Source: Diadophis punctatus similis
Lineage: Eukaryota; Chordata; Lepidosauria; Squamata; Dipsadidae
Direction of reading: 5' to 3'
Assembly: GCA_023053685.1 (NCBI GenBank)
Contig: JALIGW010000002.1
Location: forward strand, 42,910,720 to 42,974,719
DNA: 64,000 nt
Below are positions 1 to 64,000 of the stretch, piece by piece. Numbering within the stretch: the first letter of the stretch is position 1; each line of letters opens with the position of its first letter. Position numbers and translations under genes: made by a program. The notes under the pieces are model-generated. The model ran no database searches. It worked only from the letters and a program-made list of their open reading frames with translations, and was not told where the DNA came from.

Positions 1-227
1 ATAAACAAGAAAACATAAAGATTAACTGGAAAATATTTAACCCTAAAGATGGTTTATGTCTTAACATTAGAAAATGTATATATTTTGACCAGAATATATG
101 TGCATATCACACCTCATCGTAATATTTCTTTGATGATCTGTAATAATTCACTGGTAATTTACAATTGCTAATCATTACTATCTGAAATTAAATGAAGTTG
201 CCCCAAAGGTGCTTTTTCAAGAGAGCA
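1..227. other. AT-rich intronic DNA, nothing recognised
   Basis: No coding, RNA or repeat feature can be supported here. Confidence 0.5.
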
Positions 228-597
228 ACTGGACTTTGTTTTTCCTTGAAGATGTTTTGCTTCTCATCCAAGAGCCCGACTCCATCTGAAGCTCTAGAGC
301 AGAGGTCTTCAAACTTGGCAACTTTAAGACTTGTGGACTTCAACTCCTAGAATTCTCCAGCCAGCATAGCTGGCTGGAGAATTCTGGGAATTGAAGTCCA
401 CAAGTCTTAAAGTTGCCAAGTTTGGGGACCCCTGCCCTAGAGACTGCTAAAAGACTCACAGCACTTGGCTACCAGACTAAGGTGGGAAGCAGAGGCCAAG
501 AAGATAAATGTCCTATTCTCCAAAAAGCCATCCAAGATGCACTCCTAACTGCAGTGCAACAACACAGGAACAACAGAGCCATCAACAGCAGAAACTG
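228..597. repeat. Unassigned dispersed repeat, split by a small MITE
   Basis: The stretch 228-292 reads in reverse as a motif containing TTGGATGAGAAG and AAACATCTTCAAGGAAAAAC. A diverged copy of the same motif occurs in the opposite orientation at 24619-24680, so it belongs to a dispersed family. The sequence resumes after the MITE at 300-434. I cannot assign the family, and the short open frame at 413-598 is not credible as a gene. Confidence 0.4.
300..434. mobile_element. 135-bp palindromic hAT-type MITE
   Basis: The ends are CAGAGGTCTTCAAACTTGGC and the inverse GCCAAGTTTGGGGACCCCTG. The whole element is close to a palindrome centred on CCAGCCAGCATAGCTGGCTGG. The flanking 8-mers are ctctagag (292-299) and ccctagag (435-442), a 7/8 target duplication typical of hAT transposition. 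There is no coding capacity. Related sequences occur at 13167-13380, 19238-19355 and 49696-49830. Confidence 0.85.
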
Positions 598-930
598 AAC
601 TGAATTTCTTTCCTTATGTTAACCAGTCTGGGTAGAAGCCTGCTACTAGCAGCTGCTTCACCTGCTAGGCATTCATGCACTGCTGTTAGTTTCTTTAGCC
701 AGTAAGTTGGATCATATTTGGGCCAGGTGCTATCCAGCTCTTGGTATTCTTGATCTAAATCAGATCTATTTTTGGATGTCTGCTATTATGATGGTGACTG
801 GTTCCTGTTCTCGGAGATTGCTGTGGTCTGCTCTTAGGTTATGCAACCACTTTGCACTGGTATCATGTATCTTCTTTTTCTTCCATGTATTCTTCCAGTA
901 TAGTTCAATTTCTGCTCCTCTAATGTATCA
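598..930 (-). pseudogene. R4/Dong LINE remnant, region upstream of the RT core
   Basis: The minus strand reads YWKNTWKKKKIHDTSAKWL, then NLREQEPVTI, and after a frameshift APGPNMIQ and LLVAGFYPDWLT. These match, from memory, the segment preceding the reverse transcriptase core of R4/Dong-like non-LTR retrotransposons, the same class as the longer element at 5152-7106. Several frameshifts and stops show it is dead. The left side resumes unassigned sequence, so boundaries are approximate. Confidence 0.5.
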
Positions 931-999
931 CCTTAGTCTAATAGCCAGTGCTATGGGATCTAGGACAACTCGCCGTAGATATAATGACCTCATCAGAGC

Positions 1000-1680
1000 C
1001 CAGTTTGTAGGAGGATTTGGAACCAGGACCATCCGATGGGGATGGCACATCTCCTTTGGAATGTTTGGAGAGGCCAGGGGCTGAGGACAATGCTGCCCCA
1101 GGCCCCTCAGGAATTGGGGGAAAGTGGTCAACTGGACAGAGAGCTGCCTGCCCTCACAGACACAGGGGAGGATTGGCTGCAGACAGCAGTGGTTCTGATA
1201 GGCAGCAGATCCCCTCTGATGAGGAACAGCTGCCTCCCCCACTCATCCAAGGGCAGAGAGAGTAGAATATAGGGAAGTTCAAAGGAGGGCTGTAAAACTA
1301 CTTGGAGAAGGTTGCCCCCCCTCCTCACAAGGAACACTTGGTGTGGGTTGACTTGAGAAATGGGGGGGGTGTCTTCCTCAGGAATAATTATTGTTTTGGC
1401 TTATATTCCTGCTCCTGCCTGTGCCTTGTCTTTACCTTGCGGACTGCCTTTTGCCTTGTGGACTCTCTTGCCCTTTGTACCTTGCCCCACAAGCTTGAAC
1501 ATTCTCTTTGGACTTTCTTGTGCTTTTCTTTGGGGGACTGAGGGTGGCTCCCTTTAGGGTAGTGTGGGGTGGAGCCTTACCGGCCATTCTTGTGGCCTTT
1601 AATCAGAGGATCTAATTTGCCTATGTGACCTGGGTCATAATGCTGACTCACCCCAGCTTTTCTCGCCATGGCCAATTCAC
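1000..1680. repeat. Unassigned moderately GC-rich repeat-like block
   Basis: This block is richer in G+C than its surroundings, with CT-rich and C-rich runs around 1300-1560. It resembles dispersed LTR-like sequence from squamate genomes, but I could not find convincing terminal dinucleotides, duplicated ends or a target duplication. The overlapping short ORFs on both strands have no recognisable domains. Confidence 0.25.
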
Positions 1681-3000
1681 CCTGGCTAACTCATGACCAA
1701 CTTATCTATAAAAAGTCACGCCTTTGGAGAGAAGCTAACTTCTCTCCATATGTGCAGAGATATATGAATGAAAGGTATGATATCTGTTCTTCAAATTACA
1801 AAAAGAAACTTAAACTGACCACTGTTTATACTGCAAATCAATATATCATTAGCAAAAGTAAAGCATTCATAAGAAAGTGTTGCATTCAAAGGAAACTGTG
1901 CTTAAGACTGCATCCTCAATCAAGCAAGCAAGTATAAATATGCTGATCCAGCTTCTAGTTCATATATACTGAATTTGGAATACGTAGATAATCATAATGT
2001 GACATTTGACACTTACCTCTGGGAGAAACAACTTTATGTTTTAGATTCAAATTGTTTGAGAGAAGTTTTCCCTTAAGGATTCCTAAACCATCTCCCCATG
2101 GCTATATTTTAATTTCTGTGTTGCTACTCTGTCAGTTGCAACAAAAAGCAGCAAATATTTGCCATAATATATCAGTGAAAAGAAGGCAAAACTAACATTC
2201 TCAGTCAATTTGAGAATATTTATTTTCAAGGCCTGTCAATGTGTCTAGCTTACAGTAAACAAGTTTCAAATGGATCTCAGGTAGGTCACCCAGGAATAAT
2301 CTACTTTGAGTTGTGGCAATAGCCTACTTCCAGCTGTGACAATATCACTGTACTAGTCAAATTGAAAAAAATGTCTGTAGCTTCCTTATAGGACTCTCCA
2401 AAGACAAATAAACTTAAAAACCCTAAATAGTTTCTTAAATCTGACTGAAATCCAAGAATCAGCATCACATCTTGATAGGTTCCACTCTAGCAAGTTAATG
2501 GAGTAGCTTTGGTGTTTAACCTGTTTCATTTATGAAGGCCTCATAGGAATAATATGGGGTCTATCAAGAAATCAAGAACTATGGATCTTTCGTGTATGAA
2601 AAATGGTCAAAATAAAAGTTATGCAACAAAAAGGAAAAATATACACCTCACTTGTAACAATGAATTGGTCATATACCAGTATGTGATCTATTAACATTTG
2701 AATGACATTTTCCTGACAAATGATCAGGAAGACTGAAATCAAACAATCTGTACATGACATAACTTTCTAGGCCTTCTGTGAGTAATTATGGGAAAGCAGG
2801 GGACAAACTGTTTGGGTTATGGAAGGAGTTTCAAAAAGTCTGTCTTAACTCACTATAACTGAAACTGAGAATTTACTCTCATGGTTTGCAAGATTCTTTC
2901 TGTATTACCCTGGACTAGCATTAAATATACCTCCATGAAAACTATGTTGCTCTTTATTGTTTGGTTTTGGCAGCCCATGGGGCTTGACAACTCTCCCCTT
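1681..3000. other. AT-rich intronic DNA, nothing recognised
   Basis: No recognisable gene, exon or repeat boundary was found on either strand. Confidence 0.5.
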
Positions 3001-3475
3001 TCCTTTATTTTATTTTATTTTATTATTTATTTTTGACAAGCATATATAAGATTACAATAAAAGTATAAACATGTATACATGAGATGGTTATGAGTACATG
3101 GGAACATTAGGACAGGGACGGTAGGTACGTTGGTGCGCTTATACACGCCCCTTACAGACCTCTTAGGAATAGGGTGAGGTCAACAGTAGACAGTCTAAGG
3201 TTAAAGTTTTGGGGATTTGGGGAAGAAACCACAGGGTCAGGTAGTGTATTCCAGGCACTGACCACTCTGTTGCTGAAGACGTATTTTCTGCAATGAAGTT
3301 TGGAGTGGTTTACCTTGTTTATATCTATTGTGTGCTTGTGTATTGTTGCGGTTGAAGCTGAAGTAGTCATTGACGGTAGGACATTGTAGCAGATAATTTT
3401 ATGTGCTACACTTAGGTCAGACCTAAGGTGGCGTAGTTCTAAATTGTTCTGTCTTATATTCTTTTGTTAATTTTG
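3001..3475 (-). pseudogene. LINE 3' fragment (CR1/Jockey superfamily C-terminus)
   Basis: On the minus strand, 3370-3152 reads HKHTIDINKVNHSKLHCRKY, then VFSNRVVSAWNTLPDPVVSS. The 'FSNRVV-WN-LP--VV' block is the C-terminal region after the RT in many CR1/Jockey-group LINEs. A short 3' UTR follows and ends in a (TAAAA)n tail at about 3001-3035, so the element is inserted on the minus strand and truncated at its 5' end near 3475. I cannot name the subfamily. Confidence 0.65.
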
Positions 3476-5152
<1,677 letters not shown>

Positions 5153-5162
5153 AAATAACATC

Positions 5163-5714
5163 TTGCCAGTAGAGCAAAAAGGCAACAAAAGAAGGAGCAG
5201 GGGCACAAAAGATCAGCTCCTAATTGACAAAATGATACTAGAAAACTGTAAGAACAGAAAAACGAACTTGAATATGGTCTGGATTGATTACAAAAAGGCG
5301 TACGACTCACTGCCACACAGCTGGATCATCAAATGCTTAGAAACTATTGGCATCAGCAAAAATATTACATCATTCACTGAAAAAGCGATGAAACAATGGA
5401 GAACTGTGTTGGCAGTAGGGAATGAGAACTATGGAATGGTTAATATCAAGAGAGGAATTTTTCAGGGAGATTCACTTTCACCCCTCCTCTTCATCATCGC
5501 AATGATCCCACTATCAGTAATCTTAAAAAAAATGAAACTTGGATACCAAATAGCCAAAGACGCTGAAAAAATTTCACATTTATTGTATATGGATGATTTG
5601 AAACTGTATGGAAAGTCAGAAATAGAAATCCAATCACTGACCAACACAGTCCTAATATTCAGCACAGATATCTCAATGCAGTTTGGCATGAAAAATGTGC
5701 CACTGTATCTATGA
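5163..5714 (+). pseudogene. R4-type reverse transcriptase, truncated and frameshifted
   Basis: The frame opens inside the RT domain ([14 protein letters not shown]) and contains [15 protein letters not shown] (palm motif A), [12 protein letters not shown] (motif B) and the catalytic YMDDLKLYG (motif C) near residues 141-149. The N-terminal part of the protein is missing because the copy is 5'-truncated. The frame ends at 5714. The homologous reading continues in another frame at 5711, and the point of change, near 5685, looks like a single-base deletion. The chosen start is only the first start codon in the frame, not a true initiation site. Confidence 0.88.
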
Positions 5715-7033
5715 AAAGGGGCAAAATCACTACATGTGACGGAATTGAAATGCCCAATGGCCAATTAATTAAATGCAATCAAAATGAAGCCTATAAATAT
5801 CTGGGCATTCTGCAGTTGGATAACATCAGACATGGAGAAGTGAAAACTATCATTAGAAGAGAGTACACCAACAGAGTTAGGAAAATTTTGAAATCTAAAT
5901 TAAATGGTGGAAACACCATCAAGGCCATGAATACCTGGGCAATACCAGTCATAAGATACACGGCTGGTATAATTAACTGGACACAAGCTGATTTGGACAT
6001 TTTGGACCGAAACACCAGAAAACTAATGACAATGCACTACAGTTTACATCCACGTAGTGACACTGATAGACTTTACCTGCCCAGAAAATCAGGTGGCAGA
6101 GGACTACTACAAGTAAAGCAAACAGTTGAAGAAGAAAAGCATGCATTGGCGGATTATTTAAAAGAAAGTCAAGAACATCTATTAATTGAAGTAAAGAACA
6201 AAAATCTACTGAAGGTCCAACAGACGAAACAAGAATACAGAAAAAATGTGATAAAATCAAGAATGGAGAGTTGGCAAAATAAAGCATTACATGGCCAATT
6301 TCTGGAAAAAATAAAAGACAAAGTGGACAGTGAAAAAACTTGGTTATGGTTAACATCTGGTACTTTAAAGAAAGAAACAGAATCATTGATCCTGGCCGCA
6401 CAAGAACAGGCAATTCGTACAAATGCCATAAAGGCCAAAATTGATAAATCTTCAAATGATGCTAAATGCAGATTATGCAAGGAAGCTGATGAAACTGTAG
6501 CCCATGTGCTCAGCTGCTGCAAGAAAATCGCACAGACTGATTACAAATTACGACACAACTCTGTTGCACAAATGATCCACTGGAATTTATGCAAAAATTA
6601 TAACATCCATACTGCTACAAACTGGTGGGAACACAAGCCTGAAAAAGTCACTGAAAATCAGATGGTCAAGATCTTGTGGGATTTTCGTATACAAACAGAC
6701 AAGGTACTGGCGCATAATACACCAGACATCACGTTGGTCGAGAACAACAAGGTGACTATAATTGACATTGCAATACCAGGAGATAGCAAGGTCGATGAAA
6801 AGGAACACGAAAAAATTGCAAAATACCAGGACTTAAAAATTGAAATCCAACGATTATGGCACAAACCAGCAGTGGTAATTCCAGTAGTGATTGGAACACT
6901 GGGTGCTATCCCAAAAGCACTGGAATTACATTTAAAACAGCTCAAAATTGACAAAATCACCATCAGTCAAATGCAGAAAGCCGCACTGCTCGGTTCCGCA
7001 CATATACTTCGAAAATACATTACGACTTCCTAG
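5711..7033 (+). pseudogene. R4-type RT thumb and restriction-like endonuclease region
   Basis: 440 codons without a stop, continuing the protein begun at 5163 after a frameshift. The first part carries YKYLGILQLDNIRHGEVK, typical of the region after RT motif C. A zinc-binding cluster follows, CRLCKEADETVAHVLSCC, around residues 254-271 (C-x2-C then H-x4-C). Near residues 340-365 is TPDITLVENNKVTIIDIAIP. The spaced P-D and D resemble the PD-(D/E)xK-type endonuclease of R2/R4/Dong elements, which nicks the target for reverse transcription. The long open frame suggests a fairly recent insertion. The protein cannot be complete because the N-terminus is missing. Confidence 0.85.
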
Positions 7034-7105
7034 GCCCCTGGGTGGGGCTCGACTAGTAATCAATGCCAAATCCGGCGAAACAACTGGCCGCTGTGATACA
7101 ATTGT

Positions 7106-7137
7106 ATAATAATAATAATAATACAACAACAACAACA
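7106..7137. repeat. (TAA)n(CAA)n tract: CR1 tail and R4 3' junction
   Basis: About five TAA units followed by five CAA units. The same (TAA)n(CAA)n arrangement is joined to the CR1 3' end at 16481-16577, so this is the CR1 tail read in reverse. It is also the 3' junction of the R4 insertion. Confidence 0.85.
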
Positions 7138-7492
7138 GAATTGGAAGGGACCTTGGAGGTCTTCTAGTCCAACCCCCTGCTTAGGCAGGAAACCCTACAC
7201 TACTTCAGACAAGTGGTTATCCAACATCTTCTTAAAAACTTCCAGTGTTGGAGCATTCACAACTTCTGGACGCAAGCTGTTCCACTGATTAATTGTTCTA
7301 ACTGTCAGGAAATTTCTCCTTAGTTCTAAGTTGCTTCTCTCCTTGTTTAGTTTCCACCCATTGCTTCTTGTTCTACCCTCAGGTGCTTTGAAGAATAGTT
7401 TGACTCCCTCTTCTTTGTGGCAACCCCTGAGATATTGGAACACTGCTATCATATCTCCCCTAGTCCTTCTTTTCATTAAGCTAGACATACCT
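7138..7492 (-). pseudogene. CR1 LINE 3' fragment
   Basis: The minus strand encodes 97 residues of the CR1 C-terminus: MSSLMKRRTRGDMIAVFQYL, then RRNFLTVRTINQWNSL, and VFKKMLDNHLSEVV before the stop. It is nearly identical to the end of the long CR1 at 16578-19116. The 3' UTR is very short, ending at the (CAA)n(TAA)n tail on its left. The copy is 5'-truncated at about 7492, where similarity to the longer CR1 stops. Confidence 0.92.
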
Positions 7493-9374
7493 ATCTTCTT
7501 CTATTCAGCAACAATAATTAATTCTAAAGAATCCCCAAATTATTCTTTCTTTCAGGTGAAGTGTGAACCAAACAAGTGGCAAGTCTCTCATTTTCATTGG
7601 AAACCACTCACCTACAATGCCCCCATTTCATCAGAATCTTACATTCTACTCATTCTGGACAGCTCTTTCATTCTATCCAATGCTATAGTTGACCAGCATT
7701 TATAAACAAATCTTTAGTACAACCCTTCCCACCATAACATTCAGTGAAAGGAAAGGATTTTTAATTTGTAAAAGATAAAACTAGTGCAGTACAAATCCAA
7801 TGTGGACATAAGAAATGAAGTCGAGAGTTCAACTCAATAGCTGAAATGCTTGAAGATGTAAATTGTGTCCGTCTGAGAGATCCAGGCTTAACCTAGGCAG
7901 CATTATCTGAATAGAATCACTTCAACTTCTGATAAGTTTCTTTATATTCAACTTCAGTGAGGAATAATCCTTGAGACCCAAGTATTTTCTATATCCGTCT
8001 TAATATTAATAAAGTACAATATTTGATTGAATTCTGGTGTAATTGATAAAAAAGGATCAAGTTAATTAAACTTGCCTCCATTTTATTATTAAAATATTCG
8101 CACTGTTTTTAACAAACAATTCATCATGAGCATATCCCCAAAGTTAATAAATAGTTCTTTTTACAAATGTTTCAGTTGATACTCCAATATAAAATAACAA
8201 GTATTTTGTTAGTGCTCTTGGGCCTTATAAAGTAAACACAAAGTATCTTTTAAAAGGTATATAAAGATTTTATATTTCATAGGATAATGTCCAAAAATAG
8301 GATGTATATTCTGAAAACAATCATTTTACAATTTCTATTTATTCCAGTTACTTTCCAATCACAAAATTAATTTTTTATTTCGTTTATGAAGTTGCATTCT
8401 CTCCCATGTTACCAGTAAAAACACTGATCTTCCTGAAGTTAAGCTTTCTACTTTGTTTGAAACACCACATTCCTTCCCCACAAAAAAAGAAATGCTACAT
8501 GTTCACGCCTCAAGCAAAGAAAAAAAAATACACTATCATTTTGGTCCTTCATTAGTCAGATGATCTGGCAATAACAATGCTACTTGAATTGAACCCACAT
8601 AAAAAACTATTTTCAAATATAACCTTGCCAGGAGCTATGTTATGTCTTGGCAAAAGGAAACAAGCGTTATTTCTCTATCTATTGGTTCAGTCTGCACGAA
8701 AGACAGGTGCAGGTGTTGCAATAGGAAATGAGTTTGAGGGAGTAACAACAGTATGATATAATACTTCAAGGCCCAAGTGTTTTTGCAAAATGCAAACAAT
8801 GAAAAACGTTTAAGCAATTAAATACCCTTTTGCAAAAAGTGACCATGGAGATTATAATCATTAATTAAAATCAGGTAAATCATGTAAATAATGTTACGAA
8901 ATAACATTTGCTTTTTATCTCAGATTTCAAAAGGCCTAAAATGGTAAAAGGGCTTAATCTCAGAAGAGCTGTTTTAATTAAAACTAAAAAACCAAAACTG
9001 TAGTATAATAAATAAACGTGAGAGAGCTTGCAATCCCATTCATTTAACAAATGCATGTGTGAATACTGAATTTACATTTTTTCAAATGTACATAATTATA
9101 CATTTTTCAAACTGTACAAACTATACTTATACAATTTTTCAAACTATAAAATAAATGTGTGATTTCTTTCCCAAATATGGAGAGCAATTTTTAAAGTTAA
9201 CATATCAATTTTTTTCCTATATAATTGAGACCATATTTTCAACATTCAGCCTCATTGGTTTATTATGGAAAAATTAACTGAAAATACTCAAAGTTGTACA
9301 TTTGTTGCTGTATAGTTTTTATACTGTAGAATGTTAGAGTGTAGTTCCAACCTAGGATATTAATGGAAGTTTAC
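7493..9374. other. AT-rich intronic DNA, nothing recognised
   Basis: No exon, RNA gene or clear repeat copy recognised on either strand. Confidence 0.5.
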
Positions 9375-9470
9375 ATTATTATTATTATTATTGTTGTTGT
9401 TATTGTTGTTGTTGTTGTTATTATTATTATTAATAATTAATTAATTAATTAATTATTTTATTTTATTATT
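9375..9470. repeat. Compound (ATT)n(GTT)n(AATT)n microsatellite
   Basis: ATT units change to GTT-rich units, then ATT again, then ATTA-type units. No LINE 3' end could be seen on either side. Confidence 0.85.
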
Positions 9471-11999
9471 CGCACTTGTATGCCTCCCACTCCACAGAAT
9501 ACATGCCACAAACAAGGGCTTTTTTGGTTCATGGATTTGATCCAAGGATCATTCTAGGAGAAGAAATGTATTAGTTTATGGTGATAAAAATAAGGAACTA
9601 ACAAATTTTGATAAAAGGCATAAATCTTTGCAAGTTGTAGTTCACTTCATCAAATGGCAAGCAAATCCCCCAAAATGAATAAATATAGAACTGGGTTCTG
9701 GAAATCAGATATGAATTTACTGCGTCATGCTTTTCAGTCTGTGTTGATGTTGACTCAGGATGTCTTTGATCTTCAAGGATGCCGGCAGCTTCACAATCAA
9801 TGGACAAAGGAGTATACCCATAGTCTACATCTATGCATGAAATCAGCAAACCAGGAACACAGAGAGTCTTTTTTATGCTTTATGGTTTGATCTACTTGAG
9901 CAAAACCCTTTTTGGAATTCTTGACTCTGAATGCATTTTTAAAAAGCCAGAATGTTATCAATTTCATTGGTGTGAAAAAGTTCTAGTGTTTATTGAATTA
10001 TACATTCCCATGCCCTCTGTGGAAACTGTAAATTTGAAAATTCAGACTCTTTATTGTTTTTGCTTGGTAATATTTGGTGTCCATACACACATTTTACTCA
10101 TGTACTATTGCACAGTCCACAGTACAATTTGCTACAAGGACAATGTTTTAACTTGCTGGTTTGTTGTGCTCACTCTTGTTTGTCCTGTTGATTTTTCACG
10201 AATTCTTCTGAATGTGCACAACCTCTTTTGTTGATGTTCTGTGTTGTTGAGTATTTAAAATGCATATACCAAAGTAGACAGCCAGGACTTTTTAGGTTTC
10301 CTGGATGGCTTTATTGCGGGGTGTGTGTGGGGGTGTTGGTAAAACAATGAATCACAGGCAAGCAAAACTAAACACTGCAGATAGAATTCTACTCTATTTT
10401 CTGTTTGTAAATACTGTATGTTTGCAGCTGTACTTCGTGCTGTATTTCATTATATCATCTAATTTAGACTGTAGTTCTTCGCCTGACGTTTTGTTACTCT
10501 ATGGAAAGGGAACCTGTTTGAAAGGGAAATAAAGAACTGCTATTACTCTTTTCATCTTTTGTTATAGGATATAGGAGAGGTGAAACAAGACCCTGTGACT
10601 TTGTCAGGGATTGCTGATTGGTTTCCAATTTTCTTCAGTGTCTGATCCATTATTTAAATGTACGCAATAGCTCAGGAATTACTGTCAAGTCACAAATGCC
10701 TAACTGCAAAAAAAAAGTGTACAGCAGTCAATTGACTGTTTCAGGATTTTTTTTCTGTATTTTTAAAAAAAGTTCCAGCTTTCAAGTAAACCGATCAAAG
10801 GAACAGATGGATGTAATCTATCTTAGGGAAGAAAAAAAAAAAACCCAGAAGCACGACTGTAAATGGAGGTGACAATGGAAACACAGCTATATCACAAAAC
10901 ATGAATATTATTGTAAAATTCCTTTTTACAACTATAACACTAACTGCCAGTAGCTAAAAATTCCTTTCCTGCTTTCTGATTATAGCAAAGCTAGTATGAG
11001 AATTTATTCTTAAGCCTTTTGATGTGTGAGCAGGGGAATGTTATCAAATAAAGAGAGAAGAGCTATGTCATCCTTATATCAAATACTTGTTTCAGGGCAT
11101 TTTTAAAGGCGGAGGCATTCAAGGACCTCTTTAGAACTTTGTATGAAATGTTTAATTATGAAAGGATACTACAGTAAACAGACAAAGAAACTCAATGTGT
11201 GTATACAGACCTAACGTTAGCTAGCCAAGATTTAATTTCCAAAATGACACAGAGGCTGCTCACTGAACAATGCCTGTGTTTAGCTCGTCATACTTGGGCC
11301 AACTCATTTAAGTTTTTTGCAGGGCCACTATTCATTAGAACAGATGCCAATATTCTTCCTTTCCTATAAAGTTTGAGACAGAGTTCATTCAGCATAAGAT
11401 GAATATTACGCTCAATCAGTGGAGTTCAAGGAAAACATGAAGTGATTTTTATGTGATTTTCAGCCTTTGGCAGGCTGTGTTACTATAGAAATGTTTCCAG
11501 TTAATTCCACTTTATTTAAAGGACATTTTTAATTAACTGGAATTATTGTTGTTCATGATATTTTATTTCCATTAATTATTATGGTGGAATATTATAAAAA
11601 TGAATTCAAAAGCCTTTTAATGCCATTTTGTATATATTATTCTACACTAAAAGGAAAATGATATGCTCTGTTTCACAGTTAAATGTGAAAAAAGAAGATA
11701 ATTTCTTTAGTTCAAAATATAAAATGCCACCACAACAAATGAACAGTCAGGAAATGCAAATGGCTGAAGATTTTGCCACTGATGATGATTTACCTATTTT
11801 CAAGATTGAGCACTTCAATGAAGTACTGCATGGCGCCAGCCACCTATCATGACCCGTATCACTTCCACAAGGCAGAAGTATTTGACAAACTGGTAGTTGG
11901 TTTAATCATGAGGCCATCTCCTTAGGAGCTGCAGGAACAAACTACTCCCAGATAATCAAGACAGAAGATGCCTAGCATATTCTTTATAGTAGCCCAACA
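9471..11999. other. Intronic DNA, nothing recognised
   Basis: The open frame at 9833-10234 (133 codons) has no recognisable motif and unremarkable composition. I treat it as chance. Confidence 0.45.
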
Positions 12000-12310
12000 G
12001 ATGGCTTTAATTTATTTGATTTAGGAACTGCCCAATTCCAACTGATCCTGGATGGTGTACAATAAAAACAACAGCATAAAACAGAATACAAACATTAGAA
12101 TAAAAGAATAAACATCAGGAGTCCATGGCAGATCCAGTCAACCCCATCCACACACGATCTAGCGGGGATCCCAATCACTCTAACCCAAGGCCTGAGAGAA
12201 CAGCAAGTCCTTAAGGCTTTCTGAAAAGGGTAGAAGATACATGGATATTGGAGGAATCTCATTCCAGAGGGCAGGCACAGCAACAAAACAAGCTCAATTC
12301 TAAATTACAT
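12000..12310 (-). pseudogene. LINE C-terminal fragment of a common squamate repeat
   Basis: On the minus strand the text includes LPSGMRFLQYPCIFYPFQKA and LRT, resembling the 'F+KALKT' end of LINE ORFs. The nucleotide sequence, with phrases such as cattccagagggcaggcac and gtccttaaggctttctg, matches a dispersed repeat I associate with squamate genomes. Several stops are present and the family is not assigned. Confidence 0.4.
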
Positions 12311-12747
12311 TACTTCATTGTCATCCATTGCTCTCATGAAGTGTGATGGCTCACGTATTTAGAAAACTAAGCCAACAATCAGCAAGCCCAATTTCGAGAC
12401 TTGAGTGCTGCTGTGTGATGAGGTGAACTACCATCATTCGCTTCAATTCCTGCCCACCTAGCAGTTTGAAAGCGAGTGATTGCGAGTAGATAAATAGATA
12501 CCATTTCAGTGAGCAATCAACAGGGATATGAAAGGACTCCCCCAACCAGGCATCCCTAGGCAACAGTGATATCATAGTCCAATGCTTTCAACCTGAAAGC
12601 AGCAGCATTCATTGCTCTGTATCTATTAACATAATTTATGATAGACAGTACCTGTCCTGTTGGTTCATAGCTGTAAGTTGTAATAAATTAAAGAAATATC
12701 ATGTGAATGAAGTTTTAAAACAAATGGGTTATTTACAAACAGTATAC
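12311..12747. other. Intronic DNA, nothing recognised
   Basis: No supported feature on either strand. Confidence 0.4.
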
Positions 12748-12859
12748 TACCGTATTTTTCGGAGTATAAGATGCACCTTTTTGTCCCCAAAAAGAGGGTG
12801 GAAATGTCGGTGCGTCTTATACACCGAATACAGCCATTTTTGGCCTCCTGAAGCCCCGC

Positions 12860-13155
12860 CCCCGCATCCCATTTTTGCGAAAAATGGGCCTTTTTTGCAA
12901 AAATGGGGGTGTTTTTGCCTTCCCCCACCCCCTAGGAGCGCTCTGCAGGCTTCCCAAACCCTCTGCATGCCCTGTTTTTTGCAAGAAAAAGGAGCAAAAA
13001 ATGGGCCTTTTTTGCAAAAATGGGGGCGTTTTTGCCTTCCCCCACCCCGTAGGAGTGCTCTGCAGGCTTCCCAAACCCCCTGCATGCCCTGTTTTTGCAA
13101 AAAATGAGCAAAAAACAGGCCGTTTTTTTGCAAAAACAGGGGTGTTTTTGCCTTC
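12860..13155. repeat. Tandem repeat, about 120-bp unit, inside the TA-flanked transposon
   Basis: The unit carries GGGCCTTTTTTGCAAAAATG, then TTTTTGCCTTCCCCCACCCC and TGCAGGCTTCCCAAACCC. Two full copies and a partial third are visible with small changes. The long open frames on both strands (for example 12703-13107 and 13133-12747) come only from this repetition. Confidence 0.85.
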
Positions 13156-13166
13156 TAATTACCCCA

Positions 13167-13380
13167 TCTAGCATGACTGAAGGAGGAATTCTGGGAGTTG
13201 AAGTCCACTAGTCTTAAAGCTGTCAAGTTTGAAGACCCCTGGGTTAGGGGTGCAAGGGTCTTCAAACTTGGCAAGTTTAAGACTTGTGGACGTCAACTCC
13301 CATTCCTGAGCTAGCATGACTGGAGGAGGAATTCTGGGAGTTGAAGTCCACAAGTCTTAAAGCTGTCAAGTTTGAGGTTT
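13167..13380. mobile_element. Two partial copies of a palindromic hAT-type MITE
   Basis: Contains GAATTCTGGGAGTTGAAGTC twice and the inverse (GTCTTCAAACTTGGCAAGTT) between them. Same family as 300-434 and 19238-19355. The arrangement suggests one copy inserted next to another, both within the TA-flanked transposon. Confidence 0.7.
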
Positions 13381-13547
13381 GTAAAAAGTATACATGGTTG
13401 TAAAAAGTATTCTGCTACACTGGTATTTTATTAAATAATATATTACTACACCATTTGGTTCAGAATACTTTTTTTCCTTGTTTTCCTCCTCTAAAATCTA
13501 GGTGCGTCTTATACTCTGGTGCGTCTTATACTCCAAAAAATATGGTA

Positions 13548-14273
13548 TACATTTAATTAGTACAAACGTATTCCTATGTTAGAAAAGTTTATTCTAGGTC
13601 TACTATAACTAGAAGTGGATTATATTGCTAGTTTTATAGCTTAGTGACTTCTGGAAAGGAAGGGTAAATGTAAATAGTTTGATGATACTTTTGGCCATTC
13701 ATATGGGTAAATAGTTTGCCAATATAATCCTTTTAGTTTCTACAAGAGTGTCTATTTATGTGAGTATAAAATTCTGATTCTCTTCTTTATGTATTAATTA
13801 TAACTTACATAGCTCCCTAAACAGCATTTAAAGTACAACAAACTGAAAACAATATTATCTTTGCTGACAGTACAGAAACCTAGCTAACTGCTTCAGAAAT
13901 TGGTTTCCTACGGTATTAACTATTTTAAATATTCTGTTCTCTACAGGCCTCAGGAAACTGTTCTAGCTCTCAACTACTGGATCATATAGAAGTGGTTTTA
14001 TTTTCTTTTTTAATTATCCTAAGCTGGTATTTGTTAACAGTTAAATACAGAAAGAGGAATGGGAGAGATAAGAAATTACATTGTTTTCATTAATCATTTT
14101 TGCATAATTATTCATTTCTTCTATACAGATTCCTTCTCAAATATTTATCTCCTCAATATATTTGTTCAGCACTTCCCCAAAATATAAGAAATAATTTCCT
14201 TTATTGTATCACCTTCCATTGAGATCTGTTGGCCAAGGTATATATAGTGGTCTACTATGTCTAGTTCTTCTCC

Positions 14274-14275
<2 letters not shown>
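13548..14275. other. AT-rich intronic DNA, nothing recognised
   Basis: No supported feature on either strand. Confidence 0.5.
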
Positions 14276-14606
<331 letters not shown>

Positions 14607-15150
14607 CCCTTAGGTGAATTTAGTAAACATATATATTAAACTAGATTCTTGATTTCAGACTTCATACTGCAGTTAATATAAAGTGCCAGTGAAAATTATA
14701 TCTATAGTGTGCACATCTATCCACATATGAAAATAAAGAGACATTCGAAGGAACATTGTATTCATCTAGACACATGCAAAGAATAATTCTTAATACTGTA
14801 AATGCTGACTAAAATAGAAACATTTGATCAAAAATGCCGAAAAATAAGCAATTGTCTTTCATACAATTGTTCCTCCTTGAGGAAATTAGACTTTAAGGTA
14901 AGGATAAAATCACTTTTAAATAAAGCCGTGAATCTCTAAAAATAATTTAAAAATAATAAACTCAAAAATTGGAAAAACTTTCATTTGAAGCATATATATA
15001 TATGTCTTTGGTTATTCGGGTTTTCTCCCGCTTGAAATTAGAAGTGTCTTGGCGACCAAAGACCTACATACAAACACCCGCATATGAGGGAATTTAAAAG
15101 ACTTCAATCTTGGAGTTACTAGAGGTATTAAAAACCAAAGGGAACACGGA
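14607..15150. other. AT-rich intronic DNA, nothing recognised
   Basis: No supported feature on either strand. Confidence 0.5.
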
Positions 15151-15161
15151 ATGGGACAACT

Positions 15162-15992
15162 CAGCGCGACCAACTAGCTGCCACTAGCTCACTGCCAACT
15201 CGCCACAGGATAACTTGACACAGCCAACTTGCCACAGGGACAATCTTTTCTGCCTATTTTCCTCACAAAGCATGTCTTTTCTTGTTTGCCCTACTATTTT
15301 GCTTGCTTGCTTTCCTCTGACAAGACCATGGCAATGTCGGTACCCCCTCAACCAGTTGTCCTGGCCGCCCCCATCATCCCTGGTCCCTTCTGAATGGAGT
15401 CCAGGGTGCCGGTGGCGGTAGGGGGTCGCTGGCCCATCAAGCGAGGATGAACATGTTGGTATCACCATGGGCTCATAAGATGCACTAGGCAGGATGAGGT
15501 CATTCTGGACAATGCCCTGCTATGACTGACACTAACTTGCGCTGAGCAAAAGCTGGCCAGTTGGCAGGCAGGCTGCTGCGGCTGCTGCTGCATGGTGCAT
15601 ATGCTCTATGGCTCCAGCTACAGTTGCTGCTGGCAGCTCTTGCTGCATCCCATGCGCTCTGCCCACCGCTCATTCACTTGCCACCTGGCTCTCCCTCCAG
15701 CTGCCCATGTGGTCCATCCTCTTGCTGTGTGCTCTGCCCACCCATCCACTCACTCACCCATCGTACCCCTGTCCACTGCTTCCTCATCCACCCAGCTCTC
15801 CCTCCGGCTACCTGCGCAGTACATCCTCTCACCATGAGCTCTGCCAACCCACCCGCTCACCACACCCCATGCTCTGTCCACTGCTTGCTTGCCCGGTTCC
15901 TATGGTAAGTTGTCCCCATGATGAGTTGGCCATGTCAAACTGTCCTGTGGTCAGTTGGCAGCGGCGAACCGATGATGCTTAGTTGGTCGCAG
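15162..15992. mobile_element. Putative DNA transposon with about 80-bp inverted ends
   Basis: The left end (15162-15240) reads CAGCGCGACCAACTAGCTGC, then CTGCCAACTCGCCACAGGAT and GACACAGCCAACTTG. The inverse of the right end (15905-15992) reads CTGCGACCAACTAAG, CTGCCAACTGACCACAGGAC and GACATGGCCAACTC. These are clearly matched inverted repeats. The interior is C-rich, with repeats of CTCTGCCCACC and CACTCACCCA, and has no recognisable transposase. I could not identify a clean target duplication, so the exact ends and superfamily are uncertain. Confidence 0.6.
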
Positions 15993-16204
15993 CTAGCTGT
16001 CATAGACCCAAGGGAACAGGAGTGCTTCTGATTTGGAGTAGGCAACCGACAGGTATGAGAGCACCCATGCCAGTTCCGAAACTCCTTTGCCCTCCTTGAA
16101 TATGAATACACATATAGTAATGCTACAATATTGTGATTTAGATTCAAGCATCTATAAAAACATTTTTTTTGTTCCTTAAGAGTTAATTCCCTTAATTCCC
16201 CCAT

Positions 16205-16336
16205 GGATGATTGGTTTTTAATTTTTTAAATTGTTTTTATTGTATCTTTAATTGTTCTTTTTTATGTTGTACGCCGCCCTGAGTCCTACGGGATTGGGCG
16301 GCCTATAAGAACAATAAATTAAATTAAATTAAATTT
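16205..16336 (+). repeat. LINE/SINE 3'-tail fragment
   Basis: Carries CGCCGCCCTGAGTCCTACGG and GGGCGGCCTATAAGAACAAT followed by (AAATT)n, a 3' end shared with the fragment at 39650-39723 on the other strand. Related 'gccgccc...gggcgg' ends occur at 28185-28257, 38137-38215, 46792-46915 and 54151-54231. The parental LINE family is not determined. Confidence 0.65.
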
Positions 16337-16478
16337 GTAGCTACAGATTTTTAAATTAAAGTATTTAGGCTCATACCCCATGCCAAAATGTTTCCTGGAC
16401 TTACACCCCAAGCATACCTGGTTATTCTTAGCGGCAAGTCGTAACATGATATTCATTCCAATTTCCTTCCATATTCCA

Positions 16479-16480
<2 letters not shown>

Positions 16481-16564
<84 letters not shown>

Positions 16565-16577
16565 CAACAACAACAAA
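16481..16577. repeat. (TAA)n(CAA)n tail of the long CR1
   Basis: About 27 TAA units, then about five CAA units joined directly to the CR1 3' end at 16578. In CR1 orientation this is a (TTG)n(TTA)n tail. The same structure at 7106-7137 received an R4 insertion; this one did not. Confidence 0.93.
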
Positions 16578-16632
16578 GTTGGAAGGGACCTTGGAGGTCT
16601 TCTAGTCCAACCCCCTGCCTAGGCAGGAAACC

Positions 16633-18651
16633 CTACACTACTTCAGACAAATGGTTATCCAACATCTTCTTAAAAACTTCCAGTGTTGGAGCATTCACAA
16701 CTTCTGGAGGCAAGCTGTTCCACTGATTAATTGTCCTAACTGTCAGGAAATTTCTCCTTAATTCTAAGTTACTTCTCTCCTTGATTAGTTTCCACCCATT
16801 GCTTCTTGTCTTATCCTCAGGTGCTTTGGACAATAGCTTGACTCCCTCTTTTTTGTGGCAACCCCTGAGATATTGGAACACTGCTATCATGTCTCCCCAA
16901 GTCCTTCTTTTCATTAAACTAGACATACCCAGTTCCTGCAACCGTTCTTCATATGTTTTAGCCTCCAGTCCCCTAATCATCTTTGTTGCTCTTCTCTGCA
17001 CTCTTTCTAGAGTCTCAACATCCTTTTTACATCGTGGCGACCAAAACTGAATGCAGTATTCCAAGTGTGGCCTTACCAAGGCATTATAAAGTGGTATTAA
17101 CACTTCGCGTAATCTTGATTCTATCTCTCTGTTAATGCAGCCTAGAACTGTGTTGGCTTTTTTGGCAGCTGCTGCACACTGCTGGCTCATATTTAAATGG
17201 TTGTCCACTAGGACTCCAAGATCCCTCTCACAGTTACTACTGTTGAGCAAGGTACCACATATACTGTACCTGTGCATTTTGTTTTTCTTGCCTAAATGTA
17301 GAACCTTACTTTTTTCACCATTGAATTTCATTTTGTTTGATAGCGCCCAATGCTCAAGTCTGTCAAGATCCTTCTGTATCTTGAGCCTATCTTCTGGAGA
17401 GTTGGCTATTCCTGCCAGTTTGGTGTCATCTGCAAATTTGATGAGTTCCCCATCTATTCCCTCATCCAAGTCATTGATAAAGATGTTGAAGAGTACTGGG
17501 CCTAAAACAGAGCCTTGGGGTACTCCACTGCAAACTTCCCTCCATGTAGATGCAGTTCCATTGAGCACTACACGTTGAGTGCGGTTGGTTAGCCAGTTTT
17601 GAATCCATCTGATGGTGTTGCTGTCCATCCCACATTTTTCTACTTTATCTAGAAGTAGGTTATGGTCTACTTTATCAAATGCCTTACTGAAGTCCAAGTA
17701 AACCACATCGACAGCATTCCTCTGGTCCACTAATTTTGTCACTTTGTCAAAGAATGTAATAAGATTAGTCTGGCATGATCTGTTTTTGACAAACCCATGT
17801 TGGCTTTTGGTTATTACTTTGTTTGCTTCTAGGTGTTCATTGATTCGTTGCTTGATTATCTTTTCCAGAATCTTCCCTGGTATTGAGGTCAGGCTGATAG
17901 GTCTGTAGTTTCCTGGATCTGTTTTTTTCCCTTTTTTGAAGATGGGAACTACATCAGCTCTTTTCCAGTCCTCTGGCAGTTCCCCGGTGCTCCAGGATCT
18001 TTGAAAGATATAGTTCAGTGGTTCTGAGATCTCATCTGCCAGTTCCTTCAGAACCTTGGGGTGTAATCCATCTGATCCTGGTGATTTGAATTCGTCTAGG
18101 GTAGACAGGTGTTCCTTTACCATTTTCTTCCCTATTTTAACTTGTGTTCCTAATATGTTTTTTGTGATGCTGTTTTTGATAGGTTGGACTGTTTTTTCCC
18201 TTTGTGTAAAGACAGATGCAAAATACGTGTTAAGTAGCTCTGCTTTCTCCCTGTTGCTTGTCACCTTCTTGCCACTTTCTCCCTGCAATGGACCAATTGT
18301 TTCCTTGACTTTTTTCTTGTTTTTAATATGTTGGAAGAAGCTTTTTTTGTTACTTTTTACTTTTGTCGCAAGCCTTTGTTCATTGTGAGCCTTAGCTTTC
18401 CTCACTTCATCTTTACAGGCTCGGGCTATTTGCTGGTATTCTACCTTAGTTATTTCCCCTTCTTTCCACTTTTTATACTTGTCCTGTTTGTCTTTCAATT
18501 TGTCAGAGAGTTCTTTATGCAGCCATGCTGGTTTCTTTTGAGACCTATTATTTTTCTTCTTCATTGGTATTGTGCTAGTCTGGGCTTTTATAATCTCACT
18601 TTTCAAAATTTCCCAAGCTTCTTGAGTTGTTTTCCCCTTGAGGATTCTCAT
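16633..18651 (-). pseudogene. CR1 ORF2 reverse transcriptase, long open frame
   Basis: 672 codons with no stop. The reading contains NYRPISLTSIPGKILEKIIK (RT motif 1-2 region), VVYLDFSKAFDKVDH (motif A), SGVPQGSVLGPVLFNIFIND (motif B) and KFADDTKLAG (motif C, catalytic FADD). The C-terminal domain ends VFKKMLDNHLSEVV. It would copy the element's own RNA at a nicked target (target-primed reverse transcription). Upstream, an in-frame TGA at 18654-18652 separates it from the endonuclease part, and a frameshift lies near 18950. The ATG at 18651 is therefore just the first one after that stop, not the native start. The RT itself looks intact, implying a young copy. Confidence 0.93.
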
Positions 18652-19116
18652 TCATGGAATCTTTCCCAAGTTCTCTCTAAGTTTATTGAAATTAGCTCTC
18701 TTAAAGTCCAAGACTCTAGTTTGATTTTGTTCTACTGCTTGTGCTTGCATAATGTTGAATTCCAATATTGCATGATCACTTGCCCCCAAGGTTCCTTTAG
18801 CTTCAACACCTTCTATCATTTCATCTCTGTTAGTGAGAATTAAGTCCAATATAACTGATCCCCTTGTTCCCTTCTCTACTTTTTGGGAAACAAAATTGTC
18901 TGCTAGGTTTGTTAGGAACCTGTTGGATCTTCCACTTGGAGCAGTTTGTCTCCCAGTTGATGTCAGGGTAGTTAAAATCCCCCATTACTATTGTGATGTG
19001 CTTCCTACATACCTTAGTTAGCTGACTAGCAAAAAGTTCATCTACTTCCTCTGTTTGGTTGGGTGGCCTGTAGTATAGACCTATGGCAATGTCATTTCGC
19101 TCCCCTTTAATATCAA
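18652..19116 (-). pseudogene. CR1 endonuclease C-terminal part, with stop and frameshift
   Basis: The reading includes IVMGDFNYPDINW, the conserved GDFN block of apurinic-type LINE endonucleases. After a frameshift near 18950 comes NRFLTNLADNFVSQKVEKGT, then SVILDLILTNRDEMIEG. It ends at a TGA just before 18651, in the same frame as the RT. The N-terminal half of the endonuclease is missing by 5' truncation. Confidence 0.88.
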
Positions 19117-19237
19117 ATTATGCTCATTACAATGTATTTTTCCAACTTTTAATAGTTTTATTATTTTATTTAATTATTACCTTGTTAATGCAATGGGTGC
19201 TTCTTTTTATTCTATAATCTCTATATATGTTATATAT

Positions 19238-19355
19238 CATGGTTCTCCAACCATGGCAACTTTAGCAACTTGTGGACTTCAGCTCCCAGAATTCTCCAGC
19301 CAGCATGGGAGTTGAAGTCCACAAGTCTTAAAGTTGTCAAGGTTGGAGATCCTTG
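19238..19355. mobile_element. Degenerate palindromic hAT-type MITE
   Basis: Begins ATGGTTCTCCAACCATGGCA and ends GTTGTCAAGGTTGGAGATCC, with the central CCCAGAATTCTCCAGCCAGC and GGGAGTTGAAGTCCACAAGT. Same family as 300-434. No matching 8-bp flanks were found. Confidence 0.65.
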
Positions 19356-20522
19356 TTGTAAATGGTCCCTAATTTAATAATATATACCAGGCATGAAAGA
19401 GATGGGTGGGTGATGGTCACCTCAAAGATCTCTCTCTGGTGGAAGAACATTATGCAATTTTATCTACTGAGGATTAGCTTGTTTTGAGCTAATTCATATT
19501 CTACTGTCCCAAAGGACTTATTTTCAATATATTCAATTTCAGAACACCATCATTTTGAACTAAAACCTAGATGTCATGCAACAGTTGGTCAAAATATTAT
19601 AATAAATCGACAATAATTTAAATATATGAATATTTTATCTCAATGTTGCTTACAAAGTACTAATAAAAATGAATAAAAATGAAATAGAAAGGGTATGCAC
19701 TCTTGATGCAGAGAAAATTTAACAGTTTCAGAGACTTGTTTGAAATAACCCCAGTCCCCACCATTCATTACTTAAATTAGCCAAGCATTTCCAAAATTCA
19801 GTTGATTCATTGATAAAAGAGCTTCCACTTGTAGTTCAGCACTACCTATAATGTGACTAATACTGTTTTTCCTTGTGCTAAAGCAGAAGCTTCTCTACCC
19901 TGCTATAATGTAGTTTTTATATAGCATAATGCTTTTATACAGCAGCCAATGCAAAAATACTCAAAATGATACCGCTTAAGCAGAAATTTGGGGCCCAAAT
20001 TTCTGAAAAAAGCAACACAAAGCCTATGAGAAAGAGAGGCAAGGAAATCTTATTCAAATATTCATGACAATCAATAAAACAAAGTAATTTCTCTGCGTAT
20101 ACCAATGTCTCACACAAAATTTTATAGCATTTATATAAAGACTCAGAGATACCAATAAACCCTGCTTGCCAATCCTTCTCTTAATTATCAACAAGTTCAC
20201 CATTAAATTTACTGATTGATAGCTGATATAGTTCACAGTAGAAAAATAACACTTTATAATAAAGTCATAAAGTCATGTTCTGGGTAAATATGCCAGTTAA
20301 CATTCTAGGAAAATAAGTATGGATACACATTACTGGAACTATAATTATACTCTTTAGTGAAGCAAATCAGTTACTTCTCATGAATCTGTGTGTGTATCCA
20401 GCATGTATATATTTACAATTCTAATACATACATGTAGTTCTCAACTTATGATCACAATTAGGAATGGAATTTCTGTTGCTAATTGATGTGGATGTAAAAT
20501 GAGAACAGATTGTAGCAGACGA
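19356..20522. other. AT-rich intronic DNA with a weak MITE remnant at its end
   Basis: At 20432-20500 there is TGTAGTTCTCAACTTATGAT, resembling one end of the TA-target MITE family described at 24724-25127. Nothing else is recognised. Confidence 0.4.
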
Positions 20523-21660
20523 GTGAAATGCTGTGGATAGAGTATACTTATATTTCAGTAAGGCATTCAACAAAGTAGACCACAACCTACTTCTTAATAA
20601 GATAGTAAAATGTGGGATAGACAGCACTACTACCAGATGGATTTGTAACTGGATGACAAACCATACTCAACAAGTAGTTCTTAATGGTACTACATCTACA
20701 TGGAGTGAAGTAAGCAGTGGGTTACAACAAGGTTCCATCTTAGGCCCAGTACTCTTCAGTATCTTCATAAATGATTTAGATGAGGGAATAGAAGGGGGAA
20801 TTCATCAAATTTGCAGATGACACTAAGCGGAATAGCCAACACCCCAGAAGACAAGCTCAGGATCCAAAAAAGATCTTGATAGACTTGAACAATGAATGGG
20901 CCCTATCCAACAAAAGGAAATTTAATGTGGAGAAAACAAGGTTTTACACCCAGGCAGGAAAAATCAAAGGTACAAGTACAGATTAAATGAAACATGGTTC
21001 ATAAACAGTAACTGTGAGAAGGACCTTGGAGTGCTAGTCACTTGGAGTGCAGTGTGCGGCAGCAGCCAAAAAAGTGAATACAATCCTTGGTTGTATAAAC
21101 AGAGGCATACAATCAAAATCATATGAAGTATTAGTATTGCTTTATAAAACCTTAGTAAAAGCATACCTGGAATACAGCATCCAGTTTTTGTCAACACATT
21201 ACAAAGATGGAAAAATTAATTAAATTGAAGAGAAGAGAAACTAGGATGATTAAAGACCTGGAGACTAAAACATATGAAGAATGGTTGCAGGAACTGGGTA
21301 TGACTAGTCTAGAGAAAAGAAGGAGTAGTGGTGACATGATAGCAGCATTCCAGTATTTGAGGGACTACCACAAAGAAGAGAGGGTTAACTTATTTTCCAA
21401 AGTACCAGAAGGCAAGACAAGAAACAATGGATGGAAATCAATCAAACAGAAAAGCCACCTGGAATTAAGGAGAAACTTCCTAACAGTGAGAACAATTAAC
21501 CAGTGGAACAGCTTGCCTTCAGAAGTTGTGGTTCTTAAAAACTGATGGTTTTTAAGAAGAGACTGGACAGTGAGTTGTCTGGAATGGTATACGGTCTCCT
21601 GCTTGAGCAGGGGGTTAGACTAGAAGACCTACAAGATCCCTTCCAGCTCTATTCTTATTG
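20523..21660 (+). pseudogene. CR1 LINE fragment, older diverged copy
   Basis: Plus-strand reading: [60 protein letters not shown], then a frameshift before FADDTK. From 21207 onwards it continues EEWLQELGMTSLEKRRSSGD and RRNFLTVRTINQWNSLPSEV. Many substitutions, several frameshifts and a deletion near the end distinguish it from the young copy at 16578-19116. The 3' end, ccttccagctctattctta, lacks an extended microsatellite tail. Confidence 0.92.
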
Positions 21661-21934
21661 ATTGACTCCATCCCCAATGCATCCTTCTCTGTCCTTTCTT
21701 GAGTACAATTCTTGTACTCAAGAATTATCATATTCAACAAATTTCTTGTTCCCATAACTTGTAATTCAGTGAAACAGTACATCATAGATTTTTGAACCAA
21801 AGTACCTCAAATGGGCAAACTCATACAGTCCAAAATCTGGGACTCATAAGTCCTGTAGAATTTAAATTTGACAAATTTTATAGAACATTTGATGACATAA
21901 AATTATGATAGAATAATTTATGTCAGAATACAAA

Positions 21935-22145
21935 CTGTCATAAAACATTTCCTATGCTGATGTTTGACTGTACTATACAGTTCCACATGGGCTATTTTCA
22001 AGGCAGATACATTTCTGAAGTACCCAACTTTTCCAGTGAAGGCTGTGTATTAGAGGTTCTGTCATTGTTGAAAACATTGAGGAATCTTATAAAAAATATC
22101 TCTGAAACGATGACCCAATGGGTCAGATTGTCTAGTACTCATTAA
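21935..22145. repeat. Unclassified dispersed repeat, copy 1
   Basis: Shares TTTTCAAGGCAGATACAT, AACTTTTCCAGTGAA and a block with TTGAGGAATCT and TCTCTGAAA-GATGA with 27655-27868. Both copies are in the same orientation. No coding potential and no family assignment. Confidence 0.6.
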
Positions 22146-22545
22146 TTCTATGTTCTTATTCACAAATGAGTATTCTAACTGTGGCTAATATTCAGGAGTG
22201 GTACAAAACATCTGTGCATATTTGCTTTTTCAAATGTTGATTTGTGCATTTTTATAATCCTGCCTTAATTTTTTTCTCCTGTCACATCTACCCTCTTCTA
22301 ACATTAGCACTATACTTTACTATTTTTGGGGAGCTTCCATGCTCTTCTGAACTGGCAGATGCTTAGCATCTGTCATATTTCCTGCAGGTTCAACCTTTTT
22401 GCCAAACATCTCCTCTGCACCTGCCACAAGGTTGAAGTCCAATTGTGAGCAAATCCAAGCAACTTTGTCTAACAGATGAATAAATGCCTCTACATGCCCC
22501 TATAAGAGGTTCTCTGAACCCCCTCTCCCCAAGAACAGTAATAGT
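22146..22545. other. Intronic DNA, nothing recognised
   Basis: No supported feature on either strand. Confidence 0.4.
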
Positions 22546-22572
22546 AACAGAATTGGAAGGGTCCTTGGAGAG
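22546..22572 (-). repeat. Very short CR1 3' end next to the DIRS element
   Basis: The sequence agaattggaagggtccttgg matches the last bases of CR1 seen at 7138 and 16578. It stops abruptly where DIRS sequence begins. Confidence 0.5.
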
Positions 22573-23034
22573 ATGGGGCGTTGGTCTTACCTGATACGCT
22601 TCTTCTCATGGGGTGGAGACAGCATCCAGGAATGGGTTGACCTCGTCTACTCGCTGATTGGACTGAGTCTGTCAGAATATTGTTAAGACAGTCCTCTGTT
22701 GCTAGGGCTCCCCAGCATTGACGAAGACGAAGTGACAGACTCGACGTGTCTTGATATTTGTCGTGCAGCCTCACAGAAGCATAGTAAGCTTGTCCCTGCC
22801 AGGTGTGTTGGTCATGATGAACAGGCCAGGCTGTCTTTAGGGAGGGACTGGATGCTGTCTCCACCCCATGAGAAGAGACGAATGCCCCTTCTCCATAGTG
22901 GGTGGAGACAGCATCCAGGAATGGGACATACCAAAGCTGGCTTGTCCTCATGGATGGGTCGCAGCCTGATCTGACCTACTCCGGTCTGTGACAACGCTCT
23001 GCAGCACCCATCATCCAAACACTTCCTCTGCGGA

Positions 23035-23775
23035 TGCAAACCTGTCCATTTTATAGTTCTTAATAAAAGGAGAGGGAGAAGACCAGGTGGCTGCTCAACA
23101 GATTTCTTCCAGAGAAGCCTGTATTGCCCATGCCACCGCCGTGGCTGTGCTCCTGGTAGAATGAGCGGTAATGCGTCCAGGAGCCGGGACACCCTGAAGC
23201 TGGTATGCTTTTGTTATGCATGCCCTTAGCCATCTACCAATCATGGAAGCTGACACCTTTCTGCCCAAGGAAGTGGGCTAGAATGACAAAAATAGAGACT
23301 CTGACTTCCTAAAGATGGCTGTCCTGTTTATGTAAATCTTGAGAGCCCTCCAATGTCCAAAGTGTGCCATTTCTGTTCCAGGGTATGAACAGGAGCCGGA
23401 CAGAAGTTCGGCAGGATCAGCTCCTGCGCCCTGTGGAACCATGAGCACACCTTGGGGATAAAGGAGATATCCAGTCTTAACACAACTCTGTCGGAGTGAA
23501 AAATGCAGAGGTCCTCCCTCACAGAGAGGGCCTGTAGCTCTGAACTTCCTGGCTGATGTAATAGCCACAAGGAATGCCACCTTGAAAGTAAGATACTGGA
23601 GGGTGGCAGAGCGCAAAGGTTCAAATGGGGAACTGGTGAGTGCATTCAAAACTCTGGACAGGTCCCAGGTGGGGTACCTGTGCACCACTGGAGGTCGCAG
23701 GTTAGATGCTCCCTTTAAGAAGCCTCTCACTGTGGGATGTTGGGTCAGGGTCTGAAGCTTCCCACTTGACAGCAC
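23035..23775 (-). pseudogene. DIRS tyrosine recombinase, frameshifted
   Basis: Reading from 23775: SGKLQTLTQHPTVRGFLKGA, SNLRPPVVHRYPTWDLSRVL, PFEPLRSATLQYLTFKVAFL, VAITSAR. Frameshifts follow, then WRALKIYINRTAIFRKSESL. Further on (about 23225-23035) comes ITAHSTRSTATAVAWAIQAS, with the HxxR-type box of tyrosine recombinases, and PFIKNYKMDRFASAEEVFG, which may contain the catalytic tyrosine. The enzyme would insert the circular DNA copy by site-specific strand exchange. Several frameshifts make this copy inactive. Confidence 0.85.
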
Positions 23776-24185
23776 CTATGCCAGAGCTGCTACCTGTGTC
23801 TTAATGGTGTTTGGGGGAAAACCAAGAGTAAGAGTCAGTCGCTCAGGCTCTTTGAAGCAATTATGGCCGGGGACATCCACCAGGCTAACTATCGGTTGAC
23901 CTCCAATGGGACAAGGACCTTGGCTGGAGAGCTGCTCCTGCCTGTCCTTTGAAATGGTAAAAGAAACCATTGGAAGTTTCTGGAGTGCAATCGTGCCCAG
24001 GGAACAATGACAATGCTCGACACCATCTTGCCCAGGAGCTGAGATAGTAAAGACAATGGAACGGTCTGCTCCCTCCTGATTAGGTGAACCAGTTCTCTGA
24101 GGCTGGTCAGTCGCTCCTGGGACAAGTATACCCTGCACTCCCCCATATCAATAATTGCTCCCAGCTGGAGCAGGAAAGGGTACAC
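23776..24185 (-). pseudogene. DIRS RT-RNase H C-terminal fragment
   Basis: The reading LQLGAIIDMGECRVYLSQER, LTSLRELVHLIRREQTVPLS, LLSQLLGKMVSSIVIVPWAR, LHSRNFQWFLLPFQR is typical of the RNase H portion of DIRS polyproteins, just before the recombinase. The upstream RT is absent, either truncated at about 24190 or deleted. The overlapping frame that leads into the recombinase runs 24138-23776 in a different phase, so a frameshift is present. Confidence 0.75.
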
Positions 24186-24190
24186 TGGGT

Positions 24191-24723
24191 AGCCAAGGCA
24201 CTTTAGCTTCAGTAGCTCTCAGCATCATCAGGGTACCCAGCCATAATCTCCCATTCATTACAATAACTCACATACAGTGCAGTCATTCATGCACACTAAC
24301 CTTCACAGATACCTTCCTCCGCTGCTGCTGCCACTGACTGGTAGGGGGCTCCTTCCACTCATCCACCATCAATTCCCCCTCTGAACATAATTGTTTATTT
24401 TTTTAATATAACTCATAATACTTATATTTTTTGTTCTAATTAATTATGGACCTTAAGGTTCATTTAATTATTTATAACAGCAATTAACACAGGTTTTTTT
24501 CTAGTTAACTTAAAATTTGCTCTCTGTCACAGTTTAAATCTCTGACCACTTTTAAGGCCAACTTTAACATTATCAACATTATCACAGTATCCACAATTCT
24601 GTTGCAAAGAAGGAACTGAAGAAGCTTCTTGGATGAGAAATGAAATGTTTTCAAAGAAAAAACCAAGAAAGTCTTTTGGAAGATCACCTTTAGATCTATC
24701 ACAAAGACTTCTGTATACTATTA
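24191..24723. other. Intronic DNA with a short dispersed-repeat motif
   Basis: 24619-24680 carries the GAAGCTTCTTGGATGAGAAA motif that is also present, inverted, at 228-292. Nothing else is recognised. Confidence 0.4.
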
Positions 24724-25127
24724 CAGGTAGTCTTTGACTTATAACTGGTCATTTAACAACCATTTACAGTTATGAAGACCTTGGAAATGGAACGTTACAG
24801 CCCATAAAGTGCTAATGGCCATGTAAAATGTTGCACCCCGACCCAGTGACATGACCACATTTCAGGCTCTTGGTAACCAGCTCCCATTTACAGCTGTTTG
24901 CAGCATTCTGTGGCCATGTGATCATGATTTGCAAAAAAAATTCCTGATTTTCTGGCAAAAAATGCCCATATGGAAGAATGACTCATTCTTACAATATGAT
25001 TCACTTAAGGACCACCTTAAAATAGTTGTAAACTAGAGTCCAGTCATATGGGTGCATTGACTTATGGCTATCATGAGTTACGACCAAACTCTGGTTCCAA
25101 TTATAGTCGTAAATCGAAGACTACCCG
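24724..25127. mobile_element. TA-target MITE (Tc1/mariner-like), copy 1
   Basis: The ends are CAGGTAGTCTTTGACTTATA and the inverse TCGTAAATCGAAGACTACCCG. TA flanks both sides (24722-24723 and 25128-25129). The interior is non-coding. Other copies are at 37431-38503, 39722-40203 and 43692-44047. Confidence 0.8.
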
Positions 25128-25129
25128 TA

Positions 25130-26057
25130 AACATGGATTCTCTGTTACACACCAAAATATGTCCGTGTTGGAAGGAAAAGAGAAATCCAGAGAAATGAAT
25201 AAAGTATTATTCTTAGTCAAACACTATAAAATTGATTATTAATTGAGATGATGTATTTTACAACTGAAGCACTTAGCTACTGATGCAAATTTAGAGTCAG
25301 GGACAAAATTAAATCTCAACAAACATACTGGGATAATAAGAAAAAACATGTAAAAACCAGGTAGGGATATGAAGTTGGAGCATCTGCTGATCAGTATGAT
25401 GTTCATCAATTTTTAAAAGTAAACTAACTATGAATATTCTATTAATGGCTTTAAAAGATATCTAGCATGCTAAGAGTCTTTAACAGGTTGCAGATGTTCA
25501 GGTACAAAAGACAGCCAACTAAGGAATAATTAAAATGTAGAAAGTGGTTCTCAACATCTGGTAATTATAAATTCCTAGTGACATCTGCAAGGGAAGGGTG
25601 GAAGATGGTGATGGCAGCAACGCAATCCAAGCCCTACCCCTTCTTTATCTGTTACCATCAGTTAAATGTGTACACAAAGGGACAAGGCTTCCATCATGCT
25701 GCAGCAACTGCTTGTCTTTGAGAAAGTGCCCCCTCACCCAGCCACTGGTTGTTCCAACAATATTCTAGAATCAACAGCAGACTTAGGAAGTCCTGATGCA
25801 AACTGGAACCAGAATTGAACAAGTTCCAATTGCTTAGAAAAAAAATAAGGCTCTTACTACTATAAAGTTACATCCTCTTTTAGAACTAGGAAGTAACTAT
25901 TGTCCGTTAAGTAGTATGGTACTGAAGATGCGCCTTAGGACAAAAGATGTTAAGAGATGTTTTCCCAGTTTGAAGCATGAAAGCAGCAGTGCTTTTTTTT
26001 CATTCATGCAGGAATGCAGGCAATGCTATTTCTGGGATTCTCGATTGAAAGAAAATA
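25130..26057. other. Intronic DNA, nothing recognised
   Basis: No supported feature on either strand. Confidence 0.45.
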
Positions 26058-26471
26058 GGCTAAAACATATCAAGAACGGTTGCAGGAACTGGGTATGTCT
26101 AGTTTAATGAAAAGAAGGACTAGGGGAGACATGATAGCAGTGTTCCAATATCTCAGGGACTGCCACAAAGAAGAGGGAGTCAAACTATTCTCCAAAGCAC
26201 CTGAGGGTAGGACAAGAAGCAATGGGTGGAAACTAATCAAGGACAGAAGCAACTTAGAACTAAGGAGAAATTTCCTGACAGTTAGAACAATTAATCAGTG
26301 GAACAACTTGCCTCCAGAAGTTGTGAATGCTCCAACACTGGAAGTTTTTAAGAAGATGTTGGATAACCACTTGTCTGAAGTGGTGTAGGGTTTCCTGCCT
26401 AAGCAGGGGGTTGGACTAGAAGACCTCCAAGGTCCGTTCCAACTCTGTTATTCTATTCTATTCTATTCTAG
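26058..26471 (+). pseudogene. CR1 LINE 3' fragment with (ATTCT)n tail
   Basis: Encodes 102 residues: MQELGMSSLMKRRTRGDMIA, RRNFLTVRTINQWNNLPPEV and EVFKKMLDNHLSEVV. It is almost identical to the C-terminus at 16633 and so is a recent copy. It is 5'-truncated at about 26058 and followed after the 3' UTR by a short (ATTCT)n array (26448-26471). Its tail differs from the (TTG)n(TTA)n tails of the copies at 7138 and 16578. Confidence 0.93.
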
Positions 26472-27654
26472 TTATGTCATTCTCAATTCAAAAAATTCTT
26501 AATTCTTGGGTTTTAGTTAATTCTTAATTCAAGCAATCAAGAAACTAATAAATTAACATTTATTTTATTACTATTTTATTTTCATTATTTTGCCATAATG
26601 CAAGCATTCTTGCATCTAACCACTGCTTTGATTTAGAAGAATAACACGTACCTATAAACCATGTCATGCTGATCTCAACCCAAAATTGCTTACACAATCA
26701 AATATTAGCACATCTGCCATGGATAAACTATGAATTGTTTGCCAAATAACTGAAGGAATCCTATGAAATCCTTAGAGCAATTTTACACTGTGCCAGAAAT
26801 GCAACCACAATTGCGAGAGAAAACAAAGGAGAATGTACGAACATTTGTCATCACTACTGTATTCTAAAGTCAATATCAAATTCACAAACATTTTCCATTG
26901 TCTTTAGATGTAATTCAGTAAATTGTTTTTGCTATTTCTTTACCCAAATTATGCATATTCTGTCTAAATATTTAGAAAAAATACAGCCAGTATAAGTATG
27001 GTTGCCTTAGTAAATCATTTTCAAATAAACTACATTAAGGATGCTTTTCATTGCTCAACATCTGTGAAACATGTTTGCTCATCCTGATGAAAAACTAATA
27101 CTCCTCACCCATTAAAAATAATTCAAAGCTTTCTGGCATGGACATGTTTTAGCTCTAGATAAAAATAAATTAATTTTCACTTTCCCACATTTGCCTTGAA
27201 GTCACAGATGTTTTAAAACAAAGCTTCTTAAAGAAAGATGAAGTATTATGAATAGCTCTTTTATTAAGGAGAATTACTTAGAGTCACAACAGCAAAATGC
27301 AAACATACATAAAACAGCTTAGACCCCTTTAGAGGTCAGCAGCTATTTAAAAATTATACTGCAGCATGTAATAAAATGCTGTGCTTTAAAAATGTACAGA
27401 ACATTTCAGTAAAATTATTTGCTGTTATGTAAGAACAAGTTTAAATCTTTAACATTTAAAAGCCAATCTTTAGTTATAGATGAATTTAGGATGAGAATGA
27501 AAAAAAATTCATCTATTAAATATTATTTTATCACTTTATTATAGGAACTAAATAGTCCCATACCTATGCATAAAATCATTCATACAATTGTGTTCTGAAC
27601 AGAGCAACATAAAAATGATCATAAAGCATAAATACAAAATATGATAAAACATTT
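26472..27654. other. AT-rich intronic DNA, nothing recognised
   Basis: No supported feature on either strand. Confidence 0.45.
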
Positions 27655-27868
27655 TCTATTATCCAATGCCAATTTTGAGCATGTTACTCAGTTCAGCATG
27701 AGCTACTTTCAAGGCAGATACATCTGAATATCTCCCTGAATTTAAGAACTTTTCCAGTGAAAGCAGTATTAGCAGCTCTCCCATTGTTCAAAGCATTGAG
27801 GAATCTGGTGATGAAATCTCTCTGAAATGATGAACCAGGGGTCATGGGTTGTCTAGTTTATTATTTTT
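27655..27868. repeat. Unclassified dispersed repeat, copy 2
   Basis: Pairs with 21935-22145 over about 210 bp with substitutions and small indels. Shared blocks include TTTCAAGGCAGATACAT, ACTTTTCCAGTGAA and TGTCTAGT near the end. Confidence 0.6.
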
Positions 27869-28184
27869 AAAAAGCATCCTAACTTTACTGAGAACCAAAA
27901 ACAGCAAAGATTCCAGGCCATAAGTCAGTAGTTTATCTAATCAGAATCATCTTTCAGGCCAAGTGAAATTTATCTAGAATTGTTTGTAAGAGTGAAATCC
28001 CTGGGCAAAAGTTGTCAAACACACATCTCCATCTGGGACAAACCCACAATTCAGATACAAGACAGTGTTAGGAACATACTAAAACTCAGGAATTGAAAAT
28101 GTACCATCTCTACACGTAAATATAATTCGCCCAAGCCTTTGGCAAGCATGACTGAAACCCCCTTGTCTACTTTTTATTTTAGTT

Positions 28185-28257
28185 TAAACATTTTGTAAGC
28201 CATCTAGAATCGCAGGGAGTCAGGTGGCACAGAGATTAAATATATAAATAAATAAAT
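28185..28257 (+). repeat. LINE 3'-tail fragment with (ATAA)n
   Basis: The sequence gtaagccatctagaatcgca, followed by ggtggcacagagattaaata and (ATAA)n, is a decayed LINE 3' end of the class seen at 16205-16336. Confidence 0.5.
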
Positions 28258-28972
28258 AATATAATTGCTGGTAAGCTCAGTTTTGCTGAACCTTAACTTA
28301 GCATAACTTAGCCTTAAATTGTTTGATGGCTGTAGGGGGGAAAGTCTTGTTTTGTGGGGGGGAAAGTGCAGCTTGGAATCACTTCTTGCACAAGATATGG
28401 AACATAAAGCACTTAGCATGCTCAAGTTCCAATTACTCATCATAGAGTTTTCAGATAATTTGACCAATCTTTTTCTTCTGGTATTTAATCAGAGATGGCT
28501 ATTAATACAGTACTGAAAAAAAAACTTCAGTGTTTCCCTGGGGCTGATTGGTGTCTGTAACAGAATCACAGCATCACTTATATAAAATAATACAGGTAAA
28601 CTTTTTACGGCTACTGTACTTTATGTGAATGAGAGCCACATTGAGCAAGTATTTGATTGTGGAGTTAATACAAATGTTGAAAAATAAAGAGGCCAGTAAA
28701 TATCTCTGCTTACTTTTTTATGCTTAATAAACATGTATGCTTTGAGACTCAGAGAAGCAACTTCTCTAAGTTGTGCTAAGGGTGCTTCATGAAGTACCTT
28801 TTGAGGTGGTTTATACAGTATTAGGAACTTGAGCTAGATTACCCAGCACTTTATTCTGAATAAATCCATAGTGCAATTTGTTTGTTCTTTTGATATAGCA
28901 TAATACTACACTTGTTAATGGCTAAAGTTGCTACAAAGCATTGAAGAGTTTTGTTTCCTCTCAATAATACAC
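28258..28972. other. Intronic DNA, nothing recognised
   Basis: No supported feature on either strand. Confidence 0.4.
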
Positions 28973-29096
28973 CGTTCTCCATAGTGGTGGCTATAGCATA
29001 CAGGAATGGGTTGACCTCATCAACTAAGCTGATTGGAATGAGTCTGTCAGAGCTGTTGAGGACACCCCTCCATTGCTATCCCTTCCAGCTTTTTGA
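28973..29096. repeat. Left inverted terminal repeat of DIRS copy B
   Basis: Inverse-complementary to 35612-35721 at high identity. Its outer part, CCGTTCTCCATAGTGGTGG, also matches the inverse of 35440-35475. Confidence 0.85.
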
Positions 29097-29763
29097 CTCA
29101 GTCACTCAGCTTGGACAGAAGTGCCCAACATTCCTCCGTTATTGGACTGTTTCTCTTCTGGATGCTATCTTCACAGATTCATCAATTAGTGAGTTGTGGA
29201 TCCAGTGGACTCCCAAAGTCATCGGGTTGAGTCGTTGGAGGGTGTCCCCGCAGCGAGAGCTTTGGCTCAGGCTGCTATCCATTAGGGAAACAGGCTGTCA
29301 TTATCATCTGCGACTCCCTCATTCTGTTAAAATTTTCAGAGCGAATTTGAACTAAACTACTGATCTACCGCTCTGACAGTACAGTGGAGCTTCGCGCTCC
29401 CGAAAGACAGCCGGGGACTCTGAGCTTTGGCCCTGCAGCAACAGAGGAGTTCCCTCCCAATCTGACAGTTGGCGGCACATTCCCGAAAGACAGCCGGGGA
29501 CTCTGGGCAAACAACTGAGGGGCCTTACGCTCACAATCTGACAGTTGGTGGTGCCATTAGTGGAGCTTTTGCGCTCCCAATCAGACTAACGGGCTGAGGC
29601 AGAGCTTTGCGCTCACAAGCCTCTTTGAGCAGCACATGGGGCTTTGCCTCCAGCTTGCTAGTGAGCTCTGCGCTCCTGCCCTTTGCTAAGAGGGAGAAGG
29701 GGCCTTTCGCTCCTCTCCTTAGAGTGGAGCTTCCGCGCTCCCAAAGTGCCGTGGCAAGCCCCC
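29097..29763. repeat. DIRS copy B 5' leader with short internal repeats
   Basis: GC-rich and non-coding. Contains duplicated units around CCCGAAAGACAGCCGGGGAC (29398 and 29483), AATCTGACAGTTGG (29459 and 29535) and repeated GGAGCTTNNGCGCTCCC. Short open frames on both strands have no recognisable domains. Confidence 0.6.
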
Positions 29764-30171
29764 TGTCAGGGTTCCAAATAGCATCCAAAATTAAATCAGA
29801 GTCCAAGGCAAAGTATTCCTCAAAGTTCCAATTTATTAATAGAGCCATGTTGGCACATCGAGGTGAAACCCGAATCTGAAGTCCTCCGGGTTTCACCACC
29901 CAGTTGAAAGTTCAAGTCCTTGCCCCCACACCCACAAATTCATTACATTGTCCAATCTTCTATTGCCATGCTGGCAGAGTCCAGCTATCTCCTTCTGTGC
30001 AGGTGCAGAGACAAAGGAAGACCTTGGCTTTCTAGAAAGAATTTGTTATGGCTACATACTAACAACCTCATACAATCCCCCCTCCCATTTTCCCACAGTA
30101 GAAAATGCATAGTAAAATAGTATGAAGTGTGGCAGGCCTAAGCTCCCAAATAAAATGGCTTTGGCCTGACA
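29764..30171 (-). mobile_element. Solo LTR, 408 bp
   Basis: Bounded by TGTCAGG and CCTGACA, a perfect 7-bp inverted terminal pair with TG...CA ends. Read on the minus strand it has an AATAAA polyadenylation signal (TATTAATAAATTGG) in its last quarter, which sets the orientation. The flanks are ccccc and ccacc, a 4/5 target duplication. No internal region or second LTR is nearby, so it is probably the product of LTR-LTR recombination. The superfamily (Ty3/gypsy or retrovirus-like) cannot be told from the LTR alone. Confidence 0.75.
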
Positions 30172-30486
30172 CCACCATTGTAAGAATCCAGCGCTGCATT
30201 TTTACAACGCGCTAGAGCAGCGGGAGGCTTGCTGGGAATCAGAGGTTTCCCCTCCTAATCCCTGGAGGAGCTCACGCTCCTCACGGCGCAGGTTGCTGGG
30301 TCTCGGAGGCTTTCCTCCTCCTACCCTTGAGGAGCTTGTGCGCTCCCATTTATTGTTGCAACCTCCTTTCTCCTCGGCGGCCGTTTTTTATGCCAGGACT
30401 ATAGGTAAAAGCCCACGTGTTCTGAAGCTCTGTCAGACACCTTTTTATTCTAAATCCATTTGGCACCAACAGCAATTGGCTTCAAA

Positions 30487-31767
30487 ATGGCAGATTCAGC
30501 CCCCGCAGCTGCCAAGGCAAGCACATGAAAAGACAAAGCTGACTCTTCAGCTGGGGCTAGGACCAAGGGAGGGTCCAAATATCATAAGACATCTGTAGCA
30601 GCCCCCAAAGGTTCCAAGGCAGCCCAGAAGGCTGAACAGCACAGGCATAAGACTCTGGACAAACTCTGCAATAAGGCTGTCAGTAGACATAGCCAACTGC
30701 CTGAAACATCAGAAGAGCCTACCCAGCTCCACAGCAGGCATTCCCAGGCCTTGTCGCCTGAGCGGGCTGGAGTCAATATCTCTCCACTAGGCTCCTTATT
30801 ACCCATTACTACTATGGGGCCCAGTTCCTGACTTGCATGGACCTGAGAAGAGCGTTCACCAGCCCTCCAGGGTCAGAGCATTACCTGAGGCCACGTCCCC
30901 CCTCCCACGGCGGCTGGCCTCAGACCACAGGCAGAGTCAGGGCCATTTATTCAGGACAACATGCATTCTATTATTGCTGAGGCCATTTGGCAAGGAATAT
31001 CGGCAGGGTTGCAGCAATCTAGGCTCGACTATTCAGTGGTCTCCGGAGACTTCAGCCGCTCTGGCCAATGCATTGCTCCCCACCTTCCAGGGGATATGGA
31101 TCCTCCACCCGACCCAGGCTCACCTGTCTCCTCCCATGAGTAACTATCTCAGTTTTCTGAGGAGGAGGATCCAAGAGATTTGGACCTCTCAGACGACGAG
31201 GGCATGTTACCTGACCAGCCGTCATTTGTGGGGCTCTTCCAGCCCAACCTCTTTAAGTCCTTGTTGTTCAAGGCAAAAAATGCAGCTGGCCTTGGGTCTA
31301 AGAGCGCAGAGCCAGAACCAGAGATGGACTCCAACATGACTGATCCTCTTTTTTTGGAGCATACATCTGAGGCAGAAGTCATTCCTTTGCCAAAGCTCTT
31401 TGTCGATTTAATCCAAAGACAATGGATCTCCCCCGGGGTGGGACCCAACCCGTCTACCACTGACAAAAGGCTCTATAACGTGGCGCCGGACCTAACAAAG
31501 GTCCTTCAGGTCCCAACGATTGATGCCCCAGTGGCGGCTTTACAGTCCTCCTCCGCTATTCCGGGCGAACCGGAGGACTCTTTGTGACCGGAGGACAGCA
31601 GGTCAGAACAGATGCTACAGAGAGCGCATCAGGTGGCAGCGTGGGCTATTAGAGCTTCGACGACTGCATCATTCCTCAACAGGGCCTCCTTGATCTGTTT
31701 CCACCAGATGCAGGAAAGTGTCCCGGCAACAGATGTCAGACTACAAGACATCAATAAGCTCATAGCT
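30487..31767 (+). pseudogene. DIRS gag remnant, 5' part
   Basis: One plus-strand frame runs from ATG at 30487 (MADSAPAAAKAST) to 31767 with no frameshift but several stops (near 30526, 30829, 30844, 30883, 31141 and 31588). The coherent pieces are NMHSIIAEAIWQGISAG, LDLSDDEGMLPDQPSFVGLF, GPNPSTTDKRLYNVAPDLTK, VLQVPTIDAPVAALQSSS and VAAWAIRASTTASFLNRASL, ending QDINKLIA. The 'DK-LY-VAPDL...DAPVAAL' and 'WAI+AST-ASF-NRASL' blocks are typical of squamate DIRS Gag. The L1-like insertion at 31768 splits the frame immediately after KLIA. Confidence 0.8.
31753..31767. repeat. Target-site duplication, left copy
   Basis: The 15-mer aataagctcatagct is repeated exactly at 34584-34598, bracketing the L1-like insertion. 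It lies in the DIRS gag codons for NKLIA. Confidence 0.95.
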
Positions 31768-32430
31768 TCCGGTTTTGGCTCCGACGGCGTCGCTGGCGCT
31801 CCTCGCAGGGCGTCCTTCTAACCTCCTGTAAAAGCCGCCAGAACAGCTCTCTGGCGGCTTGAAAATCTCTCCCCGGGTGAAGGGGAGAGATGAGAGCGAG
31901 ACAGTTGGGGTAGAGCCCCCCTAGTGTCCTAAAAGCCAACTTAGGGCGCGTAGGGTGAGGGCTCCCCTGGTAGCCTGTCTGCTGCTCCGGGAAGTCGGAA
32001 GCCTCCGCTTAAAGCGGAGCAAGATGCCGCGACCACCGCTGCTGCTGCAAAGCAAAGTACAACTATTTTAAATTTATAGAGAGCAGCCAGAGAAAGGCAG
32101 GAGTCCAGAAGGGCATTAGTTTTGTCTTTAACTCCACTGCTGGATTTTACCTTGGAAGCAACAAAGTAGCTTAACAAGGAAGAAGCAACAATATGGCGAT
32201 TGGAGAATTGGGTGTGGTAGAGAAAGTTATTTTTGCTTTGTTACCAGCCTTTTCCTTTGGAAACCTTTGATTTGAAGAATGATTTCTTCTCCTTTTTTCT
32301 CCTGAATTAATTTACAGCTTTATAAAGGATAAAATTTAACTGGCTTTGGACTTGGAAAGAACTTTTTTTTAAGTAAGGATCTGGGCTTTTTTTCCTCTCC
32401 TCTTTGTCTTTCTTTTTTGAAAATACTGAA
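31768..32430 (+). promoter_or_regulatory. 5' UTR and likely internal promoter of the HAL1-like element
   Basis: GC- and CpG-rich in its first 300 bases (CGACGGCGTCGCTGGCGCTC and CTTAGGGCGCGTAGGGTG). It includes a hairpin AGCCGCCAGAACAGCTCTCTGGCGGCT at about 31833-31859 (arms AGCCGCCAG and CTGGCGGCT). L1 elements carry an internal promoter in this position. Promoter activity here is inferred from location and composition only. Confidence 0.5.
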
Positions 32431-33515
32431 ATGGCTTCTAAACTAAAGACTGTAGTGAATAAAAGAACTGAGTACTCTTTTGATCATATTTTAAAGAAGC
32501 AATCCATGCCTGATTTAACATTATCAAAGTCTTTAACACCTGAGAGTTTATTTAATACTTTGAAAATCATGAAAAATGAGCTGATTTTGGAATTTAACTC
32601 AAAAATTGCTGAAATAGATAAAAAATGCAGGCTGCTATGGAGAAGATGAATTTACAACTGAGAGCGGATGTGGTGAAAGTTTGTAAAGGATTAGCAGTAA
32701 ATATGGAGATTTTGGAGAAGGATTTGGAAAAAAATAAGCAAGATTTGACAACTTCAGAGAAATACATAACCAAGGTTCAAAATGATATAGTAAATTTGGA
32801 AACAGAGGTGATGATGTCCCAATTTAGAGAGATGAAATTTGCCATAAGAGTGAGGGGCTTGAAGGAGGAAAAATTTGAAAATTTGAAAGGAAGAATGGCA
32901 GAGGCACTGGAGCAGGTGTCTGGAATGTCTAAAGATGAATTGGTTATGCAAATTGATAAGATATATAGAGCTAATTCCTGGTATGCAAAACAAAACCACT
33001 TGCCAAGGGACATTGTAATATATTTCACTACTAGAGTTCTGCGGAACAGAATTACACAGGCGACTTTTAAGAATAATCTTCAGGTAAATGGTCAGGAAAT
33101 AAGGATATGGAAAGAAATTCCTTCCAAGATGCTTAAAGCTAGAAGAGAATATTCCTTCCTGGTCGAGGAACTAAAAACACGGAATTTACAATACAAATGG
33201 AATGCACCAACAGGAGTAATCGTGAAATTTTTGGGAAAAAGATATGGACTTAACACAATAAAGAAAGCTACAGAATTCTACATCAATGTTTTAGAGGCTG
33301 ATATTTCTAAAATTCCAGTGGACAGAAGCATGGAAATAATGGAGGAGGAGAAGAAAAACCCAGATATACGTGGTCAAGAGGAAATAATTTCAAAGATTCA
33401 AAGTGATTGGCAGAGCCAGATAGATGTTTGCGACGTGGAAAAGGAGACGGAGGATTGGGATCAGATGAGAGCTGAATCGACAGATTTGAAATTGTCAAAG
33501 GACAGATGGTGTTGA
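32431..33515 (+). pseudogene. L1-type ORF1 protein, one frameshift
   Basis: The first frame starts at ATG 32431 (MASKLKTVVNKRTEYSFDHI) and reads to about 32620 (EIDKK). The second frame takes over at 32625 (MQAAMEKMNLQLRADVV) and runs to the TGA at 33515. Together they give about 360 residues, near the usual ORF1p length. The middle is a heptad-rich coiled coil (MEILEKDLEKNKQDLTTSEK, IVNLETEVMMSQF), which would form trimers. Next is an RRM-like part (FAIRVRGLKEEKFENL), and then a C-terminal domain with KMLKARREYSFLVEELKTRN. ORF1p is an RNA-binding chaperone that coats L1 RNA. The only defect seen is a one-base difference in an A6 run at the frame switch, so it is a near-intact, young copy. 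Confidence 0.85.
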
Positions 33516-34440
33516 AACTTATAGGATGGTTGGAAAGATGAACAAGATTGTAATCATTTTTTTTCTTCTCTTCTTTTATTATTATTATAACATTTTCTTT
33601 TGATGGTATTTTCTTTTTAGATTATTTTATATATATACCATATATTTTGGAGTTATAAATTTGATATAGTGTAATATTATGTTATTAATATTTTGAGGAT
33701 TTTGGGATTAAGTATAAGGTTTTTGAGGCATAAGGGGTTGGTTCTTACTCTTTTTTATTATTATTACTATATATTTTGATTATTATTACTATTATTATAT
33801 ATAATATATATTTTGAAGTTGATACCTCAAGGTATAGTAATATTGTTACTAATGTGTTTGATTTTATGATTTTATGTTTAGAAGAAATGTTGGGTTGACT
33901 GAAAGGGGGAGGAAAGGTTTACTTTTGTTCCTCTTTTATTTTTATTTCTTATTTTTTCTTATTTTTTTTCTTTTTCTTTTTCTCTTTCCTTTTTATTATC
34001 ATTAGTTTATAGGTAATTTTAGGATTAAGTTTAAGGTTCTTGTTTTATTACTAACATTATAATTATATATCTTGATTATTATTAAGTTAATAATATGATA
34101 TAGTGTAATATTATGTTATTAATACTTTGTGGGATTTTAGGATAAAGTCTAAGGTCTTTGAGGTATGAGGGGTTAGGTTTTACTTCTTTTTTATTGTTAT
34201 TATTATTATATATATTATATATTTTGAAGTTGACATACTGTAATATTGTTATTAATATTGTGTTTAATTTTATGATTTTAGGATTAAGTTTAAAGTTTTA
34301 GAGGTATAAGGGGTTATTTTTTAAATATTCTTCTTCTGTTCATGTTTTGAATTTTAAAAAAAAATTGGAGTTAAAGATTTTTTTAAAAAAAAGTGGAAAT
34401 TAAGAATTTGCTTTAATTTAATTTAAATTTATTTTATTGA
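33516..34440 (+). repeat. AT-rich diverged tandem repeats in the ORF2 position
   Basis: Units carrying GATATAGTGTAATATTATGT, TATTAATATTTTGAGGATTT and GGATTAAGTATAAGGTTTTT, then GAGGCATAAGGGGTTGG, recur at about 33660, 34085 and 34230, with a partial copy near 33810. No open frame of length and no RT or endonuclease motifs were seen. Confidence 0.75.
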
Positions 34441-34463
34441 ATTTTATGCCCTGTACTTTCTCT

Positions 34464-34530
34464 GGGAAGTCCGGGGGGAGGGGGGGAGGGGGAGGGGGTG
34501 GGTTGGGGGTAGGAGGGAAGGGGGGGAGAA
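34464..34530 (+). repeat. G-rich 3' UTR tract, G-quadruplex potential
   Basis: At least eight runs of three or more Gs in 67 bases on the plus strand, immediately upstream of the 3' end. A polypurine G-rich tract in the 3' UTR is a known hallmark of L1 elements and supports the assignment of this insertion to the L1 lineage. Confidence 0.85.
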
Positions 34531-34583
34531 AAATGAAAAAAAATTGTACTTTGTACTTATAAAACTTTTTGAATAAAAAAAAA

Positions 34584-34598
34584 AATAAGCTCATAGCT
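34584..34598. repeat. Target-site duplication, right copy
   Basis: Exact copy of the 15-mer at 31753-31767, after which the interrupted DIRS gag frame resumes. Confidence 0.95.
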
Positions 34599-34730
34599 AC
34601 AGTTCAATTCTCTGCAGATGCGACCTTCAACGCTGCCAGATTTCCATCTAAATCCATCGGATCTACTGTAGCAGCCCGCCATCTGCTCTGACTGAAACAT
34701 TGGCAGGTGGATGTTCACTGGGGCCCCTTA
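34599..34730 (+). pseudogene. DIRS gag remnant, 3' part after the L1-like insertion
   Basis: Reading resumes as TVQFSADATFNAARFPSKSI, GSTVAARHLL, stop, LKHWQVDVHWG. This is the continuation of the gag C-terminus after QDINKLIA. Just beyond, the reading changes into the recombinase, marking an internal deletion of RT and RNase H. Confidence 0.8.
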
Positions 34731-35380
34731 CGAGCCATTGCGGTCAGCCAGCCTGCACCACCTTACCTGTAAACTGGCGTTCCTTGTGGCCATCACATCA
34801 GCCAGGAGAGTGTCTTAGCTGGCCGCTCTGTCGGTAAGGAAAGACTTGTGTGTTTTTCACAAGGATAGGGTGGTTTTGCGTTTGGATCCCTCCTTCGTCC
34901 CCAAGGTGAACTCTTGATTCCACCGGGCACAAGAGCTGATTCTACCTAACTTTTGCCCAGAACCAACCCACCTCTTAGAGAAAAGGTGGCACACCTTGGA
35001 CATGAGGAGGGCCCTCCACATCTACATCAAACGGACAGTCACCGTAAGGAAGACAAGAGTCCTTATTTATTGCTTTCCAGCTGGCCACATTGAGCAACAG
35101 TGTTCCCTTCGACAGTGGGTCGATGGTTGCGATCTACCATTGCAAAGGCCTACGAACTACAAGGTCTTCAGCTACCAAGGGGAATTACCGCTCATTCTAC
35201 CCAAAGTGCAGCCACGACTACAGTTTGGGTTATGCAGGCCTCTATCGAGGCGGTCTGTCGCGCAGCTACCTGGTCCTCCCCGTCCATTTATTAGACATTA
35301 TAAATTGGACATCTACACCTCTGCGGAGGCGGCATTCAGCAGACGGGTACTTCAAAGAGTTCACGAGGACCAGGGGTGAT
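34730..35380 (+). pseudogene. DIRS tyrosine recombinase of copy B, degenerate
   Basis: Reading: PYEPLRSASLHHLTCKLAFL, VAITSARRVS, stop, LAALSVRKDLCVFHKDRVVL, RLDPSFVPKVNS, stop, FHRAQELILPNFCPEP, HTLDMRRALHIYIKRTVTVR. After frameshifts it continues GITAHSTQSAATTTVWVMQA, then RAATWSSPS and PFIRHYKLDIYTSAEAAF. It aligns throughout with copy A (23035-23775). The HST-R box has glutamine in place of the catalytic arginine. Stops, frameshifts and this change make it inactive. Confidence 0.85.
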
Positions 35381-35765
35381 TGGACCAGACTACAGCCCAC
35401 CTGTAAGGACAAGCCAGCTTTGGTATGTCCCATTCCTGGATGCTATATCCACCACTATGGAGAAGGGCCGTTGGTCTTACCTGATAGGCTCCTTCTCGCG
35501 GGGGTGGATATAGCATCCAGCCCTACTCTGAAAGCAGTCTGGTTGGAGATCGGTAGGAGGAGAACCTTACTTCATAGACTTTTGGCACATCAGGTCTGTC
35601 GCTTCGTCTTCGTCAAAAGTTGGAAGGGATAGCAACGGAGGCGTGTCCTCAACAGCTCTGACAGACTCATTCCAATCAGCTTAGATGACGAGGTCAACCC
35701 ATTCCTGGATGCTATATCCACCCCCATGAGAAGGAGCGTATCAGGTAAGACCAACGCCCCTTCCC
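35381..35765. repeat. DIRS copy B right arm and inverted terminal repeat
   Basis: Includes two oppositely oriented copies of a GGATGCTATATCCACC / GTTGGTCTTACCTGAT module (about 35438-35520 and 35700-35760) and the inverse of the left end (35612-35721). DIRS elements use such complementary end segments to form a circular intermediate. Confidence 0.8.
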
Positions 35766-36991
35766 ACTGGAAACTTGAACCAAACATTGTTTCCTATAAT
35801 TATCCCTACCATAATTAAAGTCAATAAGCTTCAAATGTGTTTATTATACTCTCATATAATGAGTGTCAACATACAGTTAATGTACGTATAGCAGGCAAAA
35901 TTTTCCTCTGAATCTTTGTTTGGAACTCTACTGAATCTGGAACCCTTTTGTCTTTCTTGTTTCCTTATCTAAAATCCCAAGACATTTAAAACAAATGTCA
36001 CCCCGGCCATGTTTAATCTTCAAAACAATTCCTTATGGTCCATTTCTGTACAATGTTACTCTATTCTGATGCCTAAGCCCTGTTACCAAAATGTATATTC
36101 CAAGTTTCTTTTCATGAGTCAGTTTAATACCTTGTTGTTGTTATTATTACTCACTGAATCAGTATAATACTTTAATATTATTATTCATGAACCTGTTTAA
36201 TACCTTAGAGAAAGCCATTTGTTTCTAATTACCTGGATAATTATACCTGCAACATAAATTCTAATTTCATAGATAATGGTTATAAACTGTTGGTTTATTT
36301 CTAACTTTAGTGCTTCACAAGGAGACAAACCTACAGAAATTTCACTATAAGTACAGATATTCTTATCTCAGATGGATCACTGTTATTGCACTGTGCATCC
36401 ATAAAGTAATAAAAAACAAGGTAAAGGCCTTTGGATACATGAAAACCTTCATTGCAAATAACAAGGTCTGAACTGTATGTACAAAACTGTGTATAATAAA
36501 TCATGGATAACAAGGGCCATGTCAAAACCAGAAAATTGTTAAGTCAACATACTTAAGCCAAGCCAAAAGGGACCTACTTTAAAGCAGAAAAATATTTTAC
36601 CATTTTATTTTCATAATTTGATCTAACAAAACATCTTTCAGAAAGTGATCATATGGAATCAAAGAGGAAAAATATAGCCAGTCTTCTATTAATCTTAAAA
36701 CAAGTTACTAAGCAACTATCTTACCTGTGCATTAAAACTCCCAGAGAGGAAGGATTTCATGGTCTCCTAGGCCATTACAATTATAATTAGACATTTTTCT
36801 ATCCAATATTCAATAGGCTAATCCCACTCTTCTTGTTAATTTTCAGCGGATCAAATAAAAAAAAATTGCTTGTTTTATTTATGTTTGAATATTTTCAGCC
36901 TAAACTTAAGTTCTTAATCTTCTACTTTTGTATCTTGAAGTACTGACCTTTTAAAAATATTTCTGCAAGCTACTACAAATGCACTCTTAAT
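35766..36991. other. AT-rich intronic DNA, nothing recognised
   Basis: No supported feature on either strand. Confidence 0.45.
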
Positions 36992-37360
36992 GTGCAGTAC
37001 AGGATGGGTTCCAACTTACCTCGCTGCTGGTTTGCTCCCTCCCGCACCGCATGGGCGTGCCTTGTGGGTGCGCGTGCACACTGCGCGCGCATGCGCAATG
37101 ATTAAAAAATTGGGAAAAAAATAATTAAAAAAAACAAAGCCAAAAAAAAGATGGCAACCGCATGCACCATGCCGGAACTCGGCTTCTGCGCATACTCAGA
37201 AGGAAAAAAGTTTTTTAAAAATTCAAAAAAAATTCAAAAAAAAGATGGCGGTGCCCATGGACCGGCACTGACCGATCCGGTTTGGTGACGTCATCATGAT
37301 GACACCAGCGGGTCGCTACCGGTTCAGGCGAACTGGTCCGAACCAGGAGGAACCCACCCC
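36992..37360. mobile_element. hAT-type MITE, 353 bp, with perfect 8-bp duplication
   Basis: The element spans 37000-37352, beginning CAGGATGGGTTCCAAC and ending GGAACCCACCCCTG. It is flanked by gtgcagta on both sides (36992-36999 and 37353-37360). The interior has A-rich runs, two AAAAAAGATGGC motifs and CpG-rich segments, with no coding potential. Confidence 0.9.
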
Positions 37361-37671
37361 TGGTGCAGTACCATCATTCTGATTCAAAGGGCAATATGTA
37401 ACTCAGGATACAAGAAAGGGCATTAATGTACAGCTAGTCCTCAACGTATGACTACAACTGAGCTTGAAATTTTTATCATAATTCATTGGGATCACCATGT
37501 GACCTGACTCAATTTTACAACCATTTTTATGATGGTCATTAAATAAATCACGTGGCCATTAAGCAAACCACATAGTTGTTGAAAGAATCCAACATATCCA
37601 ATGGGATTATTATTATTTTTTGCATTTTCTGATGGAAAATGGTAAAAACATCACAAACCGTGAACAAGTGA

Positions 37672-38111
37672 CCATAGGACAGTGATGGCGAACCTATGGC
37701 ACGGGTGCCACAGGTGGCACGCGGAGCCATATCTGCCGGCACGTGAGCCGTTGCCCTAGCTCAGCTCCAGTGCGCATGTGCGTGCCCGCCAGCTGATTTT
37801 TGGCTCGCGTGGAGGCTCTGGGAGGGCGATTTCGGCCTCCGGAGGGCCTCCGGGGTGGCGGGGGGAGCATTTTCACCCTCCCCAAGCTCCAAGAAAGCCT
37901 CTGGAGCCTGGGGAGGGCAAAAAATGGGCCTACTGGTCCCACTGGAAGTCAGGAAATGGGGGTGGGGGGGGTCATGCACGCATGCGCAGGGGGGTGGGGC
38001 AAGTGGGGGGGCTTTGAATTATGGGTGTGAGCACGCACGCGCGTGCGATAGCACCTGCGCGCACTATTTCGGCACCCGAGGAAAAAAAGGTTCGCCATCA
38101 CTGCCATAGGA
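37672..38111. mobile_element. hAT-type MITE, 424 bp, with perfect 8-bp duplication
   Basis: The element spans 37680-38103. Termini CAGTGATGGCGAACCT and AGGTTCGCCATCACTG form a perfect 16-bp inverted repeat. The flanks ccatagga at 37672-37679 and 38104-38111 are identical. The interior is GC-rich and non-coding; open frames on both strands there are chance. Confidence 0.95.
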
Positions 38112-38136
38112 CATAGTCATAAATGTGAGCAGCTGC

Positions 38137-38215
38137 CAAATTTATTTATTTTTATTTGTTAAATTTATTTACCGCCTATCTCGTCATGGGGCTATTCTAG
38201 GCGGTTTTCAATAAT
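38137..38215 (-). repeat. LINE 3'-tail fragment
   Basis: (TTTA)n followed by accgcctatctcgtcatggg and ctaggcggttttcaataat, a minus-strand LINE 3' end related to 54151-54231. Confidence 0.6.
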
Positions 38216-38236
38216 AAATGCTTGAACTGAGATCAC

Positions 38237-38406
38237 ATGTGTGTCAGCGGTGGGTTGCTCCGGTTCGGACCGGTTCTTAGAACCGGTAGCGCCGGCAGCG
38301 GGAGGCTCCGCCCACCCACCTGGGATGCGCAGAAGCATCGCGCGCAAGCGCAAGCATGCACACAAACCAGTAGTAAAGGATTTTAGAACCCACTACTGAT
38401 GTATGT
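38237..38406. mobile_element. hAT-type MITE, 154 bp
   Basis: The element spans 38245-38398, beginning CAGCGGTGGGTTGCTCCGGT and ending TTAGAACCCACTACTG. The flanks atgtgtgt and atgtatgt differ at one of eight positions. The terminal CAG-GGTGGGTT resembles the MITE at 37000-37352. Confidence 0.85.
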
Positions 38407-38506
38407 GTATGTGTGTGTGGCAGTTGTAACTTTGAGGGCAGGTCATAACTAATGTTTTTGAGTCCAACTTAATTTCAACCGGTTGTTAAGCAATGATTAC
38501 CTGTAA

Positions 38507-39649
38507 TATGTATCAGAATACCTTTAACCAAATGCAAGTTTCTCCAGAATCACGTCTAAACCAAAGAAAGCACCCCTGCAACTTCCCCAAAAGATGCAAC
38601 TATTTTAAAGTGATTCCAAATGATAGTACACAGATGTCCATATTTAGTCCTTTGAAACTAGATCTCTGCAAAGACCTACTATACAGCACCATGCACTTTT
38701 ACTCTGATGTTTATTCTATTTTATTCGATGCAATTAAAATTTGTTTTTAGTATGGTATCATTAGGGATTTTTTTTCTTTAGCAAAGAGCTCAAGGTTGTT
38801 AAACATATTAAGATCAGACTAAAATCTAATATAATACTCAAATATAGTTACAGAATAATTTGTATCTTATTATTTATCAAGTTGTAATTCCAGAAAAGAA
38901 AACTGTATTTGAAGATACCCCTTAAAATTGATTCTTGGCCCTTAAAGTAGATGTCTTCCCTTCACCTACCAAGTACCAAATATATGCTCTTTTCTCTGCT
39001 GTTTTTAACTTTACATTCTCACAACCTGGTTAGTTTCCTCACCAGAATATATAATTATATTTATTTTACTAAAATATTCTTTTCCCTGTAATTGCCTTCT
39101 TTGTGCAAAAGGAAAAATATAATGTATTCGTTTTGGCATGCAAATAAGACATATATGTTTATCACCTCAAAACTTCAATTTCAACAATACTGAATCTTGA
39201 TACAAGTGTTGGGAAAATTTACTAATACTAGAGGAAGAAGTGAGATAGTAATGTTCTATTCTCACTTCTTTCTGAAACTTCTAATAACATACTTTTTCAT
39301 ATAATTAGTTGCCTCTATGAATGGAAAAACAATTTATGAAACAAGAAATAGCTGAAAATTTCTTTCTAGTATATTTGTGTTTACCACTACAATAATTATG
39401 CTTAGTATTAAATATAAAAAATGTTTTAAAAATATTTCAAGGGAAAAAATATATTACTTTTCATTTTTTGATTTGGTAAAATAAGTAAATAAATGGAATA
39501 GAATCTCTTTTTTAAAAGTGGGCATACTGAACCCATAAATATAGAATATATACTACAGTATATATACACTATATTTTAGGCATCTAATTTTAAAAAACCC
39601 AAAATATATTCAAATAGACACACTAAACTAACAAATCCTTCAGTAATCT
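38507..39649. other. AT-rich intronic DNA, nothing recognised
   Basis: No supported feature on either strand. Confidence 0.45.
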
Positions 39650-39723
39650 TTTAATTTAATTTAATTTAATTAAAAGTTCTTATAGGCAGCCCAATCCCGT
39701 AGGACTCAGGGCGGCGTATTTTA
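39650..39723 (-). repeat. LINE/SINE 3'-tail fragment
   Basis: (TTTAA)n then ttcttataggcagcccaatc and ccgtaggactcagggcggcg, the inverse of the tail at 16205-16336. Confidence 0.7.
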
Positions 39724-40203
39724 TAGGTAGACCACAACCTACAACAATTGGGATCATAATTTCTGTCATAAGTTGCTGCTGTCATGAAGCAAGACATCAC
39801 ATGACTGGACCGACTTATGGCAGACACTTCTCATTGTAATTGTTAACCGAGAATTGTGAATCATTAACTGAGTACCCCCCAAATCCAAGCCATTATTGGC
39901 TTTATCCCTCCCATCTCCAAACCTCAGTAAGATAAAAGACTGCCTCCAACTGCCTCCTCACCTACGTATGTCCCCCCCTCATCTATGTCCTTTCGGTTGC
40001 CCTGTATTGCACCTTGTAGGCAGCAAGCAATCCCAGAAACACACGGCTCACCAAGCTGTTTTGTCTCCTAGTTGCTGTATCTAAAAAGGAGGCATTCAAG
40101 CAGTAAAATACTTCCCCAAAATAGCTTTAGTCACTGTCTTTTTCAACCCCATTGTAATCGTGAACAATCACTGAACAAGTCATAAGTTGAGAACTACCTA
40201 TTG
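39722..40203. mobile_element. TA-target MITE, copy 3
   Basis: Left end TATAGGTAGACCACAACCTA and right end CATAAGTTGAGAACTACCTA are inverted relatives of the ends at 24724-25127. It lies between FBXL17 sequence and a LINE tail, ending about 90 bp from the exon donor. The interior, 39880-40080, differs from the other copies. Confidence 0.6.
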
Positions 40204-40294
40204 TTCAATTATCTCTATCTTCTGAAAATTATCAATTATTAGTAATAACTAATACTGTGGATTCAGTTTGCTTTTTTATAAAAAAGTTACTTAC

Positions 40295-40425
40295 CTGTCA
40301 TTTATGATCCAATTGAGACACAGATTGAGAGAGGTAAGGTTTCTGCATTTCTTTACTATCTCCATCACAGTTTCATTATCCAGTTCTGTGATATGACGCA
40401 AGTCCAAGCTGGAAAGGTTTCTTAG
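40295..40425 (-). CDS. FBXL17: FBXL17 internal coding exon (leucine-rich repeats)
   Basis: This 131-bp exon encodes 43 residues plus the first two bases of an arginine codon. It starts LRNLSSLDLRHITELDNETV, then MEIVKKCRNL, and ends LNLCLNWIIND. It is the next FBXL17 LRR segment after the exon at 44482-44589, and the join reads HLTN-LRNLSS. The acceptor is TTAATAG (AG at 40426-40427) and the donor is GTAAGT starting at 40294, so the next exon must begin in phase 2. The next expected residues of the protein were not found between 1 and 40294, so that exon lies outside the window. The LxxLxLxxC/N pattern of cysteine-type LRRs is clear. The exon is intact and its sequence looks conserved, in contrast to the decayed transposon ORFs around it. 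Confidence 0.94.
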
Positions 40426-40736
40426 CTATTAAGATAAATAAAACAGAAAGTAGAACATAAGCATACTTAATTATTCATATACTTATATGCAATGTTCTGC
40501 CTCCCATTATATTTTTATCTTTTTTTTGAGAATAATTCCAAGTTCAAAAAAATTTCACTCCAACCGAAGATAACATTATTTCGTACTTGTACTGTAAACA
40601 ATTCCAAAGTTCTTGTCTGCCAACAATTATGGTTGAATTAATATAAAATATTTATTAACGCAAATATTAACAGTATAACAATCACTAATTATATAACATC
40701 TTGATTTTTTAAAACAATATTTTTTTCAGTATTTAT

Positions 40737-41240
40737 CTTCCAAGGATGAAAAGTTCCTTGAGTCTGTGGAAAATCTCTGATACAGCATGGATTTTCAATG
40801 GGAGGAAATGTCAAACTTCTAATGATAAATTAGAAGTAACAGAAATTAGAATTAAAATTGCTGAGAAAAATATCAACAACCTCAGTTATGCTGATGATGC
40901 CACTTTAGTATCTGAAAGCAGAGGAATTAAGGAAATTCTTGTTGAAGGCAAAAGAAGAGAGTCAAAGGCCAATCTGCTATTCCAATATTTTTTTAAAAAA
41001 ACTATGATTATGTAAAGACAAGGTCAGTTTTCCCACTTGTAGTATAAAAAGTCTAGATGATCAAAAAGGCTGAATGAAGAAAAATTTATGTCTTTGAACT
41101 GTGCTGCTAATAATGAATCTAAATCTCAGATATTTTGGACATACAATGTGAAGCAAAGAATCACTAGAGGAGATCTTGATGCTTGGAAAAATTGATAACT
41201 ATCAAAAAGGCGGCCAAGAGAAGACAATAGAGCTACATAG
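40737..41240 (+). pseudogene. RTE-BovB LINE fragment, internally deleted
   Basis: Reading: LEVTEIRIKIAEKNINNLSY, ADDATLVSESRGIKE, with the RT catalytic YADD. It then jumps, after a deletion, to the far C-terminal part MNLNLRYFGHTM and SLEEILMLGKIDNYQKGGQE. This matches BovB, recognised from memory by 'NINNLRYADDTTL' and 'YFGHLMRR'. Frameshifts and stops show it is old. BovB is known for horizontal transfer among squamates and mammals. Confidence 0.8.
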
Positions 41241-41244
41241 CATG

Positions 41245-41717
41245 GGGCCTGGCTACCTACAGAACCATCTTCATCCTAATACATCGATCCACTCCATCCG
41301 ATCAGGCAGTGAAAGTATGTTATAGACACCATAGACTTTTACAGACTTTTGTTTGGTAGGGTCTAGGAAGAAAATCTTCTCTGCCATCATCAGTGCCCTG
41401 TGGAATATTCTCCCTCTGGAGGTGAAATAGGCCTCAACACCCATGGCCTTCCGAAAAGGAGTTAAACATGGCTCTACAGCCATGACTTCTGTGGGAAGTC
41501 AAGAAAGGTAATGCAGACATGGGGCTCATTGGTACCATGAACTTTTGCCCTTTGCGTTTTGACTAACTTTTAATGTGGTTCAATCAACTTTGCCTCCTTT
41601 TAAATTCTAGTTTTTAATTCTTGTATGCTGTTTTTATATTTTATTTTTTGTACACTGACCTGTTTGAGAGAGATGGGCAGTTCAAAAATGTGAAAAATAA
41701 ATAAATAAATAAATAAA
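41245..41717 (+). pseudogene. LINE C-terminal fragment with 3' UTR and (AAAT)n tail
   Basis: Reading: SAIISALWNILPLEVK, then STPMAFRKGVKHG, the 'WN-LP-E...FRKGLK' end of LINE ORFs. After a 3' UTR it ends gagagagatgggcagttcaa and (AAAT)n at 41695-41717. Stops are frequent. The apparent minus-strand ORF at 41271-41483 is a shadow. Confidence 0.65.
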
Positions 41718-43691
41718 ATAGATACTAATATTTATAAGCATAAACCTATAAAACATTTTTAAAAGGCAGCTATTGACAGATTATCTTGGTGAAATGATGT
41801 CCTTTTAAATATCTGAGCTAAATAAATACATAATCAAATTAGGCATGAAGAATATAATATAACTGAGATTTTCCCAGAACAACAAAGCACTTTCATTGGT
41901 TTTCAAATACATTAAAGTTATTTAAGTTTTGGTGAACAGAAATGAATTTGAAAGCTACTATGTTTAATCGTGCTTTCGAAGACCACTAAGGACTCGCAGT
42001 TCAGCTCTGAGCTACCTATTGGAACCATGTTTAATTTATAGATTGTTTCAACTCTTAATTGTCTTTGCTTATTACTAGAATATAAAGATTTTACCACTTT
42101 TATAAGAGATGGACACTTGATTCTGTTAAATGATGCTCTGCCTTTGATTCAGCTTTGCCTACTTTTCACTTACAATCTTGTCCATATCATTTAAATTCTA
42201 TCTAGGACCTTTAGTATTATTCAGGTTGCCTACTAATGCTATAGTCAGTATTCACATTTCAAAGTCACATTATTAGCAAAACCCAAATAATTAGTTCATG
42301 GAAACAAGTAAAAATGGAGCTGAACACCAAGATTAAAACTGCTCATTTGGCCCCAATAAAATTATAATATTGCACTAGTTTAAAAGGTAATATAATGATG
42401 TAATACAGCACATAATTATTCTGAATAATTTTATACCATGCTTTCCTTGTCAGAGTTGCTGGAATTTGAAACAGGTTAGTTCTAATCTTAAGTTTATTTT
42501 GATGACCAAGTTGAACATGAACTGAAAGGTTTTTATTTTTAGCAAAATACAGCATAGTTCTAGTCCTACATAGCCTGATTTTTCTTACCTTCCACTTATA
42601 AATTATTACAGACAAGGGCTGACCTTTGTTTGTGCAGCAGCAACCTACAGCTTTGCCAGTTTGGTTTTCCACTTTCTTCCCTCATCCACTTTTTTCTGTT
42701 CATACACAGTGTTCTGCTCTTCCTGTATTGGACTACCTCTCCCTGGTGACTGACACTGCTAGAGCCATTCCCTCACCCAATGCCACCCTCTGTTCCTCAT
42801 TTGATCATAGAAGCAGCTGATTAGAAATTCATTATTTTTCTGTTAACTTGTTACTGTTTGGTTTGCGGCACTATGAGTGAGGGTAAGAGAGGAGATCTCT
42901 GACCCCTCCTTCCCTGTTGCAAAAATGGTCAGAAGCATGTGGGGGAAAATGCAGTTATAGAATAAAGCCTACAACATTATGAAATTATAATACTATTCAA
43001 GGGCTAACACTGCCTTTTCTGATATAATAGAAAATACATAACAGATCCTATACCTTAGTGGATGATTTAGGAAGCAATTCTGAAGAGCTGAGGATAACTG
43101 TGGTGACACATCTTAAGTTCCAAACTGATCAACCAAAAAGAAAGTACAACATTTTTCAACTGTTCTTAAAGAAGTCAGAAATGAAAATGTCCCTCTTGTA
43201 ATATATCTTTTAACATTAGCCTCTGTATTAGAGGATTAGCAAGTGGCCGATATAATGTAACTACTCAAAAAAAAAGTGAAGCAGGGAAATTACAACTGGT
43301 ATTATCTCTGCTCTGTATTAGTGGAAAACAAGATTTATTCACTAATTACATTTATATTTCACCTTTTGTCTGGAGCTCAGGATGACATTCTTCCTCATTT
43401 TAACCCTATAAGAATTATACTGGGCTGAAAAAGAAGAGAATGGGAACAAACAGAAAGTTCTCATAATGAAGGGAGGTAAACAATGAAACCCTGCATAGAT
43501 AAGTATCAGAAACATTCATTAAAAATTATGGATGAAAAACCTAGATCTTGGGTGAAGTTTCCTAATTATATCAAATTATTTCTTTTAAAGTTGATAGAAG
43601 GGAAAAGGCAGAGCAAAACGTTTAACAGCAATCCACAGACAGATGTAAAAGAATGAAAGTGGCAAATCTGATTCATTATAAACATTAATCA

Positions 43692-44047
43692 CAAGTAGTC
43701 CTTGACTTACAACCAGTCACTTATGACTGGTCAAAGTTATGATGGACCCCCAAAAGCTACTAATGACCCAGTTTTGGTTTCCAACAGCTGCACACATCCT
43801 ACAGTCACATGATCGCATTTTGGGTGCCTGGCAATTGGCTCAACTTTACATTTTTCCAGCAAAAAAACAACCATAGGATTACATAAATGACCCTGGCATC
43901 TGCTTAATGACTATGGCATTTACTTCATGACTGGCACAAAAAAATCATAAAACTGAATCTGGTGACGTGAGCACTTTGGCTTATGACCATCTTAGCTTAG
44001 AATGGAAATTCCAGACTCTATTAGAGTTGCAAGTTGAAGACAACCTG
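43692..44047. mobile_element. TA-target MITE, copy 4
   Basis: Begins CAAGTAGTCCTTGACTTACA and ends GTTGCAAGTTGAAGACAACCTG before TA (44048-44049). It lies inside the FBXL17 intron, about 430 bp from the exon donor. Confidence 0.75.
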
Positions 44048-44366
44048 TAATGAACATACATCCCTAACAATATAATATGCTGATGACTCTGCTGAGAATC
44101 AGCATATAAAATTAATATATTACTATTATTATTATCTAAGCTGATGGGAGTTGACAAGGAAAGGGAGCTCTAAAGAAGGAATATGTTTATTTGAAAAAGC
44201 CATGAACAAAACAAGCTTCACTACCAAATAGAAAAGGCTATGAAAAGAAATTTGCTTCTAAGTTATTGCTATGGGAAGCCTATATGTTTGAATTATAGCC
44301 ATCCACCATAGTTTTAAGCATTCTTGCAAGAGCTTCCATCCATCACAAAACTGATCCCTATTCCTT

Positions 44367-44424
44367 AATATGTAATGTAATCAATGTTGATGCATAATAT
44401 GTAATGTAATCAATGTTGATGCAT
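44367..44424. repeat. Perfect 29-bp tandem duplication
   Basis: A 29-bp unit containing ATATGTAATGTAATCAATG occurs twice head to tail (44367-44395, 44396-44424), ending about 57 bp inside the FBXL17 intron from the donor. Confidence 0.93.
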
Positions 44425-44481
44425 CTAGCAAGACTTTGCCTGTTTAGAAATATCAGTAAATAACCTAGTTAATATACTTAC

Positions 44482-44589
44482 ATTGGTAAGATGTATCACT
44501 CCTTTAGATGTAACAGAACAGCCCATAAACCCAACATACTGTAACTCAGGACAATGTTCAGCAAATGCTTTAACAGATTGATCAGTTAC
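44482..44589 (-). CDS. FBXL17: FBXL17 internal coding exon (leucine-rich repeats)
   Basis: This 108-bp exon encodes 36 residues, beginning VTDQSVKAFAEHCPELQYVG and ending in VTSKGVIHLTN. I recognise it as part of the C-terminal leucine-rich repeats of FBXL17, the substrate-recognition F-box subunit of an SCF (SKP1-CUL1) ubiquitin ligase that is known to police BTB-domain dimer composition. On the minus strand it is preceded by a TTTAG acceptor (AG at 44590-44591) and followed by a GTAAGT donor starting at 44481. It is phase 0 at both ends. The reading continues directly into the exon at 40295-40425. Conserved LRR positions (L, C, G spacing) are intact and there is no stop or frameshift. The protein identification is from memory of the family; the splice sites are seen directly. 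Confidence 0.93.
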
Positions 44590-46481
44590 CTAAATAAAGA
44601 GAGAGAAAAGAAGTTTACATTATTCTGAATTCTTAAATAATCAAAGTCCAAGAAAACATTCTAAAGAAATGCATGATGGCTTGCAGGATTTTTTTTTTTA
44701 CTATAACAGCATTAAAAATTGACCTTAAAGACATTTGGATAACAAAGAATAAGATTTAAAAACTTTCCCTTTGCCAATAAATATCAATAAAATACACAGA
44801 ATCAAAATAGAAAAATTGGTTGTACTTGTAAAGATAATAAAATAAAAATCAATTCTCCTATTTTATTGAAGCCTAAACTAGTAACCAGAAATTACTAGTC
44901 TCTTTCAAAGCTGGCAGAACACCAGAACACACTTAAAATACCTAAACATTCAATTTTTTTAGAATACAAAATATAGTAAAGGCAATACACATACACCTTC
45001 ACAGTTAATTTTGAGAAAGGATAAGCAGTCAAAGCTCTTGCAGACAAACTAGATGAATTTGCTCACTTTTGGATGTATCTTTGCATGTAAACTATTTTGT
45101 ATAAAATTAGGGATTCTTTTGAGCTTCTGAAACCCATGGAAGTATAGAAGGTTCTCTATAGTTTGAATTCTGCTACCCGTGAACTTGATCCATGCTTTTC
45201 CTTGCTCCTTTGGGTGAGCATATGTCAAGGCACCCATATGACAATTCTAGCACTCCAATTGTGCTGGGCTTCCAAGCCTTTCCAAATCATGTTAGGTTTC
45301 CAAACTTAAGGCAGCTTTGAAAGCCCTGCATGACTTGAGAAGCTTTCAGAGGCTCTGGGCAAACTCTTGAGGAGACCCCAAAGGCTGCAGAAGCCCCACA
45401 CAAACAAGCTTCAGGAAATAAAACCTAGTGTGTGTCTGGAGCTGTCTTGGATTGGTTGCATAGGTCTCTGCACAACAGAAGAAAAACACCTGAAGAAATG
45501 CAGTGCATGGTAAATTCTCAGGAGCTCTGTATGGTAGGGGCAACTATACCATTCCCCAAGGCTCATGTGCCTTGAAGAACAGTCCAAGGCATTATTTGTA
45601 AGTGGCAACAGCAGAGCTAGGACTGAAGTAGAAGCCTGGAGGGAGCAACTGCAACAGTCATAACTTCAGGCAGGGTTTGAAACTTCCTTCATTCACTTGG
45701 TAGATAGTATTGAAGTTCTTCAAAGAGATATTTAATGACACAAAGTTTCCATACCTATAAGGATCATCACCAGGTAGAGAAAGGTTTTCCCTATGATATT
45801 CTATAGAAAAGAAAGTTGGATTTTGAAGATGAAGAAAAAAAGTATTGATACTTTTTGAACTTTGGCATTAGATGGGATTCTTGAAAATAATGTGGATAGT
45901 CAAGAAAACAAACAACTGGATCATAGGATAAAATAATATAGCTTTTTCACATTCAATACATATTGAAAAATAAAATCAAAATGCATTTAGTTAATTGCCC
46001 ATCTTTTTTCAGTTATATCACAATTATCTCAAAAGACCACCTTCAGTATTGACCAGCAAGCAAGCATAACTGCCCACTATAGTATCAAGTAAGTCTGCTC
46101 TTTTGGAAAGAGACACACAAAAAGCAACATGGCAGCCAGGGCTTTAAATGTGACCCCAAATCCCTTTTGTTGACCAGGCTCTGTGCAGCACCTAACTTTG
46201 AAAAATAAAAATAAGCATTCTTTATTTTAAAAAAATACAAAAGAAGTTGGCCTTCAGCAAAATCAAAGCAAAAGCATCTAGCATCATATTTATTGCCTTT
46301 TTCTCCATAAAAAAGTAAAGAGCATCTTATCTTAGAGACCCACAATTAATAACCATGACCACTACCAGCAACTATTTTGTGAACAGGAAACTCTCAAAGT
46401 GACCATTTTGTGAGCATGCCTATCACTATATGCTCCCAAATTCTAAATATATTCTCAGCTCAAAAGGATTGCCTATTCTTA
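44590..46481. other. FBXL17 upstream intron, nothing recognised
   Basis: The polypyrimidine tract and AG acceptor for the 44482-44589 exon lie at the start (minus strand). No upstream exon was found. Open frames at 45346-45608 lack any recognisable domain. Confidence 0.5.
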
Positions 46482-46632
46482 GCTTACCCCAGGGATGTCA
46501 AACTCACGGTGTCATGGCGGCGTCTTGTGACGTATTGGGAGTTTTTTCCCCTTTGCTAAACCGGGCGTGGGCAGAGCCAGCACGTGACGCATCCTGCCCA
46601 CGGGCTGTGAGTTTGACACCCCTGGCTTACCC
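46482..46632. mobile_element. hAT-type MITE, 135 bp, with perfect 8-bp duplication
   Basis: The element spans 46490-46624, beginning CAGGGATGTCAAACTCACGG and ending CTGTGAGTTTGACACCCCTG. The flanks gcttaccc are identical (46482-46489 and 46625-46632). Non-coding, GC-rich interior. Confidence 0.95.
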
Positions 46633-46791
46633 GATACATCTGAATGTCAATAAAAGAATTCATTACAAATTTTTTCTTTGTAGATTCTTGGAAATACGTT
46701 TTCTTTCATCTGCTTATATTGATTTTTATGATAAAATTATCCATTTAGTTTAATTTTTTAAAGTATAGCACTCGGGCATTTTTATAATTAT

Positions 46792-46793
46792 TT

Positions 46794-46828
<35 letters not shown>

Positions 46829-46915
46829 TTATTTATTAAATGTATTTATTTTTTAAATAAGATTTATTGGCTGCCCATCTTACTATAAGGTAAGCTACTT
46901 GGGTGGCTTACAATA
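46792..46915 (-). repeat. LINE 3'-tail fragment with (TTTA)n
   Basis: (TTTA)n at 46792-46835, then ttattggctgcccatcttac and tacttgggtggcttacaat, a minus-strand LINE 3' end. Confidence 0.6.
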
Positions 46916-48131
46916 TTAATATAATAATATTGTATATTTTCCTATTTAAACATGGTAGAAATTTCAGCTTTTCATAGCATCCTACTAATATCAAATATAA
47001 TTTTGTACAATTGGGGCTCTTGGGCTAATTTTTTTGGACTAGCCAGAAATAAAGCTATAAACTGTAAATATTAGTTCCTTGAGTAAAGAAAAATAGTCTA
47101 AAAGTCTCCAGTCAGCACTTGCAGTCTCCATGTCAGCATTTCTTACCACTTTAATATAAAAAATTAATGTATTTTCACAGCCCAAGTACCTCATATAGCA
47201 ATGGATATTTTAACTCTGTACTGTCAAGTAAAATACCAGGGGATTTACTAGATTTCCAATGTATCATCTTTTTATCTCCTAAATGTAATTTGGAAACTTC
47301 CAACTGACAATATAATTTTTAAAAGTTCAAAAAATTTTAATGAAGGGAGACTGTTATGAAAGTAAATTGATAACTCTCTGCAAGGATTGAGACTATTGGG
47401 CTTAATGCTGGAGTAATTCTTTTAAAATTTGGCTACAACTTTTCATTCTACTTTCCAGTCTTTGGCATTTGAAAATATTTACTTGTTATCATGGTATAGG
47501 AAGCCTGGTGACTTCACAAAAAAAAACAGTTTCATTGCTTTCTAGAAGTTGCATATTTAAGCAGTTGTTTCTAATTTTCTGTTCAAACACAATTTCCTTT
47601 TGCCAGGCAACAATCAGATCCCACTAATTCCTACTGAATTTTAAGTGAAGAACTAGATAATTGTTTAAAAAAATAAAAAGGGCATTGCTATCTTTGACAT
47701 AAAATAAAGCTATGTCCAAATGTGATTTTTAACAAAGAGCATGCAAGTTGAAATTAAGAATGCATATTACTTTATATGATTTTAAATTATTTTTGTTCTT
47801 TCATATATATACCCAGTGATACAGCTCAATTCTAAGAAACAAATACACAGATAAAATAATTTTTATATACAGATAAAGAATTTGCCTATAAATTCTCCAA
47901 CATTTCCAAGCATCTGTCAAGTGCTAATAGCCTTCATTCATACCAAGAAATAAATAAATCCAGAAATGTCTCAAATGATATAAACTATAGTTAAGTGGTA
48001 TGTTCATTTATTTTATTTCATTGCAGCTGGATGCTAGGTGATCTATATGTATGTTATAATAAAACTATTATTGAGCATAACAATTATCTCCAATAACAGA
48101 TGCAATCGTTAAATAACCACACAGGTTAGGG
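46916..48131. other. AT-rich intronic DNA, nothing recognised
   Basis: No supported feature on either strand. Confidence 0.45.
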
Positions 48132-48196
48132 TGAATAGAATAGAATAGAATAGAATAGAATAGAATAGAATAGAATAGAATAGAATAGAATAGAAT
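48132..48196. repeat. (GAATA)n microsatellite, 13 units, seeded by a LINE tail
   Basis: Perfect pentamer repeats joined directly to the LINE 3' end at 48197. In LINE orientation this is (TTCTA)n or equivalent. Such arrays at LINE tails are described for snake genomes. Confidence 0.95.
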
Positions 48197-49150
48197 TCTT
48201 TATTGGCCAAGTGTGATTGGACACACAAGGAATTTGTCTTTGGTGCCTACGCTCTCAGTGTACATAAAAGAAAAGATACATTTGTCAAGAATCATGAGGT
48301 ACAACACTTAATGATTGTCATAGGGTACAAATAAGCAATCAGGAAACAATCAATATTAATATAAATTGTAAGGATACAAACAACAAGTTACAGTCATACA
48401 GTCATAAGTGGGAAGAGATGGGTGATAGGAACGATGAGAAGACTAATAGTAATAGTAATGCAGCCTTAGTGAATAGTTTGACAGTGGTGAGGGAATTATT
48501 AGTTTAACAGAGTGATGGCATTCGGGGGAAACTATTCTTGTATCTAGTTGTCTTGGTGTGCAGTGCTCTATAGCGTCGTTTTGAGCATAGGAGTTGAAAC
48601 AATTTATGTCCAGGATGCGAGGGGTCAGTAAATATTTTCATGGCCCTCTTTTTGACTCGTGCAGTATACAGGTCCTCAATGGAAGGCAGTAATTGTTTTT
48701 TCTGCAGTTCTGATTATCCTCTGAAGTCTGTGTCTGTCTTGTTGGGTTGCAGAACCGAACCAGACAGTTATAGAAGTGCAGATGACAGACCCAATAATTC
48801 CTCTGTAGAACTGTATCAGCAGCTCCTTGGGCAGTTTGAGCTTCCTGACTTGGCGCAGAAAGAACATTCTTTGTTGTGCTTTTTTGATGACGTTGTTGAT
48901 GTTAGGTGACCATTTTAGGTCTTGAGATATGATAGAACCTAGAAATTTGAAGGTCTCTACTGTTGATACTCTGTTGTCTAGTATTGTAAGAGGTGGTAGA
49001 ATGGGAGGGTTTCTGCTAAAGTCTACCACCACTTCTACAGTTTTGAGTGTGTTCAGTTCCAGATTGTTCCGGTCACACCACGAGGCTAGTTGTTCAACCT
49101 CCCGTCTGTATGCAATTTCATCGTTGTCTCGAATGAGGCCAATCTTATAA
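48197..49150 (-). pseudogene. CR1-L3/L2-type LINE, 3' kilobase
   Basis: The minus-strand reading starts near 49148: NDEIAYRREVEQLASWCDRN, NLELNTLKT, VVVDFSRNPPILPPLTI, ETFKFLGSIISQDLKWSPNI, KKAQQRMFFLRQVRKLKLPK. After a frameshift it continues through the C-terminus of the ORF. This is the region after RT motif C of an L2/L3-type LINE. The 3' UTR ends CACTTGGCCAATAAAGAATT and then the pentamer array. It is 5'-truncated near 49150. Subfamily naming is tentative. Confidence 0.8.
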
Positions 49151-49687
49151 GAGCATAAAGTGCCTCAAAGAGTGGGAGAGGCCCTGGGAGGTCTAACAAG
49201 ACTTAGGTCCACCTGTCCAGGCCTCCTGCATCTCTGAGACAACATGTGCTCTTTTTCCCATTCCTCAGACTCTCCACAGGCCTTGGGCCTGCTTCCCACC
49301 TACTTATCTTCAGTTATTTTTTGAAGATCTCTGCAACTCAGGAGGTCAGGGTAGGAGGAGGCCATACACAGAATAGTTAGGGGGTGGAGAGGAAGAAAAT
49401 AGAGCAAAACAGTCCAGTGGGATTTCTGGGTGGAAAACATGATTGTTTAGCCAGTTTCTAAGCATTGGGATTTATTGAGGCAAAATTGGCAGCCAGGTGG
49501 CAAAACAAAGCTTCTCCAAACAAAATGAGAGATTATCCACTTTAGCTCCAGAAAGCAGTTTCTCACAAGGAAACACACAGGATCATATAAGATCTGCAGG
49601 AAATCTCCAGTTATCTTGATAATAGAACATTGGGAGTTGTAGGAGAAGACATTACGCTCATAGCCTCATATGGAGCTGGGGACATTG
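49151..49687. other. Intronic DNA, nothing recognised
   Basis: No supported feature on either strand. Confidence 0.4.
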
Positions 49688-49838
49688 GGTTAGCCCAGGG
49701 ATAGGCAAAGTTGGCTCTTCTATGACTCATGGACTTCAACTCCCAGAATTTCTGAGCCAATCATGGTAGCTTAGGAATTCTGGGAGTTGAAGTCTACGAG
49801 TCATAGAAGAGCCAACTTTGCCTACCCCTGGGTTAGCC
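49688..49838. mobile_element. Palindromic hAT-type MITE, 135 bp, with perfect 8-bp duplication
   Basis: The element spans 49696-49830, beginning CAGGGATAGGCAAAGTTGGC and ending GCCAACTTTGCCTACCCCTG. The inverted arms extend through TCTTCTATGACT. The flanks ggttagcc are identical (49688-49695 and 49831-49838). The centre shares GGACTTCAACTCCCAGAAT with 300-434. Confidence 0.96.
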
Positions 49839-52800
49839 TAATCCACTTCCTAGAGCATGTTGGAATGGAGAAATTTTAAAGTGTAGAGACGTCTTCCAAT
49901 CAGCAGAGCATTTTAAACTGCCCAATGTGTGCACTTTTGACCGAAGGGAAACATTATTCAGGAGTGATACTATTTGGCAGATCTGGTTGGCTTTTTACTC
50001 AATGTCATTAGTGGAAAGTAGTCACTTTTCAAGCATGGCTTCACCTCAAATTGAACAGTAAAGATGTTGTGTTATGGGAATACATAGACAACAGTGATTG
50101 ACATTTTCCCAAAAGATATTCAGCTGTGCAGCAAGGGAGCCATTTAATATACATGAGTCCAAGGAAAGTCTTTAAACCAAAGACCAGCCAAGTTATTTCC
50201 AGAACACTCTGGTCTGCATTCTAAATGGAGAGGCATAGATATTAAACATAATAATTTGCATCTCTTTGAGATATACCAAAAAAGTTTCTACCAAGAGTTC
50301 CAAGGGCAGAAGGGATATGCAGAGGTTTTTTTTACTCATTGCTAATTAGAATAGCTATAACCCCTTCAGATGTCTTTTCTGAGATGTCTACAATGGTTAA
50401 TAGTCAAGTCACTTGCAGAAGAAGAATATGAAAATCAGATAGATACTTGAAAAACAGATAATCTTTAAAACAGGCTATGTTTCAAAAGTAAATTGGCAGT
50501 TTCTTCAAAGAGATTATGTGATACCTTGCTTATACAATGTTCTACTTCAAACTTTTTAGGGAAGTCATCCTCAAATAAATCTTATCTAATTCATGGTTAA
50601 TGATGCAGCCCTACAAGTCAAGATTTGCAAGTTGAAAAAGAATCTTGGATGTGTTTAAGCCCTGGGGTTCTGCTTCCTGATGTTTTTGCAATGGCTCATA
50701 TGCCTTGTCAATCACCCCAAATTTTCTATGGTTTGGCAATGTCATAGGATTTAAGCAAGTTTCAAAATTATTATTTACATTAAAAAAGAAATATTTCAAT
50801 ATGTACTTTGCCACTTCATAGCAGTCACACATTTGCACCTGCAAGGAGGACGTGTTTAAAAGACATTCATGCCAACTTTTGCATTGCTTAGAGCAACAAA
50901 ATCCCTAATTGTGTCCTTCAGATATCAGCCAACATTATAATATCTTCCCTCAAATGTAAATAAGGAAATCCAGTCATTTAAAACAATTTTTCTTTGTTCT
51001 GATGACAATGATGAAGCCTTAATTTTATTCATCAGAAATTTTGTAAACATATTGGATAATTTTGGCTGACATGGTTAATGAAATATCAGAAAGGCAGTGA
51101 GGTATCTAAACTACCTTTAACATTAAATTAATAATAATTAAAAAGGCAGTATGTTGCATTCAATTACATATTCTTATATCACCTTGTTATACTTTATGAA
51201 GATAAAAAATATAACCTCTTATTTAAATTATTATATTGCTTTTGTGCCAAATATTGTTTATTATAGATTGTTAAAATACTGCTTGAAAAGCATAACATGT
51301 AAAGTTCCCTTAGAGTACAATTATATGGAAACCTGCTAACTTTTGAGTTGGTAGAAAAATTGTTTTAAAATTAAATTGCAGGTGGCTGGCAGCCCTGTGT
51401 TCAAAATGATCTACAGAGACTTGCAAGCAAGGTATATGATTTATTCACCATGGAGTTGAGGGACACAATACCTGTAAAGTGAATGCCTCAGTTAACACAA
51501 ACACTCGGTGTAGTTATATTAAAAAGTACATACTTGTTTTAAGCATTCTACGTTCTAGTTTTGCTTACATAGTCAAACCATACAATATGTTCAAAATATG
51601 AAATATTCTCTAATGGTTATTTTCTAATTTAATTCATCACTTGCTGACCTAAAAATAACATGTTGCCATGCAGATTGAGAATTCAAGTGTTATATGTTAC
51701 CATTTAAAGCCCTTGGTAGAATCCCAAGAGATATATATTCCCCAAATTCACAAAAATATGAATACAATGATTGTACCTAAATATATAAAAATGTTTGTAT
51801 ATACAAAAATTATTTTTTAATTTCAGTGAATGGCTAGAATTCCCTGTTTATGAGCTATGGCATCCAAACTGGCAGAATTAGGAGCAAAAAGTATGGAAGG
51901 AGCTAAGGAATATATTACCAGAAGCTTAATGAAAGAAAGGAAAGAATTATTCAATAGTGTTAGAAACATTTAAAATAGAGCTAAGAGAATCACATAGAAT
52001 TACAGCTGCTTCAAGATATAACAAAATAGTAAACATGTTACTACTTTAAAAAGTAGTATGTCAATATTTAGAAGGCAATAACTACATAATCCGCAATACA
52101 GAGATATTTGTTTAATATAAAAAATAAATAAGTTTAAATTTCACTCAAATTAGCTCAAAGTACAGGTGGACATCAGACGTTATTAAATTAATTTGGTAAA
52201 ATATCAGTAAACAGTACCCAAATAGCCCTCGTTTATCATATACTTCATGCATTTTCTTGTAGAGATGTTCATGCAAGTAAAATGGAAAAAAAAGGAATGT
52301 TGGAAAACTAATAATTTATATCTTACACAAAAAGTGACATTCAGATAAGCATTTATATTAAGAAAGAACATTTTTAAAGTGATATATAATTGTATTAGTA
52401 TGATCAGAAAGTTTTCAGCATTACATGTATACAATTGTTATTCCTCTTTTTAAAATGTTTAAAGTAAAAGCTATATTTTGCAACTTAAAAGAAACTAAGG
52501 AAACAGAACAAATGAATCAAACATTGTGATTACATCAGACTACTGTATACCAGTATTTAAAGTCAAGGATTATCAAGTGAGCTTCTGAACCGAATCAGCA
52601 AGTGAGTTCTGATGCTTCATTAGCATGCAGTTCTGACAAATCCTATATAATAGGATCAAATTTCTGAATTAGAAATCTACATCAAAGAGATTGAAAACCA
52701 AAATCAAATCACTAAATCATTTCTGATTTTGCCCGCTTTCATCCTTGTATCTTGCCAACAGTGACTTTTTACAGAGGTACCTCTATATGAAATAATGAGG

Positions 52801-54150
52801 AACATAACTTTAAAACAATTATGTTAGATGTTGTTAGAACATCTGTGCAAACACTCCACTGCTGATCTGAAAATTGTCTTCTTTCAACAAAAGAACTTCA
52901 AAAAGAGATAAAAAAAACTTCTAAAGGAAAAAAAGGACTGGGATTCAATCAAAACTAAGGTTCTCTTTTGCAGTGGAAGTATTAAAAAGTCTGGCAAAGA
53001 TAAGGCACTTATTTTATCAGCTGTTGCTGCTGATAAAAGTGTTTGTACTTCTCTGTAGGAAATTTAGATTAAAAGGCCAACAGTGGATATCACTAACTTT
53101 TTACATTACTTCTACATTAAAAAAAATCAGTTTGCTACAGCATGTAGGAGTTTATTCCTCTCTGTGAGTTTTTCACAGAGAAATTCAGACATCCAGATAT
53201 CCCCATTTTGTTAGCTGAGAAGTGCAACCCAAGTACAGGAGATAGAACAAAGTTCTTTTTAGATGTTTCATGAACAGAATTTCCCACAGATGACAGAAAG
53301 GCTATTCTGACCCAGTAAGGAAGTAGAATATTACAAAAGGGACTTGTGGAAAGAAGAAATTTGGGGAAAGACAGCGAGTTTATGGAGGTGGAATGGATGG
53401 CAAACCAAGATGACTCTAGACAGCATAGGTTGTTGAAGATTTGTAGTTTCCAGGTGACCTCAGGATGAAATTCTTAGAAGTGGTGATGAGTAGGAGTCCA
53501 AAGACTATTGAAAAAAAGGGGTACCTGGAAGAAAACAACTGCCAATTCTAAAGGAAGAAAATCAGTCACCACAATAAACCCTTTCTTATACCTAAGTAGG
53601 AAGTGAGGGGAGAAAATAGAAATACCATGATTACAGTTAGCTGACATGTCTACACATATAATGAGACAGGCTTTACCAGAAGCAAAAGGTTTTACATACA
53701 CAGTAAAGATCCTTTATTTCATAATGCTTTTGAATAGAGAATAACTTAAGTTTTTGGTTTATTATTTCCCTATTGCTTTCTCTGCTGTCTAATAGTCAAG
53801 CAGATAGACAAGATGAAGAATGGAGTTGGCTATCTTGTTGTAAATGCCTCTTGCAAAGGAATACTGATTAAAACTGATAGTACAAACCTGTTTTATTTGC
53901 TTTGTTAAGAAAACCATCCAAAAATGTTTTGAATTTATGTTGAAATTGTCTTGCTTTTATGTATTATAACTTACCAGGCATAAACTAGTTTATGTTGCCC
54001 AAAATCCACATGGATAATAGTTTATAAATATTCTTATAAATTCACAAACTCTAAATAAGAGCTTCTTAACCTGATAGATAACCTTTTTAACCTATCATTG
54101 ATAGATTGGGAGGGGGGATGAATTTGAATAGAATATATACAACTTTTCAC
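49839..54150. other. AT-rich intronic DNA, nothing recognised
   Basis: 4.3 kb without any recognised exon, repeat boundary or RNA gene on either strand. Short open frames have no recognisable motifs. Confidence 0.5.
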
Positions 54151-54231
54151 TATTTTATTTATTTATTTTATTTATTTAGATGCTCTTCTATGCCGCCCTA
54201 CTCCCTGAGGACTCAGGGCGGCGTTTTATCC
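54151..54231 (-). repeat. LINE 3'-tail fragment
   Basis: (TTTA)n then cttctatgccgccctactcc and gaggactcagggcggcgttt, a minus-strand LINE 3' end similar to 39650-39723. Confidence 0.65.
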
Positions 54232-55971
54232 ATTTGAACACATTTTTCTGAGACAGTTCCATAGATTTCACAAGACACTTTAAGAGGTCCATGGCACAAA
54301 ACTATTAAGAACCTATGCTTTAAATTAACGTCAGAATAAAGTGGCATCTACTACCAGTAGTTAATTTAAAAAAACTAGATATAGACAAATATTGTTTTTC
54401 TTAGCTTTAATTTCCCTAATGGGAAATTTTTGAAAACCTATAATTGATTTTTAACAATATTTTATAGTAGTTTTGATGTAACACTCAATATATTATGCAA
54501 AGAGCCATTATTTACATTATTATAACTAGTAACAGTATTTTTTAAATGTATAAACTATTCATTAGTATTTGAAAGTGTCCATATCTACTTTTAGCAGTTT
54601 TCTAATTATTTCATCTATTTAAATTCTTATTTTCTATGAACCATTCAAAACCACTTACACCTTAAGACACCTACAATTTAGCATAAAATATAATTAAACT
54701 AGTAAACCTGATGTTTACAATTACCCATAAATTTAAAATTACTTAAAAATCTAAAGAAGACTAAATCATCTAAGAGTAAATAAACTAGCATATTGTTTAG
54801 ACAGCATTTACTTTAGAAATAATAAGTACTGTAATATGAATAATATACATTTGAACAAAAATAAATGCACATTGAATTCTCCCTTCTTTTACTGTAGTTT
54901 CTAAGCCCCAATGGAAAGCCTTTCCTCTACAGGTAGAGATCACAGGCTACAAATCCTAGGATAGATTGCTGACAACAATAGGAAGACGACTTAAGGAATT
55001 CCACTTCTGTTAGTATTTAATCTTTCTGTATGTATTAGAATATTCACATACATCCAATCCAACCTGTTGTTTGTGCCTGTACACTGACATAAGTATAAAT
55101 ATTTGCACACATGCACACATATTTGCAAGCACAGGACTATTAATGATGATAGCGAATATAACATAGTATAATTTTTTATATTTTGAATGCAAGTTTTCTT
55201 GTGATAAAATTTTATTCAACAGAAAAATATTAAAAACTATTAAACAAACAATAAGAAATAAGTTGTACTGCTGCCCAACTGCATGCATACAGAAACAACC
55301 TATTTTTACCAACTTGCCCAGAATGTGCGTGTGTGTATGTGTATAATGTGTGTGTGTATAATGTGTATCTACCACACTCTATCATTTACTAGACAATGGA
55401 AAGCATAAAGTAGGACAGCTTTAGTGTAGTAGCTACCTGACATCTTCGTATCCAGGAAAATCTGCTATGTTCTTATGTAAAAGATTCAATAAAAAACGCA
55501 GTATCTGAGCCCATATAATTTACTTTCTGCAGTGTGATAGAATTAGAAATTTGTCCTATTTTATAACAAACGTAGTCATATTTTGTTATAAAAAGTTCTA
55601 TATGGTAAAACTATAAATTATTATTGAAAGCAATGCCAACATGCTTTGCTAAAGCCCATAAGAAAGTCAAGAGTTTGTCCCAGAATGTAGTGGGTTGAAA
55701 TAGAATAAGAAGATGCAACTACATATCAAAATTGTGTGAGTTTTGCAACATGCAGAACTATATGCAGAATGAAATGTTGTTTACGTATTTGCTCACTTAA
55801 CTTTAAAATGTTTCAAGATTTTTAAAAAATAGTTGAATATGATTTAGTAGCCAGAGAGACATTTCTCTCAAGGACACAAAATTTAAGAGACTGCACAAAT
55901 TTTGAATTCTGATACAATGTCAAGCCAAAGCCACAAAATAAACAGAAAGGTATAGCCAGGAATTCAAAAAT
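54232..55971. other. AT-rich intronic DNA with a short TG-rich tract
   Basis: 55327-55370 is an imperfect (TG)n-ATAATG tract. Nothing else is recognised. Confidence 0.45.
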
Positions 55972-60156
<4,185 letters not shown>

Positions 60157-60407
60157 GCTTACAGCAGGGGTCGGGAACCTTTTTGACTAAGAGAGCCATG
60201 AAAGCAAAAAATTTGGAAATTTATTTCAGTGAGAGCCATATAATATATTTTAAAAGTGAATTCAACTAAATGTCAATAGGGACAATGGGATATTGAGAGA
60301 ATCCCTGTCTTTGTGCTGTTTAATTTGTTGCTGCTGTAGCAGCTTCCTTGCTCCAAAGTGATATTTGTCTTTGAGTTGGTGATTTCCATCATAGCATTGG
60401 TAATGAT

Positions 60408-60490
<83 letters not shown>

Positions 60491-60535
60491 CTTCTTCTTC
60501 TTCTTCTTCTTCTTCTTCTTCTTCTTCCTTCTTCT

Positions 60536-60570
<35 letters not shown>

Positions 60571-60571
60571 C
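60408..60571. repeat. (TTTC)n(TTC)n(TTTC)n polypyrimidine tract
   Basis: About 20 TTTC units, about 16 TTC units, then about eight TTTC units. An uninterrupted polypyrimidine-polypurine mirror of this kind can form triplex DNA. Confidence 0.95.
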
Positions 60572-60672
60572 CCTGCAAACCAATCCCCACGTGGCTCCTT
60601 TCTCCCTCGCCCAGCCCTCTTCCAAGACGTCAAGTGCGGGGAACCGCACCAAGCGAGGTAGGTGGGTGGGTT

Positions 60673-61649
60673 GCTGAAGAAGCCCCGGAGCCCCGCCGCC
60701 AACCTGCGTCTCCTGCTGGGAAGGAGCCTCTGTCGCTGTCTCTCGCTGGGTTCCAGCCACCAGACTGAGTCCCTGACCGCGGCACCGGCAGGGTTAATGC
60801 ATATGGGAGAGGAGAGAGAGCGCTACCGCCGCCGCTGCTACTTTCACCGCTTTGATATTTCTTTGGTGGGCGCGTGCGGGAGGGACCATGGAGCAGAGGC
60901 GCCCGGCAGCTTAAGGCAAGAGGCGGGTGGGAGACGCGGGTAGGAGCCTGTCACCGCCGCCGCCACTTCTGGCATCCCCACGCCTCTCACCCCGCTTGCC
61001 GGGTGCCTCTGCTCAGCGGTCCCTCCTGCGCAGGCCCACCAAAGAAATATTGGAGCAGCGCAGCAGCGGCGGTAGCGCGCTCTCTCCTTCCCTCCCATGC
61101 AGGGAGGGAAGGAGAGAGCGCGCTACCGCCGCCGCTGCTACTTTCACCGCTCCGATATTTCTTTGGTGGGCGCGCGCGGGAGGGACCATGGAGCAGAGGC
61201 GCCCGGCAGCTTAAGGCAAGAGGCGGGTGGGAGATGCGGGCAGGAGCTACCGCCGCCGCTGCGCTGCTCCAATATTTCTTTGGTGGGCCTCCGCAGGAGG
61301 GACCGCTGAGCAGAGGCACCCGGCGAGCGGGGTGAGAGGCGTGGGGATGCCAGAAGTGGCGGCGGCGGCGACAGGCTCCTGCCCGCGTCTTCCACCCGCC
61401 TCTTGCCTTAAGCTGCCGGGCGCCTCTGCTCCATGGTCCCTCCCGCGCGCGCCCACCAAAGAAATATCGAAGCGGTGAAAGTAGCAGCGGCGGCGGTAGC
61501 GCTCTCTCTCCTCTCCCATACGCATTAACCCTGCCGGTGCCGCGGTCAGGGACTCAGTCGGGTGGCTGGAACCCCGCGAGAGACAGCGACAGAGGCTCCT
61601 TCCCAGCAGGAGACGCAGGTTGGCGGCGGGGCTCTGGGGCTTCTTCAGC
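60673..61649. repeat. 404-bp CpG-rich inverted repeat with a third partial copy in the loop
   Basis: 60673-61076 and 61246-61649 are inverse copies with few differences (landmarks GCTGAAGAAGCCCC, GGGACTCAGT, ATTTCTTTGGTGGGC, GCAGCTTAAGGCAAGAGGC). The 169-bp loop repeats part of the left arm in direct orientation (61128-61245) and is entered by a 49-bp palindrome at 61075-61123 (arms GCGCGCTCTCTCCTTCCCTC). Confidence 0.9.
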
Positions 61650-61721
61650 CGCTTGGCTGGAGAACGGCGGGGATGTGGCCATGGCCGTTTTTTAGCTCCC
61701 CCCGTCCCGGCTGAACGCCGC

Positions 61722-61785
61722 CATTTGGGTTATTTTTCCCTCTGTGCATGCGCGCGCATGCACAGAGGGAAAAATAACCCAAATG
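61722..61785. repeat. 64-bp perfect palindrome
   Basis: Two 32-base arms meet at GCATGCGC|GCGCATGC with no spacer; outer ends CATTTGGGTTATTTTTCCCT and its inverse. A longer imperfect extension pairs CCCGTCCCGGCTGA (61701-61714) with TCAGCCGGGACGGG (about 61794-61807). Confidence 0.95.
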
Positions 61786-62009
61786 ATTGTGGTCAGCCGG
61801 GACGGGAAAGCGGTGATTGTGTTCAGCCGGGACGGGAAAGCGGGCAGGAGAAGCTCCGCGCCGCAACCGCCGCCAGTTCCATCGGCTATACGCCGAAGGA
61901 CTGGCCCGGGCGAACCGGGAGGATTTCACCCCTGCTGCGAGCCATATGCAGTCATCAAAAGAGCCACATCTGGCTCGCGAGCCATAGGTTCCCGACCCCT
62001 GGCTTACAG

Positions 62010-63065
62010 TGTTCTATAGAACTAGAATACACCCCCCTCCCCGCCTTAAATCTTCTCTGACAATACAGGAAGATTAGAGAAAAGAGAGTGGACCATTTTG
62101 TTGCTTTTGTTACTTTCAAAAATTAATTTTGTAGGATTCTTAAAATTGAACAAAGAACATCTGCATTACTTTCTCCTTAAGCATCTTTGATAGTCATGAA
62201 TATTTATTAGCTTCTACCTCTGTATCTCATAGCTTTTCATTCTTAGTTGCTTGGAAACTACCATAATTATGTAAAATAGTAATTGCATTTATACTCTGCT
62301 TACAATTAAAATCCAATTAAAAGCATCACATTTCTGTATTATGTCATTTTTATTATGTTATCTTATAGTGATTTATAGCAATCTCCTTGGGTTTGTATGC
62401 AATTGATTGTTTAGAAATCTTCCAAGTTCTTCCCTTCAGGGATAGTGTCAAGGAAAAGCTACAAGCAGGTGAGTGGTAAAGATATCTACTCACAAAAACA
62501 GATCCTTCTTGTCAAGATGGCACTTAAAATAAAGCAGCAGGATTCTACAAAAATAAGGAAAAGTTGGCAATATTACGGGATCACCATTTTCACTCCTGTG
62601 TTATGTCTGTGCAACACAGAACACAGGAAAAAAGTGTAAAATATATTTAAAATACAGATTCTTTTCAATGATAATGTCAGTACTTTTATAACACTGGCTC
62701 ATAGCTTGCTAGTATTCTTTGATTCTGCTTTATCACCTGAAGTTCTTTTACCATCTGGTTCACTAGCTACAACTATTTCTGAATAGGAATACCCTGCCAA
62801 CAGTATTTCATGTCTTAATAAGCTCCTGATTAGATAATTAGAATACCTTAAATTTGGAACTGTTTATAAAGGAAACCCAGAAACTAAAGCGATGGCAAAG
62901 CAGGAATAGAAGGACTTTAATTGGTAATAACAAGGTGAATAACATTTCACTGAAGGGTTTGGTTATTTTTTTGCTCCTAAGCCCAATTAAAGAATAAGCG
63001 TATGCAACAAAATGCACTAATGACATCAAAAGTTGAGATATCTGGCTTATTAACCCAAAATGTGG
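62010..63065. other. AT-rich intronic DNA, nothing recognised
   Basis: No supported feature on either strand. Confidence 0.45.
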
Positions 63066-63404
63066 GGTTGGACCAGGGGTGAAATCCAGCAGGTTCTGGA
63101 GAACTGGCAGCGAAAATTTTGAGTAGTTCGGAGAACCGGTAGTGGAAATTTTGAGTAGTTCGGAGAACCGGCAAATACCACCTCTGGCTGGCCCCAGAGT
63201 GGGGTGGGAATGGAGATTTTGCAATATCGTTCCCCCAGGAGTGGGGAGGGAATGGGGATTTTGCAGTATCCTTCCACTAGAGTGGGGTGGGAATGGAGAT
63301 TTTGTAGTATCCTTCCCCTGCCACACCCACCAAGCCACACCACTCCCACACCACGCCCACAGAACTGATAGTAAAAAAATTTGGATTTCACCACTGGGTT
63401 GGAC
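63066..63404. mobile_element. hAT-type MITE, 323 bp, with perfect 8-bp duplication and internal tandem repeats
   Basis: The element spans 63074-63396, beginning CAGGGGTGAAATCCA and ending TGGATTTCACCACTG. The flanks ggttggac are identical (63066-63073 and 63397-63404). Inside are two tandem series: a 34-bp unit with TTTTGAGTAGTTCGGAGAAC (63095-63175) and a roughly 42-bp unit with GAGTGGGGTGGGAATGGAGA (63195-63319, three copies). Minus-strand open frames here reflect these repeats. Confidence 0.95.
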
Positions 63405-64000
63405 CAAGGTACTTGGCCTTTAATAGGAGGAAGTGGAAACTGATTTTCCTTTCCCTTAACACCTACTACCAATAGAGCGCTAGAAAACCATTCACTTGCA
63501 ATCTGAATGGGAGTGGAATAGGGGGTAGCATAACAGCTCAATGGAAAGAAAATAACTCCTGTAAATTAGGAAGAAGAATCACATATGAATGGATCCTTTA
63601 TTTCATTTTTCTTGCCTGAGTGACACATTGCTCATATGGTTTTCCGATTCCTAGTTTCTGAAGAATAGTAGGAAAAGGACCAGATAGAAAAGTTAGTTTA
63701 CTGGATTTTTCCATTAAAATTTGCATCAGAAAATATTTCCATCAGATTATAGGGTTTTTAATTCACTAAATTTTCTGGCTTTAGTGACTTTCATGTATTT
63801 TACAGTATAATGTTTTGCATGATTGAGTAATTCGGAGTTGCATGTAAAGCATAATTTCTAACATAAACTTCCTTAGCTAGCCAAAGATTTTCCCCAAAAT
63901 GTAGTTTTACAAGTTAATTGCTCAACACTGTTCCTTCCTCATAGCACAAATATATCAATTATTATTTTCTTAAAAGTTTATATATCTTATTTTCATCAGC
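63405..64000. other. AT-rich intronic DNA, nothing recognised
   Basis: No supported feature on either strand. Confidence 0.45.

What the first reader, a model, noticed from the sequence alone, without database searches (positions are those of the whole stretch)
31753..34598. ORF1-only, full-length L1-like element (candidate reptilian HAL1)
Seen: an exact 15-bp target duplication, a GC-rich leader, a nearly intact L1-type ORF1, no ORF2, a G-rich 3' UTR and a poly(A) end. Known: mammalian HAL1 'half-L1' elements have this layout and use L1 machinery in trans. Inference: an independent half-L1 lineage arose in this squamate, in which an AT-rich repeat spacer occupies the ORF2 position. Because leader and tail are both present, this is not an ordinary 5'-truncated L1. 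It could equally be a one-off internal deletion, so copy number is decisive.
Basis: partly seen in the sequence, partly recalled or inferred. Interest (0 to 1): 0.88.

Follow-up and report, generated by a model that had tools for sequence, protein, structure and literature searches.

The report
Reptile jumping gene missing its engine
This is a young copy of an L1-type jumping gene, most likely from a lizard or snake, that carries only the first of the two usual genes, so it probably borrowed the copying enzyme of another element; whether it belongs to a whole family of such elements could not be checked.

Summary
A 2.8-kb retrotransposed copy (31768-34583) lies between exact 15-bp target duplications, inside an older repeat. 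It has a GC-rich, strongly folded leader, an L1-type ORF1 with one frameshift, no detectable ORF2, a 0.9-kb T-rich spacer with diverged internal repeats, a G-rich tract and a short poly(A). The ORF1 protein matches human L1 ORF1p in sequence (E 1e-6) and predicted fold (E 9.5e-11). Its nearest named relatives are snake proteins, so squamate is likely.

An amplifying half-L1 (HAL1-like) lineage is only partly supported. The decisive copy-number test failed: the genome search did not complete in 19 tries. Indirect evidence favours a lineage. The longest spacer repeats are about 27% diverged, although ORF1 has no stop codon (at most about 5% decay since insertion), so the spacer predates the insertion. 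ORF1 sits on a long branch and lacks a C-terminal motif found in 11 of 15 snake-side relatives. But a full L1 with this 3' region that lost ORF2 once would look the same. The composition changes about 33 nt after the ORF1 stop, leaving room for the first codons of an ORF2.

Probable independent half-L1: a new member of a known kind.

The parts
31753..31767 (+). left target-site duplication AATAAGCTCATAGCT
   Evidence: exact direct repeat with 34584-34598
31768..32040 (+). GC-rich, CpG-rich, strongly folded leader (5' UTR, presumed promoter region)
   Evidence: 62% GC; CpG o/e 0.80; RNA fold of 31768-32060 z = -5.93, 0 of 200 shuffles as stable
32041..32430 (+). second, AT-rich part of the 5' UTR
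   Evidence: 35.5% GC, one CpG
32431..33515 (+). L1-type ORF1, about 361 codons, one frameshift within 32622-32646
   Evidence: phmmer to human L1 ORF1p 1e-6; profile 1.1e-10; fold match to 2yko 9.5e-11
33516..33547 (+). short post-ORF1 stretch with ORF-like composition; an ATG at its end opens MNKIVII
   Evidence: composition change point 33548; translation; likeness to an ORF2 start is recalled, not tested
33548..34463 (+). T-rich spacer with about five diverged copies of a unit of roughly 140 bp (some partial), in the place where ORF2 would be
   Evidence: no Pfam match to ORF2 domains
34464..34526 (+). G-rich tract with a G-quadruplex pattern
   Evidence: pattern match
34527..34583 (+). 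3' end with AATAAA at 34572 and a short poly(A)
34584..34598 (+). right target-site duplication

Best explanation
A young copy of an ORF1-only, non-autonomous L1-type retrotransposon of a squamate, most likely from a half-L1 lineage. Proposed working: the GC-rich leader drives transcription; the RNA makes its own ORF1 protein (coiled coil, RRM and CTD), which coats it; an ORF2 protein from a full L1 binds the poly(A) end, nicks the target and copies the RNA by target-primed reverse transcription. Shown here: ORF1 identity and predicted fold, lack of detectable ORF2, target duplication, poly(A), nested insertion. Inferred: promoter role, borrowed ORF2p, and the existence of a family.
For: Exact 15-bp duplication, poly(A) and restored frame at the empty site show L1-type insertion. 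ORF1 is an L1 ORF1p by sequence and fold. None of 37 fragments after ORF1 matches an ORF2 domain, and the region is 50.5% T, whereas lizard L1 averages 43% A and 24% T (PMC7140322, passages). ORF1 has no stop codon, giving a 95% bound of about 4.7% decay since insertion, but the spacer repeats differ by about 27% in the three longest self-alignments, so the spacer existed in the source long before this insertion. ORF1 has the longest end branch of its 13-row snake-side group, 1.61 against a tree median of 0.3, and lacks the C-terminal QRxTR motif found in 11 of the 15 snake-side relatives P0001-P0015, and the VGGA motif found in 9 of 15. These fit a separate lineage.
Against: Only one copy is known. 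No parent or sibling could be fetched. The old spacer and odd tail could equally belong to an unsampled full-length L1 family. A search with the ORF1 tail alone found no protein, so nothing shows that the tail is shared. The QRxTR motif is absent from all 9 gecko-side or distant relatives P0016-P0024 as well, so its lack need not be a loss; and the tree tool warns that the place of so long a branch is unsure. About 33 nt after the ORF1 stop keep ORF-like composition and end in a possible ORF2 start, as a simple deletion would leave. The 5' end is not verified.
Confidence: 0.57

Rival explanations
1. One-off: the source is an ordinary full-length squamate L1 whose long T-rich 3' UTR is the 'spacer', and this copy lost ORF2 by an internal deletion or splicing in the RNA, or by template jumping during insertion.
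For: Single copy. The composition border lies just past a possible ORF2 start codon. Human L1 RNAs are known to be spliced and then inserted, though the spliced forms described lie in the 5' UTR and ORF1 (PMC5860796, abstract).
Against: It needs a loss that starts within about 33 nt of the ORF1 stop and removes all ORF2 sequence recognisable by Pfam. No AG-ended exon border is seen at 33548, though the exact joint is unknown. The unusual ORF1 tail and long branch are not explained by it, but would be if the parent family were simply unsampled.
Confidence: 0.33
2. A processed retrocopy of the mRNA of a host gene that was domesticated from L1 ORF1 (like L1TD1 of mammals): 5' UTR, coding region, 3' UTR, poly(A).
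For: The layout is also that of an mRNA. One snake gene model joins RING and TRAF-type zinc fingers to an L1 ORF1 (P0007), though that may be a gene-model artefact.
Against: The 3' end has a G-rich tract just before the poly(A), which is usual for L1 3' UTRs (recalled). ORF1 shows the plain L1 ORF1p domains and no host domain above a Pfam cut-off. No host gene was identified, but none was searched for.
Confidence: 0.06

Closest known systems
HAL1 / half-L1 of mammals (Smit 1999; Bao and Jurka 2010, both seen only as citations)
   Same: ORF1 only, poly(A), target duplications, dependence on L1 enzymes (PMC5322556 and PMC5753468, passages)
   Different: Squamate-type ORF1, not mammalian; 0.9-kb T-rich repeat spacer; copy number unknown (nearly 2,100 HAL1 copies in human, PMC5322556)
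Squamate L1 (ORF1 relatives in the snakes Ahaetulla, Pituophis, Erythrolamprus, Micrurus and Vipera; more distant in the gecko Sphaerodactylus)
   Same: ORF1p with RRM and CTD; the start MASK is shared with 4 of 24 relatives
   Different: No ORF2; ORF1 tail lacks the QRxTR motif of 11 of 15 snake-side relatives. Whether those relatives come from two-ORF elements was not seen either.
SpIREs (spliced integrated L1 copies of human, PMC5860796, abstract and section list)
   Same: Internally shortened L1 copies with insertion hallmarks
   Different: In the described ones the lost part lies in the 5' UTR and ORF1, not ORF2

Membership tests
half-L1 (HAL1-type element) | encodes an L1 ORF1 protein | tested here: met
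   one frameshift in this copy; the Pfam L1 model alone is below its cut-off
half-L1 (HAL1-type element) | no ORF2 | tested here: met
   Pfam scans of all 37 open fragments of 20 aa or more, six frames, 33480-34583; composition unlike lizard L1
half-L1 (HAL1-type element) | poly(A) tail and target-site duplication | tested here: met
half-L1 (HAL1-type element) | multi-copy family sharing the ORF2-less structure | not tested
   The genome search did not complete (19 calls, last 88); no second copy in the window; no confirmed relative in viral or prokaryote contigs
half-L1 (HAL1-type element) | 3' end shared with an ORF2-bearing partner L1 | not tested
   no squamate L1 DNA could be fetched
mammalian HAL1 families in the strict sense | ORF1 from a mammalian L1 lineage | tested here: not met
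   of the 24 ORF1 relatives found, 18 are named and are snakes or a gecko, 6 come from unnamed assemblies; human ORF1p scores 31.9 bits against 177 for the best snake
HDV-like 5' ribozyme element | double-pseudoknot ribozyme at the 5' end | tested here: inconclusive
   no such Rfam match at E up to 10; own pattern scan 0 hits, run without a positive control

The most novel reading that the evidence does not exclude
An independent half-L1 lineage arose in squamates. Its ORF1 evolves fast with a new C-terminal tail, ORF2 has been replaced by a growing and diverging tandem-repeat spacer, and a folded CpG-rich leader heads the RNA; it has persisted long enough for the spacer repeats to diverge by about a quarter.
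Probability: 0.45. Interest if true: 0.55.

Novelty: new member of a known kind. Interest (0 to 1): 0.42.

Why it matters
If a family is confirmed, half-L1 elements would have arisen outside mammals as well. Losing ORF2 while keeping ORF1 would then look like a repeatable route for L1, which bears on the open question of why a parasite of ORF2p should keep its own ORF1. Squamate genomes, which hold an unusually broad range of transposable elements that appear active together (PMC6050309, passages), would be a good place to test this.

Tried and rejected
Own-genome copy search: 19 identical requests to the genome search, all unanswered ('busy or cannot be reached'). ORF1 searches of viral contigs and prokaryote genome contigs: candidate stretches, but no relative confirmed. 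ORF1 tail alone against the protein database: 10 candidates, no match. Rfam on the window (no match) and, permissively, on 31700-32450 (8 matches, best E 0.76, all far below gathering scores, judged chance). HDV-type ribozyme pattern on the leader: 0 hits, no positive control. Codon-usage score of the ORF1 tail: near zero, uninformative. Pfam Transposase_22 on the window ORF1 is below the cut-off (16.1 against 22.4 bits); the L1 assignment rests. Literature: 10 searches, all but bearing on half-L1 or reptile L1; no squamate half-L1 was seen among the titles and abstracts listed, but the lists are capped (for example 20 of 2,646 and 25 of 337) and the library lacks key papers (Bao and Jurka 2010 not held), so nothing is claimed about absence from print.

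Full report
What is there. Between exact copies of AATAAGCTCATAGCT (31753-31767 and 34584-34598) lies a 2.8-kb insert. Such a match is rare here: 6 of 20,000 random stretch pairs at the same distance share an exact 15-mer. When the two flanks are joined across one copy of the duplication, one frame is open for 90 codons across the site, the other two for 20 and 24, so the insert landed in what looks like a formerly coding repeat. Part of that repeat has a second, 68% identical copy at 22572-23630 on the other strand. I call it DIRS-like from memory; Pfam gave no match to its pieces. The insert ends in AATAAA and 11 A's. The target is TC|AATA, a loose fit to the usual L1 nick site (recalled). 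This is target-primed reverse transcription of the L1 type.

The leader. 31768-32040 is 62% GC with CpG o/e 0.80, a likely CpG-rich promoter. As RNA, 31768-32060 folds at -145.8 kcal/mol, z = -5.93, with 0 of 200 shuffles as stable. No Rfam family reaches its gathering score, and the 8 permissive matches are weak, best E 0.76. The fold is unexplained.

ORF1. It starts at 32431 with MASK, as in 4 of 24 relatives, and stops at 33513-33515. A single frameshift between 32622 and 32646 splits it. The 296-aa second part matches human L1 ORF1p in the PDB at E 1e-6, and a profile of 18 sequences does so at 1.1e-10. AlphaFold2 gives a long helix, an RRM-like and a CTD-like part at mean pLDDT 79.9; residues 234-296 are below 50. 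Foldseek's first 12 matches are all human LINE-1 ORF1p, best E 9.5e-11. The Pfam L1 model alone stays below its cut-off; of the 18 aligned proteins, 9 match it at E up to 0.1.

Relatives. Single-sequence search gave 3 proteins and the profile search 24: 18 named ones from snakes (Ahaetulla, Pituophis, Erythrolamprus, Micrurus, Vipera) and a gecko (Sphaerodactylus), and 6 from unnamed assemblies. The best identities are 48% (P0015, unnamed) and 46% (P0005, Ahaetulla; P0008, unnamed). In a tree of the window protein with 21 of the 24 relatives (P0002, P0003 and P0009 left out as near-duplicates), the window protein falls with the snake-side group (13 rows, 97/100), on the longest end branch of that group, 1.61; two distant rows outside it are longer. 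Its place within the group is not resolved, and the tool warns that so long a row is placed unsurely. Of the 15 snake-side relatives P0001-P0015, 11 carry the tail motif QRxTR and 9 carry VGGA; the window ORF1 has neither, and nor do the 9 remaining relatives P0016-P0024. A search with the window tail found nothing.

After ORF1. The base composition changes at 33548, about 33 nt past the stop. From there to about 34463 the strand is T-rich (33516-34460 is 50.5% T). It holds about five degenerate, partly incomplete copies of a unit of roughly 140 bp. The three longest self-alignments are 73-74% identical, the best scoring 158 bits against at most 46.4 in 200 shuffles; pairs of hand-set units are 53-82% identical. 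Lizard L1 averages 43% A and 24% T (PMC7140322), so the spacer does not look like ORF2 in this orientation, and all 37 translated fragments of 20 aa or more from both strands gave no ORF2 domain in Pfam. A G-rich tract with a G-quadruplex pattern follows at 34464-34526.

Lineage or accident. The copy is young: no stop codon in 1,074 ORF1 bases, where 5.9% of substitutions would make one, bounds decay at about 4.7%, if decay has been neutral. The longest spacer repeats differ by about 27%, so they were made long before the insertion, in the source; T-rich repeats can change faster than other DNA, so no date is given. That speaks against a spacer born with this insertion. It does not say whether the source carried ORF2. 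The clean lack of ORF2, the unusual ORF1 tail and the long branch favour a separate ORF1-only lineage. Against it stand the single copy, and the ORF-like 33 nt after the stop, ending in ATG AAC AAG ATT GTA ATC (MNKIVI), which might be the first codons of an ORF2. That likeness is recalled; I had no squamate ORF2 to test it.

What could not be done. The scannable collections are viral and prokaryotic and gave no confirmed relative. The host species was not identified; squamate rests on the ORF1 relatives.

Comparison. HAL1 of mammals encodes only ORF1p, arose several times in mammals, is flanked by target duplications and depends on L1 enzymes (PMC5753468 and PMC5322556, passages). This element works like one as far as anatomy goes. 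It is not a member of the mammalian families, and membership of a half-L1 family of its own is untested. Hence: probable independent half-L1, confidence 0.57; one-off loss of ORF2 0.33; retrocopy of a domesticated ORF1 gene 0.06.

Noticed in passing
31768-32060: The leader RNA is far more stable than shuffles (z -5.93), with several GC-rich hairpins and no Rfam family at gathering score.
   Followed up: partly
protein P0007 (Pituophis gene model, 576 aa): RING and TRAF-type zinc fingers joined to an L1 ORF1 in one predicted protein: a host fusion gene or a gene-model artefact.
   Followed up: no
about 28975-35763, and 22572-23630: The insertion target is an older repeat, DIRS-like from memory, with a 68% identical partial copy on the other strand and a 119-bp, 91.6% identical inverted piece at 28975-29093 and 35615-35732.
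   Followed up: partly
16636-18651, minus strand; 5010-5711, plus strand: Two other reverse transcriptase regions (RVT_1, 4.1e-38 and 3.4e-18), LINE-like but not L1-type as far as I recall their motifs.
   Followed up: no
60673-61806: GC-rich block of large inverted and direct repeats, up to 97% identical over 404 bp.
   Followed up: no
33548-34463: About five diverged copies of a unit of roughly 140 bp inside a retrotransposon spacer; origin unknown.
   Followed up: partly
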